Shown here: one piece after another, positions 1 through 61,290 of the stretch
Position numbering within the stretch: position 1 is the first letter of the stretch
How the letters are laid out: each line of letters starts with the position of its first letter
IMG/VR virus record: IMGVR_UViG_3300036668_000250
Span: 1 to 61,290 of that record
Direction: 5' to 3' (one strand)
DNA: 61,290 bases
DNA from: a virus
Program-made: the position numbers and the translations under genes
The notes under the pieces: generated by a model
Database searches by the model: none
Told to the model about the DNA's origin: nothing
The model's input: the letters and a program-made list of their open reading frames with translations, nothing else

Positions 1-1
1 A

Positions 2-127
2 CCCTTCGCTGACGCTGCTGCGTTAGAAACTTACCTGACTGACATTGGCGGGGGATCGTGGACAGACATCGACGGTGTGGCGGTTGACCTAGCGGCAATG
101 GCCGCGTGGATGTTCGCTCAGTCATAA
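2..127 (+). CDS. C-terminal fragment of an unidentified protein (5' truncated)
   Basis: An open frame enters at the left window edge and ends with TAA at 125-127, giving about 41 residues rich in Ala, Asp and Trp (it ends AAWMFAQS). Base composition here is about 60% G+C by hand count, well above most of the window, and GC-rich third positions suggest a real coding sequence. I do not recognise the family. Positions 128-240 hold no gene that I can support. Confidence 0.45.
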   Translation, partial: PFADAAALETYLTDIGGGSWTDIDGVAVDLAAMAAWMFAQS

Positions 128-246
128 CTCGGCTAACCGTCCCACTGGTTCAAGTTGATATGTTCAATTGGCTTGGAGTTCACTGCATCAACTTTGGGTT
201 AGGAACGGTTTGTGTGGCCCCTATGGGATAAGATTCGGCTATGGGG

Positions 247-717
247 ATGAAGGTCGCTGTCTATACGATTGCTAAGGATGAGGCGGCTCATGTTGAGCGG
301 TGGGCACAATTGTTTATTGCATCAATGGAAGACGAGACCGCTCCATATGCCCCAGTCATTGGATTATTTGATAGGCAGATTAAAGATGACAAACCAATGA
401 CAATAGTCGGTAACGGAGAGCAAAGAAGGTCTTTTGCGCACATAGACGATGTAATAGAGGCAAATATATCCGCAATGAACGCAGATATTGATGCAGAGTT
501 TTTAGGAACAGTGTTCAATATAGGCTATGAAAAAAACTATTCAATAAATGAAATAGCAGGATTATTTGACGGGAAAAAGATAAGCATCCCGCCCCGACCA
601 GGAGAGTCTAAAGAAACTTTTCCAGATATATCTAAAGCAAAGGGTATTTTGGGGTGGCATCCCAAGCATTCACTAGAAGAGTATATAAAATCATCTAACA
701 TATCAGTAGAATGGTGA
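247..717 (+). CDS. Chimeric glycosyltransferase N-terminus / NAD-dependent epimerase C-terminus
   Basis: The first ~20 residues (MKVAVYTIAKDEA, then HVERWA) look like the start of a family 2-type glycosyltransferase. From about residue 30 the protein matches the C-terminal half of an extended SDR NAD-dependent sugar epimerase/dehydratase: APVIGLF, TIVGNGEQRRSF, HIDDV, VFNIG, SINEIA, IPPRPGE, LGWHP. The N-terminal Rossmann domain (GxxGxxG) and the catalytic YxxxK are absent, so epimerase activity is unlikely. G+C falls from about 50-60% before position 340 to about 32-40% after it, coinciding with the domain switch. This is either a recombination remnant or an assembly join. ATG 241 is an alternative start; ATG 247 puts GGGG upstream as a weak ribosome site. 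Confidence 0.6.
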   Translation: MKVAVYTIAKDEAAHVERWAQLFIASMEDETAPYAPVIGLFDRQIKDDKPMTIVGNGEQRRSFAHIDDVIEANISAMNADIDAEFLGTVFNIGYEKNYSINEIAGLFDGKKISIPPRPGESKETFPDISKAKGILGWHPKHSLEEYIKSSNISVEW

Positions 718-726
718 TGATATAAT
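718..726 (+). promoter_or_regulatory. Extended -10 promoter TGATATAAT
   Basis: TGATATAAT overlaps the stop of the preceding gene and lies about 35 nt before the gene at 762. It matches the TGnTATAAT motif repeated through this genome. Transcription would start near 733, leaving a short leader that holds the AAGGAGGAG ribosome site at 747-755. Confidence 0.6.
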
Positions 727-761
727 AAAGGAAGGCATTTTTTTTCAAGGAGGAGAGTCCA

Positions 762-1121
762 ATTAGTTTTCCAGCGACTTACGCAATAAATTATTACCAG
801 GGAGATACTTACGATTTTATTATTAGACCAAAAACTTCCTTGGGGGACATCTTCCCTGTTTCTGCCGCCATCTATGATGCATATTTAAGAATAGACGACC
901 AAAGAGGCGGGGCAAACGGAACGGCAATATCTCAAATAAATGTTCCCATATCTGACAACGCTCTTCTCTGTACGATACCTCCTTCGGAAGGAAATAAACT
1001 CGCAGCGGGAACAACGTACTATTATGATGTATCTATAGAAAACAAAGAAGACCCAAACATTATTTACACACTTCTAACTGGGACAATTCAGGTAACTGCT
1101 GACATTGCGTCGGGAGCATAA
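762..1121 (+). CDS. Small tail/appendage protein, apparent ATT start
   Basis: The frame begins SFPATYAINYYQGDTYDF and continues through TYYYDVSIEN near the C-terminus, about 119 residues. The opening resembles a small structural protein found beside tail fibre genes of actinophages and cyanophages. No ATG, GTG or TTG exists at the expected place. A strong AAGGAGGAG ribosome site (747-755) sits 6 nt before an ATT codon at 762 that directly precedes SFPATY. The only standard start in the frame, TTG 840, would remove 26 conserved-looking residues and has no ribosome site. I therefore place the start at ATT 762. A base-calling error (ATG read as ATT) is the alternative. Confidence 0.7.
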   Translation: MSFPATYAINYYQGDTYDFIIRPKTSLGDIFPVSAAIYDAYLRIDDQRGGANGTAISQINVPISDNALLCTIPPSEGNKLAAGTTYYYDVSIENKEDPNIIYTLLTGTIQVTADIASGA

Positions 1122-1718
1122 ATGACCGAAGTTGGTGTATTGCTCAGCACAGATGACCTGCTTGTCTTGGGGCCACCCAATAACATTGATCTTGCCGTTT
1201 CAATAGGTCAGCAAGGGGTGAGGGGGGCAAAGTTTTTTGCAGGCCCAGGAAACCCTAATGATTCTAGTATTTCTCAAGACTTGTTCGGATCAACAGTAGT
1301 TCCCGTAGAAGGCGATATCTTTATTAACTACTCGTCTGGATCACAATATGGATGGTTGTATATATATAATCCAAAAGGAACAGCGATAGATGATTGGGAT
1401 GAGGTTGTAAGATTACAGCCACCAACATATGCAAAAAGAGTGGAGTCGATCTTCTCTGCTGGATCAGCAACAGTGTCTATTCCAGTTTCTAGCATCCTCC
1501 CCGCTGGAGTTTCTGAGTCCAATACAGAAAACTATATAGTCAATGTTTCTGCAAATAGTTCATCTCCAATATCCATGTCTGTTTCTTCTAAGTCTTTGGT
1601 GTCAGGAGCACTTCAAATTGTTTTTTCGGGGGCAAAGTGTGACACAGGAACCTATCTCTGGTCAGCATTAAATGAAACGGTAGACATAGATATTAACATC
1701 TATGTTTCTCAGGAGTAG
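1122..1718 (+). CDS. Putative tail appendage protein
   Basis: 198 residues, starting right after the TAA of the upstream gene. The N-terminus contains QGVRGAKFFAGPGNP, reminiscent of short collagen-like or phage fibre N-terminal segments, then DIFINYSSGSQYGWLYIY. The rest is Ser/Val/Thr-rich beta-structure-like sequence with no enzyme motif. Its place among fibre genes argues for a virion appendage component; the exact role is unknown. Confidence 0.55.
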   Translation: MTEVGVLLSTDDLLVLGPPNNIDLAVSIGQQGVRGAKFFAGPGNPNDSSISQDLFGSTVVPVEGDIFINYSSGSQYGWLYIYNPKGTAIDDWDEVVRLQPPTYAKRVESIFSAGSATVSIPVSSILPAGVSESNTENYIVNVSANSSSPISMSVSSKSLVSGALQIVFSGAKCDTGTYLWSALNETVDIDINIYVSQE

Positions 1719-1720
1719 TT

Positions 1721-2623
1721 GTGTCTCCGTATCAAATAGGTTCGTCATATCCAACCTTATCAGCCGAACTTGACGATGATGCGTCTATAGAAGATTCCTT
1801 TTTTTTATATCATTACGGGGTAGATGATTGGGACGAGCAAAACCCAAGCACTATTCCACTAAATAGTATTGAGGGTAGGCTTGTTAGTTTTGATCAAAGG
1901 TTAAGTTCAATAGAGTCCGAAATTTCTTCGTCTGGCTCCCTTTCTTCCTCTTTATATTTAATAAAATTGCCTCAACAAGGAGACAATAGCATTATTCCAA
2001 CGCAAGGAACAGTTCTTCCACTTTCCGTATCTGCTACATCTGCAAACTTTCAAGAATGGCAAAACAGTGGTCTTTCTCCAAGAGCAATAATTTTTGCCAA
2101 CTCTAATGGACCGATGTCTATTTCAGGGTACGCTTCCATTGTGGCTTCGACATCCTCTTCCATTGCACAGAACATAAGAGTCTCTGAATCAACTCACAAG
2201 GGGGTTGTTGTTAAGTCTGCTGAACTTCAAAACTCTAACTTGCAAGAATGGCAAGATTCTCAGGGTTTAATTAAATCCTATGTAGATAGTAATGGAAGTA
2301 TAGGACAATCAAAAACATTAGTTAACATAACGTCTTCGACTACCTTAAACAATTTGTCTTTTAGAAACAAACTGATTCTTGTCAACTCGTCTTCTACTGT
2401 AACTATCACCATTCCAGAAGATTCTTCTTTTAGCAACCCCATAGGAACAAAAATAGAATTTTTAAGATATGGTTCTGGAGAGGTCTTGTTTGATTCGCAA
2501 GGTGCTGCATCAATTTCATCTGAATCAAACAAAAATTCTATAGCGGAAAGATATTCAGCGGCAACCATTATAAAAGTCAACAACAATTTGTGGAACCTTT
2601 ATGGGGGGTTAAAAACATTATGA
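1721..2623 (+). CDS. Tail fibre protein, paralogue A
   Basis: 300 residues starting at GTG 1721 with CAGGAG just upstream. It shares its architecture with the next gene: an N-terminal (Q/E)IG.SY ... SIE(D/E)(S/A)F segment, an SIEG motif near residue 50, repeats built around F/LQEWQ (positions 2047 and 2239), and a C-terminal domain ending AATIIKVNNNLWNLYGGL. The LQEWQ repeat plus Ser/Thr-rich beta sequence is typical of phage fibres and distal tail structures. It probably contributes to host recognition; the receptor cannot be inferred. Confidence 0.7.
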   Translation: MSPYQIGSSYPTLSAELDDDASIEDSFFLYHYGVDDWDEQNPSTIPLNSIEGRLVSFDQRLSSIESEISSSGSLSSSLYLIKLPQQGDNSIIPTQGTVLPLSVSATSANFQEWQNSGLSPRAIIFANSNGPMSISGYASIVASTSSSIAQNIRVSESTHKGVVVKSAELQNSNLQEWQDSQGLIKSYVDSNGSIGQSKTLVNITSSTTLNNLSFRNKLILVNSSSTVTITIPEDSSFSNPIGTKIEFLRYGSGEVLFDSQGAASISSESNKNSIAERYSAATIIKVNNNLWNLYGGLKTL

Positions 2624-2648
2624 TAGTATTTTTGTTTAAGGAAAAAAT

Positions 2649-3563
2649 ATGCCACAAGAAATAGGTCAGTCTTATAAAAGCGTTATTCCCACTTTTGCGG
2701 ATGGCTCTTCAATTGAAGAAGCATTCTATATGTATCACTATGGAAACGCAAACTGGTCACCTGGACAATCCATTCCATCAAATAGTATTGAGGGAATCTT
2801 TTCTTCATTAGATTTAAGAATAACTGAAAACGAAAACTTCATAGAAAACCTAGGGGACACATATATAACAAGATCTCCTTCATCATCTTCTCGAAACACT
2901 ATTCAGGCTACCTCGTCAACCATTGTACCCCTTACTATAAGAGGGGCAGTTGGGCAAACAGCCAATTTGCAAGAATGGGTAGAAGATACAGGAAGCAGTC
3001 AAATAGTAAGAGCAAGAATATCTGCTAATGGATCGTTCTCTACCCTGGGGTATTTCTCAGTTGGTTCAATTAGCCCATCTCCATCGGTGGCTAACAGTAT
3101 TCAAATATCTTCCCCCGAACATAAAGGGGTGGTTGTCAGGTCCTCCTTATCTCAAACAGCCAACTTGCAAGAATGGCAAGACAGCAATGAGAACATTTTG
3201 TTGTCGGTAGACTCTGGTGGCTCTTTTGTTTACAACATACCTGTTGAAAATGTTGATACTAGCGTTCCAGAAAACGTTGTAATAAATCAATCAAAAGTTG
3301 GAAAAACAATAATTGTAACAAATCTTAGTGAAAGCAGTGTCTTTACTATAACGATACCTAGCAACTCCACTACTCCCATGTCTGTGGGTTCTCAAATAAA
3401 CTATATAAGTAAAGGTGTTCAAGGGATACAATTTTCTCCAGCATCGGGGGTAACTTTAAATTCTGAAAACGGATACAGAAGAGTAGACGGTGAATACTCA
3501 GCAGCAACATTGATTAAAGTAAGCACAAATGAATGGATTTTGCTGGGGGCATTGAGGCAATAA
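2649..3563 (+). CDS. Tail fibre protein, paralogue B
   Basis: 304 residues, ATG start preceded by AAGGA. It is a clear tandem paralogue of the upstream gene: EIGQSYKSV, SIEEAFYMYHYGNANW and PSNSIEG at the N-terminus, two NLQEW repeats in the middle (near 2967 and 3165), and a C-terminus ending AATLIKVSTNEWILLGALRQ. The N- and C-terminal regions are closest to paralogue A and the centre has diverged, as expected for duplicated fibre or adhesin genes. Its stop overlaps the next start (TAATG). Confidence 0.7.
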   Translation: MPQEIGQSYKSVIPTFADGSSIEEAFYMYHYGNANWSPGQSIPSNSIEGIFSSLDLRITENENFIENLGDTYITRSPSSSSRNTIQATSSTIVPLTIRGAVGQTANLQEWVEDTGSSQIVRARISANGSFSTLGYFSVGSISPSPSVANSIQISSPEHKGVVVRSSLSQTANLQEWQDSNENILLSVDSGGSFVYNIPVENVDTSVPENVVINQSKVGKTIIVTNLSESSVFTITIPSNSTTPMSVGSQINYISKGVQGIQFSPASGVTLNSENGYRRVDGEYSAATLIKVSTNEWILLGALRQ

Positions 3564-4534
3564 TGCTTGGAACATATGAGAGTCAGGACGGATATTTTAT
3601 AACAATTGGTGGAAATTATGAATATTTTCAAGCAAATCATCAATTGAACTACGGATACTGTATTTTTACTTCTTCGGGAAGTTTGTCTGTAATAAGGAAA
3701 AGGCCAATACCAAATTGCTCTATATTAGTCGTTGGTGGGGGCGGCAGCGGTGGTGGCAACAACCAGTCTGCCTCAGGCGGCGGCGGCGGAGCAGGCGGTG
3801 GGGTTTCCTTATTCAACAATATAACCCTACTCCCTAAAACAACATACTCTGTCACGGTGGGTTCTGGAGGCTCTGGGTCAACTTTAAATGGGGGTAAGGG
3901 TGGAAACAGTTCATGGAATAGTCAATATAGCGCAGAGGGTGGAAACGGCGGCGGCGCGGGATACATAACTGGAACTTATGCAGGAGATCAATTTCCGGGA
4001 AGTGCTGGGGTTCGCGTCTCTGGCGGCGGATCAGGTGGATCTGGAGGCTACTACGCACCAGGAAATATATATTACCCAAGCCCTGGAATAAATGGAGGTT
4101 TTGGACAAACTGGAACATTAACCACAGGTATGACATCACCCGCTCAAGGGTCTGTTGATCAGCCAGTTCAAAGAGTTTTGGGGTATTTCGGAACTGGCGG
4201 CGGAGGGGGGGAGTTCTTGAATAGATGGGATGGTGGAATAGGATATTCAGGAGGAACGACCCCATGGTTTGTTGATCCAAGATACTTCCTTGCATATAGT
4301 GGGCCATATTTTGGATCTGGAGTGGGAAAGTTATTGACAACACCAGAGGGAGACTCTTCTTATTCAAACTTTAGTTATTATAATCCGGCGAGTTGGCCAA
4401 GTTTTTTTGGAACAAGTGAAAAAAGAGTGTTTTCTGCGGGAAACGGCGGCGGCGGAGCACGGGGAGTTTATACAGCATCCTTTTCGTCAACAGGTGGACA
4501 AAGTGGTATTGTTATACTAAGATATAGAATATAG
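3563..4534 (+). CDS. Glycine-rich tail fibre tip protein
   Basis: About 323 residues from ATG 3563, which overlaps the upstream TAA. An upstream in-frame ATG (3533) lies inside the previous gene and is less likely. After an N-terminal domain (residues 1-55) comes CSILVVGGGGSGGGNN and many Gly-rich segments (GGGGGAGGG, GGNGGGAG, GGGSGGSGG, GGGGGEF, GNGGGGARG), ending GGQSGIVILRYRI. Glycine-rich domains of this kind form polyglycine-helix-like adhesin tips in phage fibres and carry receptor specificity. The GGCGGC repeats make slippage or recombination here plausible. Confidence 0.75.
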   Translation: MLGTYESQDGYFITIGGNYEYFQANHQLNYGYCIFTSSGSLSVIRKRPIPNCSILVVGGGGSGGGNNQSASGGGGGAGGGVSLFNNITLLPKTTYSVTVGSGGSGSTLNGGKGGNSSWNSQYSAEGGNGGGAGYITGTYAGDQFPGSAGVRVSGGGSGGSGGYYAPGNIYYPSPGINGGFGQTGTLTTGMTSPAQGSVDQPVQRVLGYFGTGGGGGEFLNRWDGGIGYSGGTTPWFVDPRYFLAYSGPYFGSGVGKLLTTPEGDSSYSNFSYYNPASWPSFFGTSEKRVFSAGNGGGGARGVYTASFSSTGGQSGIVILRYRI

Positions 4535-4542
4535 GAGTTAAG

Positions 4543-4842
4543 GTGTCTAATTTTGCAAAAGTAGACGATGGATTTGTTTCACAGATACTTGTGGTTCCAG
4601 AAGAGTATTCCCACAATGGAAGTTTTTATCTTTCAAGTCAACTTGGACTAGGAGGGGAGTGGATAAAGACTCCAAGAGACAACAGCACAGAGGCGACAAT
4701 AGGAGGGTCCTATTCTAAGGAAGAAGACGCCTTTATCCCTCCAAAACCCGAGGGCAACAAGTGGGAGTTAAACGATGAGTATCAATGGTCTTTGCCCGTA
4801 GTTGAAGCCCCCCTTATTTCGCCTGCCCCGCCATCAAGATAA
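4543..4842 (+). CDS. Small virion protein resembling cyanophage structural proteins
   Basis: 99 residues from GTG 4543, with AGGAG 9 nt upstream. The pattern FAKVDDGFVSQILVV, then GGEWIKTP, GGSYSKEEDAFIPPKP and WELNDEYQW matches, from memory, a small family in pelagic cyanomyophages (FAKV..G.V..VIV ... DAFIPPKP ... W.LNE...W). That family is virion-associated or of unknown role. Its place between fibre genes supports a structural role. Confidence 0.6.
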   Translation: MSNFAKVDDGFVSQILVVPEEYSHNGSFYLSSQLGLGGEWIKTPRDNSTEATIGGSYSKEEDAFIPPKPEGNKWELNDEYQWSLPVVEAPLISPAPPSR

Positions 4843-4848
4843 CGTGAA

Positions 4849-4857
4849 TGGTATAAT
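4849..4857 (+). promoter_or_regulatory. Extended -10 promoter TGGTATAAT, leaderless start
   Basis: TGGTATAAT ends 6 nt before ATG 4864, so transcription should begin at or beside the start codon. No ribosome site lies between. There is no TTGACA-like element about 17 nt upstream, so the TG extension probably replaces a -35. Confidence 0.65.
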
Positions 4858-4863
4858 TCTATT

Positions 4864-5406
4864 ATGTCTTCCGGGTCTACACCAAACTATTCTTTTCCTT
4901 ATCCAATCTTAACTGATCCTGTAAAGTTTACCGATGATATGGAAGACCTTGCAGTTTCAATCGACTCTAGGCTAATTAATCTTGTTACGGGGACTGGACA
5001 AGTTCCAGCAACAGCAGATCAAGAAAATAAATATTTATACTCAGATGGAACAAATGCATTCTGGAACTCAATTCCATCTTCCTACCTAGAGTCTGTCATT
5101 GTCTCCTCTAACTCATTAGAAACATTAGATTCGTTTAAAGTTGCCGAACATCGAAGCGCTGAGTACACAATACAAGCAGATCAGCCTGACGTTTCTAAAA
5201 AAACCTTGATGAAGGTTCTTGTTATTCACGATGACACTCAAGCCTATATAACATCATTTGGAATTATTGAAATTGGATCTTCAAGAATCCCCCTTGACGC
5301 TTCTGTTTCTATTAGTGGAGAAGACCTTTTGCTTCAGGTGCAGGTGTCGGATGCATCAACAAACAACGTTGAATTTGAAATAATAAGAACAGCATTGTCT
5401 GTGTAA
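4864..5406 (+). CDS. Putative tail fibre/baseplate accessory protein
   Basis: 180 residues. The N-terminus (PNYSFPYPILTDPVKFTDDMEDLAVSID) resembles the attachment segment of many phage fibre proteins that start NYSFPYP..TD......DI..LA..ID. The C-terminus is a beta-rich domain (VLVIHDDTQAYITSFGIIEI). It is preceded by its own promoter in a leaderless arrangement, which separates its expression from the fibre genes upstream. Confidence 0.6.
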   Translation: MSSGSTPNYSFPYPILTDPVKFTDDMEDLAVSIDSRLINLVTGTGQVPATADQENKYLYSDGTNAFWNSIPSSYLESVIVSSNSLETLDSFKVAEHRSAEYTIQADQPDVSKKTLMKVLVIHDDTQAYITSFGIIEIGSSRIPLDASVSISGEDLLLQVQVSDASTNNVEFEIIRTALSV

Positions 5407-5444
5407 AAACTTAATAATTTTTATTTTTGTTTCAATATAAAAGT

Positions 5445-5453
5445 TGATATACT
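5445..5453 (+). promoter_or_regulatory. Extended -10 promoter TGATATACT before the ribonucleotide reductase
   Basis: TGATATACT lies in the 75-nt A+T-rich gap between a fibre gene and the ribonucleotide reductase gene. It would start a transcript near 5460 with a leader of about 25-40 nt. The same variant (TATACT) occurs at 20248 and 57359. Confidence 0.55.
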
Positions 5454-5496
5454 AATGAATTACCAATAAAATCAAATAGGGATGGTGTTGTTTTTT

Positions 5497-7446
5497 ATGT
5501 CAATTATTGACAAAAACGGGTCTATTGTAGACCCTTACCGTAATTTTATTCATATTTCAAGATATAGCAGATGGCTAGAAGATAAAGGGCGCAGAGAAAC
5601 TTGGTCAGAAACAGTAGACAGATACATAGAGTTTATGAGGAATCATCTTCACAAAAACTTTAACTACAATAAAGATGACCCTAAGTTTGAAAAAGTCAGA
5701 GAGTATATTCTTAATCATCAAGTTATGCCGTCTATGAGGTCGCTAATGACTGCGGGTCCAGCACTAGATAGAGACCATGTATCCTCATACAATTGTTCCT
5801 TTTTGGCGGTAGACAGTCTAAGATCATTTGACGAAGCAATGTACGTCCTTATGAATGGTACGGGAGTAGGATTTAGCGTAGAGGAAAAGTATATTTCTCA
5901 ATTGCCTATTATTGCTGAAGAGTTCTATCCAACAGATACAACCATTGTTGTTGCAGATTCTAAACTTGGGTGGGCTAAAGCGTACAAAGAACTTATCAGC
6001 CTATTGGTCACAGGACAAATTCCCCAATGGGACATGTCTCAAGTTCGACCAGCAGGAGCAAGGTTAAAAACTTTCGGCGGTAGGGCGTCTGGTCCAGAGC
6101 CATTAAATGACCTGTTTAAGTTTACCGTAGAACAATTTAAAAATGCCTCAGGGCGCAGGCTAAAGCCCATTGAGGCCCATGACATCATGTGCAAGGTGGG
6201 GGAAGTGGTTGTTGTGGGAGGAGTAAGAAGATCCGCTCTTATATCACTATCCAACCTTGACGATTTCGAGATGGCTAAAGCAAAATCAGGTCAATGGTGG
6301 GAGTCAGAGCCGCAAAGAGCCTTGGCCAATAATAGTGCGGTATATAACATGAAGCCAAACACCGCTCAATTTCTCAGAGAATGGAGAAACCTGTATGAAT
6401 CAAAATCAGGTGAGCGTGGCATGTATAACATGGACTCTGTAAGGAAGCATGTTGATAAGTTTGGCAGAAGAGATTCTTCTAAAATTGCAGGAACCAACCC
6501 CTGTGGTGAAATATTGTTGCGATCAAATCAATTTTGCAACCTTACTGAAGTTGTCATTGAAGAAAAAGATGACTTTGACTCTCTTCAAGAAAAAATACAG
6601 ATTGCTACTATCCTGGGAACTTGGCAATCCACTCTAAGCAACTTTAAATACATTAGAAAAACATGGAAAGATAATACAGAGCAAGAAAGGCTATTGGGTG
6701 TATCTCTTACTGGAATTTTTGGCAACAAGTTAACGGGCACAATTCATAAAAATTTGCCTAGTATGCTTGATAGCCTTAGAGAATCTGCTGTGCAAGCAAA
6801 TGCTGTAGAGGCAGACACTCTAGGCATTGAGCATTCCGCCGCTGTCACCACAGTAAAGCCTAGCGGTACAGTTTCTCAGTTGACTGGTGTCTCCTCTGGT
6901 ATCCACCCTTGGTATTCGGAGCATTACATTAGGACTGTTCGTGCAGACAACAAGGACCCACTAACTCAATTTCTTAAAGATTTTGGTGTACCCAATGAAC
7001 CAGACGTTATGAAGCCAGATGCCACAACTGTTTTTTCTTTTCCCGTTAAGGCACCCAAGAACGCGGTGGTAACAAAAGACCTTTCTGCCATCGACCACCT
7101 TGAAATCTGGAAGGTATACAGAGAGCATTGGACAGAGCACAATCCTTCTGTTACGGTAAACATAAAAGAAGATGAGTGGATCGAAGTAGGGGCATGGGTT
7201 TACAAGAACTTTGACTCTATTGGAGGGGTTTCGTTTCTTCCAGCATCTGAGCATAGTTACAAGCAAGCGCCATATCAAGAAATAAACGAAAAAGAATACA
7301 AGGACCTTTTAGGTAAAATGCCTAAAAACATTCCCTGGCAATCCCTTCCACTCTATGAATTAGAAGATACAACTAGTGGATCTCAGGAATTATCTTGCAC
7401 AAGTGCCTTAGGGTGCGAGGTAGTAGATTTAGTCGAAACAGTATAA
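5497..7446 (+). CDS. nrdJ: Adenosylcobalamin-dependent (class II) ribonucleotide reductase
   Basis: About 649 residues; reduces ribonucleotides to deoxyribonucleotides for phage DNA synthesis. It matches the monomeric Lactobacillus leichmannii-type triphosphate reductase. Visible motifs (numbered from ATG 5497): SYNCSF with Cys100 (equivalent of C119); NPCGEI with Cys336 (thiyl radical site) and Glu338; Cys347, which keeps the 11-residue spacing of C408/C419; VKPSGTVSQLTG; and a C-terminal redox tail with Cys634 and Cys640. At about 650 residues it is shorter than the ~740-residue bacterial enzyme. ATG 5482 is a possible earlier start (MVLFF first); neither start has an ideal ribosome site. 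The gene sits alone among tail genes with its own promoter and a following hairpin. Confidence 0.95.
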   Translation: MSIIDKNGSIVDPYRNFIHISRYSRWLEDKGRRETWSETVDRYIEFMRNHLHKNFNYNKDDPKFEKVREYILNHQVMPSMRSLMTAGPALDRDHVSSYNCSFLAVDSLRSFDEAMYVLMNGTGVGFSVEEKYISQLPIIAEEFYPTDTTIVVADSKLGWAKAYKELISLLVTGQIPQWDMSQVRPAGARLKTFGGRASGPEPLNDLFKFTVEQFKNASGRRLKPIEAHDIMCKVGEVVVVGGVRRSALISLSNLDDFEMAKAKSGQWWESEPQRALANNSAVYNMKPNTAQFLREWRNLYESKSGERGMYNMDSVRKHVDKFGRRDSSKIAGTNPCGEILLRSNQFCNLTEVVIEEKDDFDSLQEKIQIATILGTWQSTLSNFKYIRKTWKDNTEQERLLGVSLTGIFGNKLTGTIHKNLPSMLDSLRESAVQANAVEADTLGIEHSAAVTTVKPSGTVSQLTGVSSGIHPWYSEHYIRTVRADNKDPLTQFLKDFGVPNEPDVMKPDATTVFSFPVKAPKNAVVTKDLSAIDHLEIWKVYREHWTEHNPSVTVNIKEDEWIEVGAWVYKNFDSIGGVSFLPASEHSYKQAPYQEINEKEYKDLLGKMPKNIPWQSLPLYELEDTTSGSQELSCTSALGCEVVDLVETV

Positions 7447-7458
7447 TAAGGGTTTCGG

Positions 7459-7488
7459 GGACGGGGTGGCAATTAAGCCATCCCGTCC
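7459..7488 (+). terminator. Hairpin after nrdJ, directly before the next promoter
   Basis: GGACGGGGTGGC (7459-7470) pairs with GCCATCCCGTCC (7477-7488) around an AATTAA loop: 12 base pairs with one G-T pair. No good U tract follows (TTGCT), so it may be a weak or factor-assisted terminator. The downstream promoter begins 2 nt later. Confidence 0.65.
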
Positions 7489-7489
7489 T

Positions 7490-7498
7490 TGCTATAAT
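7490..7498 (+). promoter_or_regulatory. Extended -10 promoter TGCTATAAT, leaderless start
   Basis: TGCTATAAT follows the hairpin immediately and ends 7 nt before ATG 7506. The place where a -35 would be is occupied by the hairpin stem, so recognition must rely on the extended -10. A second overlapping TATAAT begins at 7498. Confidence 0.65.
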
Positions 7499-7505
7499 AT
7501 AATAT

Positions 7506-10500
7506 ATGTCTGTAACTTCCAATCAGTATGCTACTAAAATATTTTCTCAACACCCTATAGCGTGTTGGCCTCTAGACGAAGATGCTTACTATGTTTCTTT
7601 ATCAAAAATAGACGATCTGGATATATTTTCTTGGAACATTGACAATGGAGTTGTAGAGTCAGACCCAACAACACCAAATCAACAGTCCCCTTTCAAAAAT
7701 CAGTCCGAATATTCTAAAATAGAAGTAGACGACTACTCCCTGATCTCTTCATCGGGATATGTCGTTGAAGCAGAATCTTTGCCATTGTTTCCTTTAAACA
7801 AACTTAATTCAGATTTAAAAAACTTTCATTTAAATGTTTTTATATATCAAGATTGTTTGTTTATTGATTCTTACGACATAGGGGTCAAGTATTGGGACTT
7901 CTCCACCTCCTCAGAAAAGATTGTCTTTAAAAACAAAAACTTTCCTGTTATTAGAGAATGGAAAACTCTTTCTGCAACGATAGATAACCCTGATTACCAA
8001 ACAATATCCATAAGTGCATCAGGCTTAGAGGACAGTAATGTTATAACGGTGTTGGATGCCTCTAATCTCTCCCCTGGAGTTTTTGTTGTAGGAGAAAGCA
8101 TTCCTCAAAACACATATATTGTTTCTATTGTTGGAAATTCTGTTACTATTAGCGACAACGTTTCCGATGATTTTTCTGAAAATCTTGTTTTTGTTCCAGG
8201 GGTGTCTGCTTTTATTAAATTCAACTTAATCGAAGGTGGTGGGAACAATGAAGACTATTCTTTTATATTGCATGGTTTGTCAGTTGGACAATGGTCAGAA
8301 CAGTTTTGCTTTAAGTCCCTGGGAATATTCGATCAACAAGAATCCTTGAAGTTTTTTTTACAAAACGCCACCACCTACGAAGCATTTCAGTACGGAAAGT
8401 CAACAGACAAGGCATACTATGTAATTGAAGACAACGCTCTTATTGCAAAGAATGAAGGCATCCCTATGGTCTTTGGATCAGAGAATGTAACTAGACTATA
8501 TCCTTCTAAATATTCAAACCCATCTTTGGTTTTCCCTGGTGAGGGGATGTTTTCAAATTCAGGTAAAAATAATTCATACACTCTAGAGTTTTGGTTGAGA
8601 ATACGACCAAACAACAAGAAAGAAATAAAAATATTCGGACCACTAAATTCTAAAGACGGTTTGTATGTATCTGAAGGGTTTGTCACTCTTTCTGTTAATG
8701 GAATGGTAAAAAGTTTCAATGTTAACGAATGGTATAGGCCCATGCTGGTTAACATAGTTTATTCTCCAGGTAGTTACGAGATGTTTATTAATGGGGAAAA
8801 CGTTTTGCAGTTAGTTTTTGACTTAGGGTTTTCTTCAATTGAAGAAAATAATTGGCTTGGTTTTTTCGGTAACACAAAAATTGATGTTTTTGAAGTAGAT
8901 TGCATATCTATTTTCCCTTATCAGGTGCCACTTCAGGTTGCAAAGATAAGGTTAATTTGGGGGCAGGGGACTGATTCAGAAGAAAATATTGACAACTCTT
9001 TTAAGGGTAAGCCTTATTCAATATCTTTTCCAAATGCAAAATATGATGTCAACTCAATATATCCAGACAAAGAACGATGGGATGCTGGATATTACAGAAA
9101 CCTAGTCGCAAACACAAAATCCATATCTACCCCTGAGTACTCTTTGCCAGAAATATTTCTAAGTGGTAGAGGTTTAGACTTGTGGTACCTAGACAATAAA
9201 GTTGTCAATGATTTAGAGTACCCAAGCAACGACCATCCTAAATTTATTACGTTTCGGCCAAATTTAAACGAGCAGGGTACGGAGTGGCAAGCAGACGGAC
9301 CCAATTGGATAGAAAAGTGTTACTTCAAGTTTTCCAACTCAACCATTATTTCTTCACCAGTATCTGCATTCTATTCAGTTTTTGAAATAAACGAAAATAT
9401 ATCAGATGACAGGATGTTGGTAAGTTTTGTCAATTCTTTAAATGGCAAAAGATTTGATATTAAAGTTTCCTCATATGAGGTTTCTTATATTTTTAATGGA
9501 CAAGAAATATTCTCCTTTGACGCATCAGGTCAGGACCACATCATAGTCGGAATTCATATACCAACGGTATCTGAAATTTTTGGTTACGAAATTTCAAACT
9601 TCTTCTCTTCTTTTGAAAATTTAAACGTTTACGTTGGTGGTGCTCCTGACACCCCTGATGAAATTATTAAAACTTTCGAAGGTAAGATTTATAAAGTTTC
9701 CTTTATGGAAGAATACGCTTATGAGGAATTGCAAGAGCACTTCAGCAGCCAGGGAATTGTTGACTACACTAAAGACGATTTGTTTATTGATTATTACTCA
9801 ACTTATAGCATGAAGCCTTTTGATAAGTTTAATAGTTTCTTCTTAGACATATCCATTTCATCTTATTGGGAAGAGTATTTTCCCTTAACCTATTTTTGTA
9901 AAAATATTAAAGATATAAACGATGAAGAGTACTACGGATTTGACTTTTTGCAATTTAATGTTGGCTACCCCTCAATACTAGAAAAGAAAACATTTATTGT
10001 AGATGGAGAGGAGTGGGTAAACTACTTGGAATTTCAAGACTACTACAACTACCCTATATCCTATGACTATTCTTTTTTGCAAAATACAATAGTTTCCGGG
10101 TTCACTGATTACCAAAGTTTAATAAACAATGACTATCCCGCTACAAGTTATGCATCATCTGATTCATCCCTAAAGGCTTACGCAACTTTTCAAACAATGT
10201 CTAATAATGTAAAAGAGCCATTAAAGACTTTTGCATATGAAAAATATATTCAAAGCAATCTCCTTGTTGACGCATCTATAGATCAAGAGATAGATCCATT
10301 TCTTCCTTACGGAACTAAATATCAATTAGTTGATGGTGCCATCATATATCCTCCAACATATATAGATATAGAAAATATTGCCATTGTTATTCATTTTGAC
10401 GTTAAACAAGAAATGATATTAAAAAATAAACTGATTGTTCGTAACATGGAGTTTTCCTCTAAAGCATTGAATCATAAACAAACTAATCCGATAGGAACAA

Positions 10501-11375
10501 AGTCTGGAAGAGACCTGTACCCTTACACCAAAACAGGAATATATTATTCATATAAAGAAAAAAATCCTATAAGAATATACAAAAAAGACACTCCATACCT
10601 ATATCTAACCGAAAATAGCGGTATCCAGGTTATTAAGTTTAACCAAGGGATAAAGGAACGAGGTGTTTTGATTCCAGTAAACGAACCACGAGAATCAAAT
10701 TATTATCTAGGAGCCTTGCAAATGTTTGTTAAGGATGAGTCCCCCCCGATCTCATACGATGGATACCCTATTTTTGAAATAGACAATGGGGACGCAATAA
10801 TAGAGTTTTTTTATAAGTTTGATTCAACAAATAAAAGAAAAAAGATTTTTGCAAAAAACAAAAACACTCAACAAGATTTTAATAAAATAATTTTTTATCA
10901 AAACGGAATGCAAACAGAAAATCCAGTTTTGTATCCTGATCAATGGAATGCAATCTCCGTTCTCTTTCAAGATCCCATTAATTTTTCCAATAGGTCTGGA
11001 TCAATTAATGTTTTTGCAGGATTCACCTTTAACAATATTTCAGAATATAGGCCAGAGGGTCTGGTAGAAATTGCTAATATTGTTCCAAGAAGTTGGCTAG
11101 AAGTTTATACCCCAGACAGCGGAATAACATTCAATGACTGGAGATACTGGTACAACGAGGATCAATCATCTGCTTTTCAAACATGGAAAGACGTTTTGGT
11201 TAACTTGGGCGAGGAATCTTACGGGATTAGCCCAGAAAACATCTATGAAGCGTATACGGGGACCAACATTAACGTAGTAGATGATGGTTTTGGTATAACA
11301 ATGAACAACAATGACCCCTCTATATCAATTTTTAGTGACATTGTGTGGTCAAGTTTCTCAGGAAAACCCTCATAA
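7506..11375 (+). CDS. Large minor tail / fibre protein with lectin-like domains
   Basis: 1289 residues. The start (NQYATKIFSQHPIACWPLDE) is typical of large minor tail proteins of actinophages. Around residues 340-460 a concanavalin A/LamG-like segment can be read (YTLEFWLRIRP, then GLYVSEGFVTLSVNG and YEMFINGENV). Similar segments recur near residues 600-750 (FSNSTIISSPVSAFYSVFEI, then LNVYVGGAP) and 1080-1170 (DAIIEFFYKFD, then WNAISVLF). These domains bind glycans or shape fibres, so a role in host-surface binding is likely. It is a leaderless, singly transcribed gene between nrdJ and the head genes. Confidence 0.75.
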   Translation: MSVTSNQYATKIFSQHPIACWPLDEDAYYVSLSKIDDLDIFSWNIDNGVVESDPTTPNQQSPFKNQSEYSKIEVDDYSLISSSGYVVEAESLPLFPLNKLNSDLKNFHLNVFIYQDCLFIDSYDIGVKYWDFSTSSEKIVFKNKNFPVIREWKTLSATIDNPDYQTISISASGLEDSNVITVLDASNLSPGVFVVGESIPQNTYIVSIVGNSVTISDNVSDDFSENLVFVPGVSAFIKFNLIEGGGNNEDYSFILHGLSVGQWSEQFCFKSLGIFDQQESLKFFLQNATTYEAFQYGKSTDKAYYVIEDNALIAKNEGIPMVFGSENVTRLYPSKYSNPSLVFPGEGMFSNSGKNNSYTLEFWLRIRPNNKKEIKIFGPLNSKDGLYVSEGFVTLSVNGMVKSFNVNEWYRPMLVNIVYSPGSYEMFINGENVLQLVFDLGFSSIEENNWLGFFGNTKIDVFEVDCISIFPYQVPLQVAKIRLIWGQGTDSEENIDNSFKGKPYSISFPNAKYDVNSIYPDKERWDAGYYRNLVANTKSISTPEYSLPEIFLSGRGLDLWYLDNKVVNDLEYPSNDHPKFITFRPNLNEQGTEWQADGPNWIEKCYFKFSNSTIISSPVSAFYSVFEINENISDDRMLVSFVNSLNGKRFDIKVSSYEVSYIFNGQEIFSFDASGQDHIIVGIHIPTVSEIFGYEISNFFSSFENLNVYVGGAPDTPDEIIKTFEGKIYKVSFMEEYAYEELQEHFSSQGIVDYTKDDLFIDYYSTYSMKPFDKFNSFFLDISISSYWEEYFPLTYFCKNIKDINDEEYYGFDFLQFNVGYPSILEKKTFIVDGEEWVNYLEFQDYYNYPISYDYSFLQNTIVSGFTDYQSLINNDYPATSYASSDSSLKAYATFQTMSNNVKEPLKTFAYEKYIQSNLLVDASIDQEIDPFLPYGTKYQLVDGAIIYPPTYIDIENIAIVIHFDVKQEMILKNKLIVRNMEFSSKALNHKQTNPIGTKSGRDLYPYTKTGIYYSYKEKNPIRIYKKDTPYLYLTENSGIQVIKFNQGIKERGVLIPVNEPRESNYYLGALQMFVKDESPPISYDGYPIFEIDNGDAIIEFFYKFDSTNKRKKIFAKNKNTQQDFNKIIFYQNGMQTENPVLYPDQWNAISVLFQDPINFSNRSGSINVFAGFTFNNISEYRPEGLVEIANIVPRSWLEVYTPDSGITFNDWRYWYNEDQSSAFQTWKDVLVNLGEESYGISPENIYEAYTGTNINVVDDGFGITMNNNDPSISIFSDIVWSSFSGKPS

Positions 11376-11377
11376 TC

Positions 11378-11386
11378 TGGTACAAT
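11378..11386 (+). promoter_or_regulatory. Extended -10 promoter TGGTACAAT before the head operon
   Basis: TGGTACAAT ends 7 nt before ATG 11394, a leaderless arrangement that favours ATG 11394 over GTG 11388. It would drive the portal-protease operon. Confidence 0.55.
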
Positions 11387-11393
11387 AGTGGTT

Positions 11394-11783
11394 ATGGGAA
11401 AAGGTTTTTTAGATAAAAGCGGTAAAACCAAGATTACAGAGGTAAGTAAGGGGACTGGCCAACAAGCCATGTTTGGATACGAGTGGGGCCTCTATTTTTG
11501 GAGGTTGCCCAACGGACATCTATTTAAAGACGAAGACGGAAGAATGCTGAACATACCTTCTGTAAAAAACGACCTTGATCAAATTATTAAGTTGCGCCAA
11601 TCCGCTGCTCACTATGGGCAACCAGAGGGAGATCCATGGTTCTACCCTGGAGTGAATAGGGCGACTGATGAAGAATATGAAGAGCAATTGGATAGGTTGG
11701 AGCAGGGCCTTATTCCTAGCATGAACGACTTTGGCGCTGTTAAAGCAGCCCAAGATACTTTAAGGGTACATGGTGAAGAGTAA
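11394..11783 (+). CDS. Conserved protein upstream of the portal gene
   Basis: 129 residues from ATG 11394. It contains YEWGLYFWRLPNGHLFKDEDG and LKQ-type helices with HYGQPEGDPWFYPGVNRATDEEYEEQ. Proteins of this kind sit directly before the portal gene in several actinophage genomes. It might be a head-associated or packaging accessory protein, but I see no diagnostic motif. The TAATG overlap with the portal gene indicates translational coupling. Confidence 0.6.
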   Translation: MGKGFLDKSGKTKITEVSKGTGQQAMFGYEWGLYFWRLPNGHLFKDEDGRMLNIPSVKNDLDQIIKLRQSAAHYGQPEGDPWFYPGVNRATDEEYEEQLDRLEQGLIPSMNDFGAVKAAQDTLRVHGEE

Positions 11784-13414
11784 TGTCTGAAGAACCCTAT
11801 ATTGATGTAAAGATTGCAGATCAAATTATTGATCAAGAAATGAAAGACTTAGACCCCTTCAATAAAACATGGGAGGATCTTTCTTCTCTCGGAGGCCTTA
11901 ATAAAAACTTTAAGCGAAAGGCTTCTAGAACAGAAAAAGCAAACTCTACAATAAATAATGTTCCGCGAGATAGCAGCGGTGCCATTAGCCCGTCGTACCT
12001 AACTGAATCTAGGGCAATAGGCCAAAGCGAAAACGCAGGTAGCAAGTCTAAGAAAATAAATCCTGGTCAAGTATATAGAAATGGATATGGAATATTTGAC
12101 TTGATTACCCCGCCATACAATCTTTATGAACTATCTTCATACTATGACACTTCTTTTGCCAATCATGCCGCAGTAGACACTAAGGTGTCAAATGCAGTAG
12201 GTATGGGGTTTAGGTTTGAAATGACTCCTCAGACCAGAATGAGGCTTGAAGGAATGGATAATGAGTCTGCAAAGACAAAAGCAAAAAAAAGAATTGAGCA
12301 AGTAAAGATACAGTTGTCAGACTGGATCGATAGTCTTAACGAAGATGAAAGTCTCACCAAGACACTAGAAAAGGTCTTGATTGACATGGAAGCCACGGGC
12401 AATGGATACATAGAGGTTGGAAGAACTGTTACGGGGGAAATTGGTTACCTGGGACATATCCCCTCTGTGACTATGAGAGTGAGAAGACTTCATGATGGAT
12501 ATATCCAAATTATTGCAGGAACCATCGCATACTTTAGAAATTTTGGGGCAACTAATTCAAACCCAGTAACAAGTGATCCAAGGCCGAATGAGGTTATTCA
12601 CCTCAAGCAATATTCTCCATTGAACACATTTTATGGCGTCCCAGATGTTATTGCTGCCATGACCTCTCTTAGGGGGGATTTAATGGCGTCTCAGTACAAT
12701 ATTGATTATTTTGAAAATAAGGCTGTTCCCAGATATATTATTACTGTAAAGGGAGCAAAACTTTCTGGTGAAGCAGAAGATCGTTTGTTTAGGTTTTTTC
12801 AAACAAACCTTAAAGGGCAGAATCACAGAACACTTTACGTCCCCTTGCCTGGAGATCAGGACGGGAATAAAATTGAGTTCCAGATGCATCCTATTGAAAA
12901 TAATGTTCAAGAGGCTTCCTTTAATGAATACCGTTTGAGGAATAGAGACGACATTTTGATGTCTCATCAAGTCCCATTATCTAAACTAGGCGGTGTTGAT
13001 TCCTCTACAGCATCAGCAATGACACAAGACAGAACTTTTCGTGATCAGGTTATTCATCCATTGCAGGAGTATATTGAGAAGGCAATAAACAAAATCGTTA
13101 AGGAAAGAACAGATGCCGTTCATCTTAAACTTAATCAGGCCAGTTTGACTGATGAAGTTGCTCAATCTCAAATATACGAAAGATATGCAAAGATTCAAGC
13201 AATGGTCCCCAATGAAATTAGAGAAAGCATTGGCCTCCCACAAATTCAAGGTGGGGACGATCCATTTGAAATGACATCTAGAATGGCAGCAGACACGAGG
13301 GCTAATACGGCAAGAAACAGGCAGAGAGACACAGAAAGATCCAATAATCAGTCAGATGGACCAGGAGCGATTTCAGGAAGAAATCCAAAAGGCGAGGGAA
13401 GTTCCTCTGAGTGA
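11783..13414 (+). CDS. Portal protein
   Basis: 543 residues. Forms the dodecameric ring at the capsid vertex through which DNA is packaged and ejected. Portal signatures include YDTSFANHAAVDTKVSNAVG, the clip/stem region YGVPDVIAAMTSLRGDL, YFENKAVPRYIITVKG, and MSHQVPLSKLGG followed by a long helix (TFRDQVIHPLQEYIEKAINK). The C-terminus is polar and disordered (RNRQRDTERSNNQSDGPG). Position before protease and capsid genes agrees. Length is normal for HK97-type portals with a C-terminal extension. Confidence 0.9.
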   Translation: MSEEPYIDVKIADQIIDQEMKDLDPFNKTWEDLSSLGGLNKNFKRKASRTEKANSTINNVPRDSSGAISPSYLTESRAIGQSENAGSKSKKINPGQVYRNGYGIFDLITPPYNLYELSSYYDTSFANHAAVDTKVSNAVGMGFRFEMTPQTRMRLEGMDNESAKTKAKKRIEQVKIQLSDWIDSLNEDESLTKTLEKVLIDMEATGNGYIEVGRTVTGEIGYLGHIPSVTMRVRRLHDGYIQIIAGTIAYFRNFGATNSNPVTSDPRPNEVIHLKQYSPLNTFYGVPDVIAAMTSLRGDLMASQYNIDYFENKAVPRYIITVKGAKLSGEAEDRLFRFFQTNLKGQNHRTLYVPLPGDQDGNKIEFQMHPIENNVQEASFNEYRLRNRDDILMSHQVPLSKLGGVDSSTASAMTQDRTFRDQVIHPLQEYIEKAINKIVKERTDAVHLKLNQASLTDEVAQSQIYERYAKIQAMVPNEIRESIGLPQIQGGDDPFEMTSRMAADTRANTARNRQRDTERSNNQSDGPGAISGRNPKGEGSSSE

Positions 13415-13446
13415 TGAATATAACAAAAAAAGTTATAAAAAAGTAA

Positions 13447-13454
13447 TGTATAAT
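13447..13454 (+). promoter_or_regulatory. TGTATAAT promoter between portal and protease
   Basis: TGTATAAT (TG directly followed by TATAAT) ends 9 nt before ATG 13464. It resembles the other leaderless promoters here but lacks the one-base spacer. Confidence 0.4.
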
Positions 13455-13463
13455 GTTATTAAT

Positions 13464-13553
13464 ATGACTCATAACGAGGCTATTCCATGTGCAGATTATT
13501 TATTTTCTACATCAGCCCCCTTTGGTCTACCTAAAAAGTGGAGCGTGGTCTAA
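13464..13553 (+). CDS. 29-residue microprotein between portal and protease
   Basis: ATG 13464 opens a 29-residue frame (MTHNEAIPCADYLFSTSAP then FGLPKKWSVV) that ends in a TAATG overlap with the protease. A -10-like element lies 9 nt upstream. The frame is open further upstream into the portal gene (ATG 13446 and 13356), but those starts would overlap portal coding. No family is recognised. The hydrophobic-aromatic C-terminus and the coupling to the protease start argue that it is translated. Confidence 0.45.
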   Translation: MTHNEAIPCADYLFSTSAPFGLPKKWSVV

Positions 13554-15100
13554 TGATAAAGTTTACCGATACTAAATCTGCCATTAACGGCAATACTGTT
13601 ACTATGTCAGTTCCAATATCAAAGATAGATGTTGAGAAAAGAATGGTTCATGGATTTGCAACACTAGACAATCTAGACAAGCAAAATGATGTTGTTGATA
13701 TGGATGCATCCATTAAGGCATTCTCAAACTTTAGAAACAACCTAAGAGAAATGCACCAACCAATTGCTGTAGGGAAAATTGTCTCTTTTAAGCCAGAAAA
13801 ATACTTTGACGAAGGTTCACAAAAATTTTATAATGGAGTCTATGTATCTGCTTATGTAAGCAAGGGCGCTCAAAACACCTGGGAAAAGGTCGTAGACGGA
13901 ACGCTTACGGGGTTTTCAATCGGCGGGGAAATTAATGAAACAGAAGACTTCTATGACGAAGATATGAACAAATCCTACAGAATTATTAAAGAGTACTCTC
14001 TTAGCGAACTGTCGCTGGTAGATAATCCTGCTAATCAATTTGCAAATGTAATTTCTATTGAAAAGTCACATGATGGAAACCACCTCAATGGCTATTTGTC
14101 TAAAGCAACAATAGAAAATGTTTTCTGGTGCCGAAAGGATGACGTGGTATCCATGTCCTATGATGGGAATAGATCATGCCCTCAATGTGATAAAGCGATG
14201 TCAAATATTGGTTTTGTTGAAGCCAATGATACAGAGAAGTCCTTGGTCGTAGGAACAATAATTTCTGATATAAAGAAAAACGAAATACAGGAAAAAATCA
14301 ATGATGGATATTTTGTAAAATTTGAAGGACAATATGGTCAAGTTATTGACATTGTAATGCAAGGTGGAGCCAGACTATCCTCTGATCAAAATATTATGAT
14401 GGCTAAAAATAGTGATCCTGTGGCCATCGTTAAACTTTATTCAGAAAATAACGGTACAATAACACCAACAAGAAGTCGCGTTATTAAAAATGTTTCTTCG
14501 TTAGAAAATATTAATGCGATTAATAAATCAAAAATAGAGGAGGTTGGCAACATGGACTCAAATATCGTCGTTATAGACGAAATTGAAAAAGGCGTAGACT
14601 CTGATCAAGAGGCTGTTTCTCCAGAACCAACAAGTCTTCCCGTTGTAGAAGAAACTACAAAGGCGGATAATGAGGTAAAAGAAGAAGAAGTCGAAAAGGT
14701 TAAACAATCAGATGATTCAGAAGATGAAGCAGATGATGATGACATGGATGATGACGATGATGTAACCAAAAAATCAGAATCATCCACAGAGACTAAAGAA
14801 GATGAAACCGCAAAGATGATTAGTGAGATTAGTGAATCTCTTACATCTGCACTATCTAGTCTTGCCGAAACAGTTAAGGCTCTTGATGCACGAATTGATG
14901 GCATCACAAAGTCTGTTGCAGGAGTTTCTGGTGAGGTAGATGGCATTAAAAATAGTTTTGGAAAGCGCGTAGATGCTGTGGAAAAAGAAACTGCTTTCCG
15001 AAAGTCTGCTGATCTTGGCGAGATCTTGCAGGAAGAACCAATAATTGTGGAGAAATCCACATGGGGCGGTCGTTTCCTCAAAAGTACCGACCTATTTTAA
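13553..15100 (+). CDS. Prohead protease (HK97/XkdF-like) fused to scaffold domain
   Basis: About 515 residues from ATG 13553. Residues 1-180 look like a prohead protease: GFATLDNLDKQNDVVD, MHQPIAVGKIV (candidate catalytic His), GTLTGFSIGGEI (candidate Ser) and YSLSELSLVDNPAN. Residues ~185-225 hold a Cys-containing module (FWCRKDD ... CPQCDKAM). The C-terminal part is very acidic (EDEADDDDMDDDDD) and then helical (SALSSLAETVKALDARIDG), as in scaffolding proteins. The fusion suggests that the protease is incorporated through its scaffold part and cuts itself during maturation. The TAATG overlap with the microprotein fixes the start. Confidence 0.85.
   Translation: MIKFTDTKSAINGNTVTMSVPISKIDVEKRMVHGFATLDNLDKQNDVVDMDASIKAFSNFRNNLREMHQPIAVGKIVSFKPEKYFDEGSQKFYNGVYVSAYVSKGAQNTWEKVVDGTLTGFSIGGEINETEDFYDEDMNKSYRIIKEYSLSELSLVDNPANQFANVISIEKSHDGNHLNGYLSKATIENVFWCRKDDVVSMSYDGNRSCPQCDKAMSNIGFVEANDTEKSLVVGTIISDIKKNEIQEKINDGYFVKFEGQYGQVIDIVMQGGARLSSDQNIMMAKNSDPVAIVKLYSENNGTITPTRSRVIKNVSSLENINAINKSKIEEVGNMDSNIVVIDEIEKGVDSDQEAVSPEPTSLPVVEETTKADNEVKEEEVEKVKQSDDSEDEADDDDMDDDDDVTKKSESSTETKEDETAKMISEISESLTSALSSLAETVKALDARIDGITKSVAGVSGEVDGIKNSFGKRVDAVEKETAFRKSADLGEILQEEPIIVEKSTWGGRFLKSTDLF
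14552..15100 (+). CDS. Nested in-frame scaffold protein (internal start)
   Basis: Within the protease gene, AGAGGAGG (14536-14543) stands 8 nt before an in-frame ATG at 14552 (MDSNIVVIDEIEKG). This is among the best ribosome sites in the window although it is in mid-gene. The product would be 182 residues: the acidic stretch, the coiled-coil-like helices and the C-terminus, with no protease domain. Lambda encodes scaffold Nu3 as an in-frame C-terminal part of protease gene C in the same way. Expression here is inferred from the ribosome site and domain layout. Confidence 0.65.
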   Translation: MDSNIVVIDEIEKGVDSDQEAVSPEPTSLPVVEETTKADNEVKEEEVEKVKQSDDSEDEADDDDMDDDDDVTKKSESSTETKEDETAKMISEISESLTSALSSLAETVKALDARIDGITKSVAGVSGEVDGIKNSFGKRVDAVEKETAFRKSADLGEILQEEPIIVEKSTWGGRFLKSTDLF

Positions 15101-15133
15101 AATGAAAGTTAATACTCAGGAGGTGAAAGTCAA

Positions 15134-16264
15134 ATGACAGAAGAAGTTACTAAAAATCAGCCAAGCGATAGCGGCGAGTATGGCGACCCAAACCCAGGTC
15201 TATACCAGGGGCAGGGCGCAGTCGCATCGGGTGGCGTAGGTGGCGTTACTGATCCTGCTTCCGATAGTTTGGGTAATATTCCCAACTATATCGAAGGAGT
15301 AACATCAGGTCCTAACGCTGTGAATCCAACGGGCGTCCCTGGCGGTATTCTAAACCCTGAACAAGCACGTCGTTTTATTGACTATGTTTGGGATGCAACA
15401 GTTCTCGCCCAAGATGGTCGTAGAGTTACAATGCGTGCAAATACGGTTGAACTCGAAAAGGTGAATGTTGGTGAGCGCGTAATCCGTGCAGCATCACAGG
15501 CACTCGGAGAGTACACCAACGCTGGAGCAACCTTCACCAAGGTAGAACTAACCACAAAGAAGATCCGTCTTGACTGGGAGGTAGCAACTGAGGCACTCGA
15601 AGATAATATCGAAGGTGCAGCACTTGAAGACCACCTTGTCCGTTTGATGACAAACGCTTTTGGTAATGATCTAGAAGATCTTGCCATTAACGGTAACGGT
15701 GGGGTTGATCCCTTCCTTGGAATCATGAACGGCTTTGTAAATCAGGTAAAGACTACTGGTGATGCACACGAAGCAGTTGTTGATGTTTCTGGTGGTTGGA
15801 CTCCAGAGGTATTGCAGGAAGTAATTTATGCAATGCCCCGCAAGTACCGCGCAGTAAAGACTGGCCTAAAGTTCTATGCAGGTACTGATGTTTTCGCTAA
15901 TATTGTGAAGAACAACGGTACTCTCGCAGATGCCATTGCTGAGGCAATGTCACCACGAGTAGCAGGAACTCCTGGTCGTAGAGAGGATTACCTTTCAGGG
16001 TCTACACAGACCGTCGGAGGTGCAAGAACCACTCGTGTTCTTGGCATTGACGTACAAGAGGTTCCTTACTACCCAGGTGAGTATGTCGATCTTACATTCC
16101 CACAAAATCGTGTGTGGGGTTTCCAGAGAGACATCACAGTCAACCGTGAGTACAAGCCCAAGAAGGACACCATTGAGTACACAATCTTTGTACGATTTGG
16201 CGTTACTTGGGAAGAACTAGATGCAGTTGCTTTTGTTGATTCTTCAGCAGCAGTAACCAGTTAG
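15134..16264 (+). CDS. Major capsid protein
   Basis: 376 residues, preceded by AGGAGGTGA. It follows the protease/scaffold directly and shows HK97-fold features: a disordered Gly/Pro-rich N-terminus (residues 1-70, perhaps cleaved at maturation), then a spine-helix-like start (PEQARRFIDYVWDATVLAQ), IRLDWEVATEALEDN, LTNAFGNDLEDLAINGNG (E-loop/P-domain region), and a C-terminal IEYTIFVRFGVTWEE. Codon choice is more C/G-ending than in neighbouring genes, as expected for the most highly expressed virion protein. A hairpin terminator follows. Confidence 0.93.
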   Translation: MTEEVTKNQPSDSGEYGDPNPGLYQGQGAVASGGVGGVTDPASDSLGNIPNYIEGVTSGPNAVNPTGVPGGILNPEQARRFIDYVWDATVLAQDGRRVTMRANTVELEKVNVGERVIRAASQALGEYTNAGATFTKVELTTKKIRLDWEVATEALEDNIEGAALEDHLVRLMTNAFGNDLEDLAINGNGGVDPFLGIMNGFVNQVKTTGDAHEAVVDVSGGWTPEVLQEVIYAMPRKYRAVKTGLKFYAGTDVFANIVKNNGTLADAIAEAMSPRVAGTPGRREDYLSGSTQTVGGARTTRVLGIDVQEVPYYPGEYVDLTFPQNRVWGFQRDITVNREYKPKKDTIEYTIFVRFGVTWEELDAVAFVDSSAAVTS

Positions 16265-16280
16265 TCAAATAACCAATGAT

Positions 16281-16310
16281 AAGGGGGAGGGATTAATTTT
16301 CCTCCCCCTT
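16281..16310 (+). terminator. Hairpin terminator after the capsid gene
   Basis: AAGGGGGAGG (16281-16290) pairs perfectly with CCTCCCCCTT (16301-16310) around a 10-nt loop, followed by TGTCAT. It lies 17 nt after the capsid stop and 11 nt before the next promoter. Confidence 0.8.
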
Positions 16311-16320
16311 TGTCATACTC

Positions 16321-16329
16321 TGATATAAT
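16321..16329 (+). promoter_or_regulatory. Extended -10 promoter TGATATAAT before the connector operon
   Basis: TGATATAAT is an exact match to the recurrent motif. Transcription should begin near 16336, leaving a short leader with AAAGGTG before GTG 16354. Confidence 0.6.
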
Positions 16330-16353
16330 TATTAATGATGAAAGGTGTGTGTC

Positions 16354-16812
16354 GTGTCAGATAACCCAAACGTAATAGAAGACTCTGCATTTGATAATAA
16401 TGCCCCCAAGAAGAGGGCGCGAGCAACTAAAAGTGTTGCAGAAAAAACTGTTGTTGAAAATGTTGATATATCTTCAGGGTCCAATAGTGAAGAAAATAAA
16501 AATGTTATTAAAATGTCAGATAAGCCTAAGGCACCAAGAAAGTCAAATAACTTTAATACCAAGTCAAACGTAATAGGATCTAAGGCAGCAGATATTGCAT
16601 TAAGCAAAAAGTTAGCCGATACCAGTAAGCCAGAAAATGACAAGAACAAGGTGGCCTTGTGGTCAGACAAAAACATTAGATGGAGCGGTGTAGGTTCATT
16701 GAACAAGGGTTACAACATTGTTGACAAGGAGTTTGCTCAAAAGTGGCTTACCAGGGGCGGAATAAGAGAATCCTCCCCTGAGGAAGTTGCCACTTACTAC
16801 GGCAAGGACTAA
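16354..16812 (+). CDS. Head-associated protein with disordered N-terminus
   Basis: 152 residues from GTG 16354 (SDNPNVIEDSAF); GTG 16345 is possible. Residues 1-100 are Lys/Ser/Asn-rich and probably disordered. The C-terminal ~50 residues form a compact domain (VALWSDKNIRWSGVGSLNKG then YNIVDKEFAQKWLTRGGIRE). Placement between capsid and connector genes suggests a head decoration or connector accessory role. The gene ends in a TAATG overlap. Confidence 0.55.
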   Translation: MSDNPNVIEDSAFDNNAPKKRARATKSVAEKTVVENVDISSGSNSEENKNVIKMSDKPKAPRKSNNFNTKSNVIGSKAADIALSKKLADTSKPENDKNKVALWSDKNIRWSGVGSLNKGYNIVDKEFAQKWLTRGGIRESSPEEVATYYGKD

Positions 16813-17792
16813 TGGAGATATTAAGAAAAACTCCGTTTCCCCTCATTCTTGTGCAAGAAGGGTTAGATGCAAGCACTGAATACGTCGCCTGCTTTCTTAC
16901 TAGTCACGGCAGAGATTTGATAGAGGTCGGAGATGAGTCTGATAGCAATGGGGATTTAAGTATAACCTTGCCAGACTTTTTTTCTAGATACGATGATACA
17001 TACTTGCTAGAAGTTTATGAAAGCCTAGGAATTGACGAAAATGACAAGCATATAAGAGGTCCACTAAAGGTTATAGATAGTCTTACCGTTATCAGGCCGT
17101 ACTTTGACGTAACCCCCATGTCTGAAAAAACTGGGGAAGATGAAGAGTCTCTCAGAATGTATGAGTCAATATCTAGATCAATCATTAATGCATTTACCAA
17201 TGGCTTCGAGTATAAAAGAAGTGTTCATGAGGTAATCGGTAATGGCTCAGACTACATGCCTGTACCCTTTAGACTTAATCGTGTGCTTAAGGTTTTAGAA
17301 AATAGTTCTGTTGTTTTTAATGTTGAAGAGGATAGTTCTCCATCAGAGAGGACATATATTGTTACGCCAGACCACACAGCGGTGACTCTTGCGGTATCTG
17401 GTCCATATGGATACAATAGAATGGATTCAAGACCAGTTGTGCCATACTTGCCAGCATCTGACTCTTTTACCCTATATAACACAAACGACTCACCAAACAT
17501 TATTCAAAATATGAAGGGGTCTCCATTTTTCCCCGAAGGGTGGGACTATACCTTTGTTCTGGAAACAGGGTGGGCGGCAATTCCTCAAGAAATTCAATAT
17601 GCATCTAGACTGCTTATTAATGATTTAAAGTGCGACAACTTGCCGTATGCCAATGCATATATCAGTGAATATAAGAGTGATCAGTTTTCCATTAAATTTG
17701 AAGCCCAGGCTTTTGAAAGAACGGGCAATGGAATTGTAGACAACATATTAGAAAAGTACAAGACCCCCATGGGTCGTATGGGAGTGCTCTAA
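16812..17792 (+). CDS. Head-tail connector (adaptor-like) protein
   Basis: 326 residues. The N-terminal half is a beta-rich domain (PFPLILVQEGLDASTEYVAC). The C-terminal ~90 residues (AAIPQEIQYASRLLINDLKC, then EYKSDQFSIKF and DNILEKYKTP) resemble the helical adaptor family of HK97 gp6 / SPP1 gp15 that docks under the portal. The order portal, capsid, this gene, stopper, tail terminator supports it. TAATG overlaps link it on both sides. Confidence 0.65.
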   Translation: MEILRKTPFPLILVQEGLDASTEYVACFLTSHGRDLIEVGDESDSNGDLSITLPDFFSRYDDTYLLEVYESLGIDENDKHIRGPLKVIDSLTVIRPYFDVTPMSEKTGEDEESLRMYESISRSIINAFTNGFEYKRSVHEVIGNGSDYMPVPFRLNRVLKVLENSSVVFNVEEDSSPSERTYIVTPDHTAVTLAVSGPYGYNRMDSRPVVPYLPASDSFTLYNTNDSPNIIQNMKGSPFFPEGWDYTFVLETGWAAIPQEIQYASRLLINDLKCDNLPYANAYISEYKSDQFSIKFEAQAFERTGNGIVDNILEKYKTPMGRMGVL

Positions 17793-18265
17793 TGGGCATC
17801 TTTGACTCCTGCAAAAATATCTTCTTTCCAATGACGTGTGATATCTACTATGCAGAAGAGTCACAAGATGACTATGGAAGCATAAACAAAAGTTGGAACT
17901 ATTATTCTACCAAGCCATGCAACATTTATTCAGCATCAATAAAAGATTCTGACAATTTCTCCTTTGAAGATCAAAGATTTTACTCTGTTCAACAAACACT
18001 TAAGGGAAGAATAAAAGAAGACTTTAGAATGTCTGATATGGGTGAGTTTAGACCAGTATCACATATCTTAATTACAAACATATGTTTGGCAGGTTGTGAC
18101 ACCTCTTCGGTTTTTTATGAGACCTCAGAAGACTTTGTTACAGAGCCTACTGTATATGAAGTTAGTTCTTTGGACCCATATGTAGGTCCTTTTGGAGTAG
18201 AGCACTACACGTTCTTTTTGAGAAGGTCTGATACACAGGGGTTGAAAAATAATGCTGTCTGTTAG
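17792..18265 (+). CDS. Head closure (stopper-like) protein
   Basis: 157 residues. CDIYYAEESQDDYGSINKSW resembles the opening of head-closure proteins, which often read DIY......D..G......W near the N-terminus. The rest is beta-rich. The gene is in the stopper position between the adaptor and tail completion genes. The assignment rests mostly on order and size. Confidence 0.5.
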   Translation: MGIFDSCKNIFFPMTCDIYYAEESQDDYGSINKSWNYYSTKPCNIYSASIKDSDNFSFEDQRFYSVQQTLKGRIKEDFRMSDMGEFRPVSHILITNICLAGCDTSSVFYETSEDFVTEPTVYEVSSLDPYVGPFGVEHYTFFLRRSDTQGLKNNAVC

Positions 18266-18926
18266 AGTAAACTCATTAGAATTGAATAGAATATTGAGAA
18301 ACACTGGACTATATTCTCAAGGATTTTTAAAAGGAATAGATATGTCTAAGCCAATATTTATGGCTAGGCTTGCAGAGTTCGTTGTTGATGCCTTAGGTAA
18401 GTACATAGACTCTCAGGCAAGAGCAAACCCTAGCGCTCTGCATCATGTGTACGAGTGGGGTGCTACAGGGTCTCAGTCAGCAAGACTTTTTAAAATGGAG
18501 GGGGTAGGAGCAGCAAGCGTTATTACGATAAGTGGAGAGTTCCTTCCATCAAGATCTGTTAGTGACGGATCAAAAGAACCCTTTGTAGATAAGGCAAACA
18601 TTATGGAAAATAGAATAGGTATAACTATTTCACCAAGAGACTCCGACGTTCTTGTTTTTGAGGCTGATGGGCAAACTGTTTTTACAAGAAATTCAATCTA
18701 TGTGGCTAGTCCTGGTGGAGACGCCGTAGCAGGCAGTTTTGGAAAAACAGTAGACATGTTCTTCTCTCAATATTTTACTCAAGCGCTTCTTAGGCCATTC
18801 TTGCAAGACCTGGAAACAGCAGAGCAATATACAAACAACTTTAGAGCGGGGACTCGTGGTGGCCACCCTGTAGGAGTCAAGGCAGGGCAGCAGTATCTTA
18901 ATTCTGCGGGGGTGTTCTTAGAATGA
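18252..18926 (+). CDS. Tail completion / neck protein candidate
   Basis: 224 residues, overlapping the previous gene by 14 nt. It contains a helical N-terminus (FMARLAEFVVDALGKYIDSQ), HHVYEWG and a long C-terminal helical part. The position matches HK97 gp10-like neck proteins, though it is longer than most. No enzymatic motif is visible. It ends in an ATGA overlap with the next gene. Confidence 0.5.
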   Translation: MLSVRVNSLELNRILRNTGLYSQGFLKGIDMSKPIFMARLAEFVVDALGKYIDSQARANPSALHHVYEWGATGSQSARLFKMEGVGAASVITISGEFLPSRSVSDGSKEPFVDKANIMENRIGITISPRDSDVLVFEADGQTVFTRNSIYVASPGGDAVAGSFGKTVDMFFSQYFTQALLRPFLQDLETAEQYTNNFRAGTRGGHPVGVKAGQQYLNSAGVFLE

Positions 18927-19447
18927 GTTTTTCTCAATTTCCTTTGCCTGCAAAAACAATTAATGGTTATTTATGGAAAACTATGAAAGAGATAGAACCC
19001 TCTCTTGCCAGAAAGTATGGAAAGACAGTGCCGTTTTTCCCTGTAAGCGATAGCGTTTCGGGCAAAGCATCATGGGACGACAAGCCATATGTTATTTATG
19101 ACAGAATGTTAAAACTAAAGCCTGGCCCATTCTATGTGTGTAAAAAAGAACATTTGTTGTATTACATCAAAGGTAAAGAAACAGATATCTTTGAGTGGGG
19201 GCTTGCCATGCAATTTATTTTAGATAGAATGGACGACGCCGCTCAAGACGTTAATGCCTGGAATAGATTGCAAGAGGTTCCAGCAAAAATATACTTTCAT
19301 CATTTGCGGGTATATCAAACAGACTCAGGAGATATGAGCAGCGCCACTTCAACAAGAGACTTTAGCACAAGGCCCAACTATATATCTCAATTTGTAGTAG
19401 AGGCAGAATATCATTTTACCGAATCAATTGAATCTATTTTGTCATAA
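18923..19447 (+). CDS. Tail terminator protein candidate
   Basis: 174 residues. It holds YVIYDRMLKLKPGPFYVCKK, EHLLYYIKGKE and ISQFVVEAEYHF, a mixed alpha/beta arrangement like tail terminators (lambda gpU class). It lies directly before the major tail protein, the usual place. Identified by position, size and general pattern rather than by a diagnostic motif. Confidence 0.55.
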   Translation: MSFSQFPLPAKTINGYLWKTMKEIEPSLARKYGKTVPFFPVSDSVSGKASWDDKPYVIYDRMLKLKPGPFYVCKKEHLLYYIKGKETDIFEWGLAMQFILDRMDDAAQDVNAWNRLQEVPAKIYFHHLRVYQTDSGDMSSATSTRDFSTRPNYISQFVVEAEYHFTESIESILS

Positions 19448-19454
19448 ATAGAGG

Positions 19455-19460
19455 TATAAT
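19455..19460 (+). promoter_or_regulatory. TATAAT promoter before the major tail protein
   Basis: TATAAT lies 57 nt before ATG 19517, preceded by AGG rather than TG. The resulting leader contains the GAGGTGA ribosome site. Confidence 0.45.
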
Positions 19461-19516
19461 TTTAATTGAGGAAACGCCCCAAAAAAATCCAATAGGAAAA
19501 ATGAGGTGAAAAAAAT

Positions 19517-20191
19517 ATGGCTTATACCCGTGGTGATTCAAAGCAGATTATCGTTGGCGCAGCAGCAATGTTCGTGTCCAATACTGCTGAATTCGATCCA
19601 ACTAACGCAGATCCAGCACTTCCCGATTTCGTAGCAGGTACTTCATACCGTGATACTCTTCAGGACTCTGCCATTGTGCGTAACGTTGGTTACACTATGA
19701 ACGGCCTTGAACTACAGTTCCAGCCAGATTTTGGTGAGGTGCAGGTTGATCAACTTCTCGACGTTGCTAAACTATACAAGCAGGGAATGCAGGTTAACCT
19801 TGCTACTGCTTTTGCAGAGGCAACCCTAGAAAACCTTCTTGTTGCTCTAGCAGCAGCAAGTGGCGACCTAAACGAAAACGTTACAATGGACAACCCCATT
19901 GAAACTGGTTCAACAAACTATGCAGACGTTCTTGAACTTTCTTCAGGTAACATTGGAGAATGTCCCGTAGAGCGCGGTCTTATTGCTGTTGGCCCAGGCA
20001 CCGGTGACTGTGAAGCAGGAAGCACCCTAGAGAGAATCTATGTTGCTTACAGAGCACTTTCAATTGAAAATGTAACTGTTTCTGCAAAGCGCGACGAGGC
20101 TTCTATGTTTGAAGTTTCTTTCCGCTTGCTACCCGCTAACAATGGTTCATACGGTAAGATCGTTGACCGACTTGTACCAGCATCTTCATAA
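19517..20191 (+). CDS. Major tail protein
   Basis: 224 residues, with GAGGTGA shortly upstream. It forms the tail tube. It shows tube-protein features: AMFVSNTAEFDPTN, YTMNGLELQFQPDFGEVQVD and VSFRLLPANNGSYGKI. Codon bias towards C/G-ending codons matches the capsid gene, consistent with very high expression. It is monocistronic, with a promoter before it and a strong hairpin after it, directly upstream of the chaperone pair. Confidence 0.88.
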   Translation: MAYTRGDSKQIIVGAAAMFVSNTAEFDPTNADPALPDFVAGTSYRDTLQDSAIVRNVGYTMNGLELQFQPDFGEVQVDQLLDVAKLYKQGMQVNLATAFAEATLENLLVALAAASGDLNENVTMDNPIETGSTNYADVLELSSGNIGECPVERGLIAVGPGTGDCEAGSTLERIYVAYRALSIENVTVSAKRDEASMFEVSFRLLPANNGSYGKIVDRLVPASS

Positions 20192-20213
20192 TTAAATAAT
20201 AACTAAATAAGGC

Positions 20214-20239
20214 AAGGCCCCGTCGAAAGGCGGGGCCTT
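20214..20239 (+). terminator. Hairpin terminator after the major tail protein
   Basis: AAGGCCCCG (20214-20222) pairs with CGGGGCCTT (20231-20239) around an 8-nt loop; TTGC follows. It lies 22 nt after the tail gene stop and 5 nt before the next promoter. Confidence 0.8.
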
Positions 20240-20244
20240 TGCTG

Positions 20245-20253
20245 TGCTATACT
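20245..20253 (+). promoter_or_regulatory. Extended -10 promoter TGCTATACT before the chaperone genes
   Basis: TGCTATACT lies right after the hairpin. The transcript would have a ~22-nt leader containing AGGAGG (20270-20275), 7 nt before ATG 20283. Confidence 0.6.
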
Positions 20254-20282
20254 TTACTTGCTAGCAAACAGGAGGATAATAA

Positions 20283-20615
20283 ATGGCAACCAAAGTAGTA
20301 GAAACAACAAGCGTAGAACTTATTAGTGGCAAGAAGATTAGCCTTAGACCCCTAAGAATTTCTTTGCTTAGAGAGTTTATGGAAAAATTTGACGGCATAT
20401 CCGATGCAGCAACAGACAACACAAAGTCTATGGACCTACTAATTGATTGTGTTCAAATTGCTATGAAGCAGTATGATCCAGAATTAGCAGAAGATAGAGA
20501 GAAACTAGAAGATGAACTAGACCTTCCAGGTGTATATAAGGTCATTGAGGTAGCAGCAGGGATTCGATTTGATGACCCAAATCTCCTAATGGCGAGTCAA
20601 AGTGGTCGGACTTAG
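20283..20615 (+). CDS. Tail assembly chaperone, short form (gpG-like)
   Basis: 110 residues. Directs tape measure folding and tail tube polymerisation and is not part of the mature virion. It is the usual short helical protein between major tail protein and tape measure (KISLRPLRISLLREFMEKF; LPGVYKVIEVAAGIRFDDPN). It stops at TAG 20613. The heptamer CCCAAAT 11 codons before the stop lets some ribosomes continue in the -1 frame. Confidence 0.88.
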   Translation: MATKVVETTSVELISGKKISLRPLRISLLREFMEKFDGISDAATDNTKSMDLLIDCVQIAMKQYDPELAEDREKLEDELDLPGVYKVIEVAAGIRFDDPNLLMASQSGRT

Positions 20616-20992
20616 ACCTCGCCACTCTAGAGTCTGAGGCATTCCTTCTGGGCATATGGAAAGATTACGACGAACTAGAAAATAGTCTTTCCATACCAGA
20701 ACTTGTCGTAACACTAGAGGCTAAAAGAGAAAAAGAACACGAACACCATAGATTTTTGGCTGCGATACAGGGTGTCGATATTGACAAAAACTCTGGATCA
20801 GGTAATTCCAAGGGAACTCAAAAAGAATGGGATGACCTCAAAGCCAGGGTATTTAGCAAGGGCACTGCCTCTGATAGCAACGACATTACCTCTCTTCAAG
20901 GAACTAATGCGTCACAGGCAGGGTTCGGTATTGGGATGGGGTTGGAATATAGCGACATGAGAAATTCAACTCCTAAAAACCCCCTAGGTTAG
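20283..20992 (+). CDS. Tail assembly chaperone, frameshifted long form (gpGT-like)
   Basis: A -1 shift at 20576-20582 joins the short chaperone to an open frame running to 20992. After the slip it reads SPNGESKWSDLDLATLESEA, then FLLGIWKDYDELENSLSIPE and a helical Glu/Lys/His-rich part. This second frame has no start codon or ribosome site near the junction, so it depends on frameshifting, as in lambda G/GT. The extension's C-terminus is Gly/Ser/Asn-rich. The product is about 236 residues. Confidence 0.85.
20576..20582 (+). promoter_or_regulatory. -1 ribosomal slippery heptamer CCCAAAT
   Basis: In the reading frame it parses as C CCA AAT, the X XXY YYZ arrangement; after slipping the codons are CCC AAA. 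Upstream and downstream frames differ by exactly -1. No stop occurs in the -1 frame from here to 20990. Confidence 0.85.
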
Positions 20993-21000
20993 TGTATAAT
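20993..21000 (+). promoter_or_regulatory. TGTATAAT promoter before the tape measure gene
   Basis: TGTATAAT (no spacer base) ends 19 nt before TTG 21020. The short leader holds AGAGGTG (21006-21012). Confidence 0.45.
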
Positions 21001-21019
21001 GTTATAGAGGTGCTATCAT

Positions 21020-31400
<10,381 letters not shown>

Positions 31401-31411
<11 letters not shown>

Positions 31412-32012
31412 ATCATACATGCAGGGCAGATATGCATTTTTAAAGGGCGGGACACGACCTCAGGCAATGCTGTGGGCCAATAACCCAGGCACAACACAAG
31501 ACTCTTATCATGTACCAGAAGGCGACGAAGGCAGTGACTTTATCATTGTTTCGGATCACAATAGATCAGAACTTTCTTTTTCTCAAAATAGAATTGAGAC
31601 ACGAGAAAGAATGCTTAACGGCAATATGAGGTCTTACTGGATCGCAGATAAATTAAATGTTTCCTGTTCGTGGAATAGGCTGCCATCTAGGTCCTTTGAT
31701 CAATCAGTAAGTTTTGACTCAGATGGCAAGGTTGTGGAAAGCAATTACACATCTTATACCGTAGACGGTGCTGCTGGCGGAGGAGACATGTTGTTTTGGT
31801 ATGAATCTCATCCAAATCCCTTTTATCTTTATCTGTCTTATGACAAATACAACTCTGAAAGTTTATCCGACAATAACAGGCTTCACACTTATGGTCAGAT
31901 CATAAAGGTTTATTTTTCTAGTTTTGATCATTCTGTAGAAAAAAGAAGCGGAATGTTAAATAGCAACGGATTTGACTTTTGGAACGTGAGCATTGCTTTG
32001 GAAGAGGCGTAA
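31401..32012 (+). CDS. Distal-tail-like minor tail protein
   Basis: 203 residues from GTG 31401, with AAGGAG ending 6 nt upstream; GTG 31395 is possible. It overlaps the tape measure end by 11 nt. It includes RYAFLKGGTRPQAMLW, LNVSCSWNRLPSRSF and DMLFWYESHPNPFYLYLSYD. In order it occupies the place of the distal tail protein that joins the tube to the tip complex. The next gene starts at its stop (TAATG). Confidence 0.6.
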
Positions 32013-35000
32013 TGTTTAATTCTGAAGAGTTAAGCCATCATTTACAGACATCTGAAACCATAGTAAACAAGTCTTTAATTTTTGCAGAGTGGAATTTGAA
32101 CGATCCAGAAAATATTAAAAGACTGGGAAACTACAGGTATCGACCAAGTTATTCTGCATCCCCATATTACTTAATACCTATGAATTATGATGACTATGAC
32201 TTAGGAAACTACTATACGGGGGCAACTGACTCAGACACAGTTATTGAGAGTGGGCTGAACAGTCAGGACGAACCAACTCTTTTTGTTGATAAAAAAAGAA
32301 AAATGGAAATGCTCTTTTCTTTAGAAGAATGCATTAAACCGTTTAGGCCAAGATCAGGGATCAACAAAGTTCTTTATCTTAATCAGTTTATAGATGATGC
32401 AAGGGGAAGCGGATCAAGAAGACCTAGATACTACATGGCCTCTAAAGATGATCAGTTCAAGTACTGGACCTCCTTTAGAACAGAAAAGGGAACCCCCACA
32501 CCCTATTCTGGTCAAACCGTCAGCAATGCAGAGTCGGAGATTGTTCGAGGGCTATCGTTTTATGATTCTGTCAGCAATAGAAATTATATAGAGGACGCTG
32601 CTCCATTTGTTGTGTATAAAGAACCTGTACCCACCAACAAAATAGTGATAAAAATGCAGACAAACACGGGCGAAGAAAATCTAGGAAACCTTAGGTATGG
32701 TCAACAGAAGACAATTGAAGATCCACTATACGGTGAAAAAAATAGGTCTACTCCTAAAAAATGGAGGATAGAGGTATTAAAAGAAAATTCATGGATTACC
32801 GCAATATCCTTTGATGAGCAGAGTGCCAGAAGAGACGGATCAGAAATAATTAAACATGATGGTTATCTTGAGGTTTCTTATGGGCTAAAGATACCAGAAA
32901 GATTTTCTCAGTTTAACTACCTTGGACAAATTTCTAGTGAGTCAATCCTTCCCGATACATCAGACCCTGGTGATGCATTCTTAATTAAAGAAAACGAAAA
33001 CTCCAGAGGAGTCATCTTTATATATGAAGATAACTCGTGGCAACAGTTTACTCCAGAGTATGGGTGGCAATTAACAGATGAAGAAATAAAAAATAAAACA
33101 CTAGTTGCTAAGGAGTTGTCCGACCCTGACTTCTTTGTAGAAAACAATATTGATTTTTTTAGAGAGTTTGAGTTTATAGACGGTATCAGAATTGTTGTTC
33201 AGACAATGAATAAAAAGAATTGTACCTTTGACCTCATAGAATTTTCTCCTAGACTATTTGCTGAAATCACAGAAAAAGTCAAAGAATTTTCTGTTAAAAA
33301 AACTATGGCAGATATGGGAAATAGTTCCCTGCCAGTTGACGGCCTTTACGCTTCAACGGGGTCAATTTCTTTAATGGACGAAGACTTTTCTTTTAATGAA
33401 AACAATGTTTTTGATATTGAAAAAAATAAAGGTAGTATAGTTTACAAATATCTTAACAAGAATATAAAGTTTATCTTTTATGAAAACATTAAGGATCAAG
33501 ACAATGATTTTTATATCCCGATCAAAACACTGTACTCTTCAGGATTGCCTCAAACGCAATCGCCATTGTCTAATGTTTCAGTAGACTTGAGAGACTTTTT
33601 CTTTTTTTTAGAACAGTCCAGAGCGCCACAACTATTCTTGACAGATATCTCTTTAAGTAATGCTGTTTTAATTTTATTAGACTTTATAGGATTTAGCAAT
33701 TATCAATTTAAAAGAATTACGTCAGAAGAAATAGTTATTCCATATTTTTTTGTTGAGCAAGGTCAGAATGTTGCAGAAGTTTTACAAAAACTAGCAAGAG
33801 CGAGTCAGACCACAATGTTTTTTGATGAGTATAATAACTTAAACATTTTTTCAAAAGAATACGTTTTGCCCCAAAACGAAGATGATCGTGAATCAAGCGG
33901 GTACATCCTGGGGGATATTTATGCAGAATCAAGCAATGATCAACTTTACAAGGTCATTGATTTTTTCTATGAAATAGAGAGCCTGCCCCCAGAACACTAT
34001 GATGGTGCCTTTATTAGTCATATAGATGACGGAATATACGTTTGGTCTGAACAAAGTATGCAATGGGTCAAGACTGATTTAGCGAAAAAAATATTGCAGC
34101 CTAACGTTATTGCCTTGTCTTCAGCAGAAAAAAGAGTTTTTAATGATGGACAAATTAACTATACAACAAGATATTTACAAAGATCTATTGGATCAACAAG
34201 TGCTGCTTTAAAGATAGATGAATATAAAAACTATATATACAAGCCAGTTCTTTTGTGGGAGGCTTCGGGCAGCACCAACAGGCAAACAATTAATGAACTG
34301 GCAGGGCAATCGTCTGGTTTAGTTTTGGGGGCTATCCCCCTTGGATCTAATTTAACAGATGCAGAACCCTACTCATTTAACAATGAAATATATAACAACA
34401 TTATCGATCTTGGAGAAAACGTTTATTGGACAACAAATTATCAAGGTTATTTTTACTCTTCGGGGGAAGTCATAAAATATGACGCAATAGAGTACTCCGT
34501 TTCAGGATTAAGTAAATCTGTTTGGATCTCTAGTAATCAGCAATATCAAGATTACTTTTCCAAATTGAAGTTTAATGGAAAAATGTATCCAACAGGACGA
34601 GTAAGAATTTACTGTCAGCCAGAGTTTGTGATGAATAACGAAGAGTTAAGGATCAAGGATGCAAGGCCAATTCTAGTAAATGGTAGAGGGCAATTCGGAA
34701 CCACCATTGTTTCACATTCGGCGGGAATAGATGAAGATAGTCACTGGAGGAATAATCAGAACGTATACGGGTCTATTCAGGAAGCGTCTTCCTTTTTGTT
34801 TGATTTTAGCAAGTACACAGGCTATCCAATAAATCTTGAAAACTCCAACTGTGGAAAAACAAAAGTTATTGGAGATAACACATATGTTGCAGACAACATA
34901 GCGCGGTCATCGTTAAGGCATGGTCTAATTAAAAACTTCTTGGCAGACAAAAATTTTACAGAGTCAGAATTAAGTTACAGAAAAACAACAGAGCCTGGGG

Positions 35001-36883
35001 CCATTCAATCGTCTGCTTTAGTTTTTTCGGGTCCAGAAGTTTCAGAAACCCTTGGAGCACAAAACTTTGTCTCCCATGTGTATAAAGATTTTTTTGATCA
35101 GAACAATGCATCAATTCCATACAAGCATTATGGAACAAGAATGAGAGTTATTGGAAAGGTAGAGTCTGGAACTAACAAGAAGCAAACTCCGTCAAACGCT
35201 TTTTCGGTATATACGGGTGGAGTTGATGTCGATGCTGGACAAGAAGCGGCTCCTGCTGAGCCACAAACCACAGAGCAATCTGTTTTTATCTACGGTGGAT
35301 CGGGAGGATTGGCGATTAATGTGGATAAAGAAAAAAACACTGGATATTATTTTGAAATTTTAGCATTAACCTCGGACACAATAGAAGACTACGTTGGTGA
35401 AAATAATTTAACAACTTCTACTGCAAGGATATCCTTAGAAACGCCTCCTCAAACAGTTAACACCCAAGTATATTGTTGGACAGAGGAAGAGTTTGATTTA
35501 GTGGTTGGGCAAACCATCGTGGTAACAGGGCTTACTGATGCCAATGATCCAGAGGACGACGGCACTTTGTTAAACGGAGAGTACATTGTGTCCTATGTTG
35601 CAGAAAATAAAAAATATTTTGCATATAATATTGGAGTTGAGTTAGACACAACGTCAACAACAGGGGGTAGAGTGTCAACGGTAATAGATGACGAAATTCA
35701 ATTGGCAAATGTATTTTTTTATAAAGTAGTTGCAGATGAAAATGGTAACGCAATTCCTTATAAATTGTGGACAGGGCTATCTGCAATAAATGTTGATTCT
35801 GGAGACTTTTACGGCCAGTCCAGAATATTTGGGGAGGCGGCTACAACTGTATACGATTTGGCAGCAGAGTACGTTAACTCTGGCTCTACAAGAACATTTT
35901 ACCTATACTTAAATGATAAGCAGGTGGCCGTTGTTGAAGACGTTGAACCGCTAGAAGAAAAAAATTCTGTTGCCCTTTTTGTAAGGGGGAGCAGTAAGTG
36001 TATGTTCGAAAACGTTTACGCTCTATCTCAAAACTATTCTCAAAACTCTGTTTTTTCTGTTCAGGATGGGGTGTCGGACGTCTTTGGTGATCAAGAGATA
36101 AACGTAACAGAAGCGTTTAGAAAATATTCAATAAGCGGAATTATTCAAAACACTTACTTGTCAGGAATAAGTTCTTTAGAAGATCCAAAATATAGAATGT
36201 ATTTTGAAGAATTTGGTTCAATAATGAGAGAGGCAGCATACTTTAATGTTCTTTACGATAGAGCCTTTCCTGCACTTTACGCAAAATTAATGAAAACTCA
36301 AAATCATCTTAAGGGGTATACGGTCTCTGGGTTCTATGCATGGTCATACGGCGCTGAGTTTTTAATATTTAATTCGACTGACTTTGCTATAGCGCTAGAC
36401 GACACCAGTGGGAATTATTTGAGAATAATGGGGGTGGCGTTTACGCAAAGTACAAGTAATACTATAAGTGTTGACGACTTGTATAAGAAAAGATCTAATC
36501 TATTAGACAACAGGCTGGGTAGTAGCAATGTCTTATCAAATTCATTAAATGTTGATCAAGAATACAATAGAATTAAAAACAGTAGGGATAAGTTTGGTAA
36601 GAATGATTTAATAATAGAAACCCCTTACATTCAGACTACTGACGCTGCTGAAGAAGTTTTTAGTTGGATCATAGATAAGGTGTCTAAGCCAAGACAAATA
36701 TTTGGAATAAAAACTTTCGGCACCTTCAATTTGCAACTTGGGGATATTGTTAAGGTAAAGTTGCAGAACAACGATGGGATAAACGTTTTGTCACAAGATG
36801 AAAAAAGATTTGTAATATATCAAATAGATTATTCTAGAAGCAACTCTGGCCTAGAGTTAACCTCCTATTTGGTGGAGGTGTAA
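32012..36883 (+). CDS. Large minor tail protein / tail tip hub
   Basis: About 1623 residues from ATG 32012, overlapping the upstream TAA. The first 400 residues are beta-rich with repeated Tyr/Asp. Residues ~560-640 (SNAVLILLDFIGFSNYQFKR; GQNVAEVLQKLARASQTTMF; FDEYNNLNIFSKEYVLP) resemble the hub region of tail-tip/baseplate proteins. Further domains are beta-sandwich-like. The last ~130 residues (TDAAEEVFSWIIDKVSKPRQ; LGDIVKVKL; FVIYQIDYSRSN) match the end of hub-like tail proteins. It is probably the central tip protein beneath the tape measure. Confidence 0.7.
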   Translation: MFNSEELSHHLQTSETIVNKSLIFAEWNLNDPENIKRLGNYRYRPSYSASPYYLIPMNYDDYDLGNYYTGATDSDTVIESGLNSQDEPTLFVDKKRKMEMLFSLEECIKPFRPRSGINKVLYLNQFIDDARGSGSRRPRYYMASKDDQFKYWTSFRTEKGTPTPYSGQTVSNAESEIVRGLSFYDSVSNRNYIEDAAPFVVYKEPVPTNKIVIKMQTNTGEENLGNLRYGQQKTIEDPLYGEKNRSTPKKWRIEVLKENSWITAISFDEQSARRDGSEIIKHDGYLEVSYGLKIPERFSQFNYLGQISSESILPDTSDPGDAFLIKENENSRGVIFIYEDNSWQQFTPEYGWQLTDEEIKNKTLVAKELSDPDFFVENNIDFFREFEFIDGIRIVVQTMNKKNCTFDLIEFSPRLFAEITEKVKEFSVKKTMADMGNSSLPVDGLYASTGSISLMDEDFSFNENNVFDIEKNKGSIVYKYLNKNIKFIFYENIKDQDNDFYIPIKTLYSSGLPQTQSPLSNVSVDLRDFFFFLEQSRAPQLFLTDISLSNAVLILLDFIGFSNYQFKRITSEEIVIPYFFVEQGQNVAEVLQKLARASQTTMFFDEYNNLNIFSKEYVLPQNEDDRESSGYILGDIYAESSNDQLYKVIDFFYEIESLPPEHYDGAFISHIDDGIYVWSEQSMQWVKTDLAKKILQPNVIALSSAEKRVFNDGQINYTTRYLQRSIGSTSAALKIDEYKNYIYKPVLLWEASGSTNRQTINELAGQSSGLVLGAIPLGSNLTDAEPYSFNNEIYNNIIDLGENVYWTTNYQGYFYSSGEVIKYDAIEYSVSGLSKSVWISSNQQYQDYFSKLKFNGKMYPTGRVRIYCQPEFVMNNEELRIKDARPILVNGRGQFGTTIVSHSAGIDEDSHWRNNQNVYGSIQEASSFLFDFSKYTGYPINLENSNCGKTKVIGDNTYVADNIARSSLRHGLIKNFLADKNFTESELSYRKTTEPGAIQSSALVFSGPEVSETLGAQNFVSHVYKDFFDQNNASIPYKHYGTRMRVIGKVESGTNKKQTPSNAFSVYTGGVDVDAGQEAAPAEPQTTEQSVFIYGGSGGLAINVDKEKNTGYYFEILALTSDTIEDYVGENNLTTSTARISLETPPQTVNTQVYCWTEEEFDLVVGQTIVVTGLTDANDPEDDGTLLNGEYIVSYVAENKKYFAYNIGVELDTTSTTGGRVSTVIDDEIQLANVFFYKVVADENGNAIPYKLWTGLSAINVDSGDFYGQSRIFGEAATTVYDLAAEYVNSGSTRTFYLYLNDKQVAVVEDVEPLEEKNSVALFVRGSSKCMFENVYALSQNYSQNSVFSVQDGVSDVFGDQEINVTEAFRKYSISGIIQNTYLSGISSLEDPKYRMYFEEFGSIMREAAYFNVLYDRAFPALYAKLMKTQNHLKGYTVSGFYAWSYGAEFLIFNSTDFAIALDDTSGNYLRIMGVAFTQSTSNTISVDDLYKKRSNLLDNRLGSSNVLSNSLNVDQEYNRIKNSRDKFGKNDLIIETPYIQTTDAAEEVFSWIIDKVSKPRQIFGIKTFGTFNLQLGDIVKVKLQNNDGINVLSQDEKRFVIYQIDYSRSNSGLELTSYLVEV

Positions 36884-36884
36884 T

Positions 36885-37655
36885 ATGGCTAATAAAAAAA
36901 AGCCACCAGGGTTCTCTACTCAAAAAAATATAATTAATCAGTCATATAAAGATGGCAAGATAACAAAAGAAGAGCGTGCCTTTTTCATAGAAGACTTGAA
37001 TATTTTTGCCTCTGATGGAAAAATTTCTGCGACAGAAAAAAATGCAATTGCTGAAGAAATAAATATTTCTCAAGGAATATTTCCTAAGCCACCCAGTGCC
37101 CCACCGCCACCGTCTTCCCCCACACCGCCTCCATCATCGCCACCCCCATCATCTTCAAGCCCGACTCCACCACCAGCCCCAGTGATTCCTGCAACTCCCG
37201 CGCTGCCACCTCAACCACCACCACCCGCGCCACCCGCTATTCCGTTGCTGCCTCAGCCAACCAGTTTTGCTGTAAAACAAGCCGACCCAGATATCATTGT
37301 TTTTGACGAAGCCATAGATCCAGATTTTATAGTTGAGTCATTTTTCGAGGAATTTGGAGGAACAGAGTTAATAAAAATCTCCAGGTCTGACCTTATCTTT
37401 TCTTCAAAAACAGATTTAATTAATATTAAAAATATTGAAGAAATTCAACAAATTTTTTCATCAAAAAACATAATTCCTATTAAGTCTGTTCAGAACAACT
37501 TTGCAAGGTACGGCATAGACCTTTTTAAAAGAAATGTTTTTTCTCCGTTCTTTGACGACAATGGCAACTTGATTATTGAAATAGGTAATGTTAGATCGCA
37601 TGAGGTTATTGACGTAGAGGTATTGCGTAGTGGTACAATTGACGAGGTGGGTTGA
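36885..37655 (+). CDS. Minor tail protein with proline-rich linker
   Basis: 256 residues. Residues 1-65 form a helical, EF-hand-like or excalibur-like segment (SYKDGKITKEERAFFIEDLN; FASDGKISATEKNAIAEEI) with two similar DGKI...E units. Residues 68-125 are almost only Pro/Ser/Ala (PPPPSSPTPPPSSPPPSSSS), an extended linker. The C-terminal ~130 residues are a mixed domain with DPDIIVFDEAIDPDFIVES. The layout suggests a tail-tip protein whose two domains are held apart by a stiff linker. No enzyme family is recognised. Confidence 0.6.
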   Translation: MANKKKPPGFSTQKNIINQSYKDGKITKEERAFFIEDLNIFASDGKISATEKNAIAEEINISQGIFPKPPSAPPPPSSPTPPPSSPPPSSSSPTPPPAPVIPATPALPPQPPPPAPPAIPLLPQPTSFAVKQADPDIIVFDEAIDPDFIVESFFEEFGGTELIKISRSDLIFSSKTDLINIKNIEEIQQIFSSKNIIPIKSVQNNFARYGIDLFKRNVFSPFFDDNGNLIIEIGNVRSHEVIDVEVLRSGTIDEVG

Positions 37656-37657
37656 GT

Positions 37658-39025
37658 ATGATTACTAATGGTGGCAAAGAGTTAATCTCAAAATATCTTT
37701 TGGGCCAAATTGCAGAGTACGCCACACATATTTCTATTGGCGCGGGGGCAAAGCCACTAGGGGTTGCTGATGAATACCCATCGGCATCTGTTTTGCAAGT
37801 TAAAGAGCAGATGGATTTTGAAATGGCTAGAGTCCCAATCGTATCTCGTGGATTTGTCAATGATGCGGGGGAAATTAAAATTACCCTTACAGCAGAACTT
37901 CCAGTAGAAAATAGATACGATATAACAGAAGTGGGACTATGGTCAGCAGGATCAAATGTTATTGCATCGGGCTTTGACAGCAGGATTATTTTTACCTTCA
38001 ATGAGTCCTGGGAAAAACATGGATTGACCATTGAGCAAATACCAGTTCTGGATACCATAGGGCAATCAGGAGACATCACAACAACGGAAAACATTTTCTA
38101 CGTTTCTTCTAGTGACAGCACCCTAAGGAATAACTCAAGAGCATCTAGAAAAGAAGGGCCAAGGTTTTTAAATAATAAAATTATAATGCGTGGAGACACC
38201 GCCGACATCACTTCTAATCACGTTGAAGTTACAGGAGCGCAAATGTTTTCAAGTGTGACCTACTATACCGTGTCCTCACTTCCTGGTTTTTCGGTAGGAG
38301 ACAAGATAACCATATCAGGATGCTCTAATAGTATATTTAACTTTTCCGAAGCAGAGGTAATTTCTATAGTATCGCAAGGCTCAGATTATCAGATCGAAAC
38401 AAATAAGTCTAGATATGTAAGTAGTTTAGCCCCAGGTCAGGTAGGAACGGGGTCAATCACCTACTCTGGACCAGGACAGGCATGGGAAACAGGCTCTTGG
38501 ACAACATCATCAGGGTCTATTCACATGCACAATAACGCAGTTAACTTTGACATAAGCAACAACTCTCCTAACGATAAAATTAAATTAGCGATTTCTTTAA
38601 TCGACAAGACAGCCACTGCTGATTCAGGAGATCCAGATAATGTAAAACTAATATTTAATTTCTATAGAAACGAAGTAACAACAACTAGGGGATTTGCAAA
38701 AAAAGAAATATACATAGATGGATCGGAGTTTTCTGATTCAAGATATAGAGTCATAGAGATTCCAATTTCTGATCTCATTACTTCACCAGACTACACTTCT
38801 TATGAATCAAGGACTTGTACGGTTTTTGCTTCTGTAGAAAAAACTGGATCACCATCTTCTGACTACTATGTAGCCCTAGATGCTTTAAGGCTGGACAATG
38901 TGTCAACAAATAATCCTTTATACAAAATGATTGGCTACTCTGTTATAAAGGATAATGGGGAGCCTTTGGTCAAGTACCCCAACACAAACAATTATGTAGA
39001 ATTTAGATTCTCTCTGGGGATATAA
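37658..39025 (+). CDS. Minor tail / appendage protein
   Basis: 455 residues from ATG 37658, with GAGGTGG upstream; TTG 37652 overlaps the previous stop. The N-terminus (ITNGGKELISKYLLGQIAEY; ATHISIGAGAKPL; RYDITEVGLWSAGSN) resembles the base-binding region of phage fibre proteins that read THI.IG.G. ... ITEVGL. The middle and C-terminus are beta-rich and look like a carbohydrate-binding fold (DPDNVKLIFNFYRN; YVALDALRLDN). Confidence 0.65.
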   Translation: MITNGGKELISKYLLGQIAEYATHISIGAGAKPLGVADEYPSASVLQVKEQMDFEMARVPIVSRGFVNDAGEIKITLTAELPVENRYDITEVGLWSAGSNVIASGFDSRIIFTFNESWEKHGLTIEQIPVLDTIGQSGDITTTENIFYVSSSDSTLRNNSRASRKEGPRFLNNKIIMRGDTADITSNHVEVTGAQMFSSVTYYTVSSLPGFSVGDKITISGCSNSIFNFSEAEVISIVSQGSDYQIETNKSRYVSSLAPGQVGTGSITYSGPGQAWETGSWTTSSGSIHMHNNAVNFDISNNSPNDKIKLAISLIDKTATADSGDPDNVKLIFNFYRNEVTTTRGFAKKEIYIDGSEFSDSRYRVIEIPISDLITSPDYTSYESRTCTVFASVEKTGSPSSDYYVALDALRLDNVSTNNPLYKMIGYSVIKDNGEPLVKYPNTNNYVEFRFSLGI

Positions 39026-39028
39026 GAA

Positions 39029-40120
39029 ATGTCCAATAGCCTGTATTCTGTTGATCAGGAATTCACCTCTAAATTGTCCATACCCTTTAGCAATTTCAAG
39101 GAAGTAGACGCTTATGATAATATTTTTTTTATAAGGTTCAGAATATCTACTGAAGATAGAAACATCTCCTCATACTGGTCTCCAGTTTATTCAGTGGATT
39201 CAGATTTTCTTTATGAAAATGGTACATCTCAAGTGCCCGGAAAAATAAACCTTGAGAAGATAGGGGCTAATTCAGTAGACTTGTCATGGGATGAGGTTGT
39301 TGTTTATAAAGGAAGTAAAGATTTAGAGGTAGGGGTTATAGAAAACTATGATGTTTGGATAAGGTGGTCTGGATCATCTCTTGCGAATCCAAGCGACTGG
39401 ATATACAAAGAAAGAATTGGCACAACGTCAAATAACATCTTAATTCCAGAACACTACCCCTATCCAGTTTCTTCAAACGCTACTGGTGGAACCACTCTTA
39501 CTATTGAAACGTCTCTCACCATCCCTATAAACTTACAAGGACAAAAAATTATTTTTACAGCAGGTAAGGGAGAGGGAAATGAAAATACAATTCAGTCGAA
39601 CACCATTGGGAGCAACTCAACTATAACTCTTAAAAGTAATTTTCAACACGAAAATTCTTCTAGTACTCCAGACGTTACAACGGTATTTCAAATAAACAAT
39701 TATGGAGAACCAGAAGAACTTTTTGTAGAAGTTTATCGTCCAGGTAGGCCAGCACTAAGGCATGAAGGATCTTTAAGTATTGATCAAACACTTTCTGCAA
39801 AAGCGACCAAAGAGTATGGGGTGGTAGAGTCGGCAGGGCTTTCATTTTTAAATTCACACGGGTACGCAACGGGGTCTTCTGTTGTGTACTCTTCAGACAA
39901 CCCGATGATAGTGCCAGGAGCGGGTCTCCTTGCAAGTGGCCAAACTTACTATATAAGGTCTGATGAGTCAAATAAAATTGCCCTATATCCAACAAAAACT
40001 GATGCAGAAGAAAATACAAATCAAATATTTCTTGCACCAAGATCTGATATATCTGTGTCGGTTGGGTATTTAATAGGAAAAAGATTGTTGGCCTATGAAG
40101 GTAGCCTTCTGACGCTGTGA
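39029..40120 (+). CDS. Minor tail protein with fibronectin III-like domain
   Basis: 363 residues. Residues ~70-145 read like a fibronectin type III domain: PGKINLEKIGANSVDLSWDE, VIENYDVWIRWSG, DWIYKERIGTTSNNILIPEH. Such domains are common surface decorations of tail proteins. The C-terminal part has FLNSHGYATGSSVVY and TYYIRSDESNKIALYPTKTD, typical of a beta-strand module repeated in phage fibres. Confidence 0.65.
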   Translation: MSNSLYSVDQEFTSKLSIPFSNFKEVDAYDNIFFIRFRISTEDRNISSYWSPVYSVDSDFLYENGTSQVPGKINLEKIGANSVDLSWDEVVVYKGSKDLEVGVIENYDVWIRWSGSSLANPSDWIYKERIGTTSNNILIPEHYPYPVSSNATGGTTLTIETSLTIPINLQGQKIIFTAGKGEGNENTIQSNTIGSNSTITLKSNFQHENSSSTPDVTTVFQINNYGEPEELFVEVYRPGRPALRHEGSLSIDQTLSAKATKEYGVVESAGLSFLNSHGYATGSSVVYSSDNPMIVPGAGLLASGQTYYIRSDESNKIALYPTKTDAEENTNQIFLAPRSDISVSVGYLIGKRLLAYEGSLLTL

Positions 40121-40125
40121 TGCGG

Positions 40126-40131
40126 TATAAT
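40126..40131 (+). promoter_or_regulatory. TATAAT promoter, leaderless start
   Basis: GCGGTATAAT ends 6 nt before ATG 40138. It lacks the exact TGn extension. It begins within 10 nt of the previous stop. Confidence 0.5.
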
Positions 40132-40137
40132 TAGAGA

Positions 40138-40581
40138 ATGGCAAAAATACCGTTACCCGATAGAGGGCAGCCCCTAGACGTTACATATCTTTATCAAATT
40201 ACAAACGCAGTAAATGAACTAGCAGATTCAATATCTACTGCCACAGGAAAATACGCAACCATTGATAGTAGGGTTGCTGGAAAACAAAATTTTAAAATTC
40301 CTGATATCAGAATATTTGCAGGTTATGTGGATGTGGCAAATGCAGTAAACGTCAGCCCAGAAACAACCATAGAAAAATCAGTTGACTTCGGTTCAGCATT
40401 TAAGTATCCCCCCATAGTAGTCCCTGGTGTTGTAAACAACAACACTCAGTCTGCTGGAAACGACACTTCTGTTGTCGTTAGTTCTGTAACCACAACTTCT
40501 GCTAGTTTTAGAGTAAAATTTAATATCAGCGGTGAGGTAAGTGTGGGTGTAAATTATCTAGCAGTTGGAGTTCCCGCATAA
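40138..40581 (+). CDS. Virion protein resembling cyanophage structural proteins
   Basis: 147 residues. MAKIPLPDRGQPLDVTYLYQ, ITNAVNELAD and FKYPPIVVPGVVNNNTQSAG match, from memory, a small structural protein of T4-like cyanophages (IPLPERGQPLDV.Y.Y.....VNELA...K). The C-terminal half is an all-beta domain ending GEVSVGVNYLAVGVPA, which is probably a receptor-facing or trimerising unit. It is transcribed from its own promoter. Confidence 0.65.
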   Translation: MAKIPLPDRGQPLDVTYLYQITNAVNELADSISTATGKYATIDSRVAGKQNFKIPDIRIFAGYVDVANAVNVSPETTIEKSVDFGSAFKYPPIVVPGVVNNNTQSAGNDTSVVVSSVTTTSASFRVKFNISGEVSVGVNYLAVGVPA

Positions 40582-40587
40582 CGATTG

Positions 40588-40596
40588 TGGTATAAT
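40588..40596 (+). promoter_or_regulatory. Extended -10 promoter TGGTATAAT, switch to the replication region
   Basis: TGGTATAAT ends 9 nt before ATG 40606. It marks the border between the last tail gene and the DNA-metabolism region. Confidence 0.6.
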
Positions 40597-40605
40597 TTTT
40601 GAATT

Positions 40606-40797
40606 ATGTTGAAATGTAAAAAATGTTTTGGTAGAATGTTTATTGATAGAGCATTTACTCAATACAACCACTTAGAAACATTTTGCATTCGCTGTGGCGC
40701 AAGAAGATTTTATAAAGATTTTTATAATACTAATGGAGAAGCAGAGGCAATATGGCACATGGAGCAAATGAGGATGGCTCGCTCAATATCCCAGTGA
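40606..40797 (+). CDS. Small zinc-ribbon protein
   Basis: 63 residues with two CxxC pairs (CKKC and CIRC) about 24 residues apart, the spacing of a treble-clef or zinc-ribbon knuckle. It may bind nucleic acid or protein. Its last 46 nt overlap the next gene in another frame. Confidence 0.65.
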   Translation: MLKCKKCFGRMFIDRAFTQYNHLETFCIRCGARRFYKDFYNTNGEAEAIWHMEQMRMARSISQ

Positions 40798-41287
40798 TAC
40801 AAAGGCCAAGAAGAAGAACTTGGTTTTTGGATGGAGATATAGTAAGAATGGTTCATGTCAGCCGCGCTCAAGGCATAGTGACTTTATGGAACTGTACCAA
40901 GGAGTTAAAGTTTTCTATGACTATGGCCGAATTTAAAAAAAAAGAAAAAGGGCCTACACCGTTGCAGAGACAGCAAAACTCCTCAACTATCATCGAAAGA
41001 GTGTCCCAAGATTAGTAAAATCTGGTCTGCTCCCTCCACCCGTAGGAGAACTCCCTGGAGGAGAAAGGGCTTTTCATTACCTCAGTTACTACAGCGAAGA
41101 CCATATTTGGGAGGCAAGGGAGTTAATGTCTCAGACCCATATTGGATGCCCGCGAGCAGATGGATTAATAACAAATAATAAGATTCCAACAGAACAAGAA
41201 CTCCGCCATGCAATGGGTGACGGGCTTATTTATTATGTACAGAACGAAGAGGGAAAGTTTATTCCCGTCTTTACCGAAACAGTATAG
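40752..41287 (+). CDS. Helix-turn-helix DNA-binding protein interrupted by -1 frame change at an A9 run
   Basis: The first frame starts at ATG 40752 (MAHGANEDGSLNIPVIQRPR) and continues WFLDGDIVRMVHVSRAQGIV to MAEFKKK. At the A9 run (40935-40943) the frame that makes sense changes by -1. It then reads RKRAYTVAETAKLLNYHRKS and VPRLVKSGLLPPP, a MerR/excisionase-type helix-turn-helix, and goes on to the TAG at 41285-41287. Without a shift, translation ends at 41015 with a nonsense tail. One extra A would restore the frame, so this is either a homopolymer sequencing deletion or real slippage on A AAA AAA. The whole product would be about 178 residues, a likely regulator at the head of the replication genes. 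Confidence 0.7.
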
Positions 41288-41347
41288 AGTTCTGGACATT
41301 GCTTTACTTTAATGGTATTGTTTTTTCATGGACAAGGAGGCGTTTAA

Positions 41348-41545
41348 ATGGAACCAACAAAAATTCAATGGTCAATAGGTTACACAAAAAACTTAGGCAA
41401 CTTTGAGTCTCTAAGGCTTGATTGTCAGGTATCCGATTTTGTTAGAGAAGAGGAGTCAGCACAGGAGGCTTCTTCTAGAGTTTATCAATTTGTAGAGCAA
41501 GAACTCGTTGAAAAATTAAAAGAAATTCAAGAGGAAGTTTCTTAA
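41348..41545 (+). CDS. Small conserved phage protein
   Basis: 65 residues with AAGGAGG upstream. QWSIGYTKNLGNFESLRLDC followed by a helical Glu-rich C-terminus resembles small proteins found next to replication genes in actinophages. The function is unknown. The TAATG overlap couples it to the next gene. Confidence 0.6.
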   Translation: MEPTKIQWSIGYTKNLGNFESLRLDCQVSDFVREEESAQEASSRVYQFVEQELVEKLKEIQEEVS

Positions 41546-41862
41546 TGGCCGACAGGAAAAATAGGTTTGCCCTGATAAGTGGTTTCGAAAAACACTACAG
41601 GGTTAATGGAATGACTAAGCCAGAGATCAACAAGTATGGAGAGCAGTGGGCCGCAGATGCTCTCCTAGAGTCGTTTGAAGTTGATGATTTAAAGGATGCC
41701 ATAGAGTACTATTTTTACATATCCCATAGGCCAACCTGGAAGGGGTTCGCTAACAACGCGGATAAGTTGATAAATGCTGTGCGAATTAAAAAAGAAGACG
41801 ATGCGCTGCGGGCACAGATGAGAATTAAGGCAAAGGAGTGGATGAATGAATCTAGAGGCTAA
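41545..41862 (+). CDS. Small helical protein before the helicase (possible loader)
   Basis: 105 residues, all-helical pattern: RFALISGFEKHYRVNGMTKP, EQWAADALLESF, YFYISHRPTWKGFANNADKL. It overlaps the helicase gene by 17 nt. A small helical protein translated together with a DnaB-type helicase suggests a helicase loader or partner, but this is inference from position only. Confidence 0.55.
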   Translation: MADRKNRFALISGFEKHYRVNGMTKPEINKYGEQWAADALLESFEVDDLKDAIEYYFYISHRPTWKGFANNADKLINAVRIKKEDDALRAQMRIKAKEWMNESRG

Positions 41863-43066
41863 GACAATTTCTGCTGTATTAAATGACAAGCAGATTCATG
41901 TTCTTTTACAGGCGAACATTGATAGATTATTGCGTACCCATAACGATGTCTGGGACTTTATTCATAACTACTATGAGCAAAATCAATCAAGCCCATCTCC
42001 TAAACTTGTTAAGGAAAAGTTTGCTGACTTTGAGTATTCTGAAGATACAGGTGCTACCAAGCATCACCTAGAAGAATTGCGCTCTGAGTATCTTAACGAC
42101 AACGTAAAGATTATGTTGCGCGAAGCAGCATCTGATGTCAGCGAGGGGCAGTCTCTGGCCGCTCTGGACAACATTCTTAAAGAAACGGCACGGCTAAAAA
42201 ATATTACATCACCTGCAAGAGACCTGGACGTATCTAATGTTGATGACGCTATCTCATATTATGAGAACGTAAAGCGCCAACAGGAGTCTGGCACTTATGG
42301 CATATACACAGGAATCAAGGGGTTCGATAACTTTATGCCGTCTGGAATTATGCCTGGAAACTTTGGCATTCTTCTTGCCTACCCTGCAATCGGAAAGTCG
42401 TGGATGGCTCTTTATTTTGCCGTCGCCGCATGGAAAAAGGGAAAGTCTCCTCTCATCGTTTCTCTTGAAATGACTGAAACAGAGGTAAGAAATCGTATCT
42501 TTACTATTCTAGGAGAGGGTCTTTGGTCTCATAGGCAGTTGAGTATGGGTAATGTAGAAATAGATACAATGAAAAAGTGGATGAATAGAACCTTTGAGGG
42601 TATGCCCCCATTGCACATCATATCTAATGACGGTATCGGTGAAATTAGTCCTAGCGTTCTTAGAGGCAAGATAAATCAATACAACCCATCTATAGTTTTT
42701 CTTGACTACCTTAATCTAATGACTAGCAATCACAGAACAGATAGCGAAGTTGTTAAAATGAAAAACCTTTCTAGAGAACTTAAACTTCTTGCAATTAGTG
42801 AAGAGATTCCAATTATCGCCATCTCTTCTGCAACACCAGACGATGCTACAGACATGAATAGCGTGCCAACCCTAGGTCAGACCTCCTGGTCTCGCCAGAT
42901 TGCCTATGATGCAGACTTTTTGCTAGCACTAGGGCGATCACCAAATAGTGATGTGGTAGAGTGTGTCTTTAGAAAGTCCAGAAACGGTCCATTGGGAGAT
43001 TTTTTGGTTCAGGTAGATTTTGACAGGGGCATTTTTAGAGACAGAGAGTTTGACGATAATATGTAA
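41846..43066 (+). CDS. Replicative DNA helicase, DnaB-like
   Basis: 406 residues. Hexameric 5'-3' helicase of the phage fork. The C-terminal RecA-fold domain begins near residue 150: TGIKGFDNFMPSGIMPGNFG, Walker A variant AYPAIGKSW, LIVSLEMTETEVRNR, Walker B SIVFLDYLNLM, and ISSATPDDATDMN in the position of sensor/H4. The N-terminal ~140 residues are helical, as in DnaB. It is slightly shorter than bacterial DnaB (~450). AAAGGAG upstream supports ATG 41846. Confidence 0.9.
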   Translation: MNLEAKTISAVLNDKQIHVLLQANIDRLLRTHNDVWDFIHNYYEQNQSSPSPKLVKEKFADFEYSEDTGATKHHLEELRSEYLNDNVKIMLREAASDVSEGQSLAALDNILKETARLKNITSPARDLDVSNVDDAISYYENVKRQQESGTYGIYTGIKGFDNFMPSGIMPGNFGILLAYPAIGKSWMALYFAVAAWKKGKSPLIVSLEMTETEVRNRIFTILGEGLWSHRQLSMGNVEIDTMKKWMNRTFEGMPPLHIISNDGIGEISPSVLRGKINQYNPSIVFLDYLNLMTSNHRTDSEVVKMKNLSRELKLLAISEEIPIIAISSATPDDATDMNSVPTLGQTSWSRQIAYDADFLLALGRSPNSDVVECVFRKSRNGPLGDFLVQVDFDRGIFRDREFDDNM

Positions 43067-43087
43067 AACCTTAAACATAATTAATAA

Positions 43088-43095
43088 TGTATAAT
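43088..43095 (+). promoter_or_regulatory. TGTATAAT promoter, leaderless start
   Basis: TGTATAAT ends 7 nt before ATG 43103, in the only gap between the helicase and primase genes. Confidence 0.5.
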
Positions 43096-43102
43096 TTAAT
43101 CT

Positions 43103-43426
43103 ATGAGTTTCCTTCATAAAAGAATAAAAATGTTTAGTCTAGATGGTAAGATATTAGACGATTCATGCATTGCCAGAATGAGGGAGCAGTACATCCTACT
43201 ACTTTCCGACTCCATGAGGAGTCAGGGGTACGTTATGAGAATAGATATAGATCCAGACTGGTCAATATCATATACAGGCTCAGACTATGACTTTATGCTA
43301 AGCGTTTATGGCGCATTTTTAGGAAAGAAGAATTCACTATGTATCGAAGCACTAGACAAAAACAGGCCAATATATATACCGAAGAGCAAATTAGATCGGT
43401 TATCTCAAAATCAGGAATCGAAATAG
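43103..43426 (+). CDS. Unknown protein preceding primase
   Basis: 107 residues (MSFLHKRIKMFSLDGKILDD; SQGYVMRIDIDPDWSISYTG). No family recognised. It overlaps the primase gene by 88 nt in a different frame, which is long for this genome. The overlap implies coupled expression, but one of the two ends could be placed slightly differently. Confidence 0.55.
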   Translation: MSFLHKRIKMFSLDGKILDDSCIARMREQYILLLSDSMRSQGYVMRIDIDPDWSISYTGSDYDFMLSVYGAFLGKKNSLCIEALDKNRPIYIPKSKLDRLSQNQESK

Positions 43427-44283
43427 CATCTGAGGTAGAATCAGATTTCTTAATTTTTTGCCCATTTCATAATAATCACAGAACCCCAGCGGGAGAAGTG
43501 TCTAAAACTTCAGGAACATTTTTTTGTTTTTCTTGTCATGAATCAAGATCTTTTATAGAACTTCTAATGTTCTACACAAAGAAAAGTTTTTTTGAGGTTA
43601 CTCGTCTAATTAATAGTTATGAAAAAAATATTGACATAGTGGATGACGTTTCTTCTTTTTTAGAAGAAAAGCAAGAGTTCCATCCGTTTGATAGGCTTCT
43701 TATAAAAAAACTAAACAATCAAGCACTAGACTCCCCTAGGGCGATAAGATACTTTGAGGGAAGGCGCATCAGTAAGGAGTCTGTTTCATCGTTAAGTCTG
43801 GGGTACAGTGAAAAGCAAGACATGGTAACCGTCCCCATCTCAACTCCAGACGGAAGTGATTTTGTTGGTTTTGTTGGAAGGTCAATTGAGGGAAAGAGTT
43901 TTAGGAATACGCCAGGGCTACCAAAATCAAAAGTGCTCTTTAATTTACATCGGAACAAATATAAGGATCATGTTTATGTTGTTGAGTCGTCCTTTGATGC
44001 GATAAGATTACATCAATGCGGAGTTTCTGCTGTTTCCACTTTGGGTTCAAGTGTATCAAAAAAACAAATAGATTTATTGAAAAAATACTTTAACTATGTC
44101 ATTCTTATTCCAGACAACGATGATGCTGGAAGAGATATGTCAAAAAAAATTACAGAAGTTTTAGGCAAACAGTCCATTTCTATTGGATTGCCTAATAGGT
44201 TCAAGGATATTGGAGACCTTGCTGACTCAGATATTCTTGAACTAACCAAGAGGGTCGATGACCCATTACTAGCGATATACTAA
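43339..44283 (+). CDS. DNA primase, DnaG-like
   Basis: 314 residues. Makes RNA primers for the lagging strand. An N-terminal CHC2-type zinc finger is visible (FCPFHNNHRTP ... FFCFSCHES, residues ~40-70). Then comes an RNA-polymerase-like part (RAIRYFEGRRISKESVSSLS; PISTPDG). The Toprim core follows: YVVESSFDAIRLHQCG with the catalytic Glu, then VILIPDNDDAGRD with the DxD metal site. It lacks a helicase-binding C-terminal domain, as is common for phage primases. It follows the DnaB gene. Confidence 0.9.
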   Translation: MYRSTRQKQANIYTEEQIRSVISKSGIEIASEVESDFLIFCPFHNNHRTPAGEVSKTSGTFFCFSCHESRSFIELLMFYTKKSFFEVTRLINSYEKNIDIVDDVSSFLEEKQEFHPFDRLLIKKLNNQALDSPRAIRYFEGRRISKESVSSLSLGYSEKQDMVTVPISTPDGSDFVGFVGRSIEGKSFRNTPGLPKSKVLFNLHRNKYKDHVYVVESSFDAIRLHQCGVSAVSTLGSSVSKKQIDLLKKYFNYVILIPDNDDAGRDMSKKITEVLGKQSISIGLPNRFKDIGDLADSDILELTKRVDDPLLAIY

Positions 44284-44294
44284 AGGAGATATAA

Positions 44295-44954
44295 GTGTCT
44301 ATTTTAAAAGGATTAAAGGAAATGGAAAAGGCTTTGGTTCGACCCGCTGCTTCGTCTGAGGGTGGGCTTAAGGTTAGATGGCTAAAGTTGGATGATCAGC
44401 AAAGTGCAAAGATTCGCTTTATTAACGAACTTGACGAAGATTCTCCACACTATGACCCAGAAAGAGATCTGGCCATTGTTGTTTCTGAGCACTCAAACCC
44501 CAAGGATTACAAGAGAAAGGCTGTCTGTACCGTAGATAGCGAAGGACGTTGCTTTGGGTGTGAGATGGCGAGAAAGGAGCCTAAGAGCGGGTGGAGAGCA
44601 CGATTCCGGTTTTACATCAACCTTCTGGTAGATGACGGCCTTGAAGATCCATACGTTGCTGTTTGGTCTCAGGGTGTTGGGAAGCAGTCCGCGTTCAACA
44701 CTTTGCGGGAGTATGCCGTAGATACTGGCTCTATTGGAAATAGAACTTGGAGAATGAAGCGTCAGGGCACAGCCACAGACACCACCTACATCCTTCTCCC
44801 AGGTGACCCCGATACAGAGAAGTACGATTGGTCTGGCGTAGAGCCTTTTAATCTCGAAAAGGTTGTTCGAGAAGTTCCATACGCTGAGCAAGAGGCATTT
44901 TATCTAGGGTTTGATGCCCCAGCACAAAGCAATAATACAAACATTGACTGGTAG
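44295..44954 (+). CDS. Putative single-stranded DNA-binding protein
   Basis: 219 residues from GTG 44295 (AAGGAG upstream). WLKLDDQQSAKIRFINELDE, then KRKAVCTVDSEGRCFGCEMA (Cys cluster), RARFRFYINLLVDDG and a tail with NNTNIDW. The pattern of an OB-like domain with an inserted zinc cluster and an acidic or aromatic C-terminal tip resembles phage ssDNA-binding proteins of the gp32/gp2.5 type. Its place between primase and polymerase supports this. Confidence 0.65.
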   Translation: MSILKGLKEMEKALVRPAASSEGGLKVRWLKLDDQQSAKIRFINELDEDSPHYDPERDLAIVVSEHSNPKDYKRKAVCTVDSEGRCFGCEMARKEPKSGWRARFRFYINLLVDDGLEDPYVAVWSQGVGKQSAFNTLREYAVDTGSIGNRTWRMKRQGTATDTTYILLPGDPDTEKYDWSGVEPFNLEKVVREVPYAEQEAFYLGFDAPAQSNNTNIDW

Positions 44955-44985
44955 AGGTGTGGCCCCAGGAAACTGGGGCACATCT
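44955..44985 (+). promoter_or_regulatory. GAAA-tetraloop hairpin upstream of the polymerase gene
   Basis: CCCCAG (44963-44968) pairs with CTGGGG (44973-44978) around GAAA; after one bulged G the stem continues AGGTGTG/CACATCT. Total 13 pairs. No U tract follows; the polymerase ribosome site AAAGGGA (44987-44993) comes 2 nt later. It could be a terminator remnant or a translational control element. Confidence 0.6.
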
Positions 44986-45002
44986 AAAGGGATTGGACTA
45001 TA

Positions 45003-46289
45003 GTGGAAAATCACAATTATCAAGCGTTGCACCTGCATACTGACATGGGGTCACTTATGGATGGGGTAGCCACGCCAGAAGAGTACGCCGACCGCGCATC
45101 AGAAATTAAGATGTCTGCTATAGCATGTACTGATCATGGAAGCCTTTCTGCTCACAGAAGGTTTTATCGAGCAGCAAACAGCAGGGGAATAAAGCCTATT
45201 CTAGGGGTAGAAGCATACATTACTGGAGATAGGTTTGATAAAAGAGATAAGTCTGAAAGAACAACTCCCCTAGACCTTGTTTACAACCACATAGTTATAT
45301 TGGCAAAAAATGATCAAGGGCTTGAGAACCTTAATCGTCTCAATGAAATAGCCTGGAATGAAGGTTTTTATAGAAAGCCAAGAATTGATTTTGAAGTCTT
45401 AGAGAAGTACCGTGAGGGTCTTATCGTTTCCTCTGCCTGCATGTCTGGGCTGCTTAATAAGGCGATTGAGGTTGATGACTACGCCGCAGCAAAGGCACAC
45501 CTTAATTGGTTTGGAGAAAGGTTTGGGGATGACTTTTATGTAGAGATAATGCCACACAATGTTAAGGGCATGAACAAGTCATTGATAGAGTTGGCAGATG
45601 CCAACGGTCACAAGATCATTGTCACTCCAGATTGTCACCATGCGACGGTAGATCAAAAAGTTATCCAAGAGATCATGTTAATCAACAACACTCATGCAAA
45701 GGTTCAGAAGGATACCTCTTACGAAAAGTCTAGGAAAATTGAAGACCCCATGAAAAGACTTGACTATCTTTATGGGGAAGGGCGAATGATGTCATTTAAT
45801 AAGTTTGACATTCACCTCCTTTCAGGTCAGGAAATGCACAAGGCAATGGGAGAAGACTCTCGAACAGATATGTTTGAAAACACTAATGAGATTGCCAATA
45901 AGGTAGAAGAGTATACGATGCATCGCAACCTTAACCTGTTGCCTGTGGAGCATAAGAATCCAGATGATCAGATCAGAAAGAACTGCTTTTCTTGGCTGAA
46001 GGACAAGGGGCTTGAGGAAAATGAAGAGTATGTAGGCAGACTTGAAGAAGAACTTGACGCTATTAAACAGAAAAGGTTTGCGTCATACTTTATTGTTGTT
46101 CAGAACATGATTAACTGGGCAAAGAAAAATGACATCATGGTTGGCCCAGGGAGAGGTAGTTCTGCTGGATCTTTGGTTTGCTATGCTTTAGGCATCACCG
46201 ACATTGACCCCATTAAGCATGGTTTGCTATTTTTTAGATTTATTGATGGTGGTTCTGCTCAATACGATCCAAAGTTTAATGTGATATAA
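45003..46289 (+). CDS. dnaE: DNA polymerase III alpha, N-terminal part (split gene)
   Basis: 428 residues from GTG 45003. It contains the PHP domain ([14 protein letters not shown] with His10/His12; [26 protein letters not shown]) and the beginning of the C-family polymerase palm: [19 protein letters not shown] and [20 protein letters not shown] (residues ~381-400), then [10 protein letters not shown]. It stops after KFNVI at 46289. The catalytic aspartates are missing and lie in the separate frame at 47039. The last codons form the -10 box of the endonuclease gene. The two parts presumably assemble into an active enzyme, since no other polymerase is seen. Confidence 0.92.
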
Positions 46290-46290
46290 T
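46282..46290 (+). promoter_or_regulatory. Extended -10 promoter TGATATAAT of the homing endonuclease
   Basis: TGATATAAT overlaps the stop of the N-terminal polymerase part and ends 6 nt before ATG 46297: a leaderless, self-contained expression signal carried with the inserted gene. Confidence 0.65.
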
Positions 46291-46296
46291 TTAAAC

Positions 46297-47085
46297 ATGG
46301 GTATAGATACTGATGTTCAAAAACAAATAAAAAGTTTGTACTTAAGTGGAAACTCAGGACATAAAATTTCTCAAATAACTGGTATCTCTAGTGGAACGGT
46401 GTACAATTATCTAAAACTATTAGGCATAACTAGGTCCAATAAAATAAACTCCAGAAAATATTCTTTAAATCATGAGTATTTTTCAGAAATAGATTTAGAG
46501 CATAAAGCCTACTGGCTAGGATTTATTCAAGCCGACGGATATCTTCTGACTGGCACTCCCGGAATTGGAATTGCACTAGCAGAGGTGGACAGGGGGCATC
46601 TAGAGAAATTTAAAAACAGTATTGAGGCCGATTATCCAATAAAAACATATAGGGGGAATGGGTATTCTCAAAACGATTATGTCAGGATAATAGTTAAAAG
46701 TGAAAAAATGTGGAACGATTTAAACAATCTGGGAGTTACTCCCCAAAAAACAAAAACAACGCTTCCCATAAAAGTAGATAAAGGACTTGAGCGGCATTAT
46801 ATTCGTGGTTTAATGGATGGGGACGGCTCAATAAAAATAAGTAAAAGTTCAAAGGCTGGGTATCGTGGAGACTTTGTTTCTGCCACTCCAGAAATGGCTA
46901 CATATATTGCAGACGCCCTTGGAAAGGGTGCAGTAAGATTTGATAAAAACAAAAATGTTTGGTACAGTGAATTTACTCTAACAATAAAGAATTTGGACTA
47001 TTTATATGACGAAGCAACTGTCTATCTTTCAAGGAAACATGCAAGAGCGGTTCTCGGAAGATCTAGAATTTCAAAAGTTAGTTAA
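46297..47085 (+). CDS. LAGLIDADG homing endonuclease with N-terminal HTH
   Basis: 262 residues. Residues 5-45 form a helix-turn-helix (LYLSGNSGHKISQITGISSG, TVYNYLKLLG). Two LAGLIDADG motifs follow: YWLGFIQADGYL (72-83) and YIRGLMDGDGSIK (168-180), each with the acidic residue needed for cleavage, so it is probably an active single-chain enzyme. The gene separates the two polymerase parts and overlaps the second by 47 nt. No room is left for a group I intron core, and the stop codon before it excludes an intein, so it is a free-standing endonuclease gene. It would cut polymerase genes that lack the insertion and spread by repair. Confidence 0.9.
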   Translation: MGIDTDVQKQIKSLYLSGNSGHKISQITGISSGTVYNYLKLLGITRSNKINSRKYSLNHEYFSEIDLEHKAYWLGFIQADGYLLTGTPGIGIALAEVDRGHLEKFKNSIEADYPIKTYRGNGYSQNDYVRIIVKSEKMWNDLNNLGVTPQKTKTTLPIKVDKGLERHYIRGLMDGDGSIKISKSSKAGYRGDFVSATPEMATYIADALGKGAVRFDKNKNVWYSEFTLTIKNLDYLYDEATVYLSRKHARAVLGRSRISKVS

Positions 47086-49321
47086 GTTAGTAGAAGAGTC
47101 AAAAAAAGATTTTGATATATCTTGGGCAAGTGACGAACTTTACGCTATCGGCAGACTAGGTATGTCTAATTATTTTTTGGAACTTCTTGGGAAAAGAGTA
47201 GACAATCCAAATCATTCGACGGTAGCCTATGCAATTGGAGTTACTGGTGACCGACCTACATCCTATCCCGTAGGTCTTGTTGTAGACCGTGGAAGAGACG
47301 ACGCTGCCGATATTGACTCAGACATAATGGATAGCCGACGCGAGGAGGTAAAGGGCTACCTGGAGTCTCAATATAAGCACGTTGCATCCATTGCCACTTT
47401 CCTTCAATTTAAGGATAAGGGTGTTGTTCGAGATGTGGCAAGATGCTTTAACATTCCTCTAGCAGATGTTAATCGTGTGCTAAAAACGGTTGATACATGG
47501 GAAGAGTTTACTACTTCTAAAAATACATTTTGGTTTAGAGAAAAGTATCCAGAGGTGGAAGTTTATGGAGATCAGTTAAGGGGTAGAGTAAGAGCAACAG
47601 GTGTCCACGCAGCAGGTGTTGTCACCTCAAAAATTCCCATTAGCAAGGTTGCCCCCATGGAAACTAGAAGTGTGACTGGTAGCACCAGCAGACTTCCTGT
47701 GGTTGCAATAGACATGGACGAAGCAGCAGACATTGGCCTAATTAAGATTGATGCTCTGGGACTAAAGACTCTCACTGTGATTAGCGATACTCTCAAGGTT
47801 GTTAAAGATAGACACGGGAAGAAGATAGACCTGCATTCGATAAACATGGAAGATCCAAACGTGTACTCCATGCTTTCCGATGGCCATACAAAGGGTGTGT
47901 TTCAGTGTTCTGCTGCCCCATACACAAGCCTATTGATAAAAATGGGGGTACGCAAGTTTGATGAACTTGTAGCGTCCAACGCTCTTGTTCGTCCAGGTGC
48001 TATGAACACCATTGGAAAAGAATACATATCCAGAAAGTATGGTAAAAGTAATGTGGTGTATTCAACCCCGATTATGAAAAACTTTACAGAAGAAACCTAC
48101 GGAACAATTTTGTATCAAGAGCAGGTTATGCTTGCCTGCATAAATGTTGGTGGCATGACTATGGGCGAAGCAAATAAGGTTAGAAAGATTATTGGCAAAA
48201 AGAAAGACGCCCAAGAGTTCGATCAATTTAAAGAGTTGTTTATTCGTAATGCTACTGCAAAAATAGGCAAGAAAGATGCTGAAAAAATGTGGCATGATTT
48301 TGAGGCACACGCGGGGTACTCTTTCAACAAGAGCCACGCTGTAGCATACTCAACCCTGTCTTACTGGACTGCATGGCTTAAGTATTACTACCCTATTGAA
48401 TTTGTCTTTTCTCTACTTAAAAATGAAAAGGACAAAGACATGCGTACAGAATATCTTATTGAGGCAAAAAGAATGGGCATACCAATTAAATTGCCACATA
48501 TTAATGATTCAGGCGCAGACTTTAAGATTGAAGGAAAGGGTATCCGATTTGGGCTTTCTTCAATTAAATTTATATCCGATACCATTGCTAAAAGATACAT
48601 TGAAAGCAGACCATTTAAGAGTCTAGAAGAGGTCAAGGGGTTCTCGTTTACCAAGGGTAGCGGAGTAAACAGTAGAGCGCTCAATGCCATGAACCTAATT
48701 GGCGCTCTAACCTTTCCAGACAATCCCATAGATGAAAAACAAGTTAAAGAAAACATGTACGAGTACCTAAATTTGCCAGAGTTTGTAACTCAGATTCCCC
48801 AGCACTACCATGCCCACATATCAACCGTTGAAGACTTTGACGAAAAGTCTGCTTTAATTTTGATGGGCATCGCTAGGGGGATAAAAAGAGGCAAGGGCTG
48901 GAGCAGAGTTGACATACTAGACTCTACTGGTGCTGTAGGAGTTTTTGATGATGAAGACACCTCCTTGGAACCAGGAAGGACGTACATCTTCTTAATTGGG
49001 TCTAATAGAATCCTAGAAGCAGTTCCTGTAGAAGATGTGGGTAAAAGTGATTCAGCGCTGGTACGGGCACTAAATTATAAGCAAGTACCATTCGGTGAAA
49101 AAGAGTATTTGGTTGTCAAAATCGCTCCACGCATAACTAAATCTGGGTCAAGAATGGCTACGCTGATATTAATGACTCACGAGCGAGAATTTATTTCATG
49201 CATTGTGTTTCCTAGCAAATTCTCACAAATGTATGTTGGGTTACAGGAAGGATCGGCATATAAGATTGACTATAGCATTAATAAGGACGATGACCTTATT
49301 TTCCAAGATATTGTGCAATGA
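47039..49321 (+). CDS. dnaE: DNA polymerase III alpha, C-terminal part (split gene)
   Basis: 760 residues from ATG 47039, chosen because AAGGA lies just upstream; ATG 47006 is in frame but deep in the endonuclease gene. Residues 1-85 have no obvious counterpart in standard DnaE. Then come the catalytic palm (DDAADIDSDIMDSRREEV, with Asp93/Asp95 equivalent to E. coli D401/D403), FLQFKDKGVVRDVARCFNIP, and IGLIKIDALGLKTL with Asp238 (equivalent of D555). Fingers (YEQVML-type ILYQEQVMLACINVGGMTMG; HAGYSFNKSHAVAYSTLSYW) and an HhH/OB-like C-terminal part follow. Confidence 0.92.
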   Translation: MQERFSEDLEFQKLVKLVEESKKDFDISWASDELYAIGRLGMSNYFLELLGKRVDNPNHSTVAYAIGVTGDRPTSYPVGLVVDRGRDDAADIDSDIMDSRREEVKGYLESQYKHVASIATFLQFKDKGVVRDVARCFNIPLADVNRVLKTVDTWEEFTTSKNTFWFREKYPEVEVYGDQLRGRVRATGVHAAGVVTSKIPISKVAPMETRSVTGSTSRLPVVAIDMDEAADIGLIKIDALGLKTLTVISDTLKVVKDRHGKKIDLHSINMEDPNVYSMLSDGHTKGVFQCSAAPYTSLLIKMGVRKFDELVASNALVRPGAMNTIGKEYISRKYGKSNVVYSTPIMKNFTEETYGTILYQEQVMLACINVGGMTMGEANKVRKIIGKKKDAQEFDQFKELFIRNATAKIGKKDAEKMWHDFEAHAGYSFNKSHAVAYSTLSYWTAWLKYYYPIEFVFSLLKNEKDKDMRTEYLIEAKRMGIPIKLPHINDSGADFKIEGKGIRFGLSSIKFISDTIAKRYIESRPFKSLEEVKGFSFTKGSGVNSRALNAMNLIGALTFPDNPIDEKQVKENMYEYLNLPEFVTQIPQHYHAHISTVEDFDEKSALILMGIARGIKRGKGWSRVDILDSTGAVGVFDDEDTSLEPGRTYIFLIGSNRILEAVPVEDVGKSDSALVRALNYKQVPFGEKEYLVVKIAPRITKSGSRMATLILMTHEREFISCIVFPSKFSQMYVGLQEGSAYKIDYSINKDDDLIFQDIVQ

Positions 49322-49349
49322 CAAACGCTAAAATAATAAAAAACGTTTG

Positions 49350-49358
49350 TGATATAAT
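49350..49358 (+). promoter_or_regulatory. Extended -10 promoter TGATATAAT of the HNH endonuclease
   Basis: TGATATAAT ends 7 nt before ATG 49366. The same nine bases and nearly the same spacing occur before the LAGLIDADG gene. Its presence shows that ATG 49318, which overlaps the polymerase stop, is probably not the start. Confidence 0.65.
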
Positions 49359-49365
49359 TAAAGAC

Positions 49366-49926
49366 ATGAGAACTGCAAAAGATATAGTGGTTGGAGATAT
49401 TGTTGGTACAATATTAATAACTAAAAAACAAATTGAGCCATATTATTCTAAGACTAGCATGATGTTCTATGGCATATGTGAAACATGCAATATTGAAAGA
49501 AAGTTATCTTCATCACATGTTGGAGTAATTTTAAGGGGACGAGGTGGTGGCTGCCATTGTAGTAGAAGGAGATCGGGAACAGATACAGAGTATAAGTGGA
49601 GATATCAAAGTTATGCTCAGGCCGCAAAAAAAAGAAATCTTGAGTGGGAACTAAGTTACGAGCAGTTTCTTGACGTAACTCAGCAAAATTGTTATTATTG
49701 TGGCATACAACCAGAAATGCGTCCATCTCACCACAAGAGATGGGGCTTTAAGTTCCCCATGTCCGGAATAGATAGAGTTGACTCAGCAAAGGGATATGTG
49801 GAAGAAAATATAGTGCCATGCTGCTCTCACTGCAATCAAGCAAAATGGGACCACAGCACCGAAGAATTTTTAGACTGGGTAAAAAGAATTTATACTAATC
49901 AATTTCAGGAGGTTGTTAATGCTTAA
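49366..49926 (+). CDS. HNH homing endonuclease
   Basis: About 186 residues from ATG 49366. An N-terminal Cys-rich module (CETC ... GGGCHC, residues ~35-65) resembles the DNA-binding fingers of HNH homing enzymes. The nuclease domain reads NCYYCGIQPEM, GIDRVDSAKGY, ENIVPCCSHCNQAKWDHS, with the paired CxxC zinc sites and Asp/His residues of the HNH fold. It directly follows the split polymerase and overlaps the next gene by 8 nt. Such genes insert next to conserved phage genes and cut relatives that lack them. Confidence 0.9.
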   Translation: MRTAKDIVVGDIVGTILITKKQIEPYYSKTSMMFYGICETCNIERKLSSSHVGVILRGRGGGCHCSRRRSGTDTEYKWRYQSYAQAAKKRNLEWELSYEQFLDVTQQNCYYCGIQPEMRPSHHKRWGFKFPMSGIDRVDSAKGYVEENIVPCCSHCNQAKWDHSTEEFLDWVKRIYTNQFQEVVNA

Positions 49927-50263
49927 TGATTTAGACGATGTTGGTTTTACTATACACAGCAATGCAGTAGCAAAGGGTTTTTATGAATCGCTAGAAAGAA
50001 TGGAGGAGCAAGACTTTATCCTGTTCAAGTTGAAGCAACTAGCGATGATTCACTCAGAGGTTACAGAAGTTCTAGAAGCACTAAGAAAAAATAAAGGAGC
50101 CGATGTAGTTGCTGATGAGATGGCGGATATTTTTATTCGTCTCATGGACCTTTATAGTTTTATGAGATTAAATAATGATGTTGATAAATCAATGGCGCAA
50201 GCGGTCAGGGAAAAGATGAACCTTAATTCTGATCGACCAAAGATGCATGGCGTTCTGGCATGA
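49919..50263 (+). CDS. MazG-like nucleotide pyrophosphohydrolase
   Basis: 114 residues from ATG 49919, with AGGAGG 6 nt upstream. An all-alpha NTP pyrophosphatase pattern is seen: LKQLAMIHSEVTEVLEALRK (ExxE-type metal site) and DVVADEMADIFIRLMDLYSF (ExxD). It could hydrolyse non-canonical dNTPs or alter host (p)ppGpp, as proposed for phage MazG. It belongs to the nucleotide metabolism set with the reductase and deaminase, and overlaps the recombinase gene start (ATGA). Confidence 0.85.
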   Translation: MLNDLDDVGFTIHSNAVAKGFYESLERMEEQDFILFKLKQLAMIHSEVTEVLEALRKNKGADVVADEMADIFIRLMDLYSFMRLNNDVDKSMAQAVREKMNLNSDRPKMHGVLA

Positions 50264-51270
50264 GCGACCTGGAAGAAGTCCTTGCAAATCTAAACCCTAA
50301 ACTAAGAAAAAAAGTATCCCTGGGTTCTGAAATGGAGAAGACTAGGTTTGCAAAAACACCATCCTTTGGCTTAAATCTAGCGCTCAACGGAGGGTTGCCT
50401 TATGGTAGACAGATTCTTGTCTACGGAAATAAGTCAAGCGGAAAGTCTTCCTTCTGTTTACAGATGATCGCCGATGCACAAAAGGAAGGCAAGGTGTGTG
50501 CATGGATAGATGCAGAGATGACATTTTCTCCAGAGTGGGCCGAACTTTTGGGGGTAGACACAGAAAAACTTATTGTCTCTACCGCAAGAACAGTCAACGA
50601 TATGGTAGATGTAGGTACTGACTTGATGAAGGCGGGAGTAGACTTAATTGTTGTAGATTCAATATCTGCACTACTCCCCGCTATTTATTTTGAAAAAGAT
50701 TCAAATGAGTTAAAGCAACTAGAGAACACTAAGCAGATGGGTGCAGAGGCTAGGGATATGAGCAACGCAGTAAAAATGCTCAACTACGCAAACAACCAAG
50801 ACGGCGCTACACTGCTAGTTTTTATCAGTCAGGTAAGGAACAACCTTGGATCTATGTATGTTAGTCAGATACCCACTGGAGGTAAGGCAGTTATGTTCTA
50901 CTCTTCTACCATAATAAAACTCTTTTCTTCTGAGTCTGACAATCAGGCCATCAAGGGAAAGATTTACTCAGGAGACAAGATCATTGAAGAAAAGATTGGG
51001 AGAAAGGTTAGATGGGATGTTCAGTTTTCAAAAACATCTCCAGCATTTCAAACAGGAGAATACGACTTTTACTTTAGAGGACAGGATGTCGGAATAGATC
51101 AGATTGCAGACCTTGTTGACACGGCTGAGTTAAGAGGCTTTGTTGAGCGTGCAGGAGCATGGTATACCGTTAATGAAGAAAGGTTTCAGGGTAGAGAAAA
51201 ACTTATTGCAGGAGTAAGAGAAGACTTAGATCTTCAAGATTTTCTAAAGAATAGAGTTGTCGGTGAATAA
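50260..51270 (+). CDS. recA: RecA/UvsX-like recombinase
   Basis: 336 residues. Forms ATP-dependent filaments on ssDNA for strand exchange and recombination-dependent replication. Walker A GNKSSGKSS at residues 56-64; CAWIDAEMTFSPEWAELLGV; Walker B LIVVDSISALLP; the L1/L2 region includes QVRNNLGSMYVSQIPTGGKA and VMFYSS. The RecA N-terminal helix is short, as in phage UvsX-type proteins. The product clearly lies closer to RecA than to DnaB/Sak4. Confidence 0.9.
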   Translation: MSDLEEVLANLNPKLRKKVSLGSEMEKTRFAKTPSFGLNLALNGGLPYGRQILVYGNKSSGKSSFCLQMIADAQKEGKVCAWIDAEMTFSPEWAELLGVDTEKLIVSTARTVNDMVDVGTDLMKAGVDLIVVDSISALLPAIYFEKDSNELKQLENTKQMGAEARDMSNAVKMLNYANNQDGATLLVFISQVRNNLGSMYVSQIPTGGKAVMFYSSTIIKLFSSESDNQAIKGKIYSGDKIIEEKIGRKVRWDVQFSKTSPAFQTGEYDFYFRGQDVGIDQIADLVDTAELRGFVERAGAWYTVNEERFQGREKLIAGVREDLDLQDFLKNRVVGE

Positions 51271-51418
51271 GTTTAGCGTTTTCCCTGGGGAATTTAAGTG
51301 TCAAAAATGCGATCTAAGTGTAGACAAACTAAGGCTGTGGAAAGATACCTTGGACCTTACATGGTTTTGTGAAAAAAAGCATACTTCAAAAGTTTCTTTG
51401 AACATTAAGGGGTATTGA
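51263..51418 (+). CDS. 51-residue zinc-finger-like protein
   Basis: GTG 51263 overlaps the recA end by 8 nt. The product contains FPGEFKCQKCDLSVDKLRLW and WFCEKKH, a possible CxxC...CxxxH zinc site. Similar short proteins with a PG.FKC..C start occur after recombination genes of actinophages. It fills the whole interval between recA and the next gene, which otherwise would be empty. Confidence 0.65.
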   Translation: MNKFSVFPGEFKCQKCDLSVDKLRLWKDTLDLTWFCEKKHTSKVSLNIKGY

Positions 51419-51420
51419 GG

Positions 51421-51744
51421 ATGAGAGATTATGCAAAAGAAGAAAGGCACGAATTAAATAAAATGGGTGCTAAGGCCCACCGTAACAGTGGGCGTGGCAA
51501 ATACCAGAAGGCAGATGGCAACCTTCCTGACTTTATAGTAGACACAAAGTCTTACGAAAATGGATTTCGTATTACTCCAAGTGTCTGGGCAAAATTATGC
51601 ACAGACGCCATCAAGACTGATAAAAATAAGTCACCACTGCTCCACCTCTCCCTAGGCCCAGAAGGACGCAAGGTTCGTCTTGTAGTGATAGAGCAATCTA
51701 TGTTCGAGGATATAATGGAAAGGGCAATCGATGACAGCGCTTGA
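51421..51744 (+). CDS. PD-(D/E)XK-like nuclease, possible Holliday junction resolvase
   Basis: 107 residues from ATG 51421 (AAGGGG 8 nt upstream). AHRNSGRGKYQKADGNLPDF followed by IVDTKSYENGF has the R-SGRG-DG-PDF-(D/E)xK layout of small archaeal Hjc-like resolvases and other PD-(D/E)XK enzymes. Catalytic candidates are Asp in PDF and Asp/Lys in VDTK. A RuvC-type enzyme is encoded 1.7 kb downstream, so one of the two may serve another role such as packaging-linked debranching. Confidence 0.6.
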   Translation: MRDYAKEERHELNKMGAKAHRNSGRGKYQKADGNLPDFIVDTKSYENGFRITPSVWAKLCTDAIKTDKNKSPLLHLSLGPEGRKVRLVVIEQSMFEDIMERAIDDSA

Positions 51745-52024
51745 AGAAATAAATGATCTATATGAGGTTGCAGAATATATGCAAGACCAAGAATTGACTC
51801 AGGCGCTAGAGTTTATTGCTAAGATTATTTTAAAGCCAGACATACCTATTCAAGTTGCTCAAGTTGAATTGCTGAGACTTCAGGGTATTCAAATGAAACT
51901 CAGCCTAAGGGCAACGTATATGGCTAACGTAGATAAATCAGATAGGGCAAAGAAAAACCTTTACTATACGGCAGCAGAATCGCTCAATAATTTTTGTCAG
52001 ACTCTAAAATATTCTTTACGATAA
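51731..52024 (+). CDS. Small helical protein of unknown function
   Basis: 97 residues, overlapping the upstream nuclease gene by 14 nt. It is predicted to be all-helical (LYEVAEYMQDQELTQALEFI; LLRLQGIQMKLSLRATYMAN; YYTAAESLNNFCQTL). Similar small proteins lie in replication clusters of actinophages. No motif indicates an activity. Confidence 0.6.
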   Translation: MTALEEINDLYEVAEYMQDQELTQALEFIAKIILKPDIPIQVAQVELLRLQGIQMKLSLRATYMANVDKSDRAKKNLYYTAAESLNNFCQTLKYSLR

Positions 52025-52034
52025 AAAATCAAGA

Positions 52035-52043
52035 TGATATAAT
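52035..52043 (+). promoter_or_regulatory. Extended -10 promoter TGATATAAT before the Cas4-like gene
   Basis: Exact match to the recurrent motif, in a 44-nt intergenic gap, 25 nt before ATG 52069. Confidence 0.6.
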
Positions 52044-52068
52044 TATACTCTAATTAGATGGGAAAAAA

Positions 52069-52836
52069 ATGGCAACGAACTTTTTAAAACAAATGCTAGA
52101 CAAGCAGCCCGAGGGTCCGATTGATACAAAGGCCCTTATATCAAAAATTGAAGAAGGATACCTAGTTGACCAGGGCACATCTTTTAAAACAAAGAAGACC
52201 TTTAGCCCCTCCTCACTGGTATATGGCAATGGGGCATGTCCAAGATATTGGTTCCTAGCATTCTCTGGGGCAGACTTTACTTCCGACAACAGTCCCTACG
52301 CTGTGGCGAACATGAGCAGCGGGACTATGGCTCATGAGAGAATTCAGAAGGCAATAGAAGACTCAGGGATAATGGTGGAAAAGGAAAAGAGAATCGTATC
52401 TCAAGATCCTCCAATTTTTGGATTTGCTGATGCTATTGTTCAGTGGGGAGAGGAGCAGCCAGTGGTTGAAATTAAGACCATGAGGGAAGAAGCCTTTTCC
52501 TATCGTAAACATGCAAAGCCGCCCAACTATCACTTGATGCAGTTGATTGTCTACATGAAGGTTCTAGGAAAAAAACTTGGCCTACTTCTATATGAAAACA
52601 AAAACTCTCATGAACTTCATGCAATTACGGTAGAGTTGACGGAAGAGCAGATGGCATGGGGAGAATATGCTTTTGATTGGATGAGGAAGGTTCGAACCCA
52701 GTGGGAGTCTGGGGAAATACCCAAAAAGACATATAGGTCAAACTCAAAGGTATGCAAGGGGTGCCCACTAGCAAACACATGTTTGTCAGCAGACAAGGGC
52801 ACGATAAAGATAGATCCATTGGAGTACCTTGAATGA
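52069..52836 (+). CDS. Cas4/RecB-family exonuclease
   Basis: 255 residues. The PD-(D/E)XK nuclease core reads AHERIQKAIED, IFGFADAIVQWG and QPVVEIKTMREE, then YHLMQLIVYMKVLGKKLGLL (QxxxY motif). The Fe-S or zinc cluster cysteines are ACPRYW near residue 65 and VCKGCPLANTC near the C-terminus, the four-Cys pattern of Cas4/AddB-type nucleases. It likely produces 3' or 5' ssDNA tails for the RecA-like protein. No CRISPR components are nearby, so it is a stand-alone phage enzyme. Confidence 0.85.
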   Translation: MATNFLKQMLDKQPEGPIDTKALISKIEEGYLVDQGTSFKTKKTFSPSSLVYGNGACPRYWFLAFSGADFTSDNSPYAVANMSSGTMAHERIQKAIEDSGIMVEKEKRIVSQDPPIFGFADAIVQWGEEQPVVEIKTMREEAFSYRKHAKPPNYHLMQLIVYMKVLGKKLGLLLYENKNSHELHAITVELTEEQMAWGEYAFDWMRKVRTQWESGEIPKKTYRSNSKVCKGCPLANTCLSADKGTIKIDPLEYLE

Positions 52837-53129
52837 AGTTCTGTGACTGGTGTTCATCAGAATTCCAGCCCAACGTTAGTTATCAGATTTACTGCTCCCC
52901 AGAGTGCAGAAAGTTTGCAACAAAAGAAAAGGTCAACGCAAGATACAGGGCCAAGAAAAGATTAAGTCAAGGCAAAAAACAAAAGCGCTGCTCTGGAGGA
53001 TGCGGAACAATTATAAGCATTTATAGCAAATCTAAGTTTTGCAATTCATGCGTAGTGAGCAGTAAGCAAGTTGTGAACGCACTCAAAGAACTCAGGGGGA
53101 TAATAGATTATGAAAAATTTGACAAGTAG
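52833..53129 (+). CDS. Small double zinc-finger protein
   Basis: 98 residues. CDWCSSEFQPNVSYQIYCSP followed by ECRK forms one Cys4 finger, and CSGGCGT ... FCNSC forms another. A basic stretch between them (RYRAKKRLSQGKKQKR) suggests nucleic acid binding. ATGA overlap with the Cas4-like gene and a 20-nt overlap with the RuvC-like gene place it in the recombination operon. Confidence 0.7.
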   Translation: MKFCDWCSSEFQPNVSYQIYCSPECRKFATKEKVNARYRAKKRLSQGKKQKRCSGGCGTIISIYSKSKFCNSCVVSSKQVVNALKELRGIIDYEKFDK

Positions 53130-53682
53130 ACCTGATAGTTTGTGCTCTATTGATGCCAGCACTAACAGCCTTGCTTTTGCATATTTTGAAAATAATCAAT
53201 TAATTAAATATGGAAAAATAAAATATTTTGGTAATGACATATATGAAAAAATCATAGACGTTTCGCATAAAACAAAAAGTTTTTTTGATAATTTTAATTA
53301 TTTAGACCATGTAGTAATAGAGCAGGTTGTATATTTAAACTCACCCAAGACTGCGGCAAACCTTGCAATGAGCCACGGGGCTATCTGCTCTTCCCTGGGT
53401 GCTTCTGGGGCTAAAAAAATAAAAAGCGTAAGCCCTATGCAATGGCAGAACGCCATTGGCAACAAAAGACTAACCGCAGAAGAAAAACAAAAAATTCGCT
53501 CATCTGTTCTTGGGAAAAGTGAGTCTTGGTACAAGTCACAAGAAAGATTATATAGAAAACAAAAAACAATTAAATTTGTTAATGAGAAATACAACTTAAA
53601 AATTAATGATGATGACGTAGCCGATGCCATTGCGATAGGCGTTTTTAGTCTAGAAAATTGGAATAAAATATTTTCACAGTAA
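53110..53682 (+). CDS. RuvC-like Holliday junction resolvase
   Basis: 190 residues. The RNase H fold with its acidic residues is visible: SIDASTNSLAFAYF (first Asp), HVVIEQVVY (Glu), and NDDDVADAIAIGVF (last Asp pair). AANLAMSHGAICSSL and SVSPMQWQNAIGNKR fit the central RuvC region. It would resolve branched DNA before packaging. Codon use is more A/T-rich than that of its neighbours. Confidence 0.85.
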   Translation: MKNLTSRPDSLCSIDASTNSLAFAYFENNQLIKYGKIKYFGNDIYEKIIDVSHKTKSFFDNFNYLDHVVIEQVVYLNSPKTAANLAMSHGAICSSLGASGAKKIKSVSPMQWQNAIGNKRLTAEEKQKIRSSVLGKSESWYKSQERLYRKQKTIKFVNEKYNLKINDDDVADAIAIGVFSLENWNKIFSQ

Positions 53683-53692
53683 GGAGAGTTAT

Positions 53693-53842
53693 ATGCCCAG
53701 AGGCGGGTCTTTGCACCACTCAGAAGCATTTTTAAGAAAAAGAATACACCTTGATAAAAAAACCCCAGAAGAGGTTGCAAAAGAATGCAACGTTAGTATA
53801 CAATTAATATACCGTCAAATGAAAAAGTTTGGTATAAAATGA
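53693..53842 (+). CDS. 49-residue helix-turn-helix-like protein
   Basis: ATG 53693 is preceded by AAGGAGAG. Residues 20-49 (DKKTPEEVAKECNVSIQLIY, RQMKKFGI) read like a helix-turn-helix unit. The frame ends at TGA 53842 in an ATGA overlap with the next gene. It may regulate neighbouring genes; no family is firmly recognised. Confidence 0.6.
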   Translation: MPRGGSLHHSEAFLRKRIHLDKKTPEEVAKECNVSIQLIYRQMKKFGIK

Positions 53843-54342
53843 AAAGGTATCTGGTCATTGGTCTTGAATCAACTTGTACCAGAATTGTTGCTCGTCTAAT
53901 GGCCTTAAATCTTGGACTAATAAATATCATAGATGATTGGGATGGAGAAGATGTAATAAAGTCCGATAAATATTCTGTAACACATAGGAGTATTCCTCAT
54001 GGATCACGACTAGAAAAAAGAATATTCCCATCATTGAAAGATACACTAGACTTTGATGTTGTTATTGTTACTTCAAGAGATATAAATTGTTCTTTGCAAT
54101 CTAAGATAAGAGCACATCAGCCATATACGGACATAGCAATACAAGAAAATGATATTGCAATTAAAAACCTAAAAGAAATATTGACCAATAAAAATGCAAT
54201 TGTTTTTTCATATGAGTCTGCAAATCTTTTTCAAGATGCATATATCAATCAATTTTTAAAAAGTATTGACATTGAGACTCCAATTGCGATAGAATTTGAA
54301 AACATAAATGAAAAATACTTTACAGGAAAAAAAGATGAATGA
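53839..54342 (+). CDS. Putative sulfotransferase-like / P-loop protein
   Basis: 167 residues. The N-terminus YLVIGLESTCTRIVARLMAL resembles the phosphosulfate-binding loop of small bacterial and phage sulfotransferases, which read G.ESSGTR or PKSGTT. VVIVTSRDINCSLQSKIRA could be the second (3'-phosphate) loop. It may instead be a general P-loop nucleotide-binding protein. Very A/T-rich codon use and its place between recombination genes suggest an accessory insertion. Confidence 0.45.
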   Translation: MKRYLVIGLESTCTRIVARLMALNLGLINIIDDWDGEDVIKSDKYSVTHRSIPHGSRLEKRIFPSLKDTLDFDVVIVTSRDINCSLQSKIRAHQPYTDIAIQENDIAIKNLKEILTNKNAIVFSYESANLFQDAYINQFLKSIDIETPIAIEFENINEKYFTGKKDE

Positions 54343-54550
54343 TCAAGTAAACCATCCAATTCATTACACTTCTCATCCCAGCGGGATAGAAACTATTCAA
54401 ATAACAGAGCACATGGGATTTTGCTTAGGCAACGCCATCAAGTATATTATGAGATCGGAATTAAAAGGAAAGCAAATAGAGGATCTTAAAAAGGCAGTCT
54501 GGTATCTTAATAGAGAGATTGAAAGATTGGAGAAACAAAATGGGACGTAG
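54335..54550 (+). CDS. DUF3310-type protein
   Basis: 71 residues from ATG 54335 (GGAAAAA upstream). VNHPIHYTSHPSGIETIQIT, then LGNAIKYIMRSELKGKQ and DLKKAVWYLNREI are the DUF3310 signatures shared by many phages; the family has been annotated as SaV-like or nucleotide kinase-like without firm proof. It overlaps the next gene by 11 nt. Confidence 0.85.
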   Translation: MNDQVNHPIHYTSHPSGIETIQITEHMGFCLGNAIKYIMRSELKGKQIEDLKKAVWYLNREIERLEKQNGT

Positions 54551-54827
54551 GGAAAAGCACAAGAGTGTGAATCATAACGAACATCTTTTCGTTACTTCTG
54601 ATAACTATCAAATTCCAGATTCAAACAGGGTGATTGAAAGCGGAGAAGTAATTAAAATTAGTGGTGAGCATGGGACTAAGTTTAAGTTTAGGGCCCATGT
54701 GACTAAAATTGATTCTGGGATAGAGTGGATCGACTGCTATGAGTTAGAGCGGGGTGTGCCATCAAAGCATAGATCCTTTAATCCAGATAGAATAAGAGCA
54801 ATGCCAAAAAATAAGAATAGGATATAA
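54540..54827 (+). CDS. Small conserved actinophage protein
   Basis: 95 residues from ATG 54540 (MGRREKHKSVNHNEHLFVTS). The remainder is a beta-rich domain (GEVIKISGEHGTKFKFRAHV, then WIDCYELERG) ending in a basic segment. I recall closely similar proteins in actinophage genomes beside replication and terminase genes; the function is unknown. The start is taken where the conserved MGRREKHK begins. Confidence 0.65.
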   Translation: MGRREKHKSVNHNEHLFVTSDNYQIPDSNRVIESGEVIKISGEHGTKFKFRAHVTKIDSGIEWIDCYELERGVPSKHRSFNPDRIRAMPKNKNRI

Positions 54828-54828
54828 T
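54823..54828 (+). promoter_or_regulatory. TATAAT promoter, leaderless start of terminase genes
   Basis: GGATATAAT ends 9 nt before ATG 54838 and overlaps the previous stop codon. It lacks the T of the TGn extension. Confidence 0.5.
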
Positions 54829-54837
54829 TGACTAATT

Positions 54838-55362
54838 ATGGGACAAGTTGTAGAGCATTTAGAAGAAGTCAACGCGGTAGCCTCTTACTATATAAAGGGG
54901 CTTAATGAATCAGAGATATCCAAGGAACTGGATATACCTAGGGCAAGAGTCTCCTCCCTTCTAAGGGAGTGGAAGACGATGGCCTCCAACTCTGAAGCGG
55001 TAAGGTCTAGGGCAAGAGAAGCCCTCTCCGCTGCCGACACCCACTACTCTGGGTTAGTGAAGCAGGCATATGAAGTGATTGATGAAGCGAATCAAAATGG
55101 TGCCCTTTCTGTAAAAAATCAAGCAATTAAACTCATCCTTGACATTGAGTCAAAAAGAATAGAAATGCTTCAAAAGGCGGGGCTTCTGGAAAACAAAGAA
55201 CTTTCTGATCAACTTATAGAAACAGAAAAGAAGCAAGCCCTGTTGATGAAAATTCTCACAGAGGTATCCTCTACATGCAAGGCATGTAAGCCACAGGTTC
55301 TTAAAAGACTTTCAGAGGCATCGGGCGATGATGGAGAGGCTATTGTGATATATGAGTCTTGA
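54838..55362 (+). CDS. terS: Terminase small subunit candidate
   Basis: 174 residues. An N-terminal helix-turn-helix (YIKGLNESEISKELDIPRAR, VSSLLREWK) would recognise phage DNA. A long helical oligomerisation region follows (LVKQAYEVIDEANQNGALSV; LILDIESKRIEMLQKAGLL). Near the C-terminus is CKACK. It overlaps the large terminase gene by 11 nt, the classic arrangement. Confidence 0.75.
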   Translation: MGQVVEHLEEVNAVASYYIKGLNESEISKELDIPRARVSSLLREWKTMASNSEAVRSRAREALSAADTHYSGLVKQAYEVIDEANQNGALSVKNQAIKLILDIESKRIEMLQKAGLLENKELSDQLIETEKKQALLMKILTEVSSTCKACKPQVLKRLSEASGDDGEAIVIYES

Positions 55363-57139
55363 TTTTAAAGATTTTCTTTCTGCCTTAGATGATGATCCAT
55401 TTGAAGAGATTCCTGTAGACCTAGACACCTTCCTTCATGATCCCCAGTATTTAGATCAGCCCCCATTATCTCAAATACAAAGAGACCTTGTTGAGGTGAT
55501 GAGCCAGATATTTAGAGAAGAAGATTTAATGAGGTTTATGGGGGAAAAGGAAGGACGAAGACACTATAAGAAATACACTAAGTCTGAGGTAATCATGCAG
55601 TTGGGCAAGGGGTCGGGCAAGGATCACACTTCCACCATAGGTTGCGCTTACCTGGTTTATAAACTCATGTGCCTTAAAGATCCTGCTAGATACTTCGGAA
55701 AACCACCTGGAGACTCTATTGATATTATCAATATTGCCATCAATGCCCAGCAAGCAAAAACAGTTTTCTTTAAAAACTTTAAGACAAAGATACAAAGAAG
55801 CCCTTGGTTTGCAGGGAAGTATGATGCCAAGGCAGACTATGTAGAGTTTGATAAAACGATAACTGTTTATTCTGGCCACTCAGAAAGAGAAAGTCACGAG
55901 GGCTTGAACCTAATACTAGCCATCCTTGATGAGATCTCTGGTTTTGCTCAAGACTCCAACAGTGGAAATGAAAATGCCAAAACAGGTGACGGTATATACA
56001 AGGCGTTCAGGGCGTCTGTAGACTCTAGGTTTCCAGATTACGGAAAGGTCGTGTTACTTTCATTTCCCAGATTTCCAGGGGATTTTATTTCTAAAAGATA
56101 TGATGCGGTGGTGTCAGAAAAAGAGGTAGAGGTAAAAAAGCATACCTTTATTATTAACCCAGACCTACCTGACAACATTGAGGAGAATAAGTTTGACATA
56201 GAGTGGGAAGAGGAACACATCTTGTCGTATAAATTCCCTGGTGTTTATGCAATTAAAAGACCAACATGGGAGGTTAACCCCACAAGAAGTGTAAACGACT
56301 TCAAGGTTTCTTTTATTACTGATTATGCAAATGCAATGCAGAGATTTGCTTGCGTCCCCTCATATGTTTCCGATGCATTCTTTAAACAAAAGGATAAGTT
56401 GGAAAGGTCTATGAGCAAAAGAAATCCGATAGATTCATTTAAAAGAATAGAGCCTTCCTTTCAACCAGAGGAGGGGGTTCGATACTTCCTTCATGCTGAC
56501 CTTGCTCAAAAGCATGATAAGTGTGCTATTGCCATTGCTCATGTTGATAAATGGGTAAGCGTTCAAACATTTAACGACTATACCCAGATACATCCTTTTG
56601 TAATAGTGGATGCCGTTGTTTGGTGGGAACCCAAAAAGGAAGGTCCAGTAGACCTTTCAGAGGTGAAGAGGTGGATAATTGATTTTAGAAGAGAGGGGTA
56701 TCAGATTGGACTCGTAACCTTTGATAGATGGCAGTCGTTTGATATTCAACAGGAGTTAAAGTCAGTTGGAATAAAAGCAGAAACTCTTTCTGTTGCTAAA
56801 AAGCATTATGAAGATTTGGCAATGTTAGTTTATGAAAACAGGGTGGTCATGCCACATATTGATATTCTTCTAAGTGAGATGAGTGAACTTCGTATCATAT
56901 CTGATAAGAAAGTTGACCATCCAAGAAAAGGCAGTAAGGACTTATCTGATGCTGTAACAGGTGCGGTGTACAATGCTATTGCTCATACCCCCCGTAATTT
57001 AAATCAAGAAATAGAGGTTCACGATTGGCAGTCTTTGACAAGTAAGCAGAATAAAGAAAAAACTCTAAACGATACCTATCAGCCCCCGCCAATGAGCAGC
57101 GAAGTTGAAGACTATCTAGATTCGTTTAACACACTGTAA
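55352..57139 (+). CDS. terL: Terminase large subunit
   Basis: 595 residues; ATPase and nuclease that packages DNA into the prohead. The ATPase has Walker A QLGKGSGKDHTS (residues ~80-92), NIAINAQQAKTVFFKNFK, and Walker B LILAILDEISGF with catalytic Glu. The RNase H-like nuclease shows FLHADLAQKHDKCAIAI (first Asp), VTFDRWQSFDIQQEL (second acid) and KDLSDAVTGAVYN (last Asp). Size and motifs are normal. It lies far from the portal gene, after the recombination genes. Confidence 0.93.
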   Translation: MSLDFKDFLSALDDDPFEEIPVDLDTFLHDPQYLDQPPLSQIQRDLVEVMSQIFREEDLMRFMGEKEGRRHYKKYTKSEVIMQLGKGSGKDHTSTIGCAYLVYKLMCLKDPARYFGKPPGDSIDIINIAINAQQAKTVFFKNFKTKIQRSPWFAGKYDAKADYVEFDKTITVYSGHSERESHEGLNLILAILDEISGFAQDSNSGNENAKTGDGIYKAFRASVDSRFPDYGKVVLLSFPRFPGDFISKRYDAVVSEKEVEVKKHTFIINPDLPDNIEENKFDIEWEEEHILSYKFPGVYAIKRPTWEVNPTRSVNDFKVSFITDYANAMQRFACVPSYVSDAFFKQKDKLERSMSKRNPIDSFKRIEPSFQPEEGVRYFLHADLAQKHDKCAIAIAHVDKWVSVQTFNDYTQIHPFVIVDAVVWWEPKKEGPVDLSEVKRWIIDFRREGYQIGLVTFDRWQSFDIQQELKSVGIKAETLSVAKKHYEDLAMLVYENRVVMPHIDILLSEMSELRIISDKKVDHPRKGSKDLSDAVTGAVYNAIAHTPRNLNQEIEVHDWQSLTSKQNKEKTLNDTYQPPPMSSEVEDYLDSFNTL

Positions 57140-57151
57140 AGGAGAACAACA

Positions 57152-57337
57152 ATGATTTTCGTTACTATATTTTTATTTATTTCACTATTGGTTTTTGTTT
57201 TGAACTTTATTTATAACCTTATCGCCCTAAGTCAGAGGACTTATAATGGCAGCAAGGTTATTGCCCTATCGTTATTTTTCTCATTAATTTTAATATCGTT
57301 TAACATTATTTCGATAGTGCTTGTCTTTACTACATGA
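57152..57337 (+). CDS. Small membrane protein, two transmembrane helices
   Basis: 61 residues with AAAGGAG upstream. Residues ~2-25 (FVTIFLFISLLVFVLNFIYN) and ~37-59 (VIALSLFFSLILISFNIISI) are hydrophobic helices separated by a short polar turn. It is placed before the holin and endolysin, so it may be a holin-like or antiholin-like protein. Confidence 0.6.
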   Translation: MIFVTIFLFISLLVFVLNFIYNLIALSQRTYNGSKVIALSLFFSLILISFNIISIVLVFTT

Positions 57338-57355
57338 ATTATTTTAATCGTCACA

Positions 57356-57364
57356 TGATATACT
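57356..57364 (+). promoter_or_regulatory. Extended -10 promoter TGATATACT, leaderless start of lysis genes
   Basis: TGATATACT ends 7 nt before ATG 57372. Confidence 0.6.
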
Positions 57365-57371
57365 AAAAAAT

Positions 57372-57671
57372 ATGAAAGATATGCTGGATAAGCCATCATG
57401 GAAGATGAGAAGGAGAGCGGTATTTTTTACATTGCTCTTCTCCTCTGCCCTTATAGGATATGTTGCCTATAGGTGGGAATCCACATCGCTGGCTGAAAAT
57501 TTAATCATAGGGGCATTTGGACTTATGGGTGCCACGATAGCAACATATATAGGTGGGTCTGCCTATGAAGATGTGAGAACCTACAAGACTGATTCTGAGT
57601 TTAACACTTACTCAGGTTCTTACGAATATAAAAACACAGAACACTATTACTCAGAGGAGGGTATGAATTAA
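57372..57671 (+). CDS. Small membrane protein in the lysis cassette
   Basis: 99 residues. After a basic N-terminus (KPSWKMRRR) come two hydrophobic segments (AVFFTLLFSSALIGYVAYRW and ENLIIGAFGLMGATIATYIG). The C-terminus is polar and Tyr/Glu-rich. Topology and position just before the holin gene fit a holin or holin-partner. The stop overlaps the next start (TAATG). Confidence 0.65.
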   Translation: MKDMLDKPSWKMRRRAVFFTLLFSSALIGYVAYRWESTSLAENLIIGAFGLMGATIATYIGGSAYEDVRTYKTDSEFNTYSGSYEYKNTEHYYSEEGMN

Positions 57672-57901
57672 TGATTTTTACTAAGAAGTTTTGGATTGAA
57701 GCATCAGAAAGAGCAGTCAAAACATTTGCACAATTTGTCCTAGCGTTGCAATCGGGTGAGGCATTGAATATTCTTACTGTTGACTGGAATCAAACATTGG
57801 GCGTAGCCCTTGGTGGCGCTCTATTCTCTTACGCTACATCAATTGTTTCAGCGGGAATTAATAAAAAAGGAACTCCCAGTCTAGTAGATGAAGAGGGCTA
57901 A
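57671..57901 (+). CDS. Holin, r1t-like
   Basis: 76 residues. FWIEASERAVKTFAQFVLAL, NILTVDWNQTLGVALGGALF and SYATSIVSAGI match the small r1t-type holin family common in actinophages (W...ERA.KTF.Q........DW...LGVA....L.S..TSI). It would permeabilise the membrane to release the endolysin encoded just downstream. Confidence 0.85.
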   Translation: MIFTKKFWIEASERAVKTFAQFVLALQSGEALNILTVDWNQTLGVALGGALFSYATSIVSAGINKKGTPSLVDEEG

Positions 57902-57905
57902 CGCT

Positions 57906-58040
57906 ATGTCTAAAGAAGAAGAACTAGGTCTAGAAGACCTTGCAGACATTGAAGTTTCTGAGCCACCCAAGGGATGGCTTCCCTTAGAAAGCCAGGAAGA
58001 TTTAGACCCTAGAGATGAGGACGATGATGCAGATGGCTAA
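57906..58040 (+). CDS. 44-residue acidic protein between holin and endolysin
   Basis: ATG 57906 to TAA 58040 encodes MSKEEELGLEDLADIEVSEP then PKGWLPLESQEDLDP and an acidic tail. It is highly acidic and soluble. It overlaps the endolysin start by 14 nt in another frame, which suggests translational coupling. No family is recognised. Confidence 0.6.
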   Translation: MSKEEELGLEDLADIEVSEPPKGWLPLESQEDLDPRDEDDDADG

Positions 58041-58926
58041 CAATCGACCAAGTGCAAGCGAAATCCGTCAATCATTTATTGATCATGGTGTTGATGCAAG
58101 ATACTGGGAAGACTGGGCATCTTCTGGAAAGTCTTGGGGATGGGAAGGCGGAGGACTTAATGGTGTTGTTCTTCACCACACAGCCACCGCCTCGGCGGTT
58201 GACGGAAATGGTGCCCCAACCTTATACTGGGCAGTAAACGCATATGCTCCAATGAAAGTTGCTAATCAACTAGTAGGCAAAGACCCAGGAACCAACTGGA
58301 TTCTTTCTGGAAATGGAACTTATCACTCAGGAATGGGAGGACCTTGGTCTGACATGGGCCTTGGGGTAGGAAACGTTCTACATTGGAGAGCCTGGGGTAT
58401 TGAAATTGATGATCCTGGTAGGTCAAAAACTATCAATAGTTATCAAATAGAGCAGGTCGGCAGAACCGTGGCTGCCCTGTGGGATCTTTGTGGGTGGCCA
58501 GAGGATGGCTCTACCATTATTACTCACGGAGATTGGACAGATTCTGGACCGTATCTTAACGAATCAAGTTATGGTCCTCACAGAAACAGGAAGAATGACA
58601 CCTTGCGTCAATTTTATAGTCAAGAGTTTTGGAGAAAAGAAGCCCAAAAGTATCGCGTTGGTCAGGAGTTGTGGGATGGAACTGTTCCTAGAATACAGGC
58701 AGTTAAAAACGCTCAAGAAGAAAACTCTGCCAACAAAGCGACATGGCGGGTGGCATGTCGATTATACGACTTAGGCATAAGAGGGAAACTCCCCGCACCG
58801 CAGGGAAGGCAGAAATATCCCAAGAACGCCGTTGCTGATTTCCAAAGATCCCTAGGATGGGAAGATCCTCATGGTGAATTTAGCCCCAACACTCAAAAAA
58901 AGATGTTTGGGAAGGTAAAGAAGTAG
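58027..58926 (+). CDS. Endolysin: N-acetylmuramoyl-L-alanine amidase with PG-binding domain
   Basis: About 299 residues. The amidase_2/PGRP domain shows GVVLHHTATASAVDGNGAPT (zinc His near residues 50-51), GNGTYHSGMGGPW, NVLHWRAWGIEIDDPG, and THGDWTDSGPYLNESSYGPH with the later metal and catalytic residues. The C-terminal ~70 residues (WRVACRLYDLGIRGKLPAPQ; YPKNAVADFQRSLGW; SPNTQKKMFG) form a peptidoglycan-binding domain. No signal peptide is present, in agreement with holin-dependent export. ATG 58027 has AGGA at the best distance; 58015, 58024 and 58033 are alternatives. Confidence 0.92.
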   Translation: MQMANNRPSASEIRQSFIDHGVDARYWEDWASSGKSWGWEGGGLNGVVLHHTATASAVDGNGAPTLYWAVNAYAPMKVANQLVGKDPGTNWILSGNGTYHSGMGGPWSDMGLGVGNVLHWRAWGIEIDDPGRSKTINSYQIEQVGRTVAALWDLCGWPEDGSTIITHGDWTDSGPYLNESSYGPHRNRKNDTLRQFYSQEFWRKEAQKYRVGQELWDGTVPRIQAVKNAQEENSANKATWRVACRLYDLGIRGKLPAPQGRQKYPKNAVADFQRSLGWEDPHGEFSPNTQKKMFGKVKK

Positions 58927-58943
58927 TAAGGGGTGATGAAAAG

Positions 58944-59222
58944 ATGAATAAAAAAATTAGTGTTGGAAGCATGGTCTCTTGGAATTCAAGTGGCGGTAAG
59001 GCAGACGGTAAGGTAAAAAGAATAGTAGATAGTGGAAGTGTCAATGTTCCAAACTCTTCCTTTACCCTTAATGCTACCCCCGACAATCCAGCAGTACTTA
59101 TCACCCTTTATCAAGAAGGCAGGCCCACAGATACTGTTGTCGGCCACAGGATGAACTCCCTGTCTGCTAAAAAAAGCAGTTGGGGTGGATCATTTAACCC
59201 AAGAATTTTTGGTGATAAATAA
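58944..59222 (+). CDS. HVA1/TUDOR-like small protein
   Basis: 92 residues. ISVGSMVSWNSSGGKADGKV, FTLNATPDNPAVLITLYQEG and VVGHRMNSLSAKKSS match the HVA1 (hypervirulence-associated, TUDOR-like) fold: G..V.W.......G.V ... A..D.PA..I ... V.H....L. Its role in phages is unknown. It is followed directly by a gene with which similar proteins are often linked. Confidence 0.7.
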   Translation: MNKKISVGSMVSWNSSGGKADGKVKRIVDSGSVNVPNSSFTLNATPDNPAVLITLYQEGRPTDTVVGHRMNSLSAKKSSWGGSFNPRIFGDK

Positions 59223-59593
59223 TGGCAGATACCTATCGTCCAACCGCTGGAATGCAAAGTGCCGCAAAGAGGGCGCTAAAATGGAAGGAAGACGGTAAAG
59301 ATAAAGGCGCTGGTACTTCGGTGGGGTGGACTAGGGCCAATCAATTGGCCAACAGAGAAAGTCTTTCTTTGGATACCGTTAAAAGAATGTATTCTTACTT
59401 CTCTAGACACGAGGTTGACAAGAAAGGTAAGGGATTTTTTTCTGGACCAGACTTCCCATCTAAGGGTAGAGTTATGTGGAACGCTTGGGGTGGGGATAGC
59501 GGATTTTCCTGGTCGAAGAGGATAGTAGAAAGAGAAAGTTCCAATAAAGTCTGGCAGGGGTCGGCTTTTAATTTTAACAAATCAAACAATTAA
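59222..59593 (+). CDS. Conserved phage protein of unknown function
   Basis: 123 residues. YRPTAGMQSAAKRALKWKED, WTRANQLANRESLSLDTVKR, MYSYFSRHEVDKKGKGF and GRVMWNAWGGDSGFSWSK match a domain that I recall in many phages, alone or at the end of virion-related proteins. Basic and aromatic residues suggest nucleic acid binding. The TAATG overlap couples it to the HVA1-like gene. Confidence 0.65.
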   Translation: MADTYRPTAGMQSAAKRALKWKEDGKDKGAGTSVGWTRANQLANRESLSLDTVKRMYSYFSRHEVDKKGKGFFSGPDFPSKGRVMWNAWGGDSGFSWSKRIVERESSNKVWQGSAFNFNKSNN

Positions 59594-59602
59594 GGAGTTT
59601 TT

Positions 59603-59926
59603 GTGTGGTTTCTTTTAGCAACAGTTCCCTGGGTTATCCTTTCTGTTGTGGCCCTTAAACTTCTCCTAAGATCAAACTCGTATCTAGAAGAATACGATGA
59701 CGAGGGAATAGGTTTGACTGAGGCAGTAGCAGATAGTATAATTACAGTTGCGGTATACGAAGATAAGGCTTACTGGGTTCATGAAAATATTTTTTATGAA
59801 GCAGACCTATTGGTTGAGCCTGATTTAGATACAGCGCGACCACTAGATACAATGTCGCTATCTACGGCAAAAGTTGTAGAGTTAATGGAGATTCTAGACG
59901 AACTAGAAGATCACGAAAGGGATTAG
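59603..59926 (+). CDS. Small protein with N-terminal membrane anchor
   Basis: 107 residues from GTG 59603 with AAGGAG upstream. Residues 2-22 (WFLLATVPWVILSVVALKLL) form one transmembrane helix, followed by an acidic cytoplasmic domain (DDEGIGLTEAVADSIITVAV; EADLLVEPDLD; LMEILDELED). No family recognised. Confidence 0.6.
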   Translation: MWFLLATVPWVILSVVALKLLLRSNSYLEEYDDEGIGLTEAVADSIITVAVYEDKAYWVHENIFYEADLLVEPDLDTARPLDTMSLSTAKVVELMEILDELEDHERD

Positions 59927-59928
59927 TA

Positions 59929-60276
59929 ATGCATGTTGCTGTTCAAGGAACAACCGACTTTTCTAATTATGATGTGTTTATGAGATCAATGGGTGTAGCC
60001 CTTTCTTCTTTTGAAGGAAATGAGTTTAATGTATACAGCCTAGGTCCTAAAAAAGTAAATCAGTTTACGGCTGAGTTCTGCAACCTGTCTGAGAATGGAC
60101 TCAAGGCTAGGGGAATTGGCATTAATTTTTTCAATGTCGCTCCATCATTTTTTGTAGAAAACGTAAGCCTGTTTGATTATTTTATATTTCTTTCTAATCC
60201 AGACCATAGGGGGGCGTCTAAGTTAGCGAACTTTGCTGAAAGTAGTGGCGTTCCTATGGATATATTTAGATATTAG
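59929..60276 (+). CDS. Conserved actinophage protein (MHVAVQGTTDF family)
   Basis: 115 residues with AAAGGGA upstream. MHVAVQGTTDFSNYDVFMRS and VYSLGPKKVNQFTAEFCNLS look like a Rossmann-like alpha/beta domain. It ends with FDYFIFLSNPDHRGASKLAN. Similar proteins occur in many actinophages near the WhiB and deaminase genes. The G-T-T-D-F loop could bind a nucleotide, but the activity is unknown. Confidence 0.65.
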   Translation: MHVAVQGTTDFSNYDVFMRSMGVALSSFEGNEFNVYSLGPKKVNQFTAEFCNLSENGLKARGIGINFFNVAPSFFVENVSLFDYFIFLSNPDHRGASKLANFAESSGVPMDIFRY

Positions 60277-60285
60277 GCTGTACTG

Positions 60286-60666
60286 ATGATGTCAAAAAAA
60301 GATAAATCGTATCTAAGTTTTGCTAGATATTGTGCAACAAAGTCTAACTCAAGAAAAACTCATGGGGCGGTGATTGTTAAGGGTGGAAGAGTTCTAGGAA
60401 CTGGATTTAATAAGGATAGAAACGACCCAAGCGTTGTTTCACCAGAGCACATTAAGGAGCACTGCTCCTTCCACGCAGAAGAGGTGGCTATAAAGGAGGC
60501 AGGACAAGATAATTTAAGAAATGCTGTAATATATGTGGCAAGAATAAATCGTCAGGGATTAGACAGAGACAGCAAGCCTTGTTCCCGCTGTAATGCTTTG
60601 ATAAAGCGAGTTGGAATAAAGCGAGTTATCTTTACCGCTGAAATTGGAGAAATAAATGTTAGTTAA
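60286..60666 (+). CDS. dCMP/cytidine deaminase-like enzyme
   Basis: 126 residues. The zinc-dependent deaminase motifs are clear: CSFHAEEVAIKEAG (HAE) and KPCSRCNALIKRVGIKRVIF (PCxxC). It would convert dCMP to dUMP (or act on cytidine) to supply dTMP precursors, complementing the class II reductase and MazG. No allosteric zinc insert of T4-type dCMP deaminase is obvious. ATG 60289 is an equally good start. Confidence 0.85.
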   Translation: MMSKKDKSYLSFARYCATKSNSRKTHGAVIVKGGRVLGTGFNKDRNDPSVVSPEHIKEHCSFHAEEVAIKEAGQDNLRNAVIYVARINRQGLDRDSKPCSRCNALIKRVGIKRVIFTAEIGEINVS

Positions 60667-60871
60667 TAGTTTGTTAGAAATGGAAAAGATAGTAGACTCC
60701 AGAGAAGATCTAGATTGGCATGGGTGGGATGTCGTAAGATATTTTAATAACGGGTCGATTATGTCAAAAGACTCTGTTTTCATTAACAATAAATGGCTTA
60801 AGAGAAAGATCTATCCAGTAAAGGAAGACGGATGGAACGTTCCTGATTCTTTTGGGGGCAGCCTTGCGTAA
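60656..60871 (+). CDS. Small protein of unknown function
   Basis: 71 residues (MEKIVDSREDLDWHGWDVVR; YFNNGSIMSKDSVFINNKWL). It overlaps the deaminase and whiB genes by 8-11 nt at its ends, so it belongs to the same operon. The pattern of a compact mixed domain with W..WDV is seen in actinophage small proteins. No known activity. Confidence 0.6.
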   Translation: MLVNSLLEMEKIVDSREDLDWHGWDVVRYFNNGSIMSKDSVFINNKWLKRKIYPVKEDGWNVPDSFGGSLA

Positions 60872-61145
60872 CTGGAAGGATGAAGCAAAATGCTTGGACA
60901 TGGACACTAACTTATTTTTTGACAAGTATGAAGAAGACCCACACCTTGCTGGATCAGTAGACAACATATGCAAAAGGTGCCCCGTAAATAAACAATGTTT
61001 TGCATGGGGAATATCTAACAAAGAGTGGGGGGTATGGGGAGGGGTCTACCTCAAAGAAGGAAAGATTGATAAGGAGTTCAACGCCCACAAGGAAAAGGGA
61101 GACTGGTTTGATATTTGGGAGTCTTTGACGATGGAGACACAGTGA
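60864..61145 (+). CDS. whiB: WhiB-family iron-sulfur transcription factor
   Basis: 93 residues from TTG 60864 (GGGGG 5 nt upstream); TTG 60852 is an alternative. Four cysteines at 10, 36, 39 and 45 give the WhiB pattern C-n-CxxC-5-C that holds a 4Fe-4S cluster. GVWGG (residues 56-60) is the family's sigma-factor contact turn. AKCLDMDTNLFF and HLAGSVDNICKRCPV fit WhiB throughout. WhiB proteins are confined to actinobacteria and their phages. A phage copy could redirect host sigma-A-dependent transcription; some mycobacteriophage WhiB proteins repress host whiB2. Confidence 0.92.
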   Translation: MRNWKDEAKCLDMDTNLFFDKYEEDPHLAGSVDNICKRCPVNKQCFAWGISNKEWGVWGGVYLKEGKIDKEFNAHKEKGDWFDIWESLTMETQ

Positions 61146-61290
61146 AGTACACCCCAGACGTGTCCGCCGCCATTAAGTCTATCCCCATGCCAGTGGAGAT
61201 CCCAGTTGATATCGTTGACTACGGAGAGTATCTGGGGATACGATTTTATGAAAGTGACTGGTCGCATCTTTCTGAAAGCGAGAGGTCTAA
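61142..61290 (+). CDS. Small conserved actinophage protein (3' truncated)
   Basis: The frame opens at GTG 61142, overlapping the whiB stop, and runs to the window edge: MKYTPDVSAAIKSIPMPVEI, then DIVDYGEYLGIRFYESDWSH. I recall small actinophage proteins starting YTPDV.AAVKSIPMP. The first 60 nt are about 57% G+C. The function is unknown. Confidence 0.6.
   Translation, partial: MKYTPDVSAAIKSIPMPVEIPVDIVDYGEYLGIRFYESDWSHLSESERS

Follow-up and report, generated by a model that had tools for sequence, protein, structure and literature searches.

In herpesviruses, the UL26/UL26.5 locus gives rise to a protease-scaffold fusion and a free scaffold with a common C-terminus from nested transcripts, while in phage P2 a single protein, gpO, is both protease and scaffold. 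Phage lambda carries the scaffold gene Nu3 nested in frame within the gene for the protease C, an S49 peptidase; the fusion and the free scaffold share their C-terminus, and gene D separates Nu3 from the capsid gene. Nested in-frame scaffolds have also been described in Mu (I/Z) and Pseudomonas Mu-like phages (PMC4378225) and in KS10 and "many other phages" (PMC2628397). In Mu, the start of the protease gene I is weak and the in-frame internal start is stronger, and the scaffold Z (183 aa, starting 183 codons before the end) is 3' co-terminal with I, which belongs to Pfam Mu-like_Pro; the capsid gene follows directly. HK97 is organized differently, as its S78 protease gp4, encoded directly before the capsid gene, is only 225 aa long and lacks a strong internal start, and the capsid protein itself supplies the scaffold as its N-terminal domain (PMC10275583).

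The phage family described here is apparently an unannotated member of the nested in-frame class. In a 61.3-kb virus record, analyzed as a window covering the whole 61,290 nt, a 515-aa ORF (13553-15100, + strand, as are the features located below) lies between the portal gene (11783-13414) and the major capsid gene. Its translation matches Peptidase_S78 (E=8.7e-7) and Peptidase_S78_2/XkdF (5.4e-5) in Pfam and the head maturation protease family phrog_9427 (3e-107), and the HK97 gp4 profile matches residues 26-179 (E=9.5e-6). Pfam ranges, invariant columns and this profile delimit a protease core of residues 22-173 (13616-14071), in which the conserved H68 (REMH) and S122 (GFSIGG) are the putative catalytic residues by family membership; the ORF thus has the S78 domain with conserved His and Ser of an S78/XkdF prohead protease. 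A predicted model of the 515-aa protein matched prohead proteases in a viral structure library, and a PDB fold search with the same model returned no match at E below 0.001, because the model is of moderate confidence. The first-pass annotation had likened the locus to lambda C/Nu3. The arrangement is indeed of that kind, but the parallel does not extend to the protease: Pfam places lambda C in S49, and no S49 domain is present here. The locus would therefore operate in the manner of C/Nu3 and Mu I/Z, with no homology detected. Profile comparison of the scaffold part with Nu3 and Mu Z gave hhalign probabilities of 0.5 and 0.1 percent, respectively, with single sequences on the control side, which leaves room for remote homology.

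Downstream of the ORF, the major capsid gene (15134-16264; Phage_capsid, phrog_1623) begins 33 nt past the stop codon and is preceded by the Shine-Dalgarno (SD) sequence AGGAGG (15118-15123; dG -16.2). This interval contains no other ORF, so that, as the first-pass annotation had stated, there is no separate scaffold gene between protease and capsid. The capsid protein matches Phage_capsid from residue 72 (E=7.7e-8) and phrog_1623 from residue 70 (7.8e-70), after a Gly/Pro-rich stretch; an HK97-type delta domain, the helical N-terminal scaffold of about 100 residues, therefore seems to be absent.

The protease ORF contains the SD sequence AGAGGAGG (14536-14543) 8 nt ahead of an ATG (14552-14554) in frame with the protease start at 13553, which bears out the first-pass annotation on this point. 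Predicted pairing of this site with the anti-SD is -13.0 kcal/mol. The + strand ORFs of 100 aa or more across the window contain 686 in-frame internal start codons, of which only two reach -11; 14552 is the sole ATG, the other being a TTG. In 2000 synonymous shuffles of the protease gene, an equally strong SD arose at this codon, Met334, 43 times and at any position in the gene 86 times. Evidence from the single gene could therefore still be luck, and the comparative evidence is decisive. The start had been placed exactly where the protease domain ends, which is not borne out: the S78 match ends near residue 173, and Met334 lies beyond a Cys-containing segment and, in the present phage, also a beta-rich insert of ~85 aa (14288-14542, bounds approximate; model pLDDT mostly about 80-87). 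The insert adjoins the internal start and is restricted in the alignment to the longer relatives; it shows a weak, non-significant fold resemblance to eIF5A/EF-P over an unchecked aligned range.

Initiation at 14552 would yield a product of 182 aa (14552-15100; 19.8 kDa, pI 4.11, charge about -30), one residue shorter than Mu Z. Across 130 distinct regions from relatives, the corresponding product ranges from 159 to 297 aa with a pI of 4.05-4.54. The acidic, helical character claimed for this part is supported by its pI of 4.1 and by the single long helix that AlphaFold2 places at residues 79-156 (14786-15019; block pLDDT 81-96 over most of it), behind an acidic, variable region at residues 1-78 (14552-14785) modelled as disordered, with pLDDT mostly under 50. 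Most invariant positions fall within the last ~45 residues, and the conserved C-terminal segment FGKRVDAVEKETAFRKSADLGEI...WGGRFLKSTDLF (14957-15097) is proposed to be the capsid-binding end; a homologous C-terminus was recognizable in 127 Streptomyces phage records. Across relatives, the final codons (WGGRFLKSTDLF, ~15062-15097) show unusually little synonymous variation, possibly reflecting a second nucleotide signal ahead of the capsid gene. In a few relatives only (L062 and L026), Cys-rich CxxC segments (TCPDCGKAMDACEC; CKECGMSC) are inserted in the acidic linker. The scaffold part matched no family named scaffold, and a PDB sequence search returned coiled-coil-type matches only; the putative assignment as a scaffold rests on position (33 nt before the capsid gene), acidic composition and modelled helical shape, without homology.

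The data presented above have led us to propose a model, which we regard as very probable, whereby one gene provides both a protease-scaffold fusion and a more abundant free scaffold. Translation from the first ATG would produce a 515-aa protein in which a C-terminal scaffold is fused to an HK97-type (S78/XkdF) head protease, while the internal SD and ATG would produce the 182-aa scaffold alone, in larger amount. The conserved C-terminus common to both products would bind the capsid protein, thereby allowing the free scaffold to template the prohead while a few fusion molecules bring the protease inside, where it would then remove the scaffold. Translation from the internal start, the relative amounts and the scaffold role are what we infer from sequence. 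Unlike UL26/UL26.5, the model invokes internal ribosome entry at an SD.

Relatives were gathered by searches with the capsid gene and a protease profile, which were productive, whereas a single protease sequence used as query on viral contigs recovered few; the viral scans contained at least about 590 relatives. Removal of duplicates left 130 distinct protease regions among the matches listed, from uncultured phages, Streptomyces phages of the Stanwilliamsviridae and Rhodococcus phages. In a first set, every protease gene of sufficient length had an in-frame ATG ~175-220 codons before its end together with a GGAGG-type SD, and in a second set ATG or GTG occupied the site in 75 of 75 complete protease genes. 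Overall, an in-frame internal start with an SD motif was found in 130/130 regions (118 ATG, 12 GTG); the conservation of ribosome site and start, which the first-pass annotation had named as a check, thus extends to every relative examined. Pairing was -11 kcal/mol or stronger in 128 regions, the exceptions being Rhodococcus phage Francesca (L093) and L142 (-8.9 and -9.0). Equally strong out-of-frame starts occurred in 13/130 (+1) and 0/130 (+2) regions. Synonymous shuffles gave a mean of 0.24 such in-frame sites per region, a value that reflects the K/E-rich local peptide, against the 128 of 130 observed; since the sequences are related, the 130 regions do not represent independent events. 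Taken together, the comparison of relatives indicates that the internal start is not due to chance.

Among the annotated relatives viewed, the protease is listed and no scaffold is annotated. StarPlatinum gp51, a capsid maturation protease of the Stanwilliamsviridae, has full-length homology to the protein described here, the same gene order and the nested SD and start; in that family the SD stands in another codon phase before GTG or ATG, the 85-aa insert is lacking and the gene is annotated only as a protease. The literature searched, to which most subscription papers did not belong, contained no report of a nested scaffold for this phage family. In Roseobacter phage CRP-6 (L100, 2716-4220), the protease motif ELSLVDRPAN opens a second ORF, where it is joined to a scaffold-like part, and the ORF before it ends in TAATG; this arrangement is a split version of the protease-scaffold fusion.

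The strength of the internal site relative to its neighbors bears on the alternative that survives best, namely that little or none of the short product is made, or that it does not serve as the principal scaffold, and that the fusion or its cut pieces scaffold assembly as P2 gpO does. The fusion includes the entire scaffold region, and the internal-start scan used here found no strong internal start in P2 O, which indicates that one protein can do both jobs. Against this, the internal site is conserved and far exceeds the protease start in strength, features that would serve no purpose if the fusion alone sufficed, and we consider this alternative improbable. Median pairing in the IMG/VR uncultured set was -3.4 at the protease start, -12.6 at the internal start and -15.8 at the capsid start, and the internal SD surpassed that of the protease in all 52 relatives compared and in all 13 Streptomyces/Rhodococcus genomes, where it also exceeded that of the capsid gene. 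The same scan ranked the annotated Mu Z start first and found no strong internal start in HK97 gp4. In lambda it ranked an in-frame ATG at 5342 (-10.8), 70 codons past the annotated Nu3 start at 5132 (-6.9), above that start (1043 and 833, respectively, in the scanned sequence, L179); SD strength alone therefore cannot fix the true start.

Alternatively, the SD-like motif could be a programmed translational pause between domains rather than a start site, and its position between folded parts, upstream of the region modelled as disordered, would suit such a role. A pause needs no start codon, yet one, always ATG or GTG, follows the motif at 7-10 nt in nearly all relatives (8 nt in 114/130). Where the codon is GTG, a rare one has been kept, as it accounts for 39 of 427 Val codons in the Streptomyces and Rhodococcus protease genes. 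A pause therefore appears quite unlikely, distinctly more so than assembly by the fusion.

Analysis of the codons at the site addressed whether it is a coding coincidence of a conserved K-E-x-x-M peptide, as K and E vary little within the uncultured group and shuffling of the single gene yields the site in ~2-4% of trials. In 55 sequences below 95% identity, Lys at the site is encoded by AAG in 52/52 cases and Glu by GAG in 55/55, although gene-wide AAG makes up 59% of Lys codons and GAG 31% of Glu codons. The residue after K-E is V, E, A, D or G, exactly those with G-first codons, and the SD is kept where the K is replaced by E (the window and L112) or by R (L051). In the Stanwilliamsviridae and in Rhodococcus phages Trina and Weasels2, GGAGGT or GGGAGGT precedes ATG or GTG in the other codon phase, so that the same nucleotides are read as E-G-G or G-G (for example GAA GGA GGT) as opposed to the K-E-V of the uncultured group; L102, a locus at 36% identity in a cyanobacterial bin, has the Streptomyces/Rhodococcus phase. 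Phase change and codon choice largely refute a coincidence, which is left with hardly any credibility. The constraint at the internal site is on nucleotides, judging from the surrounding amino acids, which vary, and from the use of two codon phases for the SD. Here the local RNA structure was weaker than the gene average in 54 of 55 relatives. Production of the short product from an internal promoter, as for UL26.5, is equally hard to credit: TATAAT promoters near start codons are used elsewhere in this phage family, but the conserved element at the internal start is an SD, and an exact TATAAT occurred within 60 nt upstream of it in 0/55 relatives.

A putative -10 element of the protease-capsid unit, TATAAT (13449-13454), precedes the protease gene, where little SD is found, and the exact hexamer recurs in 101 of the 122 distinct upstream regions compared, mostly at a distance of 9-10 nt from the protease ATG. 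Since transcripts usually start 6-7 nt past the end of a -10 box, the 5' end of the message would fall within a few bases of that codon, which suggests leaderless translation of the fusion in most relatives. Such messages are common in mycobacteria (PMC4633059). In this phage, the leaderless position is occupied by a 29-codon leader ORF (13464-13553) that ends in TAATG, overlapping the protease start, and a similar mini-ORF is present in L023. The promoter here precedes this ORF, whose overlap with the protease start suggests translational coupling. TATAAT-start pairs similar to that of the protease also precede window ORFs at 7506, 43103 and 54838.

These observations raise a further, tentative model, to which we give slightly less than an even chance, in which the family sets its protease:scaffold:capsid ratio by two translation-start modes on one message. 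The fusion would be translated from a leaderless or nearly leaderless message end, with TATAAT 9-10 nt before the ATG and almost no SD, the free scaffold from the strong internal SD and, in the uncultured group, the capsid protein from a still stronger one.

Streptomyces and Rhodococcus are the hosts of the nearest cultured relatives, and one relative (L101) lies within an Actinomycetota MAG contig, making an actinobacterial host likely. The nested gene likely supplies the missing scaffold gene for the Stanwilliamsviridae, for related Rhodococcus phages and for hundreds of uncultured relatives. It also brings together the nested layout and a protease of the S78 type, a class that in HK97 is paired with a capsid-fused scaffold, which suggests that the same ratio-setting layout may have originated repeatedly.
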